NCBI GenBank assembly: GCA_023701225.1
Contig: JAMPXM010000003.1
Location: 1-43,962 of the forward strand
DNA from: Pseudobdellovibrionaceae bacterium
Lineage (GTDB): Bacteria; Bdellovibrionota; Bdellovibrionia; Bdellovibrionales; JAMPXM01
Direction: 5' to 3'
Length of the DNA stretch: 43,962 nt
In this document: piece by piece, positions 1 to 43,962 of the stretch
Numbering within the stretch: position 1 is the stretch's first letter
How the letters are laid out: each line of letters opens with the position of its first letter
Notes under the pieces: generated by a model
Seen by the model: the letters and a program-made list of their open reading frames with translations, nothing else
What the model was told of the DNA's origin: nothing
Databases searched by the model: none
Made by a program: the position numbers and the translations under genes

Positions 1-700
1 AGCCCGTAAAGAGAACGCCATCGACGTTCTCGTCGGTGCAAAGCCGCTTGCCCGTCTCGCCGACTCCTTGCACGAGATTGAAAACCCCCTTGGGGAACTG
101 GGCGCGCTCAAACATTTGCGCCATCAGTTGGCCGATCGCCGGCGTCACCTCGGAAGGTTTGAACACCACTGTGTTACCTGTCGCCAATGCGGGAATGATG
201 TGTCCGTTCGGCAAGTGAGCAGGAAAGTTAAATGGCCCAAGCACCGCCATCACGCCACGCGGCCGGAAGCGAACAAAGCCATCGACGTTCGGAAGTGCCT
301 GGCTCACTTTCTGCTCCACGACCAGGGCCATCGAGTGTTCCAACGTGATGTCGATCTTGTTGGAGAGGTTTTTCGCTTCGGTCATGGCCTCCCAAAGAGG
401 CTTGCCCGTTTCGCGCGCGATTGTTTCGGCGACCTGAGCTTCCATACTTTGGTAAACTTCTTTCAGTCGCCGAAGAGCCGCAAACCGTGTTTCCATGGGA
501 AGCGCCGACCAGTCCTGGAAGGCACTGCGTGCCGCCGCAGTCGCGCGCGCGACATGATCGTAACGATACTCCAGACGCATGACCTCATCTTTGAGGTCCG
601 CCGGGCTCGTATCCACGAACTCGCCATCCGGGCGGTCCGGTTTCACCCAAACACCGTCGATGTAATCTCCCAAAAATGGAATAGGTCGAAGTTCGCTCAT
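1..700 (-). CDS. astD: Succinylglutamate-semialdehyde dehydrogenase AstD (partial, C-terminus off window)
   Basis: NAD-dependent aldehyde dehydrogenase that would oxidise N-succinylglutamate semialdehyde to N-succinylglutamate in arginine catabolism. About 233 N-terminal residues are present. The translation has the family core FNFPAHLPNGHIIPAL followed by NTVVFKPSEVTP, which is typical of AstD, and it ends just after the NAD-site FTGS motif, so the catalytic Cys lies outside the window. The ATG is preceded by AGAGAGG at good spacing. It follows astA by about 50 nt on the same strand, as in the classical ast order A then D. AstB and AstE, if present in this locus, would lie beyond the left edge. 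Confidence 0.9.
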   Translation of the reverse strand, partial: MSELRPIPFLGDYIDGVWVKPDRPDGEFVDTSPADLKDEVMRLEYRYDHVARATAAARSAFQDWSALPMETRFAALRRLKEVYQSMEAQVAETIARETGKPLWEAMTEAKNLSNKIDITLEHSMALVVEQKVSQALPNVDGFVRFRPRGVMAVLGPFNFPAHLPNGHIIPALATGNTVVFKPSEVTPAIGQLMAQMFERAQFPKGVFNLVQGVGETGKRLCTDENVDGVLFTG

Positions 701-753
701 TGCGTTCCTCTCTTTACATGGCCCTGCGCCTGATTCGTCATCCGTGTCTTGTT

Positions 754-1776
754 TCAGCCGCCCTTGACCGGAGAAATATACACTTTCTCTCCGGGGTCGA
801 GGCTCAGTGTTCTCATCGCCGACTCTGGCAGCACGATCTGTCCGTCCTGATCCTCGAACGCCGATTGCACGCCCCGGAATTGTCCGTCACGGTGAACACC
901 AATCAGCGCATGTTGTGAGAACTGTCCGCGACTTGAGTTTAACACAGAAACCCACCGCCCGTTCTTCACGATCGAGATGTCTTGTGTATCCGCACCATAG
1001 TGCGGGCCGCCGTCGAAGGGATCGACCTCATGCAAATACTGAAAACCGATCGACTCGAGTAAGTGCTGCGCGGGTCGCGTTTCTTGGCCGACACGGCCGA
1101 GCACCAAACGCGCGCGGGAGTCGAGCAGCGTGAGGTAAATTTCCTCTTCTGGAAACAAGCTGCTGATGAACTCCTTGTTTCGCTGACTGATCAGATCCGC
1201 CTCTTGATACGGTAGGCCTGTGAACCGGCGTCCCAACGCCTCCCAAAACTCACTTCGCCCGCCTTCGGCTAGCGGCGGAGTGAGCTCGCACAAAACCCGC
1301 GACTGAAAGTCCTCCGGATTCATGCCCATGAACAAGAACCGGATGAGGCTGATTTGTCGACCGAGCTTTTCCGGGCGGCGGCGATAATTACGGTCAATGA
1401 GGAGACCACCGATCTCGGTCGGCCCGTCGGTGTCTTCGCATAAACGTAAGACCTGGTGAATAAAGCCGATCCCCAGGTCTTCAGAGAACCGGTTTTTCTT
1501 GAGGATCTTGAAATAGTAGTGCGGGCTTTCCTCGTTGCCATGCTTGGCGATGATCAAAGAGCTGCCGGCGATCTGTCCTTGTTCCAAGTCTTCGACGACA
1601 AACAAATACTCAGCTTCCGGAGGCGCCAGGTCACCACTGAATGAGCCTTGGCTTCGCTCGATTTTTTCCGCGAGCACTTTTTTATCACTCGGAAGATTCA
1701 AAAGCGAAAACTGGCCCGCCAAATCGCTCAGCTGTTTCAGGTCTTGAATGGCAACATTGCGTAAGAGGAAATTCAT
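754..1776 (-). CDS. astA: Arginine N-succinyltransferase AstA
   Basis: Transfers succinyl from succinyl-CoA to the alpha-amino group of arginine, the first step of the AST pathway. The 340-residue length matches the family (about 340). Visible family landmarks are FWEALGRRF, LPYQEADLIS, NKEFI with LFP, and the C-terminal VDPFDGGPHYGA stretch. I chose the ATG that overlaps the upstream gene's stop as ATGA and has AAGGG seven bases upstream, although a GTG two codons earlier is also open. The overlap suggests translational coupling to the M20 hydrolase. The fold is acetyltransferase-like (GNAT-related) and cytoplasmic. A single subunit as in enterobacteria, not split as the AruF/AruG pair of pseudomonads. 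Confidence 0.92.
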   Translation of the reverse strand: MNFLLRNVAIQDLKQLSDLAGQFSLLNLPSDKKVLAEKIERSQGSFSGDLAPPEAEYLFVVEDLEQGQIAGSSLIIAKHGNEESPHYYFKILKKNRFSEDLGIGFIHQVLRLCEDTDGPTEIGGLLIDRNYRRRPEKLGRQISLIRFLFMGMNPEDFQSRVLCELTPPLAEGGRSEFWEALGRRFTGLPYQEADLISQRNKEFISSLFPEEEIYLTLLDSRARLVLGRVGQETRPAQHLLESIGFQYLHEVDPFDGGPHYGADTQDISIVKNGRWVSVLNSSRGQFSQHALIGVHRDGQFRGVQSAFEDQDGQIVLPESAMRTLSLDPGEKVYISPVKGG

Positions 1777-3116
1777 AAACACACCCTTGAAACGACGCCC
1801 TTGTAAAACCGAATCGCCTCCTGGAGCTGACTGATTTTAACATGCTCGTTTGGCGTATGACTATTACCGACCCCTTGTCCCGCTCCGATCACGACACACT
1901 CCATGCCAAATCGGCTGAAAACATTGGCCTCGTTGGTCGCGGACTGCGTGGCGCACTGGCCGTCGCGTCCGAGCCGTTGCAATTCGCCTTGGCAAACGCG
2001 TACAAACTCGGCGTCCGGTGACGTGCGATAGGGTTGCTTGTAATCCGTGATGCGAAACGCGCCGCCGACGCTCTCGCAAGCGTCGCGAATTTCCCGCATC
2101 CAACCCTCATAGGTTTCGTTACTGACCACGGGTGGCAAACGGCAGCAGCCGAGCATTTTGACATGATCTTGAAAGGTCCGGATCATGCCGATGTTCAGGG
2201 TCGGGCGCGGCGGAACGAAGCTCGAGTCACTGTACGCCGTGAAGTCGTTTTCCAATTTCGCGATCGCGTTCATGACCCTTTGCACACGCCGGCTGATGTT
2301 TTCCCGCAGACCTCCGACGAGGTCGATTTCCAACATCGCTCTGGAAGGAACGGTATTGAAGTTCACTCCACCCTCGACGCTCATCACGGCCAAACCTTCC
2401 GGCAGCTTCGCCAGATATTCCAACATTTTAAGAATCGCGCTTTCTCCCAAGTCCGGATTCGAGGAGTGAGCCGATCGACCCGTGAATATCTTGCTTTGCG
2501 TGGAGGTGCTTTCACCGAGATCGTGCTGCGCACGATAGTTCCGTTCCTCGTCCGGAAACGGAATTTCGATCTCGACTTGCGCAAGGCCTTTCATCGCGTG
2601 GATGAGGCGCATTTCCGTCGGCTCGCCCACAAGCGCCCGGCGGGCCGCGATTTTCTTTTTGCGAATCAACCGCACCGCGCCCGCCATGCCTAACTCTTCT
2701 CCGAACGTACCGACCAACACCGGCGGCAGGCGATACATCTTGATGCCGATTTCTTTGATGGCCTGCAATTTACAAAGAAAATCCAACTTCACGTCGCTGG
2801 CGCCAAGTCCGTAGAGTTCGTCACCATAAATGCTGGCGTTAAAAGGATTGGCGTTGGTTTTCGTCCACAGGGCATAGGCTCCCGGATCCACGGTGTCGAG
2901 GTGAGTCTGCAACATCAATTCGCCTTCGACGGGTGCCTCGCCGGGGCGAGCGATGATATTCGCTTGATCAACGCCGTTGAGCGTCTCGCTTTGGATCTCC
3001 ACGTTCAAGCCCGCTCCGCGACACAATGCCCCCGCAAAGTCGGCGAGCTCGCGCGTCCCTCCGGACGGCGAGCTGTCGATCGCGATAAACTTGCGGCAAG
3101 CGTCGAGAAATTCCAA
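1773..3116 (-). CDS. M20 family metallohydrolase (ArgE/DapE type), probable N-acyl amino acid deacylase
   Basis: Zinc-dependent cytoplasmic amide hydrolase of 447 residues. All expected ligands are visible: His72 and Asp74 in HLDTV, Asp108 in GASDVK, the Glu140-Glu141 pair in FGEELGMAG, an acidic residue near 165-168 in VGEPTE, and a C-terminal His in SHTPNEH. The reading frame is open about 450 nt further upstream, but that part is antisense-like and overlaps the aminotransferase. The best start is TTG, with AAGAGG seven bases before it and 11 nt after the aminotransferase stop. Its position between a succinylornithine-type aminotransferase and astA suggests that it removes a succinyl (or acetyl) group from a pathway intermediate, possibly replacing AstE. 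The substrate is inferred. Confidence 0.85.
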   Translation of the reverse strand: MEFLDACRKFIAIDSSPSGGTRELADFAGALCRGAGLNVEIQSETLNGVDQANIIARPGEAPVEGELMLQTHLDTVDPGAYALWTKTNANPFNASIYGDELYGLGASDVKLDFLCKLQAIKEIGIKMYRLPPVLVGTFGEELGMAGAVRLIRKKKIAARRALVGEPTEMRLIHAMKGLAQVEIEIPFPDEERNYRAQHDLGESTSTQSKIFTGRSAHSSNPDLGESAILKMLEYLAKLPEGLAVMSVEGGVNFNTVPSRAMLEIDLVGGLRENISRRVQRVMNAIAKLENDFTAYSDSSFVPPRPTLNIGMIRTFQDHVKMLGCCRLPPVVSNETYEGWMREIRDACESVGGAFRITDYKQPYRTSPDAEFVRVCQGELQRLGRDGQCATQSATNEANVFSRFGMECVVIGAGQGVGNSHTPNEHVKISQLQEAIRFYKGVVSRVCL

Positions 3117-3127
3117 CCGACGACCTC

Positions 3128-4513
3128 TTACGCCATTTCCAAAATCGACTTTTCGATCACTTTTTCCGCGACCGCGATGTCCTTCGACGTCATGACCGCC
3201 GGGACAAGGAAACGGAGACGATACGGATCGCGTCCGCAGGAGAACGCAATGACCCCGTTTTTGAAAAGCGTATGCAGCAGTTGAGTGACCGTGTCTTTGC
3301 CGCCGTCCAGTGGCGTGACCGCGATCATCAATCCCATACCACCCGCCTCGCGCAATAAACCTTTGCACGTTGTTTCGTTGAGACGGTTGAGCATACCGAC
3401 GAAATCTTTGTGGATGCTCTGGATCTTGCCATTCGGTCCCATATAACCGCCGTTGACCATTTCTTCGAGAATGGCCAAACCAGCCGCCAGTGGGGCGCTG
3501 CCGCCCGCGAAAGTTCCGGCGACCAAGCCCGGCTGCGGATTGTATTCTTCGGTGTATAAAGTCGCTCCGCACTGAAGCGTTTTAGCGACCGTGCAAATAT
3601 CGATGTACGAGCCAATCCCGAGAGTCTCAAACGCGAATAGCTCTCCCGTGCGCATGAACGTTTGCACTTCATCCGCCCACACCGCGATCTTCTTCTCTTT
3701 GCAAAACTCCAGAAGAGGCACGAAAAAGTCGCGTGGCGCCGAGCGGTACCCGCCTTCGCCGAGCATCGGCTCGAAAACCAAACAAGATATGTTTTTTTCG
3801 TGCTTGGCAACGTGTTCTTTGAAGAGCGCGAGCGTGCGCTCGGTCGACCTCGCGCCCTCGCTTGCGTCATACCACGGAATGCGCAGCACTTCGTTGTATT
3901 CGGGCAAACCTTGCTTGTAAGCGGGATTGTCCGTCACCTCCGCCATCATCGTCGAGCGTCCGGCGAATGCGTTTTTCATCGCCACGACGAAGCGCGCCGG
4001 CGAATGTTTTTGGCGCGCCATTTTGAGCGCGTTTTCGTTGGCCATGGTCCCGCACGTCGCGATCCACGCATACTTCAGACGACTGTTTTTCGACGCCACT
4101 TCCACGAGGCGTTTTCCCATGAGCGAATATTCATGGTTGGGTTCCAGGTTGCCTTGCATGACGACATCGCTGAGAGCGCCTCGCACGGATGCCGCAATGA
4201 CCTTGGGATGGCTATGGCCGAGAATATGAACACCGATACCGTTGATCAGGTCCATCTTCACGCTCCCGTCTTCGAGCTCCACGTATGGGCCATGACCGGC
4301 GCCCGTTCCCAAGTACGGATAAACAAGAGGGCGACCGCGATATTTGCCGATCTCGGCGAGTGCGCTCTTGGCGTGATCCGCCCGGGCCGGATCTGGCTCG
4401 CGAATCTCGGCGATCGGTTGCTCGAGCCGAGCGACCTCTTGCACAAGATCGTTGATAAGGGAGTGAATCCGCGTGGAGGCAGCAATCTCGTGACCGACCA
4501 ATTTCGAAGACAT
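3128..4513 (-). CDS. Class III PLP aminotransferase (acetyl-/succinylornithine aminotransferase-like)
   Basis: Fold-type I, class III omega-aminotransferase of 461 residues, longer than AstC/ArgD (about 400) because of an N-terminal extension of about 60 residues. Visible landmarks: CGTMANENALKMAR (phosphate-binding/substrate region, residues 154-167), the PLP pyridine-binding DEVQ at 281-284, and the Schiff-base Lys311 in VAKTLQCGA. It opens the operon that continues with the M20 hydrolase, astA and astD, so its likely reaction is transfer of the delta-amino group of N-succinylornithine to 2-oxoglutarate. The length and the AKTLQ variant also fit lysine or 4-aminobutyrate aminotransferases, so the substrate is uncertain. 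A GAGGG lies upstream of the ATG. Confidence 0.82.
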   Translation of the reverse strand: MSSKLVGHEIAASTRIHSLINDLVQEVARLEQPIAEIREPDPARADHAKSALAEIGKYRGRPLVYPYLGTGAGHGPYVELEDGSVKMDLINGIGVHILGHSHPKVIAASVRGALSDVVMQGNLEPNHEYSLMGKRLVEVASKNSRLKYAWIATCGTMANENALKMARQKHSPARFVVAMKNAFAGRSTMMAEVTDNPAYKQGLPEYNEVLRIPWYDASEGARSTERTLALFKEHVAKHEKNISCLVFEPMLGEGGYRSAPRDFFVPLLEFCKEKKIAVWADEVQTFMRTGELFAFETLGIGSYIDICTVAKTLQCGATLYTEEYNPQPGLVAGTFAGGSAPLAAGLAILEEMVNGGYMGPNGKIQSIHKDFVGMLNRLNETTCKGLLREAGGMGLMIAVTPLDGGKDTVTQLLHTLFKNGVIAFSCGRDPYRLRFLVPAVMTSKDIAVAEKVIEKSILEMA

Positions 4514-4603
4514 CGTGAAAACCCTCGCTCGAAAACAATGAGATATCGTGGTGAATCGACTAGACAGACGCCTGCATACTATTCGAAAAAGTTGCAGATT
4601 CCA

Positions 4604-4620
4604 GCCAGTTCTCTACACTC
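4604..4620 (+). promoter_or_regulatory. Possible -10 region placing the start of the TPR-SH3 gene almost leaderless
   Basis: The 114 nt between the two divergent genes must hold promoters for both strands. On the plus strand a TACACT hexamer (4/6 to TATAAT) lies about 12 nt before the ATG at 4628, with only a poor -35 (TTGCAG) at 16-nt spacing. No Shine-Dalgarno is visible before the ATG. Weak evidence on its own, listed because the same arrangement recurs upstream of bamD and deoC. Confidence 0.25.
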
Positions 4621-4627
4621 CTATCTT

Positions 4628-5431
4628 ATGCGTTTCCTTCGCCTTTTGCTTTTGGTTTTTACCGTTACAATGCTTTGGGCCGTGACGTCTCCGGGGCAAC
4701 CGAAATCCCCCGCTCAACTTTATCAGGACGGCGGCGTCGCGTTTCGCAAAGAGGATTGGGCAGCCGCGCGCGCAGCTCTCGAACAATCCTTGGCAATGGA
4801 TCCGGATCGGCCCGCCGCAGTGTACAACTTAGGACTTGTGGAATTCCGCTCCGGCAAGAAAGGCTTGGGTATCGCTCTTTGGCGCAAAGCATTAGCCATG
4901 TCCCCAGGGTTTGCTCCGGCTGAAGCCGCGCTGGCGTGGGCGAACAATCAGATCCCACGCTCTATGAATTTGGATCCTGGCGTTTGGGAAAACTTTCGAG
5001 ACGCCGTTCTCGTTCGCATCAGCCTCATTGAGATTCTGAGCATCGCGCTCATGGTGTTCGCCTTCTCGGTGTACTTGTTTCTGCGCTATGTCGGCGCTCG
5101 ACGGCGCGCGGTCCTGGACGAACGTCCCACTCCGCCATTTCCCACCGTTGCGTGGTTCTTCGCTTTACTCCTGATCTGCGCAATCGCCCTCAGCGCGGCC
5201 AAGACTTATGACTTAATGATCGATCGCGCCACGGTTTTGACCGCTCGGGTGCCGGCCCGCACGACTCCGGACGCGGAAGCCACGACTCTCTTTGATTTGT
5301 TTGAAGGCGCGGAAGTGATTGTGCGACAATCACAAGGAGACTGGTGGCAGATCTCGGTACCTGGCGGGCTCACAGGTTGGGTACAGAAGGACGCGCTGTT
5401 TTTTTCCTCCAGCCGACGGACTGAGCAGTGA
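4628..5431 (+). CDS. TPR and SH3-domain membrane protein (BatE-like architecture)
   Basis: Protein of 267 residues with, in order, an N-terminal signal/anchor segment (residues 1-20), two TPR units between about 30 and 100 (one contains RPAAVYNLGLVEFRSGKKGLGIALWRK-type helices), two transmembrane helices near 135-155 and 178-195, and a C-terminal bacterial SH3-like domain ending in GDWWQISVPGGLTGWV. TPR-TM-SH3 is the layout of BatE in Bat (aerotolerance) loci, but no other Bat gene is nearby, so the name is only by architecture. The frame is open far upstream, antisense to the aminotransferase. The ATG with an immediate signal sequence is the only sensible start, although it lacks a ribosome binding site. 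Its stop overlaps the next start as GTGA. Confidence 0.8.
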   Translation: MRFLRLLLLVFTVTMLWAVTSPGQPKSPAQLYQDGGVAFRKEDWAAARAALEQSLAMDPDRPAAVYNLGLVEFRSGKKGLGIALWRKALAMSPGFAPAEAALAWANNQIPRSMNLDPGVWENFRDAVLVRISLIEILSIALMVFAFSVYLFLRYVGARRRAVLDERPTPPFPTVAWFFALLLICAIALSAAKTYDLMIDRATVLTARVPARTTPDAEATTLFDLFEGAEVIVRQSQGDWWQISVPGGLTGWVQKDALFFSSSRRTEQ

Positions 5432-5985
5432 ATATCCTCTGGGACAACATCTTCCGCAAAGCGAAGAAAGAAAATGATATCCGCACGGTTCTGAAAGAGA
5501 ACGCGCTTTTTCACGATCTCAGTGATCGTGAGTTGTCGTTCGTTCAGGATATCGTGCACGTGCGACGCTATCATTCCGGCGAAGCCGTCTTCCGCCAGGG
5601 CGAAGTCGGGGTCGGCATGTACATCATCGTCAAAGGTCGAGTGGAAATTTACGTCACGGATCCGACAGCGGCGGAAGACGCGTTCCGCGACATCTATATC
5701 ACCCAGTTGCTGGAAGGCGACTTTTTTGGCGAACTCTCGCTCGTGGAAGAAAACGGGCGCCGCACGGCCTCCGCCGTCGCGCGTGACGAGACAACGCTGA
5801 TCGGGTTCTTTAAACCGGATTTAATGGAAATCCTCGAGCGCAGCCCTTCGGCCGGCGTGAAAATCATTTTCCGCCTGGCGGAAGTGTTGGGCCGCCGCCT
5901 CAAAGAAACCACGGACAAAGTTTCCGATCTGCGTAAAACCTTGAAAGAAATGCGGGAGCCCCCGCCCATGACCCCGTATGAGTGA
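5428..5985 (+). CDS. Cyclic nucleotide-binding domain protein (Crp/PKA-type sensor without DNA-binding domain)
   Basis: A 185-residue single-domain protein. Residues about 20-145 form a cNMP-binding beta-roll: FHDLSDRELSFV at the start, GEAVFRQGEVGVGMYIIVKGRVEI in the middle, and a phosphate-binding-cassette-like FFGELSLVEENGRRTASAVA. After it come an amphipathic helix and a Lys-rich tail, but no helix-turn-helix, so it is unlikely to be a transcription factor. The GTG start overlaps the preceding stop (GTGA) and its end overlaps the next gene by 8 nt. It is therefore co-translated between two membrane proteins and may gate or regulate one of them. That role is inference, and the ligand (cAMP, cGMP or none) is not known. 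Confidence 0.85.
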   Translation: MNILWDNIFRKAKKENDIRTVLKENALFHDLSDRELSFVQDIVHVRRYHSGEAVFRQGEVGVGMYIIVKGRVEIYVTDPTAAEDAFRDIYITQLLEGDFFGELSLVEENGRRTASAVARDETTLIGFFKPDLMEILERSPSAGVKIIFRLAEVLGRRLKETTDKVSDLRKTLKEMREPPPMTPYE

Positions 5986-7051
5986 CACCAAACTCGCGTC
6001 CCGACTGCGCCGCGAACGTTGGTTGAAGCTGTCCGCGTTCTTGGCGATTCACTCCCTCGCCCTGGTCCTGTTATTCACCATCGACAATTTGCTGGTGTCC
6101 TTTGTCTTGGCGTTCGTCATTAATTATCTGCTCGCTCCGTTGGTGAGTTATGTGGAGCGGAAACGCATCCCGCGCCATATCGCGATCTTGATTCCCTTCG
6201 TCACTTCGGGACTCATCATCGGTCTCGCGATTTATTTGGTGCTGCCGCTCGTGACAGCTCAGATCACGTCGCTCGAAGCACAACTTCCCATCTATCAGCG
6301 TGATTTGCTGGCGCTCATCGGGCGTATCGAAATGCGGATCAAGGGCCTTTTCAATCTCCATGAATTCAATGTCGCGCAAAATGTGAACACCTGGCTCATC
6401 GCCAAAACCGGTGAGCTCTCCACGCTATTGCCCTCGATCATTTCGCAATCCCTCACGGTCGCTCTGCTTGCCCCGTTTCTTGCTTACTTCATGCTCCAAG
6501 ATGGCCGCTCGGTCTCCCGCAGCCTGCTCGCGATGGTACCCAATAACCTATTTGAGCTCGCACTCAATCTCCACCACCAGATCAACGAGCAAATGGGCGG
6601 ATTTATCCGCGCTCGTTTTCTCGAGGCGGCGATCGTCGGCCTCGTGGTTTGGGCGGGACTGGCGATCATCGGCTTCCCGTACGCGCCGCTCTTGTCGATC
6701 TTCGCCGCTCTCATGAATTTGATTCCGTACGTCGGTCCGATACTCGGTGCCGTTCCCGCCGTACTCATCGCTCTGATTTCAGAAGATGGCGCAATCTACA
6801 GCTCAATGAGCCTGAATCTCTTCGTATTGACGTCCGTCTTCTTCATTGCGCAGCTGATCGACGTTTTGTTCATCATCCCGTTCGTGGTCGCTCGGATCGT
6901 CAACCTTCATCCGGTGACCGTGATCCTGGTGATCATCATCGGCGCCCAACTGATGGGCATCTTGGGTATGGTGATTTCGATTCCCGTCGCGAGTGTCCTC
7001 AAGTTGACCTTGACGGCGGTTTATAACCACCTCTTGGAATTCCGTTCTTAA
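5978..7051 (+). CDS. AI-2E transporter/PerM family permease
   Basis: Polytopic inner-membrane protein of 357 residues. Paired helices lie near the N-terminus (SAFLAIHSLALVLLF, then LVSFVLAFVINYLLAPLV, where the PL of the family is seen) and at residues 60-85. A periplasmic/soluble segment follows at 85-150, then several more hydrophobic helices, including PYAPLLSIFAALMNLIPYVGP (family signature GxPxxxLLG..LxxIPYxGP) and HPVTVILVIIIGAQLMGILGM near the end. Family members export autoinducer-2-like compounds or act as Na+/H+ antiporters, and most are uncharacterised. Overlaps the cNMP-binding gene, so probably the third gene of that operon. Confidence 0.88.
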   Translation: MSDTKLASRLRRERWLKLSAFLAIHSLALVLLFTIDNLLVSFVLAFVINYLLAPLVSYVERKRIPRHIAILIPFVTSGLIIGLAIYLVLPLVTAQITSLEAQLPIYQRDLLALIGRIEMRIKGLFNLHEFNVAQNVNTWLIAKTGELSTLLPSIISQSLTVALLAPFLAYFMLQDGRSVSRSLLAMVPNNLFELALNLHHQINEQMGGFIRARFLEAAIVGLVVWAGLAIIGFPYAPLLSIFAALMNLIPYVGPILGAVPAVLIALISEDGAIYSSMSLNLFVLTSVFFIAQLIDVLFIIPFVVARIVNLHPVTVILVIIIGAQLMGILGMVISIPVASVLKLTLTAVYNHLLEFRS

Positions 7052-7055
7052 GCCG

Positions 7056-7086
7056 ATTTTTCCAGTGTTTTTGCGGCTTTCTGCCA
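7056..7086 (+). terminator. Weak hairpin after the permease gene
   Basis: AAGCCG and CGGCTT are separated by about 18 nt, just after the permease stop and followed by TTCTG. Only a 6-bp stem and no proper U-tract, so at best a weak terminator. Confidence 0.2.
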
Positions 7087-7118
7087 GCTTCCAACCAGTT
7101 TACGACAGGGCCTTTCAA

Positions 7119-7148
7119 TTGACTTCGGGAGCGCTTCGTCATTAGACT
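7119..7148 (+). promoter_or_regulatory. Candidate sigma-70 promoter of bamD
   Basis: TTGACT (5/6 to the -35 consensus) at 7119-7124 and TAGACT (4/6 to the -10) at 7143-7148, with 18-nt spacing. The expected transcription start falls at or next to the bamD ATG at 7155, and no Shine-Dalgarno is seen, so the transcript may be leaderless. Confidence 0.45.
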
Positions 7149-7154
7149 CTTCCC

Positions 7155-7910
7155 ATGCGAAAGCCCGTTATTTTAGCCACTCTCACGCTCATCTCCAGCC
7201 TTGCGGTCGGTTGCTCCAGTATCGATAAAATCGATACTTCCACGCCGGAAGGCGCCTACCAGCTCGCAGAAGAGTACGAAAAAGACGAGCGCTACGACGA
7301 AGCGGTTCAGCGCTTTCAAGAAGTCCGCACGAAGTTTCCCTACAGTAAGCTCGCGACGGCGGCCGAGTTGAAAATCGCCGATGTGCACTACAAACGCGAA
7401 GCCTTCATCGAAGCGCAGGGCGCGTACCAATTGTTCAAGGACTTCCATCCCAAGCACGCGCAGATCGACTACGTCACGTTCCGCCTGGCGATGAGTTACT
7501 TCAATCAGCTTCCGGATACGATCGATCGGGATTTAAGTGTCGCCGACAAAGCGATTCTCTATTTCGACGAAGTCATGACGTCCTATCCGACCTCCGCGCA
7601 TGCCGGCGAGGCGCGCGATCGCAAAGCGGCGGCGCTGAAAATGCTCGCTGAAAAAGAGCTTTACGTCGCCGATTTCTACATGAAGCGCAGAACGTTCGAG
7701 AGCGCTCTCAAGCGCTACGAATACTTGCTGAAAACATATCCCAGCAGCGGCCTCGATGCCCGCGCGTTGTACGGCGCCGCCAAGAGTGCGTTCGAACTGG
7801 GCGAGAAAGATCGTGCCCTCCAGCACTATCGCCAGCTCTCGAGCCTTTACCCTTCTTCCTCCGAAGCCAAGCAAGCCAAGGATGATTTTGAAAAATATGG
7901 CGCAAATTGA
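7155..7910 (+). CDS. bamD: Outer membrane assembly lipoprotein BamD
   Basis: BamD (YfiO) is the TPR lipoprotein of the BAM complex that inserts beta-barrel proteins into the outer membrane. The 251 residues begin with a lipoprotein signal (lipobox LAVGC, acylated Cys20), followed by TPR-like helical pairs: TPEGAYQLAEEYEKDERYDEAVQRFQ at 28-54, then KFPYSKLATAAELKIADVHY, TSYPTSAHAGEARDRK and a C-terminal YPSS repeat. The spacing of these motifs matches BamD. The last codons overlap the next TPR gene. Expected to be essential. Confidence 0.88.
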   Translation: MRKPVILATLTLISSLAVGCSSIDKIDTSTPEGAYQLAEEYEKDERYDEAVQRFQEVRTKFPYSKLATAAELKIADVHYKREAFIEAQGAYQLFKDFHPKHAQIDYVTFRLAMSYFNQLPDTIDRDLSVADKAILYFDEVMTSYPTSAHAGEARDRKAAALKMLAEKELYVADFYMKRRTFESALKRYEYLLKTYPSSGLDARALYGAAKSAFELGEKDRALQHYRQLSSLYPSSSEAKQAKDDFEKYGAN

Positions 7911-8619
7911 CGTAAAAGAACTCTTGGAGACGACGCGGGAACATTTCCGCGAGGGCAACTACCGCATCGCGGAGTCGCTCTTGCAGCAACTGCTCTTGCA
8001 AGACAGCAAGAATCCCGAAATCTTCCACATGCTGGCGACGATTTATTACGATCAGGGCAAATTCAATAAGGCGATCAAAACGTTTCGCCGCGCTCTGGAA
8101 ATCGATCCCGGCTACACTGATGCCAGCGTCGGCCTCTCGATTATCCTCAACGACTTGGGTAAGTACGATGAAGGCAAAAAGGTCTTTGTCGAGGCACAGG
8201 ATGTCCTGGCGCGCCGGAACAACGAGAGCGACCCTTACGTCCAGGAACGCCTGGCCACCAAGCACGATGAATTGGGTGAACTCTACTTCCAATACAAGCG
8301 CTATGATGAGGCACTGGAACAGTACGAACGCGCGCTGACGCTTTCATCACGCAAGGCCGAACTGAAGATGAAGGTCATCGAATGCTTCCTGAAAAAGGAT
8401 GACGCCAATCGCGCCTTCAAGGATTTGCGCGCGCTGGTCCAGGAATATCCTCAATTCGTTCCCGCTCGTCTCAAACTGGGTATTCTGTATTGGGGCGCTA
8501 AGCGCACCATCGAGGCGATTGAGCAATGGGAAGGCGTGTTGATGCGTGACCCGGATCACCCGCAAGCGCAAAAATATTTGCATATGGCACAAGAAGCCGG
8601 CACGACGCTGGTGACATGA
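7897..8619 (+). CDS. TPR protein downstream of bamD
   Basis: Soluble-looking protein of 240 residues with no signal peptide. It is built almost entirely of tetratricopeptide helices: residues 9-45, a clear TPR at about 45-75 (FHMLATIYYDQGKFNKAIKTF), another at about 115-150 (GELYFQYKRYDEALEQYERAL), then two degenerate repeats. TPRs bind other proteins, and no partner can be named from sequence. I chose the ATG of the MAQIDVKELL start, which overlaps bamD by 14 nt. An in-frame ATG five codons earlier is possible. Similar to the LapB/PilF-type helical repeats only in general. Probably co-transcribed with bamD and hpt. Confidence 0.75.
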   Translation: MAQIDVKELLETTREHFREGNYRIAESLLQQLLLQDSKNPEIFHMLATIYYDQGKFNKAIKTFRRALEIDPGYTDASVGLSIILNDLGKYDEGKKVFVEAQDVLARRNNESDPYVQERLATKHDELGELYFQYKRYDEALEQYERALTLSSRKAELKMKVIECFLKKDDANRAFKDLRALVQEYPQFVPARLKLGILYWGAKRTIEAIEQWEGVLMRDPDHPQAQKYLHMAQEAGTTLVT

Positions 8620-8649
8620 GCAGCCGCTTTTGACGACGGAGCAAGGACG

Positions 8650-9168
8650 ATGGGACGACTCAAAGACAGCATGATCGCTTATCTCACTCGAGAGGAAATC
8701 AGTGAGATCACCGCCCGACTGGGCAAAGAAATCGCGATGGATTATCGCGGCAAAGAAGTGATCCTGATCTGCCCACTCAAGGGTTCATTTGTCTTCTTGG
8801 CGGACCTCTGCAGGCAAATTCCTCTACCGCAGCAAATCGATTTCGTTCACCTCGCCGCAGCCGAAAAATTTGGAACAGTCCGAATTTTGAAGGACATCAG
8901 CGTCAATATCGCCGGCAAGCATGTCTTGATCGTCGAAGAGGTCATCGACACGGGTCGTACCCTGACCTTCTTGAAAAACCGCCTGAACGCCTCAGCCCCA
9001 GCCTCGCTGAAAGTCGTCACTCTTCTCGACAAACCCGCACGGCGAGAGATCCCGCTGAAGCCGGATTATTCCGGCATTACCATCGACGACCGTTATTTAG
9101 TCGGCTACGGAATGGATTCCGACGAACTCGGTCGCAACTACAGCGATATTTTCTACTTTAAGCAGTAA
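8650..9168 (+). CDS. hpt: Hypoxanthine (guanine) phosphoribosyltransferase
   Basis: Type I phosphoribosyltransferase of 172 residues that joins hypoxanthine or guanine to PRPP to give IMP or GMP. The PRPP-binding loop is VLIVEEVIDTGRTL (residues about 97-110). The purine-stacking C-terminal part reads DDRYLVGYGMDSDELGRNY, as in Hpt. The flexible-loop region and LLDKPARR are also family-typical. GGAG lies eight bases before the ATG. It would use free purine bases released by the purine nucleoside phosphorylase encoded at 26669. It faces the lipoprotein gene head-on with only three bases between the two stops. Confidence 0.92.
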   Translation: MGRLKDSMIAYLTREEISEITARLGKEIAMDYRGKEVILICPLKGSFVFLADLCRQIPLPQQIDFVHLAAAEKFGTVRILKDISVNIAGKHVLIVEEVIDTGRTLTFLKNRLNASAPASLKVVTLLDKPARREIPLKPDYSGITIDDRYLVGYGMDSDELGRNYSDIFYFKQ

Positions 9169-9171
9169 GTT

Positions 9172-10110
9172 TCATTCCAACATCCCGTAAAAGCTTGCGG
9201 AACCGAGTCGACCTGTTCCGTCGACTCCAATGCGTTTGACGTCGCCTTGAAAGCGGGCGTAACGCGCGAGTGTCGCTCGCTCCAGTTCGAAGTGATAAAC
9301 AGCACCGGTGAGCGATCCGTCTTTGACCTCGGGCACCTTGAATCGCATCACCTTGCTCGTGAGATCGTAGGTGGCATCAAATATACGGGCGCCAAGAACT
9401 GTTGTTTGAACCTCTTCCGTCGATTGATGATTGCCTTTCGCCGTGAAGTCCTTGAGGAGTACTTTCACGTCAACACGCGAACCGTTGAGTTTGAGTTCAA
9501 AGCGGGACTGTCGCGGTGAAATCGTTTTGATCGTGCTGTCGGGACTGTTCGGATAACCGGGATCGATGGTGGTAAAGACTTCCTTCACCTTGGATGCTTG
9601 TTGGACATTCGCGTTTTCGAAAACGAGTTGCTGGATGTGACGACGCCGCTCCTGATTGGTGATGCAAATGTCGAGATCACGCGCCATCTTTTCGTTACCG
9701 GCTTCGAGCTCTTTCCACTTTTCCACCCACTCGACGAGATCCGGATCTTCGCCCTCTTCGAGTTCGGCATAGGTCAGACATTCAAGAGATTCAAACTCAT
9801 CAAGCTTTTCGCTCTCTTCGAGTGTCAGCGCATCCAACTCCACCTGCAGTTGATCCAAGTCGCTCGTGGCTTGCAAAACTTTGGAGATCATTACCGCAGA
9901 ATCCGGATCATTGGTGAAGGACTCCGGCCAAAGAAAGATCGTGAAGGATTCCGGCTTGATCGTGCCCAATTCCCTCTCCAACTTCATTGCACGCGTTGGA
10001 ATCGTCGGAGGTTGATTGGGCGCCTGCAATGGCTCGACCGTGCACGCGACGCCAGCCAGAACCGCGAAGACGGAGACAAAGAACGCGAGTCGTGAAGAAT
10101 ATGAACGCAT
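9172..10110 (-). CDS. Putative lipoprotein of unknown function, third gene of an envelope cluster
   Basis: I do not recognise a family. The 312-residue product starts with a lipoprotein signal (lipobox AGVAC, Cys23) followed by a Pro-rich linker (QAPNQPPTIP). Residues 60-140 are acidic and probably helical (SDLDQLQVELDALTLEESE). The second half is rich in alternating beta strands (RFELKLNGSRVDVKVLLKDF). The start was moved 15 nt downstream from the first ATG because GGGAG lies eight bases before this one. The preceding barrel gene ends at 10126, so the two are probably co-translated. Likely tethered to a membrane, with a possible role as partner of the barrel protein, which is inference. Confidence 0.7.
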   Translation of the reverse strand: MRSYSSRLAFFVSVFAVLAGVACTVEPLQAPNQPPTIPTRAMKLERELGTIKPESFTIFLWPESFTNDPDSAVMISKVLQATSDLDQLQVELDALTLEESEKLDEFESLECLTYAELEEGEDPDLVEWVEKWKELEAGNEKMARDLDICITNQERRRHIQQLVFENANVQQASKVKEVFTTIDPGYPNSPDSTIKTISPRQSRFELKLNGSRVDVKVLLKDFTAKGNHQSTEEVQTTVLGARIFDATYDLTSKVMRFKVPEVKDGSLTGAVYHFELERATLARYARFQGDVKRIGVDGTGRLGSASFYGMLE

Positions 10111-10125
10111 ACCAATCACTCCCAT

Positions 10126-11370
10126 TCAGAAAAACATCGCCAACTCAAAGGCGCCAACAGTATTCTTACGGACGTTCCGACCAGCGAAGACTTGCGAGCC
10201 CGTGAGTGTCGCCTCAAACGGAACCGGAAAGCGCTTCTCGCGAAACAGCGCGATCGTGCTGTAACCGATGCTTCCGAGCGCTGATGCCATCGCCTGCTCG
10301 GTGTCGGTTTCTAAATAGTCATAGCGATAGCTGTCATAGCTGGCGCCACGGTAATCATCTTTTTGCTTGTACTGGGCCGATGCGCCGGCCGAAAGAGTCC
10401 AAAGGTCCGTGAGTTTATAGCGACCCGTCAGAGACGCCTGTACGCTGTCGCCCAGGTTCATCTTCGTTCGCGAATCGACGTCGGGAGTGAGAGTTTCGTT
10501 CGGGACCGTTGGAATCCGCAGCGAGACTCGCGTCGGCAATTGATTCAGATAGTGAGCCGCACCCGTCAAAGTCCAGCGACCGGACGGGAAATAGTCCGTG
10601 ACGACACCCAAGCCGACATCGAATTGCCCGTCTCCGCCCGCGACATCGAACACATCGTTGATGTCTGCCCGGCGACCTGTCGGCATCACCATGCGCGGCT
10701 GCAGGGTCACGCCGAGTTTCGTCGTTTCCAGCATTCGCACTTTTGTGACGAGTGTGACATCACCCATTTGGGTCTTCTGGGCATCGCGCGGTGGTTTGTA
10801 CCCCTTGGAGGCGAACTCCGTCTGCACGACGTTCTGAAGCTTCGGTTCGTTCTGCAAAACTTTGTTGTGTCGACCGTCTGCCGAAAGCGTCTGTAAGCCC
10901 CGCTCAACCGAAGGATACGCGGTCCAGCCCGTAGCGACATTGACGTGGCTATAGATCACAGGTACGGCAACGGCCATGGTCACTTTCGGCGTCAGTCCGT
11001 AGGCCAAAACTGGAACTGTCGCGGTCACACGCGAGTTGACGATGCCATGCGTTTGGCCAACGGGTTCATTCAAACTAAACCCGCGCGCAAGAAGATAGCC
11101 CCGCAAGGTGTGACGATCCATTCCTGGCGACTGAGCTTTGGCGAGGTCTTCCCACGTGATGGTTTTGTTCATTTGAGCGGCGAGTCCCTCGGTGCGTCCT
11201 TGCGCATTGAAGACATCAGCCACAGTTGTCGTGAGTGTCGTGACACGCACGTTACGAACCTTCGCTGGCAATACCGCAGCGCTATCGCTAGAAAAAGGGA
11301 CGGTGAGATCGCCGGCATGCCCGACCGCGGTCAAGACACTTGCCAAACAAAAAACGATTCGCTTCATCAT
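10126..11370 (-). CDS. Predicted outer-membrane beta-barrel protein
   Basis: The 414-residue protein has a Sec signal peptide (MMKRIVFCLASVLTAVGHA) and a Phe-ending C-terminal strand (AFELAMFF), the classical signature of an outer-membrane barrel recognised by BAM. From about residue 110 onwards it consists of alternating amphipathic strands with Gly/Tyr/Thr-rich turns, such as WTLTGAAHYLNQLPTRVSL and WTLSAGASAQYKQKDDYRG. The layout resembles transporters of the toluene/fatty-acid type or the DUF3187/MetA-pathway barrels, but I cannot assign a family. AGAGG is six bases before the chosen ATG. Located between an exported helical protein and a lipoprotein, so a three-part envelope system is possible. 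Confidence 0.72.
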   Translation of the reverse strand: MMKRIVFCLASVLTAVGHAGDLTVPFSSDSAAVLPAKVRNVRVTTLTTTVADVFNAQGRTEGLAAQMNKTITWEDLAKAQSPGMDRHTLRGYLLARGFSLNEPVGQTHGIVNSRVTATVPVLAYGLTPKVTMAVAVPVIYSHVNVATGWTAYPSVERGLQTLSADGRHNKVLQNEPKLQNVVQTEFASKGYKPPRDAQKTQMGDVTLVTKVRMLETTKLGVTLQPRMVMPTGRRADINDVFDVAGGDGQFDVGLGVVTDYFPSGRWTLTGAAHYLNQLPTRVSLRIPTVPNETLTPDVDSRTKMNLGDSVQASLTGRYKLTDLWTLSAGASAQYKQKDDYRGASYDSYRYDYLETDTEQAMASALGSIGYSTIALFREKRFPVPFEATLTGSQVFAGRNVRKNTVGAFELAMFF

Positions 11371-11400
11371 CCTACGCCTCTGCAATTCGAACATTGGATT

Positions 11401-11445
11401 CGAAACAGACAAGGCACTCGTAGCGATCTACGAATGCCTTGTTTC
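11401..11445 (-). terminator. Strong intercistronic stem-loop
   Basis: A 15-bp stem (11409-11423 pairs with 11428-11442, one G-U wobble on the minus-strand RNA) is closed by a 4-nt loop, and the flanks CGAAA/TTTCG can extend it. It lies between the stop of the exported helical protein and the start of the barrel gene. With only a short T-run after it, it could be a leaky terminator, an RNA-processing site or a stabiliser that sets different expression of the two genes. Confidence 0.55.
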
Positions 11446-11467
11446 GTCACACAAACAGGTTCACCGA

Positions 11468-12325
11468 TTACCAGTTATTCAAAAGATCCAGCGCTTCGCG
11501 CTGCGCGCGGCGCGTTTCTGGAGCCATACGGGGATTCAGTTGTGCGGCATCGGCGCGCACAAACGATTCCAGAAGAGCGCGGCCTTCATCGGCTTTCTCG
11601 ATATCGCGCAAAAGTTCCGCGTAGAACGTGTTGTTATAACCGTTCACGCTGTAGATCGTGCCGGGTGCTTTGGTTTTGGATACGGCCGACTGCAAATATT
11701 TTTCAGCGCGTTTGTTGCTGCCGCCGAGAAGAGCGGGAATCTGATGATTTCCGCGGCCCAAGGTCCGCAGAGGACCGTAGTCTTGGATCGAAGAAAAGCC
11801 GAGATCGATGATCAATTGCATTGTCGCCTTGAGATCCGGCCAGCGTCCCAAGGATTCCGTCACGCCGTTGGCTTGTCCCCACTGTCCCAGATTCGCTCCG
11901 CGCTGATAGAGCGCTTCCGCGAGAACCTTAAGATCGTCCGCTTGAAACTGCGATTTCAGCAGAGCGACGTTGGCCTGAGTGACGTCCGTGATACCAAATT
12001 CGGCCACCGCTTTTTCGCCGGCCGCCAAACCAGCGAGGTGATGTTGAATTTTCAGGGCCTTGTCATCGCTCGCATGACCCAGAAAATACAGCGCTTCGCT
12101 TTGCGCCGAAAGATACTTCGCGCGCGCAACCGCAGTCGTCTGCTCGGCAGCCAGTTCGCCATACAATTGAGCCGCGGTTTGGGCTTGTGCTTTGCCGGCG
12201 GCATCGTATTCACGAGCCTGGTAAGCGGCTTCCGCTTGCGCCAACTTTTCCGTTGAAGCGGAGGCATGCCCGCTGACGAGAGCGGCGGCCAACGTACACA
12301 GAACGGTTTTCATTCCCACTTTCAT
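11468..12325 (-). CDS. Exported helical protein, possibly TatT-like (TRAP-associated)
   Basis: A 285-residue protein with a signal peptide ending near HASAS (residues 18-24) and no lipobox Cys. The rest is Ala-rich and helical. Features such as ANLGQWGQANG, a YGPLRTLGRGNHQIPALLGG stretch and KRAEKYLQSAV resemble the TPR-like TatT lipoproteins associated with TRAP transporters, but no TRAP transporter genes are nearby and the similarity is by eye only. The strong AGGAGG eight bases before the ATG fixes the start. First gene of the cluster with the barrel and the lipoprotein. Other options are a TPR-like periplasmic chaperone or adaptor for the barrel. Confidence 0.65.
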   Translation of the reverse strand: MKVGMKTVLCTLAAALVSGHASASTEKLAQAEAAYQAREYDAAGKAQAQTAAQLYGELAAEQTTAVARAKYLSAQSEALYFLGHASDDKALKIQHHLAGLAAGEKAVAEFGITDVTQANVALLKSQFQADDLKVLAEALYQRGANLGQWGQANGVTESLGRWPDLKATMQLIIDLGFSSIQDYGPLRTLGRGNHQIPALLGGSNKRAEKYLQSAVSKTKAPGTIYSVNGYNNTFYAELLRDIEKADEGRALLESFVRADAAQLNPRMAPETRRAQREALDLLNNW

Positions 12326-12459
12326 CACGAGCTCCTCCTGCACAAATTAGGTCGGTTACAAAAATGACTTTCTGTCGGCTATCTCGATCCCTAGGTGAGG
12401 TATCAAGCTGATTTGGCGAAAGCAATGCCTTTGCGTTTTCTCAAACGCGCCTAGGGCGT

Positions 12460-12479
12460 TGTTTACCAGGTGATAAACA
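12460..12479. promoter_or_regulatory. Imperfect palindrome, candidate operator
   Basis: A 20-bp element beginning TGTTTA and ending TAAACA. Sixteen of twenty positions are symmetric. It lies about 135 nt upstream of the envelope cluster start on the minus strand. The half-sites resemble those bound by dimeric repressors, but no regulator can be named. Confidence 0.4.
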
Positions 12480-12558
12480 GAAGTAATAGGAATGTGTCAG
12501 GAGGGAGAAAATCGAATAGACTATTTTGCGTGGATATGAGGTCGCGGCGGGATCGTTT

Positions 12559-12642
12559 TTAATTCACGATCACGTTCACGACAAAAAACAAAACCACGGA
12601 ATAGACGAAAAGAAGGATGATCTTGTTTGATAACACGGTCAC
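12559..12642 (-). CDS. Possible small membrane protein of about 27 residues
   Basis: A short frame starting at GTG (two GTG choices, two codons apart) encodes a Ser-Asn-Lys start and then an almost continuous hydrophobic helix (IILLFVYSVVLFFVVNVIV) ending in Asn. A GGAG lies nine bases before the second GTG. Charge and length fit a single-pass membrane peptide of the KdpF/CydX size class. Such frames also arise by chance in AT-rich spacers, so this is tentative. It sits downstream of the rimO gene on the same strand and upstream of the envelope cluster. Confidence 0.3.
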   Translation of the reverse strand: MTVLSNKIILLFVYSVVLFFVVNVIVN

Positions 12643-12663
12643 TTGCTCCGAATTTGCATTGTT

Positions 12664-12714
12664 AACCCTAAGCTAAGAGCCATGACAAGCGATGTCAATA
12701 CTTAGCCTAGGGTT
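12664..12714. terminator. Nested inverted repeat at the end of rimO
   Basis: Outer arms of 14 bp at 12664-12677 and 12701-12714 match at 13 of 14 positions. Inside them TGACA (12683-12687) pairs with TGTCA (12693-12697). The right arm ends GGGTTTT on the plus strand. Positioned ten bases after the rimO stop, so most simply a transcription terminator of the long minus-strand string, although there is no U-tract on that strand. Confidence 0.45.
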
Positions 12715-12723
12715 TTCAGTGCC

Positions 12724-14121
12724 TTAGTGCGTCGCGTCTTCCTGCGCGATTTCTCCGACAAGATCATAGTCATGCGAATCAGTGATCCGTACCTGGACGA
12801 TCTCGCCCACCGCCGCCTGACCATCATTGATATAGATAACGCCATCGATGTCGGGGGCTTGCTGCGCCATCCGGCCTTTGAGGAGCAATTCCGTCTCCTC
12901 GCTCAGACCTTCGACCAGGACGGGAACGACGCGGCCGACGAAGGCACGATGCTTTTCGCGGCTGATGTCCATCTGCAGCTCCATCAACTCGTCATGGCGG
13001 CGCTGCTTTATTTCTTCATCGATCTGATCTTCGAATCGACCTGCCGGGGTGTTGTCCTCGGGTGAATACATAAAGCAGCCAACCCGGTCAAAACGCTGTT
13101 CACGGACAAACTCCAGAAGTTCTTGAAAGTCCTCTTCCGTCTCGCCGGGGAAGCCGACAATAAACTGCGTCCGAATCACGGCATCGGGAATTTCTTGGCG
13201 GATCTTCGCCAATCGATCGGAAATTTCCTCGCGAGTCATCTGGCGATTCATACGCTTGAGCATCGCATTGCTAATGTGCTGTAACGGCATGTCGAAGTAC
13301 TTGACCAGTTTCGGACGGGTTTTGATGAGTTCGATCATTTCGTCCGAAATGCCATCCGGATAGAGATACAAAACCCGCACCCAATCCAAACCGTCGATCT
13401 CCGACAGCGCCGCCAGTAAAGCCTCCGGCCGCTCGGAAGCCCCGGTTTCTTTTTTACGTAGGTCCCAGCCGAAATCCGTAAAATCATGAGAAATGATATT
13501 GAGCTCGCGGACCCCCCCTGCCACCAGGAGCTTGGCTTCGTTGACGATCGCGGTCAAACGACGCGACTGCAAATTCCCGCGGATCTTTGGAATCGCGCAA
13601 AACGCGCAGCGCTTGAGGCACCCCTCGGAAATTTTCAAGTAGGCCGTGTATTTTGGCTGCGAGTTCACGCGTGGCGAGTTCTCTTCTTGAAGGTAGGTCG
13701 GCAGATTGAAGTACGTCTTCTTTCCGAGACCGGCCTCCTCTTCACGCAGGATTTGGGAGATATTCTGAAACTCGCCCGAGCCGATGAACACGTCGGCTTC
13801 CGGCAACCCTTCGACGAGTTCCTCTTTATAGCGCTGGGTCAGACAGCCCGCGACGACCAGCTTTTTTAAATTGCCGGCCTTCTTCAGTTCCGCCATCTCC
13901 AGGATCTTGGAAATCGATTCCTTTTTCGCATCGTCGATGAACCCGCAGGTGTTCACGACCACCGTATCAGCCTGACTGGAGTCATCGGTTACGACGTAAC
14001 CATCGCGCATCAGATGCCCCAGCATGATTTCACCATCGACGAGGTTTTTCGGACAGCCGAGGCTGACGAAATGGACCTTCTTAGGCTCGGACGCGGGGGT
14101 GGTCGAAGTTTCGTGTTTCAT
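12724..14121 (-). CDS. rimO: Ribosomal protein S12 methylthiotransferase RimO
   Basis: Radical SAM enzyme that adds a beta-methylthio group to the conserved Asp of S12. The 465 residues carry an N-terminal UPF0004 domain with its cluster Cys at 23, 59 and 93 (LGCPKN, NTCGF, AGCLTQ), the radical SAM CxxxCxxC at 168/172/175 in SEGCLKRCAFC, and a C-terminal TRAM domain. MPLQHISNAMLKRMNR and VGFPGETEEDF are family hallmarks. The start with AGGAG ten bases upstream was preferred over an ATG ten codons earlier. It follows yajQ by 33 nt as the last gene of the ribosome-related string. RimO is preferred over MiaB because LGCPKNLVD, not LGCQMN, is present. Confidence 0.9.
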   Translation of the reverse strand: MKHETSTTPASEPKKVHFVSLGCPKNLVDGEIMLGHLMRDGYVVTDDSSQADTVVVNTCGFIDDAKKESISKILEMAELKKAGNLKKLVVAGCLTQRYKEELVEGLPEADVFIGSGEFQNISQILREEEAGLGKKTYFNLPTYLQEENSPRVNSQPKYTAYLKISEGCLKRCAFCAIPKIRGNLQSRRLTAIVNEAKLLVAGGVRELNIISHDFTDFGWDLRKKETGASERPEALLAALSEIDGLDWVRVLYLYPDGISDEMIELIKTRPKLVKYFDMPLQHISNAMLKRMNRQMTREEISDRLAKIRQEIPDAVIRTQFIVGFPGETEEDFQELLEFVREQRFDRVGCFMYSPEDNTPAGRFEDQIDEEIKQRRHDELMELQMDISREKHRAFVGRVVPVLVEGLSEETELLLKGRMAQQAPDIDGVIYINDGQAAVGEIVQVRITDSHDYDLVGEIAQEDATH

Positions 14122-14154
14122 ATTTTCAGTTCTCCTGATGGATGCCGCCAACGC

Positions 14155-14643
14155 TTAGGAGCGCATGTTTGTGAATTGAAGCGGGATCCCGAATTTACCG
14201 GCTTTACAATGTGAGATGGTCGCCTGCAGTTCATCGATGCTTTTGGATGTCACACGCACTTGCTCATCCATAATCTGCGACTGCACCTTGAGTTTGCTGT
14301 CTTTGATACTTTTAACGATGGCCTTGGCCGCGTCTTTGTCGATCCCTTGCTGAAGCGTACCCTTTTGCTTCCAGAGCATCCCGCCCGCGGGCTCGGCCTT
14401 TTCCCATTTGACGGAACTCATCTCAACGCCACGTTTGTGCAGTTTGGTTTGCAAAATGTCACGCACGACATCCACGCGTTTTTCATCGTTGGATGTGAGC
14501 GTGATCAATGTTTTTTTGTCCCACTCCATGGCGCTGCTGGTGCCACGCAGATCATAGCGACTTTCGAGTTCTTTTTTCGCCTGATTGACGGCGTTGTCGA
14601 CCTCTTGCAGATTCACTTCCGAAACAATATCAAACGACGGCAT
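14155..14643 (-). CDS. YajQ family nucleotide-binding protein
   Basis: A 162-residue member of the YajQ/UPF0234 family, which binds cyclic di-GMP or nucleotides in some bacteria. It starts with PSFDIVSEVNLQEVDNAVNQAKKEL-type sequence, where FDIVSE and NAVNQ are invariant in the family, followed by SRYDLRGT and the two ferredoxin-like repeats ending in LQFTNMR. Full length for the family (about 160). GAGG lies seven bases before ATG. It is flanked upstream by a 14-bp tandem repeat, which sits in its leader region. In this organism the ligand is not known, and the c-di-GMP role is only established for a few relatives. Confidence 0.9.
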   Translation of the reverse strand: MPSFDIVSEVNLQEVDNAVNQAKKELESRYDLRGTSSAMEWDKKTLITLTSNDEKRVDVVRDILQTKLHKRGVEMSSVKWEKAEPAGGMLWKQKGTLQQGIDKDAAKAIVKSIKDSKLKVQSQIMDEQVRVTSKSIDELQATISHCKAGKFGIPLQFTNMRS

Positions 14644-14655
14644 ACAAGAACCTCA

Positions 14656-14722
14656 GTCTCACGATTTCTGTCTCACGATTTCTGTCTCACGATTTCTGTC
14701 TCACGATTTCTGTCTCACGATT
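14656..14722. repeat. 14-bp tandem repeat, about 4.8 copies
   Basis: A perfect head-to-tail array of the unit GTCTCACGATTTCT, four whole copies and eleven bases of a fifth. It fills the spacer between the stop of the LolA-like gene and yajQ, and its last bases overlap that stop codon. Copies are identical, as expected for recent slippage. Neither spaced nor palindromic, so not CRISPR. Confidence 0.95.
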
Positions 14723-15536
14723 AAAGAGTAGTGATGTCAGCGTTTTCCGGCGGTACGAATTCGAACGCCGTATCCACGACCGGCACGTCGAATTTCACGT
14801 TCGAAAACTGCATGCGCGTTTCGTTATCGCGTTCGTCCCAATATCGAAGTTCCGCGATGTAACGACCATCGGCTGACAACGTCATTTGCGCGCGTCGAAA
14901 TTCGAAAGTCTTCTGGGTTGGGATAAGAAAGTAAACGCTCCGTGCTTGGTCATCACGCTGTACGCCGGCGACATCAAAATGCTTCAGCACGCCTCCACGC
15001 GTAAGCAAGCCTACGAATCCTTGCTGCGTGCCCTTCTTTGAATCGATCTGACCCTTCAGAACCTGGACCGACGCATTTTTAAACTCTGCAGGAGGATAAT
15101 CCGCGACCCACAAATTATTTCCGTTAACGACGACCAGAGATTTATCCGGAGCATTGATTTCCAGGCGCATTTTCCCCCGCGACAGGAGGATATGCCCCTT
15201 GGATTTCTTTTCTTTGCCGAGCAGTCCGAGAACGAGAGTTTTATCGACATCCATCGTGACGGATCGCGCTTTTTGATAACGTGTATCCAACGTCTTCAGG
15301 GCTTTCATTTCAGCCGTCTGTGCTGCCGCAGGTGCCGATTCGCCCTTGACCCGTTTGAGTGTCGCGGTTTTTTTTGCGGGCGCAGGCGACTCCGTCTTTG
15401 TCACGGGCGCTTCCGCGGACGAGGTCGGTGTCGTGGATTTCATGACGTCGTCAGGTAAATCGCCCGCGAAGGAGTGCGTGCTGAGAAGTGCCGCCAGCAT
15501 CGAAGCGAATGCCAAAAAGAGCTTTGAAAAATTCAT
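14721..15536 (-). CDS. LolA-like outer-membrane lipoprotein carrier domain protein
   Basis: A 271-residue exported protein with a signal peptide ending near THSFAG (residue 25), a Thr/Pro/Ala-rich linker to about residue 75, and then a LolA/LolB-like half-barrel. Diagnostic stretches are SKGHILLSRGKMRLEINAPDK, LVVVNGNNLWVADYPPAEFKN, and WDERDNETRMQFSNVKFDVP at the C-terminus. LolA shuttles lipoproteins through the periplasm from LolCDE to the outer membrane. The long linker and extra length (LolA is about 180-200 residues) make it a variant, so the call is family-level. The start is 12 nt after comF with no strong Shine-Dalgarno, so it is probably coupled. Confidence 0.82.
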   Translation of the reverse strand: MNFSKLFLAFASMLAALLSTHSFAGDLPDDVMKSTTPTSSAEAPVTKTESPAPAKKTATLKRVKGESAPAAAQTAEMKALKTLDTRYQKARSVTMDVDKTLVLGLLGKEKKSKGHILLSRGKMRLEINAPDKSLVVVNGNNLWVADYPPAEFKNASVQVLKGQIDSKKGTQQGFVGLLTRGGVLKHFDVAGVQRDDQARSVYFLIPTQKTFEFRRAQMTLSADGRYIAELRYWDERDNETRMQFSNVKFDVPVVDTAFEFVPPENADITTL

Positions 15537-15548
15537 TGGCGCACCATA

Positions 15549-16223
15549 TCAAAAGCGGCCATATTCCGCAAGCTTGGGGCGACTCGCCAAAGCCCAGGCC
15601 TCAAACCGGATCGGCTCTCCCAAGGCGACATAGGCGGCTCTCGAGGTGGCTCCTGTTGTAAAGACATCATCCACGAATGTGAGCACCTCGGAGGGAGCCA
15701 CGTTTGGTAAGAATTTCACGCGGAAGTGACGTCGCTGACGATCCTCCGCTCGCAACTGCTTTTGCGGCAACGCCGCCGGGTCTTCGCTTTGTAAACAGTC
15801 GATCAGACGTGTTCCCCATGTGTCCGCCAACGCGGTGGCAAACGCGTAGGCATGATCCGGCTGTCCGCGACTGGAAGGGGCGGGAACAAAAATGCGCGGG
15901 CCCAGTCCGATTTCTAGTTCGCGCGCGGCCCACCGTTCCGCAATCGCGCGCCACGCATGTGATCGTCTTGCGCCTTTGAGCGCATGAACGGCGTTTCCCA
16001 CATACGAATCCGTCAGAGGTGTCCAGGTATACAACCAACGCGAGAGAAACCCGTTTTGCCAAGAGTGCGCGTGAGCCTCCGGCTCCTCCAATTCTCGCCA
16101 GCGCGATTTGCAAGATTGGCAAAAAAGATCGACGCCATGCCATTCGAGCCAGCCGCAACGAACGCACGCGTAACATGTCGTACGTAATTGATGAAGCCAC
16201 CGCACCGGATCGCAGAACTGCAT
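15549..16223 (-). CDS. ComF family phosphoribosyltransferase-like protein
   Basis: A 224-residue protein with an N-terminal zinc-ribbon pattern (CYACVRCGW, then CQSC) and a C-terminal PRTase motif VLTFVDDVFTTGAT (residues about 190-203), the arrangement of ComF (also known as GntX), which is needed for DNA uptake in some bacteria. Two starts are possible. I chose ATG at 16223 because the resulting length matches E. coli GntX (227), but one at 16280 is open and is also preceded by a possible ribosome binding site. It is a middle gene of the rplU-rimO string, after rlmH. Confidence 0.8.
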   Translation of the reverse strand: MQFCDPVRWLHQLRTTCYACVRCGWLEWHGVDLFCQSCKSRWRELEEPEAHAHSWQNGFLSRWLYTWTPLTDSYVGNAVHALKGARRSHAWRAIAERWAARELEIGLGPRIFVPAPSSRGQPDHAYAFATALADTWGTRLIDCLQSEDPAALPQKQLRAEDRQRRHFRVKFLPNVAPSEVLTFVDDVFTTGATSRAAYVALGEPIRFEAWALASRPKLAEYGRF

Positions 16224-16316
16224 GCCGAATCGATCCTGCAAGCCTGAATGCAGGACCGCGCGGCCTCTGTGCGCCGGCATACGAAGATCCGCATTCGGAT
16301 CCCGGCCACCTTCGGC

Positions 16317-16787
16317 TTACTCGTTATGGTAGGGAATGTTCCGCCAGATCGTAAGTGCACGGTACAACTGCTCTAGAGCGACGGCTTGTGCGATATGATG
16401 GTTCAAGACCAGTGGCGAAAGCGACCAAATCCAATCCGCCCGCGCTCTTAAGTCTTCACTTGCACCAAACGCGCCGCCGACGACCACCACCACGCGCTGA
16501 CGTCCGCGCTCGAACGCTTGCACCAAGCGATTGGAGAACCGAAGGGAGTCCAAAGGTACGCCCCGCTCATCACAGAGGATCACAAGGTCTTCTTTTGCGA
16601 TGGACTTTAGAAGCGTCTGTGATTCCGCCTCGCGCTTGGCTGAACCGGAGGACCGATCCAGCTTCGCTGGCTTTTGGCGAATCACTTCAAAAGGGACGAA
16701 ATGCCGGATCTTGCGCTCGTACTCAGCGGACAGCTCTAAGAGCCATGGCTCCTTATGTCCGCCGATCGTGAGCAACGCGAGCTTCAT
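16317..16787 (-). CDS. rlmH: 23S rRNA (pseudouridine1915-N3)-methyltransferase RlmH
   Basis: SPOUT-class methyltransferase of 156 residues that methylates pseudouridine 1915 in helix 69 on the 70S ribosome. Sequence features: LCDERGVPLDS, the SAM-site VVGGAFGAS, SLSPLVLNHHIAQAVALEQLYRAL and a C-terminal PYHNE (usual ending is PYHK/R). The ATG overlaps the preceding nadD-rsfS stop as ATGA. The N-terminal 15-codon extension open to 16832 is overlap and was dropped. Position after rsfS is the common order in bacteria. Confidence 0.93.
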   Translation of the reverse strand: MKLALLTIGGHKEPWLLELSAEYERKIRHFVPFEVIRQKPAKLDRSSGSAKREAESQTLLKSIAKEDLVILCDERGVPLDSLRFSNRLVQAFERGRQRVVVVVGGAFGASEDLRARADWIWSLSPLVLNHHIAQAVALEQLYRALTIWRNIPYHNE

Positions 16788-17818
16788 GTGGCGGGCGCCG
16801 CCGGAAGCTCCAACACCCGAGCGGGCTTCCATAGATCTTCGAGACGATACTCTTGGCGGACGTAATCATAGAACACATGCACGATCAGCGCGCCGTAATC
16901 GACCAAAACCCAGCGGCCTTCCGACATGCCTTCCACGCTCTGCGGAAGCACGCCGTATTCTTCTTTGACTTCACGAACGACGGATTCGGCGAGCGACTGC
17001 GCATGGCGCGTGCTGGTGCCGCTGGCAATGAGTGTGAACTCTGTAGGAGCTTCGATTTTGCGCAAATCAAATCCGCGCACGTTGATCGCCTTGCGCGCAT
17101 TGAGTTTATCACCGCAGAACTTCGTGAACTCCTCATAATCACCGATACGGTCTTTGAGCGGTCCGTAAAGTTGCGCGCCGCGAATGTACTCTTCGACGGG
17201 AATCGTTAAATGACGATCGACGCTCCGCCCGGACCGCAAGCGCTTGCGGACTTCGCTCGCGGAAACATCCACGTCCTGCAATCGAACAAAATCAATTCCA
17301 CGTCCGCTCTCGAGCTGCACATAGCTGCGGTCAAACGCGGCGACGTGCTTTTTCACGCCTTCCGGCAGCTCGTCGGCGGAAAACGGCAACTGATGACCCG
17401 GACGCGAGCAAACCACGAGGTTCGCAATCTGCAAAATGCGCTCGTAGTCTTTCCAAGTATCGAAGATTTCAAATTGGTCGAGACCGATGATGAAGTACAG
17501 GTCGTCGGCCTTCACGCGCTTGGCGTATTCTTCCAATGTATCAATGGAATAACTCGGTCCGCCCCGCTTCAGTTCCAGATCATCGATCTGAACAAAGTCC
17601 ATGTCGGCGAGACCAATTCGCAACATCTCCAAACGCTGCTCGTTGGTGGGGCCCTCGACGGGAAGCTTTTTCGGATTGCGCGCGGCCGGAACGACGACGA
17701 TCGTATCCAAACCCAACCGATTGCGAACCGTGGCGATCGCGTTGATATGACCCGTATGAAGGGGATTGAATGTCCCCCCGAAAATTCCAATGCGTTGATC
17801 AACTGTGTTTTGCGCCAA
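16784..17818 (-). CDS. Fusion of nicotinate-nucleotide adenylyltransferase NadD and ribosome silencing factor RsfS
   Basis: One frame encodes two domains. Residues 1-225: NadD, which adenylates NaMN on the way to NAD, with the nucleotidylyltransferase motif GIFGGTFNPLHTGH at 11-24 and the second motif VSASEVRKRLRSG near 186, then IPVEEYI. Residues about 228-335: RsfS (Iojap/YbeB), which binds L14 and blocks subunit joining, with VRGFDLRKIEAPTEFTLIASGTS, RWVLVDYGALIVHVF and YRLEDLW. I take the TTG at 17818, seven bases after GGAG, as the start, which overlaps obgE by 20 nt, whereas an ATG at 17869 would add 17 residues. No stop or start is visible between the two domains. Confidence 0.88.
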   Translation of the reverse strand: MAQNTVDQRIGIFGGTFNPLHTGHINAIATVRNRLGLDTIVVVPAARNPKKLPVEGPTNEQRLEMLRIGLADMDFVQIDDLELKRGGPSYSIDTLEEYAKRVKADDLYFIIGLDQFEIFDTWKDYERILQIANLVVCSRPGHQLPFSADELPEGVKKHVAAFDRSYVQLESGRGIDFVRLQDVDVSASEVRKRLRSGRSVDRHLTIPVEEYIRGAQLYGPLKDRIGDYEEFTKFCGDKLNARKAINVRGFDLRKIEAPTEFTLIASGTSTRHAQSLAESVVREVKEEYGVLPQSVEGMSEGRWVLVDYGALIVHVFYDYVRQEYRLEDLWKPARVLELPAAPAT

Positions 17819-18830
17819 AGACCCAGCTCCCCATTTCAAATACGAGTTCACGTACGCCGATACCGGCAACGGCGGAAATCATGCGCACTTCAATTCCAGC
17901 ACGCTGAAAACCATCCCGCAGCTCGCGACGACGATCCTCGCTCAGGACATCGATTTTATTCAGCACGACGATCTGAGGACGTGTCGCCAACGGGCGATAG
18001 CCCTCGACATCTGCCTTGGACTTATCGTACTCGGCCAACTCATGATTGATATCTTTGTAGTCTTGCAAAGCCTCGCGGCCCGCGCTCTCACTCGCATCGA
18101 CGAGATGCACGAAGAGATTCGTGCGCTCGATGTGCCGCAAAAACTGAGTCCCTAAACCCACACCCTTGTGTGCGCCCGGCACCAGTCCCGGAATATCAGC
18201 GACGACAAACGATCGCTCGCCGCCGTCGACGGCAACGACACCGAGATTCGGCGAGAGGGTCGTAAAGGGATAATCCGCGATTTTCGGCTTCGCGGCGGAT
18301 ATGCGAGAAATAAACGTCGACTTCCCAGCGTTCGGATAACCGATGACGCCCACATCTGCGATGAGCTTAAGTTCCAATGAAACCGTGCGCGCCTCTCCGA
18401 GTTCACCTGGCTGCGCGTGTTCAGGAGCTTGATTGACGCTCGACTTGAAAAACGTGTTTCCTTTTCCGCCGCGACCGCCGCTGAGAAACAGTGTTTCCCC
18501 CGGCTCATTCAAATCAAAAAGAATCTGTCCGTCTTCATCTTTCACGACGGTTCCCGCAGGAACCTCGAGCACTAAATCCTGACCGGCCGCGCCCGACATA
18601 TTCCGCCCGGAGCCGTCTTGTCCGTTCGCGGCGGCATACTTCTTTTTAAAGCGAAATACCAACAGACTGTTGATCTGCGGATTCACCCGAAACACGACGT
18701 TTCCGCCACGACCGCCGTCCCCGCCGTCCGGGCCTCCACGTGGCTCCATTGCCTCTCGCCGAAAGCTCACGCTGCCGGCGCCGCCCTTTCCAGAGCTCAC
18801 TGTAATGGTGACTTCATCAATAAACTTCAT
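17799..18830 (-). CDS. obgE: Obg family GTPase
   Basis: A 343-residue essential GTPase of 50S assembly and stringent response. Domains in order: the glycine-rich Obg fold (residues 1-158, FIDEVTITVSSGKGGAG, GGPDGGDGGRGGNVVF) and a G domain with G1 GYPNAGKST, the Switch II/G3 region DIPGLVPGAHKG, G4 LNKID and a G5 region near MISAVAG. The C-terminal Obg domain is short or absent, so it is close to the minimal form. Downstream of rplU-rpmA, the standard order. The Shine-Dalgarno is weak (GGAA only). The start matches the invariant MKFID. Confidence 0.95.
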   Translation of the reverse strand: MKFIDEVTITVSSGKGGAGSVSFRREAMEPRGGPDGGDGGRGGNVVFRVNPQINSLLVFRFKKKYAAANGQDGSGRNMSGAAGQDLVLEVPAGTVVKDEDGQILFDLNEPGETLFLSGGRGGKGNTFFKSSVNQAPEHAQPGELGEARTVSLELKLIADVGVIGYPNAGKSTFISRISAAKPKIADYPFTTLSPNLGVVAVDGGERSFVVADIPGLVPGAHKGVGLGTQFLRHIERTNLFVHLVDASESAGREALQDYKDINHELAEYDKSKADVEGYRPLATRPQIVVLNKIDVLSEDRRRELRDGFQRAGIEVRMISAVAGIGVRELVFEMGSWVFGAKHS

Positions 18831-18933
18831 CAGATTCCGTGTATCCCGCCCTAGCGGTGATGGAAGCGTTCATAGCCTTTGTGTGTGCATCCGACCATGA
18901 ATGCGTGCGATCGCGCGTGCGTGCAGATACAAC

Positions 18934-18987
18934 AAAGCGCCCAGCAAGGTTATCGACCATTAGCCGATTCGTCCTTGGGGCGCCTTT
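18934..18987 (-). terminator. Long imperfect hairpin between rpmA and obgE
   Basis: On the plus strand AAAGCGCCC (18934-18942) and CAAGG (18945-18949) pair with CCTTG (18973-18977) and GGGCGCCTTT (18978-18987) with one bulge, and an inner ATCG/CGAT pair closes further. On the minus strand it is followed by GTTGT. Could be a partial terminator that lowers obgE relative to the ribosomal proteins, or an RNA element. Confidence 0.4.
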
Positions 18988-19000
18988 GGAAGAGCGAACA

Positions 19001-19014
19001 GCTCGCGAACGAGC
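19001..19014 (-). terminator. Small hairpin directly after rpmA
   Basis: Five-bp stem GCTCG/CGAGC with loop TTCG (minus strand), starting nine bases after the rpmA stop. No U-tract, so weak as a terminator. Confidence 0.25.
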
Positions 19015-19023
19015 GGCTCAGAA

Positions 19024-19287
19024 TTAAGCCGAAGCTTTCGCGTAAACGCTGATTTTCGTGCGCAGTTTATCGACGCGCTCGAACTTCACCTGACCATCGA
19101 TCAACGAATAAATCGTGAAATCGCGGCCCATGCGAACGTTATTACCCAAGTGGAACTTCGTTCCGCGCTGACGAACGATGATCGTTCCCGGCTTCACTTG
19201 CTCTCCGCCGAAGCGCTTGACGCCCAAGCGCCGACCAGCTGAATCGCGTCCGTTCCGTGTACTACCTGCGGCCTTCTTACTTGCCAT
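19024..19287 (-). CDS. rpmA: 50S ribosomal protein L27
   Basis: L27, located near the peptidyl transferase centre. The 87 residues have the standard sequence: [27 protein letters not shown] at the start, then [26 protein letters not shown]. It begins directly with MASKKA, not the N-terminally extended Prp-cleaved form of Firmicutes. Transcribed after rplU with a 38-nt gap, as in most bacteria. Confidence 0.97.
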
Positions 19288-19325
19288 AACTCAACCTCGT
19301 AAAAATCAGTGATCCTCAGGATGAC

Positions 19326-19895
19326 TTACTTCTTCGCCGTTTTCTTGCCAGCGGCTTTTTTCTTGCCGGCAGTCTTTTTCGCGGCGGATTTTTTCGCGCC
19401 CGCGACTTTCTTGGCGGTTTTCTTTTTTGCTGCTTTTTTGGGTGCCGCTGCATCGCTGGCACGCTTTTCACGCTTCGCTGCCTTGCTCTCTTTCGTCTGA
19501 GCGGCTGCGAACGCCTCTTTACGAGCCTGAATCTTCGCCGGATCAACAACGATGATCGACTTTTCCGTTTCCGACTTCGCGCCTTCCGGATTCGTAATCG
19601 ACTTGACGAACAGTTCTGTGAAGAGCTGGCGATGGCCCTGCATTTTGCGATAGCCTTGACGACGCTTCTTCTTGAACACGATCACTTTCGGGCTTTTCGC
19701 TTGGCGTGTGACCACGACGCGAACTTTCGCGTTCTGCACGAGCGGCTCTCCGACGAAGGCCTTGTCGCCACCAACGAACAGCACTTCCGACACATCAAAC
19801 TCGTCGCCGAGTTTTTTCTCGAGCTTTTCAACCCGAACAGTGTCGCCTGCTTGCACTTTGTATTGCTTGCCGCCGGCGCGGATGATTGCGTACAT
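19326..19895 (-). CDS. rplU: 50S ribosomal protein L21 with a long Lys/Ala-rich C-terminal tail
   Basis: Residues 1-101 are a normal L21 (MYAIIRAGGKQYKVQ at the start, KKRRQGYRKMQGHRQ near the end) that binds 23S rRNA. Residues 102-189 are extra: EGAKSETEKSIIVVDPAKIQARKEAF and then, from 135, an almost pure Lys/Ala/Thr tail with repeats of the AAKK and GKK kind, like histone H1 or the tails of HU-like proteins. The total of 189 compares with about 103 in most bacteria. GGAGG lies seven bases before the ATG. First gene of the string, with a possible promoter about 80 nt upstream. The tail has the same codon style as the rest, with no sign of frameshift. Confidence 0.93.
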   Translation of the reverse strand: MYAIIRAGGKQYKVQAGDTVRVEKLEKKLGDEFDVSEVLFVGGDKAFVGEPLVQNAKVRVVVTRQAKSPKVIVFKKKRRQGYRKMQGHRQLFTELFVKSITNPEGAKSETEKSIIVVDPAKIQARKEAFAAAQTKESKAAKREKRASDAAAPKKAAKKKTAKKVAGAKKSAAKKTAGKKKAAGKKTAKK

Positions 19896-20214
19896 CAAGA
19901 CCTCCAAAAAAACCCAATACGAATTTGGCTGGAAAACGAAAGACATCGTAAGTGCCACGCCGCACTACTAATTGTCAATTCTTTCGGCAGACAACTGAGT
20001 GAAAGAACTGGTTCCAGACTCGGACTTTATATCCGATCTCACCCGCTCCATCAACGCATGGCGCAAATCTTTTGAAATATTCACCGGTTAGTCCGTCAAA
20101 GCCAGATCTGGACTGCCCAGCAGCCAGCTCACCCTCTTAGCCTGATCTCATCGATTCTTATCACGACAAGTTTGAAACATGCATTCCGGCCAGCTTAGGC
20201 CACGAGGAGCATTT
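19896..20214. other. Divergent intergenic region (319 nt)
   Basis: Separates rplU from the plus-strand lipoprotein gene, so it must hold both promoters. A perfect TTGACA lies at 19973-19978 on the minus strand. I found no -10 at normal spacing, a TACGAT-like hexamer being about 22 nt away. No gene, RNA fold or repeat was recognised. Confidence 0.6.
19973..19978 (-). promoter_or_regulatory. Candidate -35 box of the rplU string
   Basis: TTGACA, 6/6, about 80 nt before the rplU ATG. Supports a promoter only partly because the matching -10 is poor. Confidence 0.3.
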
Positions 20215-20931
20215 ATGAAGGGATTGTTTTCTTCCAGCGTTGCGGCCCTGATCGCCGCGCTTTCGTTTGGTTGTGCCCATGGCCCCCAGAGCACTTCCGG
20301 CTCGGCGCCAAACGCCGCCACTTCGACTCCGACGTCCGACCGCTTCCCGGCCGCTCAGGTCGAAATCAAAGAAGGCCGGGATAACTTGAAGTATGAACGT
20401 GATGGAGGCGACTTCTACGTGAATCTCCGCAATGGCCAACGCTGCCAGATCACGACCAACGTGGATGATTTCAAGATGCTCCCCCGCGGCGGCCATGTGC
20501 TCGCCTATGAGACGAAGGCCGGCGAACTGGTCATGCTCCGCCATGGCGACGACAACGCTCGCCAGTGCTATTCCCAGCGCGACCGCAAAACCGATGTCAC
20601 CGATCAACAGGCGCGCGTCGTGAAGTGGAACGTCATCAATGCTTCGGACGTCCCGGTTGTCCTCATTGCGTTGGACAAAAACGGCTTCGTGAAAATGTAC
20701 GATATTGCCGGCAACGAAGTGTCCGGCCTCGGTATCCGCAACGTCGAAGATTATCGCCTGCATCCTTGCCACGGGAAGCGCGGCGTTCCGTTCAACTCGA
20801 AAATCGCCTTTGCCTACGGCAACGGCCGCGTGGGTACGATTGAGCCGAGCGGTCGCTATGTCCTCGATAGCGGCAACTATCAGAGCGCTTCGGAGTTCAT
20901 CGAGCGCAACCGCATCGACTGCAGCAACTAA
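20215..20931 (+). CDS. Putative lipoprotein with two-Cys pairs and beta-repeat-like segments
   Basis: Unrecognised family. The 238-residue product begins with a lipoprotein signal (lipobox LSFGC, Cys20), followed by a Ser/Thr/Pro-rich linker to residue 45. It then shows short strand-like segments, for example DFYVNLRNGQRCQITTNVDDF and DNARQCYSQRDRKTDV. Four further Cys are spread over the mature part, which could form disulfides. GAGGAG lies before the ATG. Followed by a strong terminator, so probably a single-gene transcript. Likely acts on the outer or inner membrane surface. No role can be given. Confidence 0.7.
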   Translation: MKGLFSSSVAALIAALSFGCAHGPQSTSGSAPNAATSTPTSDRFPAAQVEIKEGRDNLKYERDGGDFYVNLRNGQRCQITTNVDDFKMLPRGGHVLAYETKAGELVMLRHGDDNARQCYSQRDRKTDVTDQQARVVKWNVINASDVPVVLIALDKNGFVKMYDIAGNEVSGLGIRNVEDYRLHPCHGKRGVPFNSKIAFAYGNGRVGTIEPSGRYVLDSGNYQSASEFIERNRIDCSN

Positions 20932-20957
20932 GACACGGTTCGCTCATTCGATGCTTC

Positions 20958-20987
20958 GAAAACCCGCCCCCAGGCGGGTTTTCTTTT
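20958..20987 (+). terminator. Rho-independent terminator
   Basis: Perfect 11-bp stem (20958-20968 with 20973-20983) with a 4-nt loop and a T-run, 27 nt after the lipoprotein stop. The stem ends in A4/T4, so it can also stop transcription coming from RNase G on the other strand. Confidence 0.9.
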
Positions 20988-21010
20988 GGATGCAGAGGCG
21001 GGTGCCGGCT

Positions 21011-22558
21011 CTACATCGTAAAAATTTCGTACTGCTCGACGTGATATCCCGGCTCTAGCTTGAGGACGACGTTACGACCGATTTTGTTTTCGACGTACTC
21101 GAGCATTTCGCTCTCTTCTTCGTAGATCCAGTCGCCGACATCGGCATGGCAGTGAACAACGGCCGCCGCGCGCTGATCGCCTTTGTGGGCATCGCGCTCC
21201 AAATCACGGAAGATTTCGTGGGCGACCGTGGCTTTTTGCTTAATGTACCCGCGACCGTCACAGTACGAGCACGGTTCGCAAAGCGTTTTCACCAGGCTCG
21301 GGCGAATACGTTTACGAGTCATCTCGACCAAACCGAGGTTTGACATTGAGAACACTGTCGTGCGCGCGCGGTCCTTTTGCAGCTCTTCCTTGATCGCCAG
21401 CATGACCTTTTCGCGATGAGCCTCTTTTTCCATATCGATGAAGTCGATGATGATGATACCGCCGCAGTTGCGGATGCGCAGCTGGTGTGCGATTTCGCGC
21501 ACCGCCTCGAGGTTGGTCTTCACGATCGTGTCTTCGAGATCCTTTTTGCCGACGTAACGACCTGTGTTCACGTCGATGACGACCAGGGCCTCGGCCTCGT
21601 CGATCACGATGTAACCGCCGGACTTGAGCCACACTTTGCGCTCCATCGAGCGGGAGATTTCCAGGTCGATTTCATATTGGTCGAACAGCGGCCGCGTGCC
21701 GGTGTAAAGCTTCACCTTGTTCTTGTACTTGGGCATGAACTGGCCAAGGAACGCGACGACCTTGCGGTGCGACTCCGGATCGTCGATCAGGACCCGCGAG
21801 ATCTCCTCACTCAACATATCGCGCAACGCACGCAGCTCGACATCGAGTTCGGCGTGCACGAGGCCGGGAGTCTTCTTCTTCTCGTAATTGCGATGAACCT
21901 CTTCCCATAGCCGGTGCAGGTAGTCGAGGTCGGCCTTGATGCTCGCGTCCGTCGCCCCCTCTCCCGCCGTGCGAACGATCACGCCACCCTTCGGCGACAG
22001 CTTTTGCACGAGCTGGCGCAGCCGCTCGCGTTCATTCGGATCCTCGATCCGCCGTGAAACCCCCTGATGATTCAGAGTTGGCATGAAGACGACGTGGCGG
22101 CCCGGCAATGAAATATGCGTCGTGATGCGTGCGCCCTTGGAGCCGAGCGGATCTTTGGCCACCTGAACGAGGATCGTCTGGCCCTCGCTGAGCAGCTCCT
22201 GGATGCGCGGCCGGTCCAGCGACTTTACCTCGGTGCTCGAGGACGCCGCCGGCGCGCTCTCTTCGGGTTCATCGAACCCGGACGCTTCCGCAGTGTCTTC
22301 CGCGAAGATTTCCCCTGATTCGGTATCGATATCCCCGCGCACGTCACCGACGTACAAAAATGCGGCGCGATCCAGACCAATATCTACGAACGCCGCCTGC
22401 ATACCGGGTAAGACACGGATCACCTTCCCGCGATGAATGGACCCGACCAAAGTCGGTGACGTCTTTCGATCGATCGTCAGATCCGTCAGGACACCGTTTT
22501 CCAAGTACGCGACGCGCGTTTCCACTGGCCGGACGTTGATCAAGATCTCGGATGACAC
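21011..22558 (-). CDS. rng: Ribonuclease G/E family endoribonuclease
   Basis: Single-strand endoribonuclease for 16S rRNA 5' maturation and mRNA decay. The 515 residues are the size of RNase G, without the long E tail. An N-terminal S1 domain carries an acidic, Ser/Ala-rich insertion (about 75-110). The DNase I-like catalytic domain has Mg ligands Asp329 (VVIDVNTG) and Asp372 (IIIIDFIDM), 43 residues apart as in E. coli, and the zinc-link Cys pair is at 427/430 (CEPC). The GTG start with AAGGA five bases upstream fits the family N-terminus SSEILINVRPVETRVA. Longer versions to 22663 run into the divergent pilT. Its end lies next to the bidirectional terminator. Confidence 0.92.
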   Translation of the reverse strand: MSSEILINVRPVETRVAYLENGVLTDLTIDRKTSPTLVGSIHRGKVIRVLPGMQAAFVDIGLDRAAFLYVGDVRGDIDTESGEIFAEDTAEASGFDEPEESAPAASSSTEVKSLDRPRIQELLSEGQTILVQVAKDPLGSKGARITTHISLPGRHVVFMPTLNHQGVSRRIEDPNERERLRQLVQKLSPKGGVIVRTAGEGATDASIKADLDYLHRLWEEVHRNYEKKKTPGLVHAELDVELRALRDMLSEEISRVLIDDPESHRKVVAFLGQFMPKYKNKVKLYTGTRPLFDQYEIDLEISRSMERKVWLKSGGYIVIDEAEALVVIDVNTGRYVGKKDLEDTIVKTNLEAVREIAHQLRIRNCGGIIIIDFIDMEKEAHREKVMLAIKEELQKDRARTTVFSMSNLGLVEMTRKRIRPSLVKTLCEPCSYCDGRGYIKQKATVAHEIFRDLERDAHKGDQRAAAVVHCHADVGDWIYEEESEMLEYVENKIGRNVVLKLEPGYHVEQYEIFTM

Positions 22559-22665
22559 GCGGATCCTTTCTGGAAGACGCCTCAATATCAGCAGCGCAGT
22601 CGCCGATAACCAATTGATCCTTGTGCTGGATTTTCCGTCACGGACCTCTGGAGGCTTCGCCATTT

Positions 22666-23781
22666 ATGGCAAAAATCGATGAGCTCTTCAAGATCATGGT
22701 AACCAAAGGTGCTTCGGATTTGCATTTAGCGGCCGGCGCACCACCCTACCTTCGCCTCCACGGCGAGATGACGAAACTCGATTTCGCGGCACTCACAAAC
22801 GAACAGGTGCAGCTTTTGATTTTCGAAATTCTCAACGAAAAGCAGCGTAAGAATTTCATTGAAAACTGGGAGTTGGATTGTAGTTATACCGTCGAAGGGC
22901 TTGGCCGGTTCCGCTGTAACGTCTTTATGCAGCGCAAAGGTATGGGCGCCGTATTCCGCGTGATTCCCGAAAAAATCAAATCCATGGACGAACTCGGTCT
23001 GCCATCCCAACTCTTGGACCTAATCGCTGTGCCAAAAGGCCTCGTCTGCGTGACCGGCCCGACCGGCTCGGGCAAATCAACGACGCTGGCGGCAATGATC
23101 CATTACATCAATCAGAACGAAAACGCGCATATCATCACGATCGAAGACCCGATCGAATTCGTTCACCCCAATCACAAATCGTTGGTCAACCAGCGCGAAG
23201 TCGGCGGGCATACGAGATCGTTCTCCAACGCGCTGAAGGCCGCACTCCGCGAGGACCCGGATATCGTTCTCGTCGGCGAAATGCGCGACCTGGAAACCAT
23301 CCAGCTTGCATTGACCGCGGCGGAAACCGGACACTTGGTGTTCGGTACACTGCACACGAACAACGCGCACAAGACCGTGGATCGAATCATTGACGTCTTC
23401 CCGGACACCAAACAAGCGCAAATTCGTGTCATGCTTTCGGAGAGCCTACGTGGCGTCGTGGCCCAATCGCTCCTGCCACGGGCGGATGGCGCAGGTCGGG
23501 TGGCGGCGCTGGAGGTTTTGTTCAACAACAAAGCCGTCGCCAACCTGATCCGCGAAGGGAAGACATATCAAATTCCCTCTGCGATGCAGACCGGTAAGAG
23601 CCAAGGCATGATCACCTATGAATCGTCGATCGAAGACCTGATCAAACGTGGGTTGCTCAATCAAAAAGTGGGTTTGGAGTTTCTCGGCAAGGCGTCTTCG
23701 GCCGCGCCGGAAGAAAAGGCCGCGCCTGCCGCCGGAGCCCGCCCCGCGATGCCAGGTATGCCACTCAAAAAATCCGGCTGA
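22666..23781 (+). CDS. pilT: Type IV pilus retraction ATPase PilT
   Basis: Hexameric ATPase that depolymerises type IV pili, giving twitching motility. The 371 residues have an N-terminal PAS-like domain and a RecA-like domain with Walker A GPTGSGKST (131-139), Asp box ITIEDPIEF, Walker B IVLVGEMRD (about 200-208) and His box LTAAETGHLVFGTLHTN. The C-terminal 40 residues are Ala/Pro-rich. AIRNLIRE-type motif appears as AVANLIREGKTYQI, as in PilT and not PilU. ATG at MAKIDEL was chosen over an upstream in-frame start. Divergent from rng with 107 nt between them. No other pilus gene is nearby. Confidence 0.93.
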   Translation: MAKIDELFKIMVTKGASDLHLAAGAPPYLRLHGEMTKLDFAALTNEQVQLLIFEILNEKQRKNFIENWELDCSYTVEGLGRFRCNVFMQRKGMGAVFRVIPEKIKSMDELGLPSQLLDLIAVPKGLVCVTGPTGSGKSTTLAAMIHYINQNENAHIITIEDPIEFVHPNHKSLVNQREVGGHTRSFSNALKAALREDPDIVLVGEMRDLETIQLALTAAETGHLVFGTLHTNNAHKTVDRIIDVFPDTKQAQIRVMLSESLRGVVAQSLLPRADGAGRVAALEVLFNNKAVANLIREGKTYQIPSAMQTGKSQGMITYESSIEDLIKRGLLNQKVGLEFLGKASSAAPEEKAAPAAGARPAMPGMPLKKSG

Positions 23782-23833
23782 TCCAGGATTCCGAGCGCCC
23801 AAGTTGAGAGCGCGCTCAGCGCAAAATATCCAG

Positions 23834-24244
23834 TCAGAATGTCCAGCTGAGCTGCAAAGCCACGGGAGAAGGCACCGCCTCGTGCTGAGCAAGCGCGGGA
23901 TCCGTCTCCAGATCCATCCATGGCCGGTCACCGTAAAATTCCTGCGGATTCGTCGCCGCGGAATAGGTGGAATAAATCGTGCCTGTGATCACGCCGACGG
24001 CGAAGCCGATCGCGATGTTGGACAGCTTGTCCTGCGGACGCCCGTAAAAACTCAGCGTACTCAAACCCAAAACCGCACCGCCGAGGCCTGCGAAGATGAT
24101 CGTCGCCAATTGGCGACGAGGCCCCGCATTGGTGGCTTTGTCGCGTGAGGTTTCCTGGGGCGGAGGCGTTTGCGCCAAAGCAGGTGTCGCCACGGACAGG
24201 CACAGCACGACGGCGATCAAAATTTTCAGTGCTCTTCCGACCAT
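23834..24244 (-). CDS. Small membrane protein of unknown function
   Basis: A 136-residue product with a signal peptide (cleavage near ATPALA, residue 24) followed by two Gly-rich hydrophobic segments (about 45-65 and 76-95, LATIIFAGLGGAVLGLS and IAIGFAVGVITGTIYSTY) and a C-terminal soluble part ending in WTF. The glycine-rich helices could be a hairpin spanning the membrane. It overlaps the acylphosphatase gene by 19 nt and has GGAGG just before its ATG. Not recognised further. Converges on pilT. Confidence 0.6.
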   Translation of the reverse strand: MVGRALKILIAVVLCLSVATPALAQTPPPQETSRDKATNAGPRRQLATIIFAGLGGAVLGLSTLSFYGRPQDKLSNIAIGFAVGVITGTIYSTYSAATNPQEFYGDRPWMDLETDPALAQHEAVPSPVALQLSWTF

Positions 24245-24540
24245 GGAGCCTCCCCGTCTGCACGAATTTCAAAGCTTGCCAGTGGCGTTGTCAGTGGCGG
24301 CTGGCCATTCAGATGGCGCAGCTCCACCGCATCCACGCGAGCCAAGAGCGGACCGCGATGGATGGCTTCTTCAAATTGTAACAAGGCCTTGTCTGTTCCG
24401 CTCGCGAAAATCTCAACTCGACCGTCGCTTAAATTCCGCACCCATCCGGTCAGCCCGAGCGCTCCAGCGCGCTTCTGGGTGAAATTCCGAAAACTCACAC
24501 CTTGGACTCGCCCCGCGACGAGGTACTGACGGAACTGCAT
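24226..24540 (-). CDS. acyP: Acylphosphatase
   Basis: Small hydrolase of carboxyl-phosphate bonds (acetyl phosphate, acylated phosphate). The 104 residues carry the diagnostic GRVQGVSFRNFT (residues 10-21, with the catalytic Arg) and GWVRNLSDGRVEI (with the catalytic Asn). Slightly longer than the usual 90-100. It shares a 41-nt divergent spacer with deoC, which must contain both promoters, and overlaps the small membrane protein gene downstream. Confidence 0.92.
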   Translation of the reverse strand: MQFRQYLVAGRVQGVSFRNFTQKRAGALGLTGWVRNLSDGRVEIFASGTDKALLQFEEAIHRGPLLARVDAVELRHLNGQPPLTTPLASFEIRADGEAPWSEEH

Positions 24541-24543
24541 ATT

Positions 24544-24572
24544 TTGACATTCCGGGCAGCGATTGCTAATTA
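24544..24572 (+). promoter_or_regulatory. Promoter of the nucleoside-salvage operon
   Basis: TTGACA (6/6) at 24544-24549, 17-nt spacer, then TAATTA at 24567-24572 preceded by an extended TG-n motif. The start point would lie within a few bases of the deoC ATG at 24582, and no Shine-Dalgarno is seen, so the transcript may be leaderless. Confidence 0.55.
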
Positions 24573-24581
24573 CAACTTCTT

Positions 24582-25289
24582 ATGCAGAGCACCAACAGTC
24601 CCGCCTCTGGTTCCATCTCTGGTCCCTCGGATCTCGCCGCATTCATCGATCACACGCTGTTGAAAGCGGATGCCACAGTCGCGGATATCGAAAGACTTTG
24701 CGACGAAGCATTGCAATTCCGGTTCAAAGGAGTTTGCGTCAATTCCGTACATCTCCCGCGAGTCGCGGCACGTTTGCGCGGTTCGACCGTGCTCCCCGTT
24801 TGCGTGGTCGGCTTTCCGCTCGGTGCTTCATTGAGTGAGGTCAAGGCCGCGGAAACTCGCTTAGCGATCGAGGCCGGAGCCGCGGAAATCGACACCGTTC
24901 TTGCGATCGGCGCGATCAAGGATCGGAATTCGGTCCTGGCCGAAAACGACCTCCGCGCGGTCGTAACCGCCGCGGAAGGGCGACCCGTCAAAGTCATCTT
25001 AGAAACCGGTCTGCTCAGCGTAGATGAAATCACGCTTGCCTGCCGACTGAGCGAGGCGGCCGGCGCGGCCTTTGTCAAAACCGCGACAGGTTTCTTGGGA
25101 CGCGGGGCCTCGCTCGAAGACATCCGCTTGATGAAAGCCAGTTGTTCGCCACGCATGCAGATCAAAGCCAGCGGCGGCATTAAAACCTTCGAGCAGGCAC
25201 GCGATCTCATCCATGCCGGCGCACATCGTCTCGGCACGAGCAGCGGGGTCGCGCTCGTTTCGGGAAAAGAAACAGGCGCCAGCTACTGA
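24582..25289 (+). CDS. deoC: Deoxyribose-phosphate aldolase DeoC
   Basis: Class I aldolase that splits 2-deoxyribose-5-phosphate to acetaldehyde and glyceraldehyde-3-phosphate. The 235 residues are a TIM barrel with Schiff-base Lys166 in VKTATGF, second Lys195 in IKASGGI and Asp104 in EIDTVLAIG. First gene of the nucleoside-salvage operon, with a 52-nt gap to deoA. No leader ribosome binding site. Confidence 0.93.
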   Translation: MQSTNSPASGSISGPSDLAAFIDHTLLKADATVADIERLCDEALQFRFKGVCVNSVHLPRVAARLRGSTVLPVCVVGFPLGASLSEVKAAETRLAIEAGAAEIDTVLAIGAIKDRNSVLAENDLRAVVTAAEGRPVKVILETGLLSVDEITLACRLSEAAGAAFVKTATGFLGRGASLEDIRLMKASCSPRMQIKASGGIKTFEQARDLIHAGAHRLGTSSGVALVSGKETGASY

Positions 25290-25341
25290 CCAAGCTGATC
25301 TGGCCACACGGGCTGACTTGTGCTGGTGACAAAGGACAACC

Positions 25342-26661
25342 ATGACTTACTTCCCAGCGGAACTGATTAAGAAAAAACGCGCCGGGCTCGCACATGATCG
25401 CGCTGAGCTGGAATTCCTTATCAACGGCTTCGTCGCCGGTACGATTCCCGATTACCAGATGGCCGCCTGGCTGATGGCCGTCTTTTTTAAAGGCATGACC
25501 GCGACGGAAACGTCCGAGCTCACTCATGTGATGTTACACAGCGGTCGCACGCTCGACTTTTCCTCTCTTCACAAGCCCGTGGTCGATAAGCACTCCACGG
25601 GCGGAGTCGGTGATAAAACCAGCTTGATTCTCGCTCCCTTGGTCGCCGCCGCAGGCATTCCGGTACCGATGATCGCCGGGCGAGGCCTAGGACACACAGG
25701 CGGCACACTGGATAAGCTCGAGGCTCTGCCGGGATTCCGCATCGCTCTTTCCCTTGATGAATTCCAAGCGCAAGTCGCGGCCTTGGGCACCGCGCTCACC
25801 GGCCAAACCGCAGAAATTTGTCCCGCCGACAAACGCATCTATGCGCTTCGCGACGTGACTGGCACGATCGAGTCTCTGCCACTGATTTGCGCGAGTATCA
25901 TGTCCAAGAAACTCGCCGAAGGTATCAACGGCCTTGTGTTGGACGTAAAACATGGCTCCGGCGCATTCATGAAAACCGTCGAACAGGCTGATCTGCTCGC
26001 CGACAAACTCATGGAAATCGGCCAACACCACGGCAAACGCGTGATTGCTCTGCTCACGCGCATGGACGAGCCCTTGGGCCGCTTCATTGGCAACGCCGTC
26101 GAAGTCGGCGAATGTATCGCGATCATGAAGAACGAACCCTACCTTGGACGGCCACCCGAAGATTTCGCGGACACGCGCGAGCTCACGCTGGAGCTGGCGG
26201 CGGCCATGCTCTGGGTCGGCGGCGCATCCCCGTCGCTGGAACACGGGCGCGCGCAAGCGGAGGACCTGCTTGTGAGTGGCAAAGCCTGGCAGAAGTTCGC
26301 CGAGATTTGCCGCGCCCAAGGCGGACAACTGGAGCAATTGCCGACTCCAACTGTTCGACAAGTCGTGCGGTCGACAGCAAACGGCTATGTGGCGGCCTAT
26401 GATACTGAAAAACTGGGTCTCGCCGCGATTGCCATGGGCGGCGGGCGACTGAAGACCAGCGATGTGATCGATCCGGTCGCCGGAATCGAGGTCCATAAGA
26501 AACTCGGGGACGCGGTCGTGGAAGGCGAAACTCTTTTCACGCTCCTCGGTGGCTCCCGGCGCAGCTTTGATGAAGCCTCCGCCATGGTGGTGGCGGCGAC
26601 CACAATTTCCTTGCAAAAACCAGTGGTTCCCAGTTTGATCACCAAGAGAAAGGTGATCTAA
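25342..26661 (+). CDS. deoA: Thymidine/pyrimidine-nucleoside phosphorylase
   Basis: Reversible phosphorolysis of thymidine, deoxyuridine or uridine to base and (deoxy)ribose-1-phosphate. The 439 residues have the phosphate-binding DKHSTGGVGDKTSL (residues 82-95), GRGLGHTGGTLDKLEA and VLDVKHGSGAFM of the family, then LTRMDEPLGRFIGNAVEV. The last 80 residues are the alpha/beta domain. Could equally be Pdp, as substrate width cannot be told from sequence. Second gene of the operon, with a 7-nt gap to the next gene. Confidence 0.92.
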   Translation: MTYFPAELIKKKRAGLAHDRAELEFLINGFVAGTIPDYQMAAWLMAVFFKGMTATETSELTHVMLHSGRTLDFSSLHKPVVDKHSTGGVGDKTSLILAPLVAAAGIPVPMIAGRGLGHTGGTLDKLEALPGFRIALSLDEFQAQVAALGTALTGQTAEICPADKRIYALRDVTGTIESLPLICASIMSKKLAEGINGLVLDVKHGSGAFMKTVEQADLLADKLMEIGQHHGKRVIALLTRMDEPLGRFIGNAVEVGECIAIMKNEPYLGRPPEDFADTRELTLELAAAMLWVGGASPSLEHGRAQAEDLLVSGKAWQKFAEICRAQGGQLEQLPTPTVRQVVRSTANGYVAAYDTEKLGLAAIAMGGGRLKTSDVIDPVAGIEVHKKLGDAVVEGETLFTLLGGSRRSFDEASAMVVAATTISLQKPVVPSLITKRKVI

Positions 26662-26668
26662 CACCACG

Positions 26669-27484
26669 ATGGTTCAAGAGAATCTAGAAGAAACAGTTGC
26701 TTATATCCGTTCGCACTCGAAGCTGAAGCCTCGCATGGGCATCATTCTCGGCTCGGGACTGGGCAACTTCGTGAACCATATCCAGGTCGAAACAACGATT
26801 CCGTACGATGAAATTCCATCTTTCGTCGCGCCGACTGTCGAGGGTCACTCCGGACGTTTGATTCTGGGATCCGTGAAGAACGTACCCATCGCTGTTTTGC
26901 AGGGGCGCATTCATTACTACGAAGGCCACTCTATGGCTTCCGTCGTTTATCCGACACGCAGCCTGGCTATGCTCGGAATCGAAGTGCTGATGTTGACCAA
27001 CTCCGCCGGCGGACTGGACCCCGCGATGAAGCCGGGCGACTTTATGATCATCGACGATCATATCAATCTGATGGGCGACAATCCGCTCAAGGGCCCGAAC
27101 ATCGCGCAACTCGGTCCACGCTTCCCGGATATGAGCGAAGCGTATGATTCCCGCCTGAACAATAAACTGGAAGAAATCCTGAAGGCGAAAAAAGTGCGCC
27201 ACCACCGCGGAATTTACTGTGGTGTTTCGGGTCCGACATACGAAACGCCGGCCGAAGTCCGTTATCTGACGATGATCGGCGGCAAGGCGGTGGGCATGAG
27301 CACGGTGCCAGAAGCCATCGCCGCCAACCACCTCGGTTTGCGTGTGTGCGCCCTGAGCTGCATCACCAATCTGGCGTCGGGACTTTCCAAGCACAAGCTT
27401 TCGCATGATGAAGTCACGCAGACCGCCAAGGCCGTGGAAGACAAGTTCTGTGACTTCCTTCTTGATTTCATCGCCACTCTTTAA
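26669..27484 (+). CDS. Purine-nucleoside phosphorylase (trimeric PunA/PNP type)
   Basis: Phosphorolyses inosine and guanosine and their deoxy forms. The 271 residues show the trimeric-PNP features: GIILGSGLGNFV (phosphate site), PSFVAPTVEGHSGRLI, LTNSAGGLDPAMKPGDFMIIDDHINL, GPTYETPAEV with the catalytic-site Glu, MSTVPEAIAANH, and the base-binding Asn in CITNLASG, which indicates 6-oxopurine specificity. Third gene of the operon. It gives free hypoxanthine and guanine, which the phosphoribosyltransferase encoded at 8650 can use. Confidence 0.92.
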   Translation: MVQENLEETVAYIRSHSKLKPRMGIILGSGLGNFVNHIQVETTIPYDEIPSFVAPTVEGHSGRLILGSVKNVPIAVLQGRIHYYEGHSMASVVYPTRSLAMLGIEVLMLTNSAGGLDPAMKPGDFMIIDDHINLMGDNPLKGPNIAQLGPRFPDMSEAYDSRLNNKLEEILKAKKVRHHRGIYCGVSGPTYETPAEVRYLTMIGGKAVGMSTVPEAIAANHLGLRVCALSCITNLASGLSKHKLSHDEVTQTAKAVEDKFCDFLLDFIATL

Positions 27485-27511
27485 CTGAAATATCCGAAAC
27501 GGACACATCCG

Positions 27512-28825
27512 ATGAACGTCGTTCTCCGCAATGGTCTGATCGTGACGATGAACCGCGCCCGCGATGTTTTTCGCGGCGAAGTCCATATCGTCAATGAACA
27601 CATTGCGTATGTCGGCAAGGCACAAAAGCCCGCGCCTCCTGGCGCCCTCGTCATCGATGCGACACACATGTTCGTGTTGCCCGGCCTGATTCAAGCTCAC
27701 GTCCATTTGTGTCAGGCCCTGTTTCGTGGTGACGCCGATGACATGAAGCTCCTCGACTGGCTGAAAAAACGCATTTGGCCGATGGAATCCGCACACACGC
27801 CGGCCTCGCTACGCGCCTCCGCCCGCATCGGCCTGCTGGAAATGGCTAAGTCCGGCACGACAGCCGTGCTCGATATGGGAACGGTCCACCATACGCAGCA
27901 CCAGCTGGAAGCCGTCGCGGAAAGTGGAATGCGCTATTGGGGCGGCAAGTGCTTGATGGACCTGAAATCCTCCTCGGGTCCGCTTTACGAAAAAACATCC
28001 GAGGCCCTGCGTGAAACCGAAGATCTCATGCGCGAGTGGAAGGGTAAACATGCCTTGGTCCGCTACGCCCTGTGTCCGCGCTTCGCGGTTTCCTGCACGG
28101 AGGGCCTCTTGGAGGCCATGGTCGACTTACAAGAGCGAGAGCAGGCGGTCATCCATACGCACGCATCGGAGAGCAAAGACGAGATCGCTCTGATCAAACA
28201 GCGTACGGGCCGGAACAACGTCGACTACTTCGCGCATCTCGGGATGCTCAATGACAAGACCGTGATCGCACACGGCGTTCATCTCACCAAAGGCGAACTC
28301 AAAAAAATGGTGCGCGCCGGAACGCCCCTGGTGCATTGCCCGAGCTCGAACCTCAAGCTCGCCAGCGGCATTGCGCCGATCAAAACATACGTCGAGGCTG
28401 GGCTAAAAGTGGCGCTCGGCGCTGATGGTGCTCCCTGCAACAACTCCATGGACCCGTTCATTGAAATGCGCCTCACCGCGCTTCTGCAAAAACCAAAATT
28501 CGGGCCCGATGCGATGCCCGCTCAAATGGCGCTGGAGTTGGCGACCGTCGGCGGCGCGCGTGCGCTCGGCGCGGAGGATCGCCTCGGGTCGCTCGAGGTC
28601 GGAAAGCTCGCCGACGTGATCACGATCGACCGCTCGCACCCGTCGGTCGCAACGGTGGAAAATCCTTATTCGGCCATCGTGTATTCTTGTTTGGGCCGCG
28701 ATGTCCGCGACGTGTTCGTCCATGGCCGCGCGGTCGTTCGCAATTGCGAACATCAGCTCTGGGATGAACACGAAGTCATCGCGAACGCGCAACGCGAACG
28801 CTCCTCGCTGATGAAACGAATTTGA
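27512..28825 (+). CDS. Amidohydrolase, probable (deoxy)adenosine/MTA/SAH-type deaminase
   Basis: A 437-residue member of the TRZ/ATZ amidohydrolase group. Metal ligands His63 and His65 (HVHLCQALFRG), His215/His217 (VIHTHASES), His254 and Asp305 (GADGAPCNN) are all present. The stretch from HVHLCQ to KLLDWLKKRIWPMES is typical of 5-deoxyadenosine, MTA/SAH and N-ethylammeline-type deaminases, less so of guanine deaminase. In this operon the most useful reaction would be deamination of adenosine-type nucleosides to inosine-type ones for the 6-oxopurine-specific phosphorylase. That substrate is inferred. The start lies 27 nt after the preceding stop. Confidence 0.85.
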   Translation: MNVVLRNGLIVTMNRARDVFRGEVHIVNEHIAYVGKAQKPAPPGALVIDATHMFVLPGLIQAHVHLCQALFRGDADDMKLLDWLKKRIWPMESAHTPASLRASARIGLLEMAKSGTTAVLDMGTVHHTQHQLEAVAESGMRYWGGKCLMDLKSSSGPLYEKTSEALRETEDLMREWKGKHALVRYALCPRFAVSCTEGLLEAMVDLQEREQAVIHTHASESKDEIALIKQRTGRNNVDYFAHLGMLNDKTVIAHGVHLTKGELKKMVRAGTPLVHCPSSNLKLASGIAPIKTYVEAGLKVALGADGAPCNNSMDPFIEMRLTALLQKPKFGPDAMPAQMALELATVGGARALGAEDRLGSLEVGKLADVITIDRSHPSVATVENPYSAIVYSCLGRDVRDVFVHGRAVVRNCEHQLWDEHEVIANAQRERSSLMKRI

Positions 28826-28858
28826 TTGCGATGACTTGATCGGGGCGACCTGAACAGG

Positions 28859-28912
28859 ACGACACGAGGTTCCGGCTCACGTCGTTGACGCTTTTCTCTT
28901 CTCTAATTTTTC
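28859..28912 (+). terminator. Possible terminator after the salvage operon
   Basis: Arms 28859-28868 and 28876-28885 pair at eight of ten positions around a short loop, and TTTTCTCTTCTCTAATTTTT follows. The stem is imperfect, so the call is moderate. Confidence 0.4.
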
Positions 28913-29090
28913 CTTATCCCACCCGGCAAATCGTGCCTGGTCGCGGGTTTCCGGCGACTGGACGATCGTACGGATTTTGTGTTGGGCCCGTGGGAACGCA
29001 TTTTGTTTCGTTGTTGGACTAACTCTTTCACGGCGGCCAACCGACACTAAGGAAAGACACGAATCAGGATGAATTCGTGGGAGGCTCGAC

Positions 29091-30380
29091 ATGGATGTCG
29101 GTCAAGGTCGCCAGTTCCATCTCATAATGCTTTTCGTTTTGCCGCTGGCTTTAGCCGCGTGCAAAAAAGACGACTCCGTCGCCGAAGCGCCGTCGGGTTT
29201 TCAAGAAATCAGTTCCAAGTGCGAGTCGACGGCAGTGCCCAATCGCTTTCTGGTGAATTGGAAAGACGGCACCCTCTCGATCGAACACGCACGCAATCGA
29301 GAAGAGTTTTTACGTACGATCATGGAACCCAACGAAGGTCAAATTGACTTTGCTGAGCACGATCAACTTGTCCATTTGGAAATCACTGACGAAATCACCG
29401 GCGCCGCACCGACGACACGCGCGCTGACCATACCGGACGACTGGGGCCAGCAAATCGTCGAGGCCTCGGTCGCATGGTCCAGAGGCATCGTCGGCCAAGG
29501 AGTGACGGTCGCGGTCGTCGATTCAGGTGTTGATATCAATCATGTACAAATTCAACCACGTTTAGCGACGAACAGCGCGGAGATCGTTAACGGCGTCGAT
29601 GACGACGGCAATGGCTATATCGACGATGTTTACGGTTATGATTTCCAAGATGGTTCGCCGCAGGTGAATGATGGCACGGGACACGGTACACACGTGGCCG
29701 GTGTCATCGTCGCTGATCACGCCGTCAGTCTTGGCGAAACCACACCTGCCGTCAAAGGCCTTGCTCCGGGAGCGCAGCTTCTCCCATTGGATTTCATGAC
29801 GGACAGTGGCGCCGGATCGATTGGCAACGCGATTCGCGCCATCAAATATGCGGTCTCGCGCGGGGCCAAAGTCATCAACGCCAGCTGGGGCGGAGGCGCA
29901 TGTTCAGCAACCCTGCGCCAAACCATCCAGGAACTGGAAGCGCAAGGTGTGTTGATGGTAGTCGCGGCCGGTAACTCGGGCTCAAATTTGGATTGGGAAC
30001 CAGAATATCCAGCTGCCTTTCAGAGCGGCAGCCAAATCACCGTCGGCGCGAGTACATTCCGCGATATTATGGCCGGCTTCTCGAATTACAGCTACTCTTT
30101 GGTGCATCTGGCCGCGCCTGGAGCGGACATTTACAGCACGCTGCCGGGTAATCATACGGGCGACCTCTCCGGCACAAGCATGGCAACTCCGTTTGTTTCG
30201 GCCACCGCCGCTCTCTTGTGGAGTTTTCGTCCGCAAGCGACGGTCGCACAGATTCGCCACGCGCTGCTCAATGGTGTCGACCGCGACCCGGCCGATCCTC
30301 GCGGCGTTCTCGCCGTTTCCACCGGCGGCCGCTTGAACATTCGCAAAGCGCTCGATGAATTAGCGCGACAACTTCCTTGA
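29091..30380 (+). CDS. Subtilisin-like serine protease, lipoprotein (S8 family)
   Basis: Secreted protease of 429 residues. Lipobox LALAAC gives an acylated Cys24. Residues about 45-100 look like an I9-type inhibitory propeptide. The catalytic domain has Asp144 (VAVVDSGVD), His198 (GHGTHVAG), the oxyanion Asn295 (AAGNSGS) and Ser363 (GTSMATP), and a Ca-binding-like DDDGNGYIDD at 170-179. So it is an active-looking S8A protease held on a membrane, as in predatory or proteolytic bacteria. GGGAGG lies six bases before the ATG. Stands alone with strong hairpins downstream. Confidence 0.93.
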   Translation: MDVGQGRQFHLIMLFVLPLALAACKKDDSVAEAPSGFQEISSKCESTAVPNRFLVNWKDGTLSIEHARNREEFLRTIMEPNEGQIDFAEHDQLVHLEITDEITGAAPTTRALTIPDDWGQQIVEASVAWSRGIVGQGVTVAVVDSGVDINHVQIQPRLATNSAEIVNGVDDDGNGYIDDVYGYDFQDGSPQVNDGTGHGTHVAGVIVADHAVSLGETTPAVKGLAPGAQLLPLDFMTDSGAGSIGNAIRAIKYAVSRGAKVINASWGGGACSATLRQTIQELEAQGVLMVVAAGNSGSNLDWEPEYPAAFQSGSQITVGASTFRDIMAGFSNYSYSLVHLAAPGADIYSTLPGNHTGDLSGTSMATPFVSATAALLWSFRPQATVAQIRHALLNGVDRDPADPRGVLAVSTGGRLNIRKALDELARQLP

Positions 30381-30391
30381 TGGAGTTCGTC

Positions 30392-30423
30392 GCTGGCGTT
30401 GACCGTTGGTGGTCACCGCCAGC
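30392..30423 (+). terminator. Hairpin after the protease gene
   Basis: Thirteen-bp stem with one mismatch (30392-30404 with 30411-30423) and a 6-nt loop, twelve bases after the stop. No T-run follows, so it may be a transcript stabiliser or a factor-dependent terminator. Confidence 0.5.
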
Positions 30424-30670
30424 GGACTAAAATCGCGTCGCCGACCACATCTTCTGCCATGTCTCCTAGGCGACCCCTCACACCGCAGAACACAATAAGA
30501 AACCCGCTTGCCTAACGCATCGCGAGGCGGGTAGCTTCTCTGCGTATTTCACAGGGTTCACGCATGATTGAAGGATGCCTTGCGGTCGCCGCGAAGGCTG
30601 GCACCCGATGCGTTCCCGCGGTTTTGAAACCGCTAGATTCAGTCAGTCCAACCCGATTGGAGAGCTTTGC

Positions 30671-32251
30671 ATGAGCACGAACATTGATGTGGCGAATATG
30701 TCGCGGACCGAACTGCGCGTACGCGAATTGGAAGACAAAAACGCGGAAGCATTGCGTGGCGGCGGCCCAGACAAAGTCGCCAAGCACAAAGAGGGTTCAC
30801 GCCTGTCCGCACGCGAACGCCTGGAAATGCTTCTCGATCCTGGCAGTTTCGTCGAGATGGATCGCTTTGTTACCCATCGCAGCACCAACTTCGGAATGGC
30901 CGACAAGAAGGTCCTCGGCGACGGCGTGATCACGGGCTATGGGCGCGTCAACGGTAAGCTCGTGTACGTGTATTCGCAAGACTTCACCGTCTTCGGCGGC
31001 TCGATGTCGAGAACTCAGGCCAACAAGATCATCAAGATCATGGATATGGCCATGAAAGTCGGCGCGCCCATCATCGGCTTGAACGATTCCGGCGGCGCAC
31101 GCATTCAAGAAGGCGTCGAGGCACTGGCTGGTTACTCGGATATCTTCCTGCGCAACACCCTTGCTTCGGGCGTAGTCCCGCAGATCAGCGCGATCATGGG
31201 ACCCTGCGCTGGCGGCGCGGTCTATTCCCCCTCGATCACGGATTTCATCTTCATGGTGAAGGACACGAGCTACATGTTCGTGACCGGACCGGATGTGATC
31301 AAGACCGTCACTCACGAAGACGTCACCAAAGAACAACTCGGTGGTGCCTTGGCACACGCGCAAAAATCCGGCGTCACGCATTTCGCGACCAACGACGACA
31401 AGCACTGCTTGCTGATGATTCGCGAACTCTTGAGCTTCCTACCGTCCAACAACGTCGATGACCCGCCGGTTCTTCCGACCGCGGATCGCCCCGACCGCGT
31501 CGAGGAAGCTTTGAACAGCTTTATCCCCGACAGTCCGAAAAAGCCGTACGACATGAGCGAGTTGATCAAAATGATCGTCGACGAAGGTTACTTCCTCGAA
31601 GTTCATCAACACTATGCCAAGAACATCATCGTTGGCTTTGCACGATTCAATGGCCGCGCGGTCGGTATCGTCGCCAACCAGCCGCAGGTTCTGGCCGGCT
31701 GCTTGAACATCGACGCCTCGAAAAAAGCAGCGCGCTTCGTGCGCTTCTGCGACGCCTTCAACATTCCGCTGGTGACGCTCGTCGATGTGCCCGGTTTCCT
31801 TCCCGGAACCGACCAGGAATGGAACGGAATCATCACGCACGGCGCGAAGTTACTGTACGCCTATGCGGAAGCGACTGTTCCGAAAATCACGGTCATTACA
31901 CGCAAGGATTACGGTGGCGCCTATTGCGTGATGAGCTCCAAGCATCTGCGCGGCGACGTGAACCTCGCTTATCCGACGGCGGAGATCGCGGTCATGGGCG
32001 CCGATGGGGCGGTGAATATTATTTTCCGCGAAGCCATCAAGAAAGCGTCGAACCCAGAAACCGAACGCAACCGCCTGACCACGGATTACGAACAAAAATT
32101 CGCCAATCCCTATGTCGCCGCGGAAAACGGCTTCATCGACGAAGTCATCGAGCCCGCATTGACACGGAAGCGCATCATTGATGCGTTGGAAATGCTGAAA
32201 AACAAAAAGGACACGAATCCGCCCAAGAAACACGGCAATATTCCGCTGTAA
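30671..32251 (+). CDS. pccB: Propionyl-CoA (acyl-CoA) carboxylase beta subunit
   Basis: Carboxyltransferase subunit of 526 residues, transferring CO2 from biotin to propionyl-CoA to give methylmalonyl-CoA. Crotonase-type folds are duplicated: the first with [12 protein letters not shown] and [11 protein letters not shown], the second with [13 protein letters not shown] and [33 protein letters not shown] at the start is usual for PccB-like proteins. GGAG lies eight bases before ATG. First gene of the carboxylase/mutase operon. Methylcrotonyl- or acetyl-CoA specificity cannot be excluded, but the adjoining methylmalonyl-CoA mutase favours propionyl-CoA. Confidence 0.92.
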
Positions 32252-32283
32252 GCGTCTTGGAATCGGGTTTCCTAGGAGAACGT

Positions 32284-33777
32284 ATGTTTAAAAAAGTCCT
32301 CATCGCCAATCGCGGCGAGATCGCGCTTCGCGTGATTCGCGGGTGCCGTGATCTTGGCATCTCATCCGTGGCCGTTTACTCAGATGCCGACCGCGACAGT
32401 TTGCATGTCGTGCTCGCCGACGAGGCGTACAACATCGGTCCCGCTCCGAGCAAAGACTCCTACCTAAAAATCGAAAACATCCTGCATGCCGCGAAAATTT
32501 CTGGCGCGGACGCGATTCATCCCGGCTACGGCTTCCTGTCCGAGAACGCCCAATTCGCCGAAGCATGCGAGCAGGCCGGTATCGTTTTCATCGGGCCGAC
32601 GCCACAGAATATTCGTGCAATGGGAGACAAACTCTCGGCGATCAAGCTCATGAAAGCCGCCGATGTTCCCACGGTGCCCGGCTCTGGTGGTCCTGTAGAC
32701 ACAGTCGAGGACGCCAAGCGCATCTGCGAAAAGATCGGCTTGCCCGTGATCATCAAGGCCACCGCCGGTGGCGGTGGTAAAGGGATGCGCATCGTCCACA
32801 AAATGGAGGAGCTCGAAAGCTCCTATCGCGCCGCCCGCTCGGAAGGCCTGAATTATTTCAAAAACGACACGGTCTATATCGAGCGCTACATCCAGAATCC
32901 GAAGCACATCGAGATTCAAGTCTTCGGCGACAAGCACGGCAATGTCGTGCACCTCTTTGAGCGCGAGTGCTCGATCCAGCGCCGTCACCAAAAGATCATC
33001 GAAGAAAGCCCAAGCCCTTCGGTGCCCGCGGATGTGCGCCAGAAGCTTGGCGAAGTCGCGGTTCGCGCCGCGAAGTCGATCAGTTACGTCGGCGCCGGGA
33101 CGTTTGAATTCATTTTCGATAACGTCACGAAAGAATTTTTCTTCATGGAAATGAATACGCGCCTGCAGGTCGAACATCCGATCACGGAGCTCGTGACCGG
33201 CGTCGACCTCGTACAAGAGCAGCTCTTCGTCGCCATGGGACGACCGCTCAGTTTTAAGCAGGAAGATATCGTTCAGCGTGGACATGCGATCGAAGCGCGG
33301 ATTTGCGCAGAAGATCCCGTGACCTTTGTGCCCAGCCCGGGGCTGATTCGTCGCTGTCGCCACCCGCAAGGTCCGTTCATTCGCGTCGACTCGTATGCCT
33401 ATCCGGGATACCAAGTGCCCATTTATTACGATCCCATGATCGCCAAGCTCATCGCGTGGGGTAAAACGCGCGAAGACGCCATTCGCCGCTTGGATCGTGC
33501 GCTGACCGAATTCACGCTCACAGGCATCAAGACCAACATCATTCTGCATAAGTCGATCTTGGCGGCGCCGAAATTCGTGGACGGATCCTATACGACGCAG
33601 TTCTGCGAAAAGGATCTCGAGATCAAGATGCCCAAGTTGTTCCGTATCGTCGACGACCATGTGTTCTTGATCACGGCCGCAATCGCCGCGTTCAACGACA
33701 AAAAGTCCAAAAATGTATCCGAGTACAGCGTCGCAAGCCGCTGGAAGAACTTAGGCCGTAAAGCTCAATTGAGGTGA
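32284..33777 (+). CDS. Biotin carboxylase subunit of the acyl-CoA carboxylase
   Basis: ATP-grasp enzyme of 497 residues that carboxylates biotin. Features: FKKVLIANRGEIALRVIR (start), SDADRDSLHVVLADEAYNIGPAPSKDSYL-type region, ATP lid KATAGGGGKGMR, EECSIQRRHQK-type stretch and the invariant EMNTRLQVEHPITELVTG. The BCCP domain of full PccA is not attached but is encoded separately just downstream. AGGAG lies five bases before the ATG. Sits 32 nt after pccB. Confidence 0.93.
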   Translation: MFKKVLIANRGEIALRVIRGCRDLGISSVAVYSDADRDSLHVVLADEAYNIGPAPSKDSYLKIENILHAAKISGADAIHPGYGFLSENAQFAEACEQAGIVFIGPTPQNIRAMGDKLSAIKLMKAADVPTVPGSGGPVDTVEDAKRICEKIGLPVIIKATAGGGGKGMRIVHKMEELESSYRAARSEGLNYFKNDTVYIERYIQNPKHIEIQVFGDKHGNVVHLFERECSIQRRHQKIIEESPSPSVPADVRQKLGEVAVRAAKSISYVGAGTFEFIFDNVTKEFFFMEMNTRLQVEHPITELVTGVDLVQEQLFVAMGRPLSFKQEDIVQRGHAIEARICAEDPVTFVPSPGLIRRCRHPQGPFIRVDSYAYPGYQVPIYYDPMIAKLIAWGKTREDAIRRLDRALTEFTLTGIKTNIILHKSILAAPKFVDGSYTTQFCEKDLEIKMPKLFRIVDDHVFLITAAIAAFNDKKSKNVSEYSVASRWKNLGRKAQLR

Positions 33778-33780
33778 TCC

Positions 33781-34311
33781 ATGTTCTTCGAAGCTGAATT
33801 GCGCGATAAGCACTATAAAGTTGACGTCACCGAGACGCGGAGCCACTGGAACATCAACCTTCAAGAGGAAGATGGCGAGTGGATCCGCTACGAAATCTCG
33901 AAGAACGACTACAAGATGGTTGAAAACATCGTCAGCCTCATTTTTGCTGGCGGCTCTTATGTTTTAGACGTCTACGGCTCCGGCACGGAGTACAACGTTT
34001 ATACACGCGGCAGTTACCGCAACGTGAAAATCTATAATGACGAAAGCCTTCTGCACGAAAGCCTCAAGCGCGGCGGGCAACTCGGCAACGAAGCTCAGCT
34101 CACGGCTGGGATGCCAGGCAAGATCGTGAAAGTCATGGTCAACAAAGGTGAAATCGTGAAGGCAAACCAGCCTCTGCTCGTCATGGAGGCCATGAAAATG
34201 GAAAACGAAATGCGCGCGACTCATGAAGTGCGCATTCGCGAAATTCTCGTGAAGCCTGGCGACAGCGTGGAATCCGGTTCGACTCTAATCGCGTTCGAGC
34301 CTGTGAAATAA
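33781..34311 (+). CDS. Biotin carrier (biotin/lipoyl-attachment) protein
   Basis: A 176-residue protein. The last 75 residues form a biotinyl domain with EAMKMENEM, in which Lys139 is the expected biotinylation site. The N-terminal 100 residues are beta-rich and resemble the linker (BT) domain of PccA that docks the beta subunit. So the propionyl-CoA carboxylase here is split into three polypeptides, with beta, biotin carboxylase and carrier. Three nt separate it from the preceding stop and five from the mutase start. Confidence 0.9.
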
Positions 34312-34316
34312 ACAAG

Positions 34317-35930
<1,614 letters not shown>

Positions 35931-36025
35931 TGCGCGCGACGCCCTTCGCGCTACATGCAGACCTTATAGCCATCGCCGCGGTGTGCCGATTGCGGCTGAT
36001 GGAATGCTTGAGTTAGGAAGCGCTT

Positions 36026-36361
36026 GTGAAATCTCTTTTGGCTCTCTTGATCTTGTTTTTCACGTCGTTTGCGTTTGCCGGTAGCGGCTACAGCTGGGAC
36101 ATCGAGGGTTACTGTCGGTACTATTCGGGTGGTGGACGCGTAGGCAGAACGGTGAACGACCGCTTTTGTGGTGGCGGTGAGTATGCCTGGGATATCCAGG
36201 GGTATTGCCGCTATTACTCCCTCGGCGGACGAGCCGGTCGTTCGGTTAACGACACCTTCTGTGGTGGTGGTGGGTATACCTGGGATATCCGCGGCTATTG
36301 TCGCTACTATTCAGGCGGCGGTCGCATGGGCCGAACCGTGAACGACCACTTTTGCGACTAA
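36026..36361 (+). CDS. Secreted Cys-rich protein of three tandem 31-residue repeats
   Basis: A GTG start with AGGA seven bases upstream gives 111 residues. Residues 1-19 are a signal peptide. Then come three near-identical units of 31 residues (21-51, 52-82, 83-111). Each begins with a Tyr-x-Trp-Asp-Ile core, then GYCRYYS, a Gly/Arg-rich turn and a VND-x-FC end. Each unit has two Cys (30/48, 61/79, 92/110), spaced exactly 31 apart between units, so probably one disulfide per repeat. No family recognised. Aromatic, Arg and Gly residues suggest a cell-surface or glycan-binding role, which is speculation. Lies between the mutase operon and an MltD-like gene. Confidence 0.85.
   Translation: MKSLLALLILFFTSFAFAGSGYSWDIEGYCRYYSGGGRVGRTVNDRFCGGGEYAWDIQGYCRYYSLGGRAGRSVNDTFCGGGGYTWDIRGYCRYYSGGGRMGRTVNDHFCD
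36086..36358 (+). repeat. Three in-frame 93-bp direct repeats
   Basis: DNA repeats matching the three protein units (36086-36178, 36179-36271, 36272-36358). Copies differ at many third positions but keep the same residues, so they were duplicated long ago and kept by selection on the protein. Confidence 0.85.
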
Positions 36362-36485
36362 GCGTCTGATGGCTTCAGTCCCCACCACGCCAGATCGCGA
36401 AAAAGACAACGTCGCAAAAAATCCAACCCAAAGAATTCGAAATAGTAACAATTCTCGGCGTAGAACTTGAAAGATCTCCATCTAT

Positions 36486-36494
36486 CCCCCCCCC
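36486..36494. repeat. Poly-C tract
   Basis: Nine C in a row, followed by G and four more C, about 80 nt upstream of the MltD-like ATG. The longest homopolymer I noticed in the window. Such tracts can slip. Confidence 0.8.
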
Positions 36495-36573
36495 GCCCCT
36501 TCTCTTAAGTATTTGAAGTTCCTTGCCTAATTCTGGGTTCGCAAAGGCATTGGTCTTGCTCTTAGAGCGGCGT

Positions 36574-38094
36574 ATGTCGCTTGAACCCAAGACTGAACAT
36601 TCTCAAGGCCGTCTCCGTCTTCCGGAGTGGCTATCTCGGCCGCGGATGCTCCGTCGTCTGAGCATTGGCCTCTTGGTTTTGCTCCATGTCTTGGGCTTTG
36701 TTTGGCATCAATACGACGCTGGCCAAGAGGCACTCAACGCTGCGGATACCGTCGCGGCTGCGGGCGACACGATGGATGTGCCTGAAGTTTCGCTGACGGG
36801 ACCTTCGATTTTTGAACCCGGCTTTGGCCAAACTTTGATTCCGGGGCTTTCCTTTGAATCCGATCCGGCACCGTCGGCTCCAGAACGCTTGGAATTTGAT
36901 CGCGAGGCCGTCCTCTCGGACCAAGAAAATCGCATTCACGACGCTTTCCTGATTTCAGACGGACTGCGGGCTCGTGTCGGATTTTGGTTTGATGTCTATA
37001 CAAAATGGAGCGAGCACCAGCGCGTGATTCACCATGCCCGCTACCCATGGATCGTCTATCGCGTCGTCGACGTCACGTCGATTATCGAATCGCCGACACC
37101 CAAGTGGCGCTGGATGCGAAACCAGCATGCCGACAGTCTGGTGAAGAAAGAACTTTCAAAAATTCGCGCAGCACTTCGCTCGGTCTCCAAACGCCGGCAC
37201 CTCAATGACTTGAACTCTGATGAGCAAGATGTCGTCAACGCTCTCCACGGCTTGGGCGGCAATGTCCACACTCGTGCGCGTGCCGCTCTCGGCGAGACCC
37301 GCGTCCAAATGGGTCAGCGGAACTTTTTTGAAGAGGGATTGCGCATCAGCCCTCGCTACTTGCCGCAAATGGAACGCATTTTCGCGGCTCAGAAGCTGCC
37401 CATCGAACTCACTCGTCTGCCATTAGTGGAAAGCAGCTTCAACAAATTCGCGACCAGTAAAGATGGCGCCGCGGGTATTTGGCAGTTCATGAATAACGTG
37501 GGCGGAAAGTTCATGTTGATCAACGAACAGATCGACGAACGCCGCTCGCCATTCAAGGCCACCGAAGCGGCCGCACGCTTACTCAAAGAAAATCATCTCA
37601 TTCTCCATCGTCAGTGGCCGTTGGCCCTGACCGCCTACAACCATGGACCCAACGGCGTGCGACAGGCCGTGAAAGCGATGGGCACAAAAGACTTGTCACA
37701 AATCGTCGGCAAGTACCGCACGCGGATGTTCGGGTTCGCTTCGTCGAATTTTTATTCTTCGTTTTTGGCGGCGATGCATGCGCAGATGTACAACGACAAG
37801 ATTTGGCGCGGCCTTCAAACGGAACCCTCGCTAGATCCCCAAGTGGTCCGCCTTCCGCGCAGCTATCGCATCACGAAGTTGATGGCATTAACAGGTCTCG
37901 ATCGCGAGCAGATTCTTCTGTACAACCCGGACTTGAGTCAGATTCTCAAATACAACGGCTTAGTTCCACGCGGATTCCGCCTGCATGTGCCGAGTGATGC
38001 TCACTCCCGTGCCGTACAGAGGTTAGCGCAGCGAGTGGTTAAAGACGTTGATCACGCGGCTCTCCGTGAGAGCCGTGACCGATTGAATCTTTGA
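36574..38094 (+). CDS. MltD-like membrane-bound lytic transglycosylase
   Basis: Peptidoglycan lytic enzyme of 506 residues. The signal-anchor helix is at 31-43 (LSIGLLVLLHVLGFVW). A long low-complexity Asp/Pro-rich segment follows, then an SLT domain with the catalytic Glu286 in LPLVESSFNKFA, GAAGIWQFM and LALTAYNHGPNGV. The C-terminal 100 residues resemble the MltD domain before LysM, without clear LysM repeats. I chose the ATG at 36574. A TTG 51 nt upstream is open, and neither has a strong ribosome binding site. Its last 72 nt overlap the convergent gene at 38023. Confidence 0.85.
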   Translation: MSLEPKTEHSQGRLRLPEWLSRPRMLRRLSIGLLVLLHVLGFVWHQYDAGQEALNAADTVAAAGDTMDVPEVSLTGPSIFEPGFGQTLIPGLSFESDPAPSAPERLEFDREAVLSDQENRIHDAFLISDGLRARVGFWFDVYTKWSEHQRVIHHARYPWIVYRVVDVTSIIESPTPKWRWMRNQHADSLVKKELSKIRAALRSVSKRRHLNDLNSDEQDVVNALHGLGGNVHTRARAALGETRVQMGQRNFFEEGLRISPRYLPQMERIFAAQKLPIELTRLPLVESSFNKFATSKDGAAGIWQFMNNVGGKFMLINEQIDERRSPFKATEAAARLLKENHLILHRQWPLALTAYNHGPNGVRQAVKAMGTKDLSQIVGKYRTRMFGFASSNFYSSFLAAMHAQMYNDKIWRGLQTEPSLDPQVVRLPRSYRITKLMALTGLDREQILLYNPDLSQILKYNGLVPRGFRLHVPSDAHSRAVQRLAQRVVKDVDHAALRESRDRLNL

Positions 38095-40362
38095 AGAGCC
38101 CGCCGCAGAGACAACCGACACGGTTGCAAAGCCCTCTGGGACATTGAAAATCACGTAACCGCCACCCGCCACTCCGCTTGGACTCCAGAGCGCGTGGCCG
38201 CGCGCATCGAAATAAACGATCTTCGCCTGCTTGGCCGCGGCTTCTGGACGAAGATGAACTTGGTAGCCACTGCGCGCTTCGACGAAGCCAACGACAGTGC
38301 CTGAGGCTGGATCTTTTGAAATCCGACGATGATTGCGGACCTCGTCAACCCACCGCTGCTCGACCATTGGCGCATAAACAAACCCGCGTTCGCGCGGAAG
38401 ATTGATACGCGTCAGTGAGAATTGATCGCCCGCATCGACATCGAGAGTGATCAAACCTGTACCCAAAGCATAATTCAGCTTCGTGTGTCCGCTTGCGCCA
38501 ACGGAAAAGGCGGACTCTGAACCCACGGGCGTGATTTCCGCGGCCAACGGCACGTCCGTGCGGAAGGCATCGAACACACGAATGTCGATCTTGCGAGAGC
38601 GCTCCACTTCAAGATCGATACTCGACACATATTCCGCCTCGACCGGGAACAGTACGGGTTCCATGCCCACCTGACCATAAAACGCCTGAACGGCGTGCAC
38701 TCCCGGCTCGCGGATAATGAACGCGTAAGCTCCGTTGGCGGATGTGGCCGTCAAACTCGGGTCGGGTATGAAAAGGGAATTAAAATAGATCGGCTTGACG
38801 TTCTCTTCGCCCGTGAGCAGTTCCACGGTTGCTCCGGCAACGGGTTGGCGTCCTTGGCTCACGCGCCCCCAAACGACCGCGATCGGCTCGCGAGCATCCA
38901 AACCGCTGAGATGGCGGAATGCCGACATCATAGAATTGGGGAATAGCATGAGCTTGTTATCGCTTCCGGCTTCGACGAAAGCGAGGGTACCCCAATGACC
39001 CTGTTTACGGACCTTGGTAATAACAACCGAACCCGGCGCGATATCGTCGTCTTGAAACCGCCCATCGGCGCGCGCCACCAATGCCTGATCGATTTCTTCC
39101 AAATCCACGGCCGCACCCGGAATCGTCATGACTTTGTCCGCATGACTATAAGCAGATAGCACCTGGCCACGAATGCCGCGAATCACGGGTTGCATCGTCA
39201 GCTTGAGACCGTCGACTTGATACTGATTCGGGCGCGCCCGCACCGTCGAGAGCTCGATATGCCCGCGACCGAGGACATCGCCCGACGCGGTTTGCAACTC
39301 GCCGACAAGTTGGCCGAGTGTTTCCTGGAGATAAATTTCGTAACGGCCGTCACGTAACCAGACATAGCCCGATTCCAGACGCTCGCCTTCGGCTTCACGA
39401 TAAACCACGATTTGATCCGACGATGACGTCAAGGCAAGGCCGCCCGTCATCTCCAAAGGACCGGCAACGACCAGTTGATGTAACGTCGCGGCTGGCGCCT
39501 CTTCGGTCAACGCTTGGCGAGTGACCTGCTGCTCTGTCTCTCGTTTTTGCGCAGATCGACGGTCCGACAAGCCGCCCACACGGACTTGGGTCGGAGAAGT
39601 CCGTGCGCGTGTTCCCACAGAAGCGGCCACGGCTGCACGCGCATGATTTTGGTCTGCCGTGACGAGCGGAAAGAAAAGGCTACGAATCAATTCCGATCGC
39701 TCGATCTTCAACTCGGAGAGTCGGATTGTTTGGACAGCATGCTCGACAGGCGGGCGAGCCGCCGGCACTTCCGGCGCCGGTACATCCAATGCGCGAATCT
39801 GGCCGCCCGATACGAGCAAAGAACCAGGATCGGCGACGATCGCCCCCAACTCATCTGTTTCCGCTTGCACGGCGGAGGAAACAGCGAGGCTCGCTTGAAC
39901 CGCCTTCGGCGATACGGAGGCAGACGACTCCGCCAGAACCACACGCTCTTGTTGGTTCTGATTCATCCGCTGCGCCAATTTTTCGACGTCAGTCGCGATC
40001 TGCGCCTGCGTTATGCGAGCGGCCCGCTCGCGGGCTTCTTCAACCGCATGATTGGACGCCAGGATTTCTTGCGCCTTGGTGGTGAATTCCCGTTCACCAC
40101 TGGCCAAAATCTCCATCGGAGTAAAGGGCGAGAGATCGTCGAAATCGGTTTCCGCATCCCCGATCGTGTCTTCGAGAGCGGCGAACGCCGGTGAAGCGCG
40201 ATTGATTTGAATCTTCAAACCTTCGGCAAATGTACGCACATCAGTATCGGCGGGAGTCGGTGGATCAAGCCAAATCAGCGCCGGCAACGTCGCCGCAAGC
40301 GCAAGGCCGCAGGCGAAATGCAGAGGGAACTTGCGTTTTTTCGGCCGGCGAAAACGATACAC
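38023..40362 (-). CDS. Large membrane-anchored protein with carboxypeptidase-regulatory-like domains
   Basis: A 779-residue protein of unknown role. GTG start with GGAAG nine bases upstream. A basic N-terminus (RFRRPKKRKFP) and one transmembrane helix (15-31, FACGLALAATLPALIWL) give a single-pass protein with a large periplasmic part. Residues 90-140 are helical/coiled (EEARERAARITQAQIATDVEKLAQRM), 140-300 are low-complexity Ala/Ser/Pro, then several beta-sandwich modules. One near 520-590 matches a CarboxypepD regulatory-like fold (VWGRVSQGRQPVAGATVELLTG with YAFIIREPGVHAVQAFYG). Possible surface or peptidoglycan-linked factor. The end overlaps the MltD-like gene by 72 nt on the opposite strand. 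Confidence 0.7.
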   Translation of the reverse strand: MYRFRRPKKRKFPLHFACGLALAATLPALIWLDPPTPADTDVRTFAEGLKIQINRASPAFAALEDTIGDAETDFDDLSPFTPMEILASGEREFTTKAQEILASNHAVEEARERAARITQAQIATDVEKLAQRMNQNQQERVVLAESSASVSPKAVQASLAVSSAVQAETDELGAIVADPGSLLVSGGQIRALDVPAPEVPAARPPVEHAVQTIRLSELKIERSELIRSLFFPLVTADQNHARAAVAASVGTRARTSPTQVRVGGLSDRRSAQKRETEQQVTRQALTEEAPAATLHQLVVAGPLEMTGGLALTSSSDQIVVYREAEGERLESGYVWLRDGRYEIYLQETLGQLVGELQTASGDVLGRGHIELSTVRARPNQYQVDGLKLTMQPVIRGIRGQVLSAYSHADKVMTIPGAAVDLEEIDQALVARADGRFQDDDIAPGSVVITKVRKQGHWGTLAFVEAGSDNKLMLFPNSMMSAFRHLSGLDAREPIAVVWGRVSQGRQPVAGATVELLTGEENVKPIYFNSLFIPDPSLTATSANGAYAFIIREPGVHAVQAFYGQVGMEPVLFPVEAEYVSSIDLEVERSRKIDIRVFDAFRTDVPLAAEITPVGSESAFSVGASGHTKLNYALGTGLITLDVDAGDQFSLTRINLPRERGFVYAPMVEQRWVDEVRNHRRISKDPASGTVVGFVEARSGYQVHLRPEAAAKQAKIVYFDARGHALWSPSGVAGGGYVIFNVPEGFATVSVVSAAGSSKIQSVTALTESRVINVFNHSLR

Positions 40363-40378
40363 GTTCTGGTTCTTCCCT

Positions 40379-40400
40379 TGTCAAATCCGTTTGCAAACGG
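40379..40400 (-). promoter_or_regulatory. Perfect 14-bp palindrome next to TTGACA
   Basis: CCGTTTGCAAACGG at 40387-40400 is perfectly symmetric, and TTGACA (minus strand, 40384-40379) follows two bases later. Operator-like placement upstream of the 779-residue protein gene. The -10 would coincide with the GTG start, so the promoter itself is doubtful. Confidence 0.4.
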
Positions 40401-40412
40401 GAAAGCGCTCAT

Positions 40413-40429
40413 CGAGGGCCATGCCCTCG
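40413..40429 (-). terminator. Hairpin between the lipoprotein gene and the 779-residue protein gene
   Basis: Seven-bp GC-rich perfect stem (CGAGGGC/GCCCTCG) with a 3-nt loop, 28 nt after the lipoprotein stop. No U-tract. Confidence 0.4.
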
Positions 40430-40456
40430 TTAACAGCGAACGGTATATTTAGGCTC

Positions 40457-40948
40457 TCAAAACGGACGAAAATCGTCAATGACGTTGCGGTCTTCGCGAC
40501 TCTTGGCCAAGGCCACCTGCAAGCGTGCTGCGATTTGCCTGGACAGATTTTTGTCTAGTCCTGTTTGGCGATAACCAGAATTTGTTTTCTTTTCGCGATA
40601 AACGCGAATGGATGTTTGATAGGGCCGGCTATCGCCTAGAATCATGATATGCGCATAGGCGCGTTCCCGCTTGTCGGTACCGTCCGCAGTAAAGTCCCCA
40701 TAGGGGGAAAAATAGTTCGAAAAGAACTCTCGCTGATTTTCGCTCTTCACGCGAATACCGCGAGGAATCTGCTGCTGAATCACGTATTGCAGTAGGTTGA
40801 GAGACGTCGTGGGCTGGTTCTTGATAAGCACGCCCGACGCGCACCCCGTGGTTAACCAAACCAATATCGAGGTGGCGGCCAGGATAACCAGACTGGAGGC
40901 CAGGCGACCGACCTGGTGAGTCGGCCGCGACTTCCGGGAAAAAATCAC
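40457..40948 (-). CDS. Putative lipoprotein coupled to the transaldolase gene
   Basis: A 163-residue product with a GTG start that overlaps the transaldolase stop as GTGA and has AAGG seven bases upstream. An Arg/Lys-rich start leads to a hydrophobic stretch and the lipobox LTTGC (Cys36). The mature part includes [25 protein letters not shown] and ends [11 protein letters not shown], in mostly beta/alpha structure. Unrecognised family. The overlap with a cytoplasmic aldolase gene is a chance of order and tells little about function. A longer start at 41041 would remove the signal's N-terminal position, so it was rejected. Confidence 0.65.
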
Positions 40949-41589
40949 TTCGGGACCTTTTCCCAATCTTTCAGGAACTGCTGAATACCCGCATCCGTGA
41001 GTGGATGCTTCGCGAGTTGCTGCATCACTTTGTATGGGCAAGTCACAATATCAGCGCCGATCTGCGCGCTCTCTAGCACATGAATGGGATGGCGCACGCT
41101 CGCAACCAGGATTTCAGTCTGGTAGCCGTAGTTGTCATAGATCTGACGAATTTGACTGATCAACTCCATGCCCGATGTGGAAATGTCGTCCAACCGGCCC
41201 ACGAACGGCGACACCATCGAGGCTCCGGCTTTTGCAACCATCAGAGCTTGGATTGGCGAGAAGACGAGCGTCACATTGGTCTTGATTTTTTCCGCGGCAA
41301 AACGACGCACGGCAATCAGACCTTGCTCGGTCATGGGAATTTTCACGACAACGTTGTCGTGAAGCTTCGCGAGTTCCAAACCTTCAGAGAACATTTTATC
41401 GGCTTCGAGACTCACGACTTCAGCGGAGATGGGGCCATCCACTGCCATGCAAATTTCTTTAATGACGTCGTTCATCTTTTTGCCGGTCTTGGCAATCAAT
41501 GTCGGATTGGTCGTGACTCCATCAACCCAACCGCGTGCGGTGGCTTCGCGAATTTCGGAAATATCCGCCGAATCGATGAAAAACTTCAT
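40945..41589 (-). CDS. Small transaldolase/fructose-6-phosphate aldolase-like protein
   Basis: A 214-residue class I aldolase of the MipB/TalC type (transaldolase subfamily 3). Schiff-base Lys83 in [11 protein letters not shown], with [11 protein letters not shown] near the start and SPFVGRLDD later, all typical. It exchanges dihydroxyacetone units in the pentose phosphate pathway. Transaldolase is more likely than FSA, but they cannot be told apart safely here. AAGGAG lies upstream of the ATG. Downstream of dapB, separated by a terminator-like hairpin, so probably its own transcript with the lipoprotein. Confidence 0.9.
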
Positions 41590-41650
41590 TACGATCTCCT
41601 TGCGCAGAATTGGCGTGAAAAGGCTCGTTTCGGTTTATGATTCAATGGGT

Positions 41651-41676
41651 TAAAAAGCAAGAGAAGCTTCGGCTTC
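41651..41676 (-). terminator. Terminator-like hairpin after dapB
   Basis: GAAGC/GCTTC stem (41663-41676) with a CGAA loop on the minus strand, followed by TCTTGCTTTTT. Lies 14 nt after the dapB stop and fits a rho-independent terminator with a short stem. Confidence 0.55.
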
Positions 41677-41689
41677 CACGTCGAGTCCA

Positions 41690-42406
41690 TCATGACCGGA
41701 TGACATCCGCCATTGTGTACACTCCCGCCGGGCGCCCCCGAATCCAACGCGCCGCACGCAGAGCGCCCCGTGCGAACACTCTCCGGTTCAGCGCGGAATG
41801 CTCCAGCGTGATGGTCTCTTCTTCCCCCATCGCCCAGATTTTGTGAATGCCGAAGACTCCGCCGCCGCGAATCGCGAGTGGCTCGGGCGTCGGACCGACT
41901 GCGGCCTCCAGCTTGTCTTGCAAAAACAACGCTGTGCCGCTCGGTTTATCTTTTTTGTGCTTGTGATGCGTTTCTTCGATTTGAAACTCAAAACCCTGCA
42001 GGCTTTTGAAGCCCGCGAGCATTTCCGCAAGCACAGCCACGCCCACGCTCATGTTCGGTGCCCACAGCACAGGTATGATTTGTCCAAGCGAGGAGATCTT
42101 CTTTTTTTGAGCAGCCGAAAGACCCGTGACGCCACTGACCAATGCGGTTCGGTTGGTCTTGCACCACGTGCACACCTCGTCCAATACCTCAGGTAGGGAA
42201 AAATCAATAACCACGTCGATTTTGCCCTTCGGCAAGCCACTCATCTTGCGGACGACATTCGGCGCCGGCAAGTCCGCCCGCCGCGAGACGGTGGCCACAA
42301 TTTCCAATGATGGATCCGTTGCAGCCAACGACAAAATCTCCTGGCCCATTCGTCCTGAGCCACCGATCACAGCGATTCGTAGTTGGTTTGCTTTCGACTT
42401 CGCCAT
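41690..42406 (-). CDS. dapB: 4-hydroxy-tetrahydrodipicolinate reductase DapB
   Basis: NAD(P)H-dependent reductase of the lysine/diaminopimelate pathway. The 238 residues carry GGSGRMG (nucleotide site), the GVTGLS/APNMSVGV region and the catalytic EETHHKHKKDKPSGTA stretch, whose His and Lys are all present. Slightly short for DapB (about 240-270). The ATG shares one base with the dapA stop (TGATG), so translation is coupled. A GTG one codon upstream is also open. Confidence 0.93.
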   Translation of the reverse strand: MAKSKANQLRIAVIGGSGRMGQEILSLAATDPSLEIVATVSRRADLPAPNVVRKMSGLPKGKIDVVIDFSLPEVLDEVCTWCKTNRTALVSGVTGLSAAQKKKISSLGQIIPVLWAPNMSVGVAVLAEMLAGFKSLQGFEFQIEETHHKHKKDKPSGTALFLQDKLEAAVGPTPEPLAIRGGGVFGIHKIWAMGEEETITLEHSALNRRVFARGALRAARWIRGRPAGVYTMADVIRS

Positions 42407-43284
42407 CACAGCAATCCAGCACTTTGCATTTTGTGACGCAATTGCGTGATGTGCGGTTCTTGTAGCGGCACCAACGGGAGGCGCATGTCCGGTGTCGCGA
42501 TGATGCCCATCAAATAAAGCGCGGTCTTAACCGGAATCGGATTGGCTTCCACGTACAGATAATCGATCAAATCCTTATACTTTGCGAAGTCCGCTTTCCA
42601 TTCCCCGCGCTGAGCGCGCGCGTCCTTGTACCACTTCACGAACTGACCCGGCAAAATGTGCGAGGCGACGGAGATCACACCAACGCCGCCCACGGTCGTC
42701 AGATCCAAATAAGTCGCGTCATCACCGCTTGTGACTAAGAATCCTGGCTTGCTTCCTGCGATCACCTTTTTGCCGAGTTCGATATCTCCCGTCGCCTCTT
42801 TGACGCCGACAATGCCTTGCACATAGCTCAGTTCCAGCATCGTTTCCGGCTCAAGACGCGTGATCGTTCGACCTGGCACGTTGTAGAGAAGGATCGGGAG
42901 TGACGTCGACGCGGCAATCGCCTTGTAATGTGCGACCAGGCCACGCTGCGGCGGTTTGTTATAGTACGGAACCACGACCAGAGCCGCATCCGCCCCGATC
43001 GCTTCCGCTTGCTGAGTTGCCTCTATGGTTGCACGCGTGTCGTTGGACCCGGTTCCCATCACCAAAGGAACACGACCGCCTGATTCCGCACGCACACATG
43101 CGAAAATATCCAGACGCTCCTGCCGCGAGAGACATGGGCTTTCGGCGGTCGTTCCATTGATGACAAACCCTGAGATTCCATTATCGAGCTGAAAGCGCAC
43201 CAGCTTTTTGAGCGAGTCAAAATCCACCGCGCCATCGCGAAATGGAGTCACCAAGGCGGTCAACACGCCTGAGAGGTCTTTCAT
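42406..43284 (-). CDS. dapA: 4-hydroxy-tetrahydrodipicolinate synthase DapA
   Basis: Class I aldolase that condenses pyruvate and aspartate semialdehyde. The 292 residues are a TIM barrel with NGTTAESP near 44-51, catalytic Tyr in LYNVPGRT, and Schiff-base Lys in GVKEATGD. The start overlaps the dapF stop as ATGA. It provides diaminopimelate for peptidoglycan, with dapF upstream and dapB downstream. Confidence 0.95.
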   Translation of the reverse strand: MKDLSGVLTALVTPFRDGAVDFDSLKKLVRFQLDNGISGFVINGTTAESPCLSRQERLDIFACVRAESGGRVPLVMGTGSNDTRATIEATQQAEAIGADAALVVVPYYNKPPQRGLVAHYKAIAASTSLPILLYNVPGRTITRLEPETMLELSYVQGIVGVKEATGDIELGKKVIAGSKPGFLVTSGDDATYLDLTTVGGVGVISVASHILPGQFVKWYKDARAQRGEWKADFAKYKDLIDYLYVEANPIPVKTALYLMGIIATPDMRLPLVPLQEPHITQLRHKMQSAGLL

Positions 43285-43962
43285 CGCAAAATCTCCTCAC
43301 GAATAATGCCTTCGCCGATCACGACAGCAGGTCCGATAAGCGTCACGACTTTTAAATCGGCGGAAAAGCGAACACGTAAACTGCCGCCTGGCGTCTGCAC
43401 TTGCACTTCCCGCACCGTCGAACGTGAGTCTTGATTCACGATCCCCGCACTCACCGCCGCCGCGGCAAGGACGCCTGTACCACACGACAGCGTAAAGCCC
43501 TCCACGCCGCGCTCAAAAGTCACCGTCCGGATTTGATCCGGTGACTGCACTTCCACGAATGTCACATTGGTGCCCGCAGGACCTGTTTCCGGATGAAATC
43601 TCAAAGCCGGAACGTCACTGGCAAAGGCGGCAGCATCATCGATCACCTTCACGGGCACCACGGCGTGTGGGACTCCGGTGTTCAGCAACAGTGCGCTTTT
43701 GGTTGCGCCATCGGACTGATAGGTTAACGCTTTCGAAGCCCACTCCACAAACGTCAGCTCCGCCAGAAAATTGTCCTGTTCAGAGAGAACGGTCACAGGA
43801 CCACGTGCCGTCATAAAACGAATTTCCGAAAGACCAAGCACATGTTGTACCCACCGGCCCATGCAGCGAAGCGCGTTGCCGCACATCGCCGCACGCGAGC
43901 CATCGGAGTTGTAGAAATCCCATTGGACCGTGACGCCATCGCCCGCGTGGCTCTCGACAAAG
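43281..43962 (-). CDS. dapF: Diaminopimelate epimerase DapF (partial, N-terminus off window)
   Basis: Cofactor-independent epimerase that interconverts LL- and meso-diaminopimelate. About 227 C-terminal residues are present. Both catalytic Cys are visible, one in SDGSRAAMCGNALRC and one in LSCGTGVLA. The frame is open through the window edge to residues before VESHAGDGVTVQWDFYN. Shares the ATGA overlap with dapA. With dapA and dapB it forms a diaminopimelate operon. Confidence 0.95.
   Translation of the reverse strand, partial: FVESHAGDGVTVQWDFYNSDGSRAAMCGNALRCMGRWVQHVLGLSEIRFMTARGPVTVLSEQDNFLAELTFVEWASKALTYQSDGATKSALLLNTGVPHAVVPVKVIDDAAAFASDVPALRFHPETGPAGTNVTFVEVQSPDQIRTVTFERGVEGFTLSCGTGVLAAAAVSAGIVNQDSRSTVREVQVQTPGGSLRVRFSADLKVVTLIGPAVVIGEGIIREEILR

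Follow-up and report, generated by a model that had tools for sequence, protein, structure and literature searches.

The window, the whole stretch of 43,962 nucleotides from a Pseudobdellovibrionaceae bacterium that was analysed here (contig JAMPXM010000003.1), carries on its forward strand, at 36026..36361, a gene for a small exported protein made of three cysteine-paired units of 31 residues. This protein belongs to a repeat family that is real, has no name in the libraries used, is patchily distributed within the Bdellovibrionota and is absent from the other genomes searched. In our best reading, drawn from architecture and given a probability of about 0.55, the protein would be an exported string of three disulfide-held mini-domains acting as a multivalent binding module.

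The gene and its three units

The ORF (111 aa) runs from a GTG start to a TAA stop and is preceded by a Shine-Dalgarno-like AGGAAG on the same strand (36015..36020), 5 bases upstream of the GTG. Residues 1-18 (36026..36079, +) form a plain Sec-type signal peptide, VKSLLALLILFFTSFAFA, with cleavage expected after AFA and no lipobox cysteine, as judged by eye and with a crude hydrophobicity rule. It is followed by three units of exactly 31 residues, all on the + strand, whose cores are YSWDIEGYC...VNDRFC (36089..36169, Cys30-Cys48), YAWDIQGYC...VNDTFC (36182..36262, Cys61-Cys79) and YTWDIRGYC...VNDHFC (36275..36355, Cys92-Cys110); the WDI motif recurs at residues 24, 55 and 86, and the two cysteines of each unit are separated by 17 residues. 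The mature protein is slightly basic (computed pI 8.3), with 11 K+R versus 7 D+E in the units. At a lag of 31, 46/62 residues are identical, whereas 20,000 shuffles of the protein's own residues average 6.6 and never exceed 17; the secreted protein of three Cys-paired 31-residue repeats described in an earlier note on this DNA is thus confirmed.

The units resemble each other more as protein (71-77% pairwise identity) than as DNA (66-71%). Indeed, the 89 nucleotide differences over the three unit comparisons (frames of 31 codons, the stop codon of the last unit being counted as one position) fall mostly at codon position 3 (54, versus 18 at position 1 and 17 at position 2), which indicates that the unit is constrained as a protein. 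In the 27-codon unit cores, the NG86 method gives a dN of 0.10-0.18 and a dS of 2.98 in one comparison, the other two being saturated or not computable. The ORF is therefore a coding gene, and its three units are an old duplication kept by selection on the protein.

The repeat gene was also said to stand alone, and this holds as to copy number: it is present in a single copy in its own genome (assembly 82.8% complete). A methylmalonyl-CoA mutase ORF ends 95 bp upstream of it and an SLT transglycosylase ORF begins about 160 bp downstream, all on the same strand. We found neither a promoter- nor a terminator-like site in the intervals that separate these neighbouring genes, and no RNA gene nearby, and the GC content of the gene (55.7%, versus 55.6% for the window) gives no sign of recent horizontal gain. 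The cell-wall-hydrolase neighbour looks incidental, because a genome of the same genus (G001) keeps the transglycosylase (66% identity) with a different upstream gene and no unit gene, and because the neighbours of other members are unrelated (rpsB, LysR-type regulator, Hsp20-like and GST-like genes, named by eye), with no recurrent gene neighbour across the neighbourhoods read. A 779-aa ORF on the other strand (38023-40362, −), with only a sub-threshold match to CarboxypepD_reg, adjoins the transglycosylase ORF.

Relatives within the phylum

The window protein alone, searched against 59 near genomes, matched two: its own and G056, which encodes a diverged three-unit relative. A two-row profile built from these two proteins reached 12/368 genomes of the phylum at E 0.01, some of the weakest perhaps by chance, and recovered relatives that had not been used to build it with per-genome E-values of 1.1e-18 (L009), 2.4e-11 (L010), 3.9e-11 (L011) and 1.1e-7 (L012). 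Two matches at E ~0.005 (L005 and L006) were rejected as chance, their reading frames being interrupted by stops. Extended profiles found 22/368 genomes (22 rows, two units) and then 28/368 at E 0.001 (25 rows), the weakest of these 28, at E ~5e-4, needing care; with the 25-row profile, 17/234 genomes with ≥90% completeness and ≤5% contamination were positive. One has to keep in mind that the E-values of the later profiles are not independent for members, since the profiles contain them, whereas those of the two-row profile are.

No unit gene was found in the 12 other genomes of the window's genus and family (G001-G012). Outside the phylum, the count was 0/688 genomes (684 distinct ones, G369, G398, G415 and G379 being counted twice), that is, 0/50 from mixed phyla (50 of 75 non-member loci given), 0/299 from the phylum of a Zoogloea genome and 0/46 from that of a “Deltaproteobacteria” genome, all with profile A5, as well as 0/147 and 0/146 from the phyla of an Acidobacteria and a Gaoshiqia genome, with profile A8. 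We also scanned the DNA of 84,980 species genomes with a pattern of two units behind Met-Lys, with a Trp needed in the second unit. It hit 89 stretches, and among the 80 matches listed 5 are in frame as members: L037 and L069 (Bdellovibrionaceae UBA2316 and UBA2351), L078 (Bdellovibrio sp. 28-41-41), L061 and L084. Identical proteins are encoded in G104, G103, G102, G228 and G248, the first three of which the genome search placed in the window's order and the last two in its phylum. As it requires Met-Lys and the second-unit Trp, this pattern misses the window protein (GTG start) and many relatives. The taxonomic spread that had been proposed as a check is thus narrow and, within the phylum, patchy (28/368 genomes, none of G001-G012), which suits an accessory role of any kind rather than binding in particular.

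No named family in the libraries used covers the repeat

The window protein has no match near the cut-off in Pfam, NCBIfam or PHROGs and nothing below E 0.7 among PDB sequences; its matches to the WWE (RNF146) and MATH domains, at 13.2 and 11.5 bits, are at chance level and were discarded. We found no tblastn match to it in plasmids or phages, and no member of the repeat family in viral contigs, where the DNA pattern hit 4 stretches, none of which encodes one; phage or plasmid carriage of the repeat was thus rejected. Among 27 distinct family proteins scanned against Pfam, the one clear pass lies outside the repeats (the trypsin domain of L136), and the repeat part of the relatives gives no confident named family, the borderline cases being Ricin_B_lectin in L135 and DUF1036 in L172. 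Nor did we find a paper on this repeat in the open-licence PubMed Central literature, so that the absence of a named family, claimed from the DNA letters alone, stands for the libraries used.

The two borderline cases differ in what they suggest. In L172, DUF1036 (PF06282) scores 23.2 bits against a cut-off of 23.0, and this score is a sum over weak repeats, as no single stretch passes; neither the window protein nor any other scanned member matches. The L135 match (E 6.6e-5, 23.5 bits) raises the idea of a divergent R-type (ricin B-like) lectin, in which the unit would be a shortened beta-trefoil subdomain and the protein would bind sugars; the G-x-C...V-x(4)-C layout presumably resembles that of ricin B-like subdomains. 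However, the match is below the curated cut-off of 29 bits and is the only one among the 27 proteins scanned, the window protein included in the negatives, and phmmer of L135 finds no PDB relative. Ricin B-like subdomains are about 40 residues long, a size for which a unit of 31 residues is too short, and copy numbers of 2, 4 and 5 are not divisible by three. We thus regard the lectin as quite improbable.

Unit anatomy and architectures

Across the family, the shared unit reads Y-x-W-x(3)-G-x-C-x(17)-C; an aromatic residue directly precedes the last Cys, and a Val stands five residues ahead of that Cys. Among 46 units selected for the 17-residue Cys spacing, Tyr1 is conserved in 28, Trp3 in 26, Gly7 in 33, Gly16 in 30, Val22 in 32, and Y, W or F before the last Cys in 32. 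The Cys spacing is nearly constant: in 22 proteins, it is 17 in 46 of 76 Cys pairs, 20 in 11, and 16, 18, 19 or 22 in the others, a few of the non-17 pairs falling outside true units. The nearest unit lies within the same protein for 32/46 units, as expected for units copied within a gene; orthologues among the rows make this number lower.

Copy number, the variation of which had also been proposed for checking, ranges from 2 to about 10, usually with the units alone after a signal peptide. Free-standing arrays hold two or three units (96-137 aa) or five or six; a 399-aa protein ends in four units, L135 contains about ten (counted by eye), and further units lie inside the very long ORFs L015 (open frame of 1720 aa) and L165. 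The crude signal-peptide rule was passed by 30 of the 32 assembled members, a table which omits L134 (one stop inside the match) and L015 (the ORF runs through the locus); the failures are G048, a fragment, and G171, which has a hydrophobic start without Lys/Arg. Compared with a reading by eye, the one-unit profile undercounts divergent members, finding for instance 2 of 4 units in the protease described below and none in G227.

Near-identical unit arrays of up to about ten per protein, together with the units within very long ORFs (L015 and L165), would suit a structural protein of the envelope or surface, whose units stack or cross-link into a matrix without any specific ligand. We nevertheless hold this to be unlikely, as many members are just 96-137 aa long with 2-3 units and one member carries the units as the tail of an enzyme. 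A binding module also has to accommodate the charge of the units, which varies widely, from the slightly basic window protein to 3 K+R versus 11 D+E in L061, several relatives having acidic units; a single conserved binding surface is consequently not apparent.

Other arrangements were noted in passing. A ~110-residue N-terminal domain with conserved Cys precedes one or two units in L013, L021, L126, L127, L129, L130 and L170:1906-3275, and has no Pfam match in the members scanned; in G102, three unit genes with this domain lie in a row (L170:1459-3275). At about residues 530-725 of L167 (G199), a 725-aa exported protein, we saw two unit-like stretches along with an HD-hydrolase-like part at the C-terminus (weak cas3_HD match, below the cut-off), and L172 (G223, 83-634) is a four-unit variant with longer Cys spacing.

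A protease with a repeat tail

In L136, a trypsin-like protease (Trypsin_2, 6.8e-20) is followed by four units. Its nearest plasmid relatives are serine proteases of Rhizobium and Bradyrhizobium, 42% and 39% identical over L136 residues 26-289 and 30-287, and past the shared part their genes continue for about 5 and 8 codons, stop included; the four units were therefore added to a complete enzyme. Where the earlier note had left the choice between adhesin, toxin and inhibitor, the position of the array, C-terminal to a complete protease, speaks for an accessory module for binding or targeting rather than for a free toxin.

A small antibacterial toxin or peptide against competitors or prey would fit the small size, export, Cys richness and slightly basic character of the window protein; however, we saw no immunity-like neighbour by eye in the neighbourhoods read, and the acidic units of several relatives and the enzyme-tail architecture argue against it, so that a toxin seems to us very improbable. 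The fusion could also be taken as pointing to an inhibitor or inhibitory tail, in which a disulfide-held loop would block a protease, be it the one fused to it in L136 or a foreign enzyme, small disulfide-rich exported repeats being typical of inhibitors. Yet the units come after the catalytic domain and not as an N-terminal pro-region, most members have no adjacent protease, and the Pfam scans revealed no similarity to a named inhibitor family; inhibition is, in our opinion, rather unlikely.

Predicted fold and comparison with known systems

Fold prediction had been suggested together with the other checks. With AlphaFold2 given only the window sequence and the five loci from the DNA pattern scan as input, a single unit was modelled with a mean pLDDT of 84.8 (79.9-84.8 across the five models), with predicted strands at 2-5, 11-14 and 21-23 and a helix at 27-30, strand 2 holding the first Cys and the helical turn the second. 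For three units, the model reached a pLDDT of 67.6 and a pTM of 0.43, and this low confidence makes the arrangement of the units (independent beads or packed) uncertain. Searched against solved structures with Foldseek, the single unit gave no match (best E 6.6), and VIA-align found no structure at Z ≥2.

For the three-unit model, the first two PDB matches in Foldseek were tandem WW domains, at a non-significant level (best E 0.18, probability 0.23, TM about 0.25), and VIA-align again listed no structure at Z ≥2. WW domains, which we take to have three strands, about 30-35 residues and a Trp in strand 1, would resemble the window unit in all three respects; the window unit differs in being exported and Cys-paired, and Pfam, searched up to E 10, shows no WW match for the window protein. 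The middle-region repeats of CsoS2, the alpha-carboxysome scaffold, show in 8wxb a Cys pair 17 residues apart, as in the window unit. The paired cysteines are described as physically adjacent in the microdomain formed by each repeat, and the repeat is defined by VTG triplets eight residues apart (PMC11365436). The window protein has no such triplets, and it is exported, whereas CsoS2 is the scaffold of an intracellular shell. The profile match of the repeat family to CsoS2 is weak (E 0.32 and 0.99) and is lost with the most similar subfamily alone, and we rejected homology.

Proposed role and significance

In the multivalent binding module that we favour, each 31-residue unit is predicted to fold into three short beta-strands (about YSW, CRYY and RTV) followed by a helical turn at the C-terminus, which ends in Cys. 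One disulfide would join the strand-2 Cys to that of the terminal turn, with a small core probably filled by the Trp and aromatic residues, and Gly-rich linkers would join the units as autonomous beads. The array would work in the periplasm or outside the cell, alone in the window protein and, in relatives where it lies behind other domains, as a targeting or substrate-binding tail.

These exported proteins, unnamed in the family libraries used, can now be described by a motif of the unit, a profile and the predicted fold. As a phylum, the Bdellovibrionota are known to prey on other bacteria. It is tempting, but in our view doubtful, to extend the binding module to a phylum-specific recognition scaffold: in the course of its evolution, the phylum would have gained a very small domain locked by a disulfide (about 27 structural residues), multiplied it within genes, varied its loops between proteins, and placed it on exported proteins and on proteases for binding to the surfaces or polymers of other cells, prey included. 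For a repeat unit with a single disulfide, the domain is very small, and it may be usable as a small scaffold; this size, together with the range in copy number and the fusion to a protease, makes it directly testable as a binding module.
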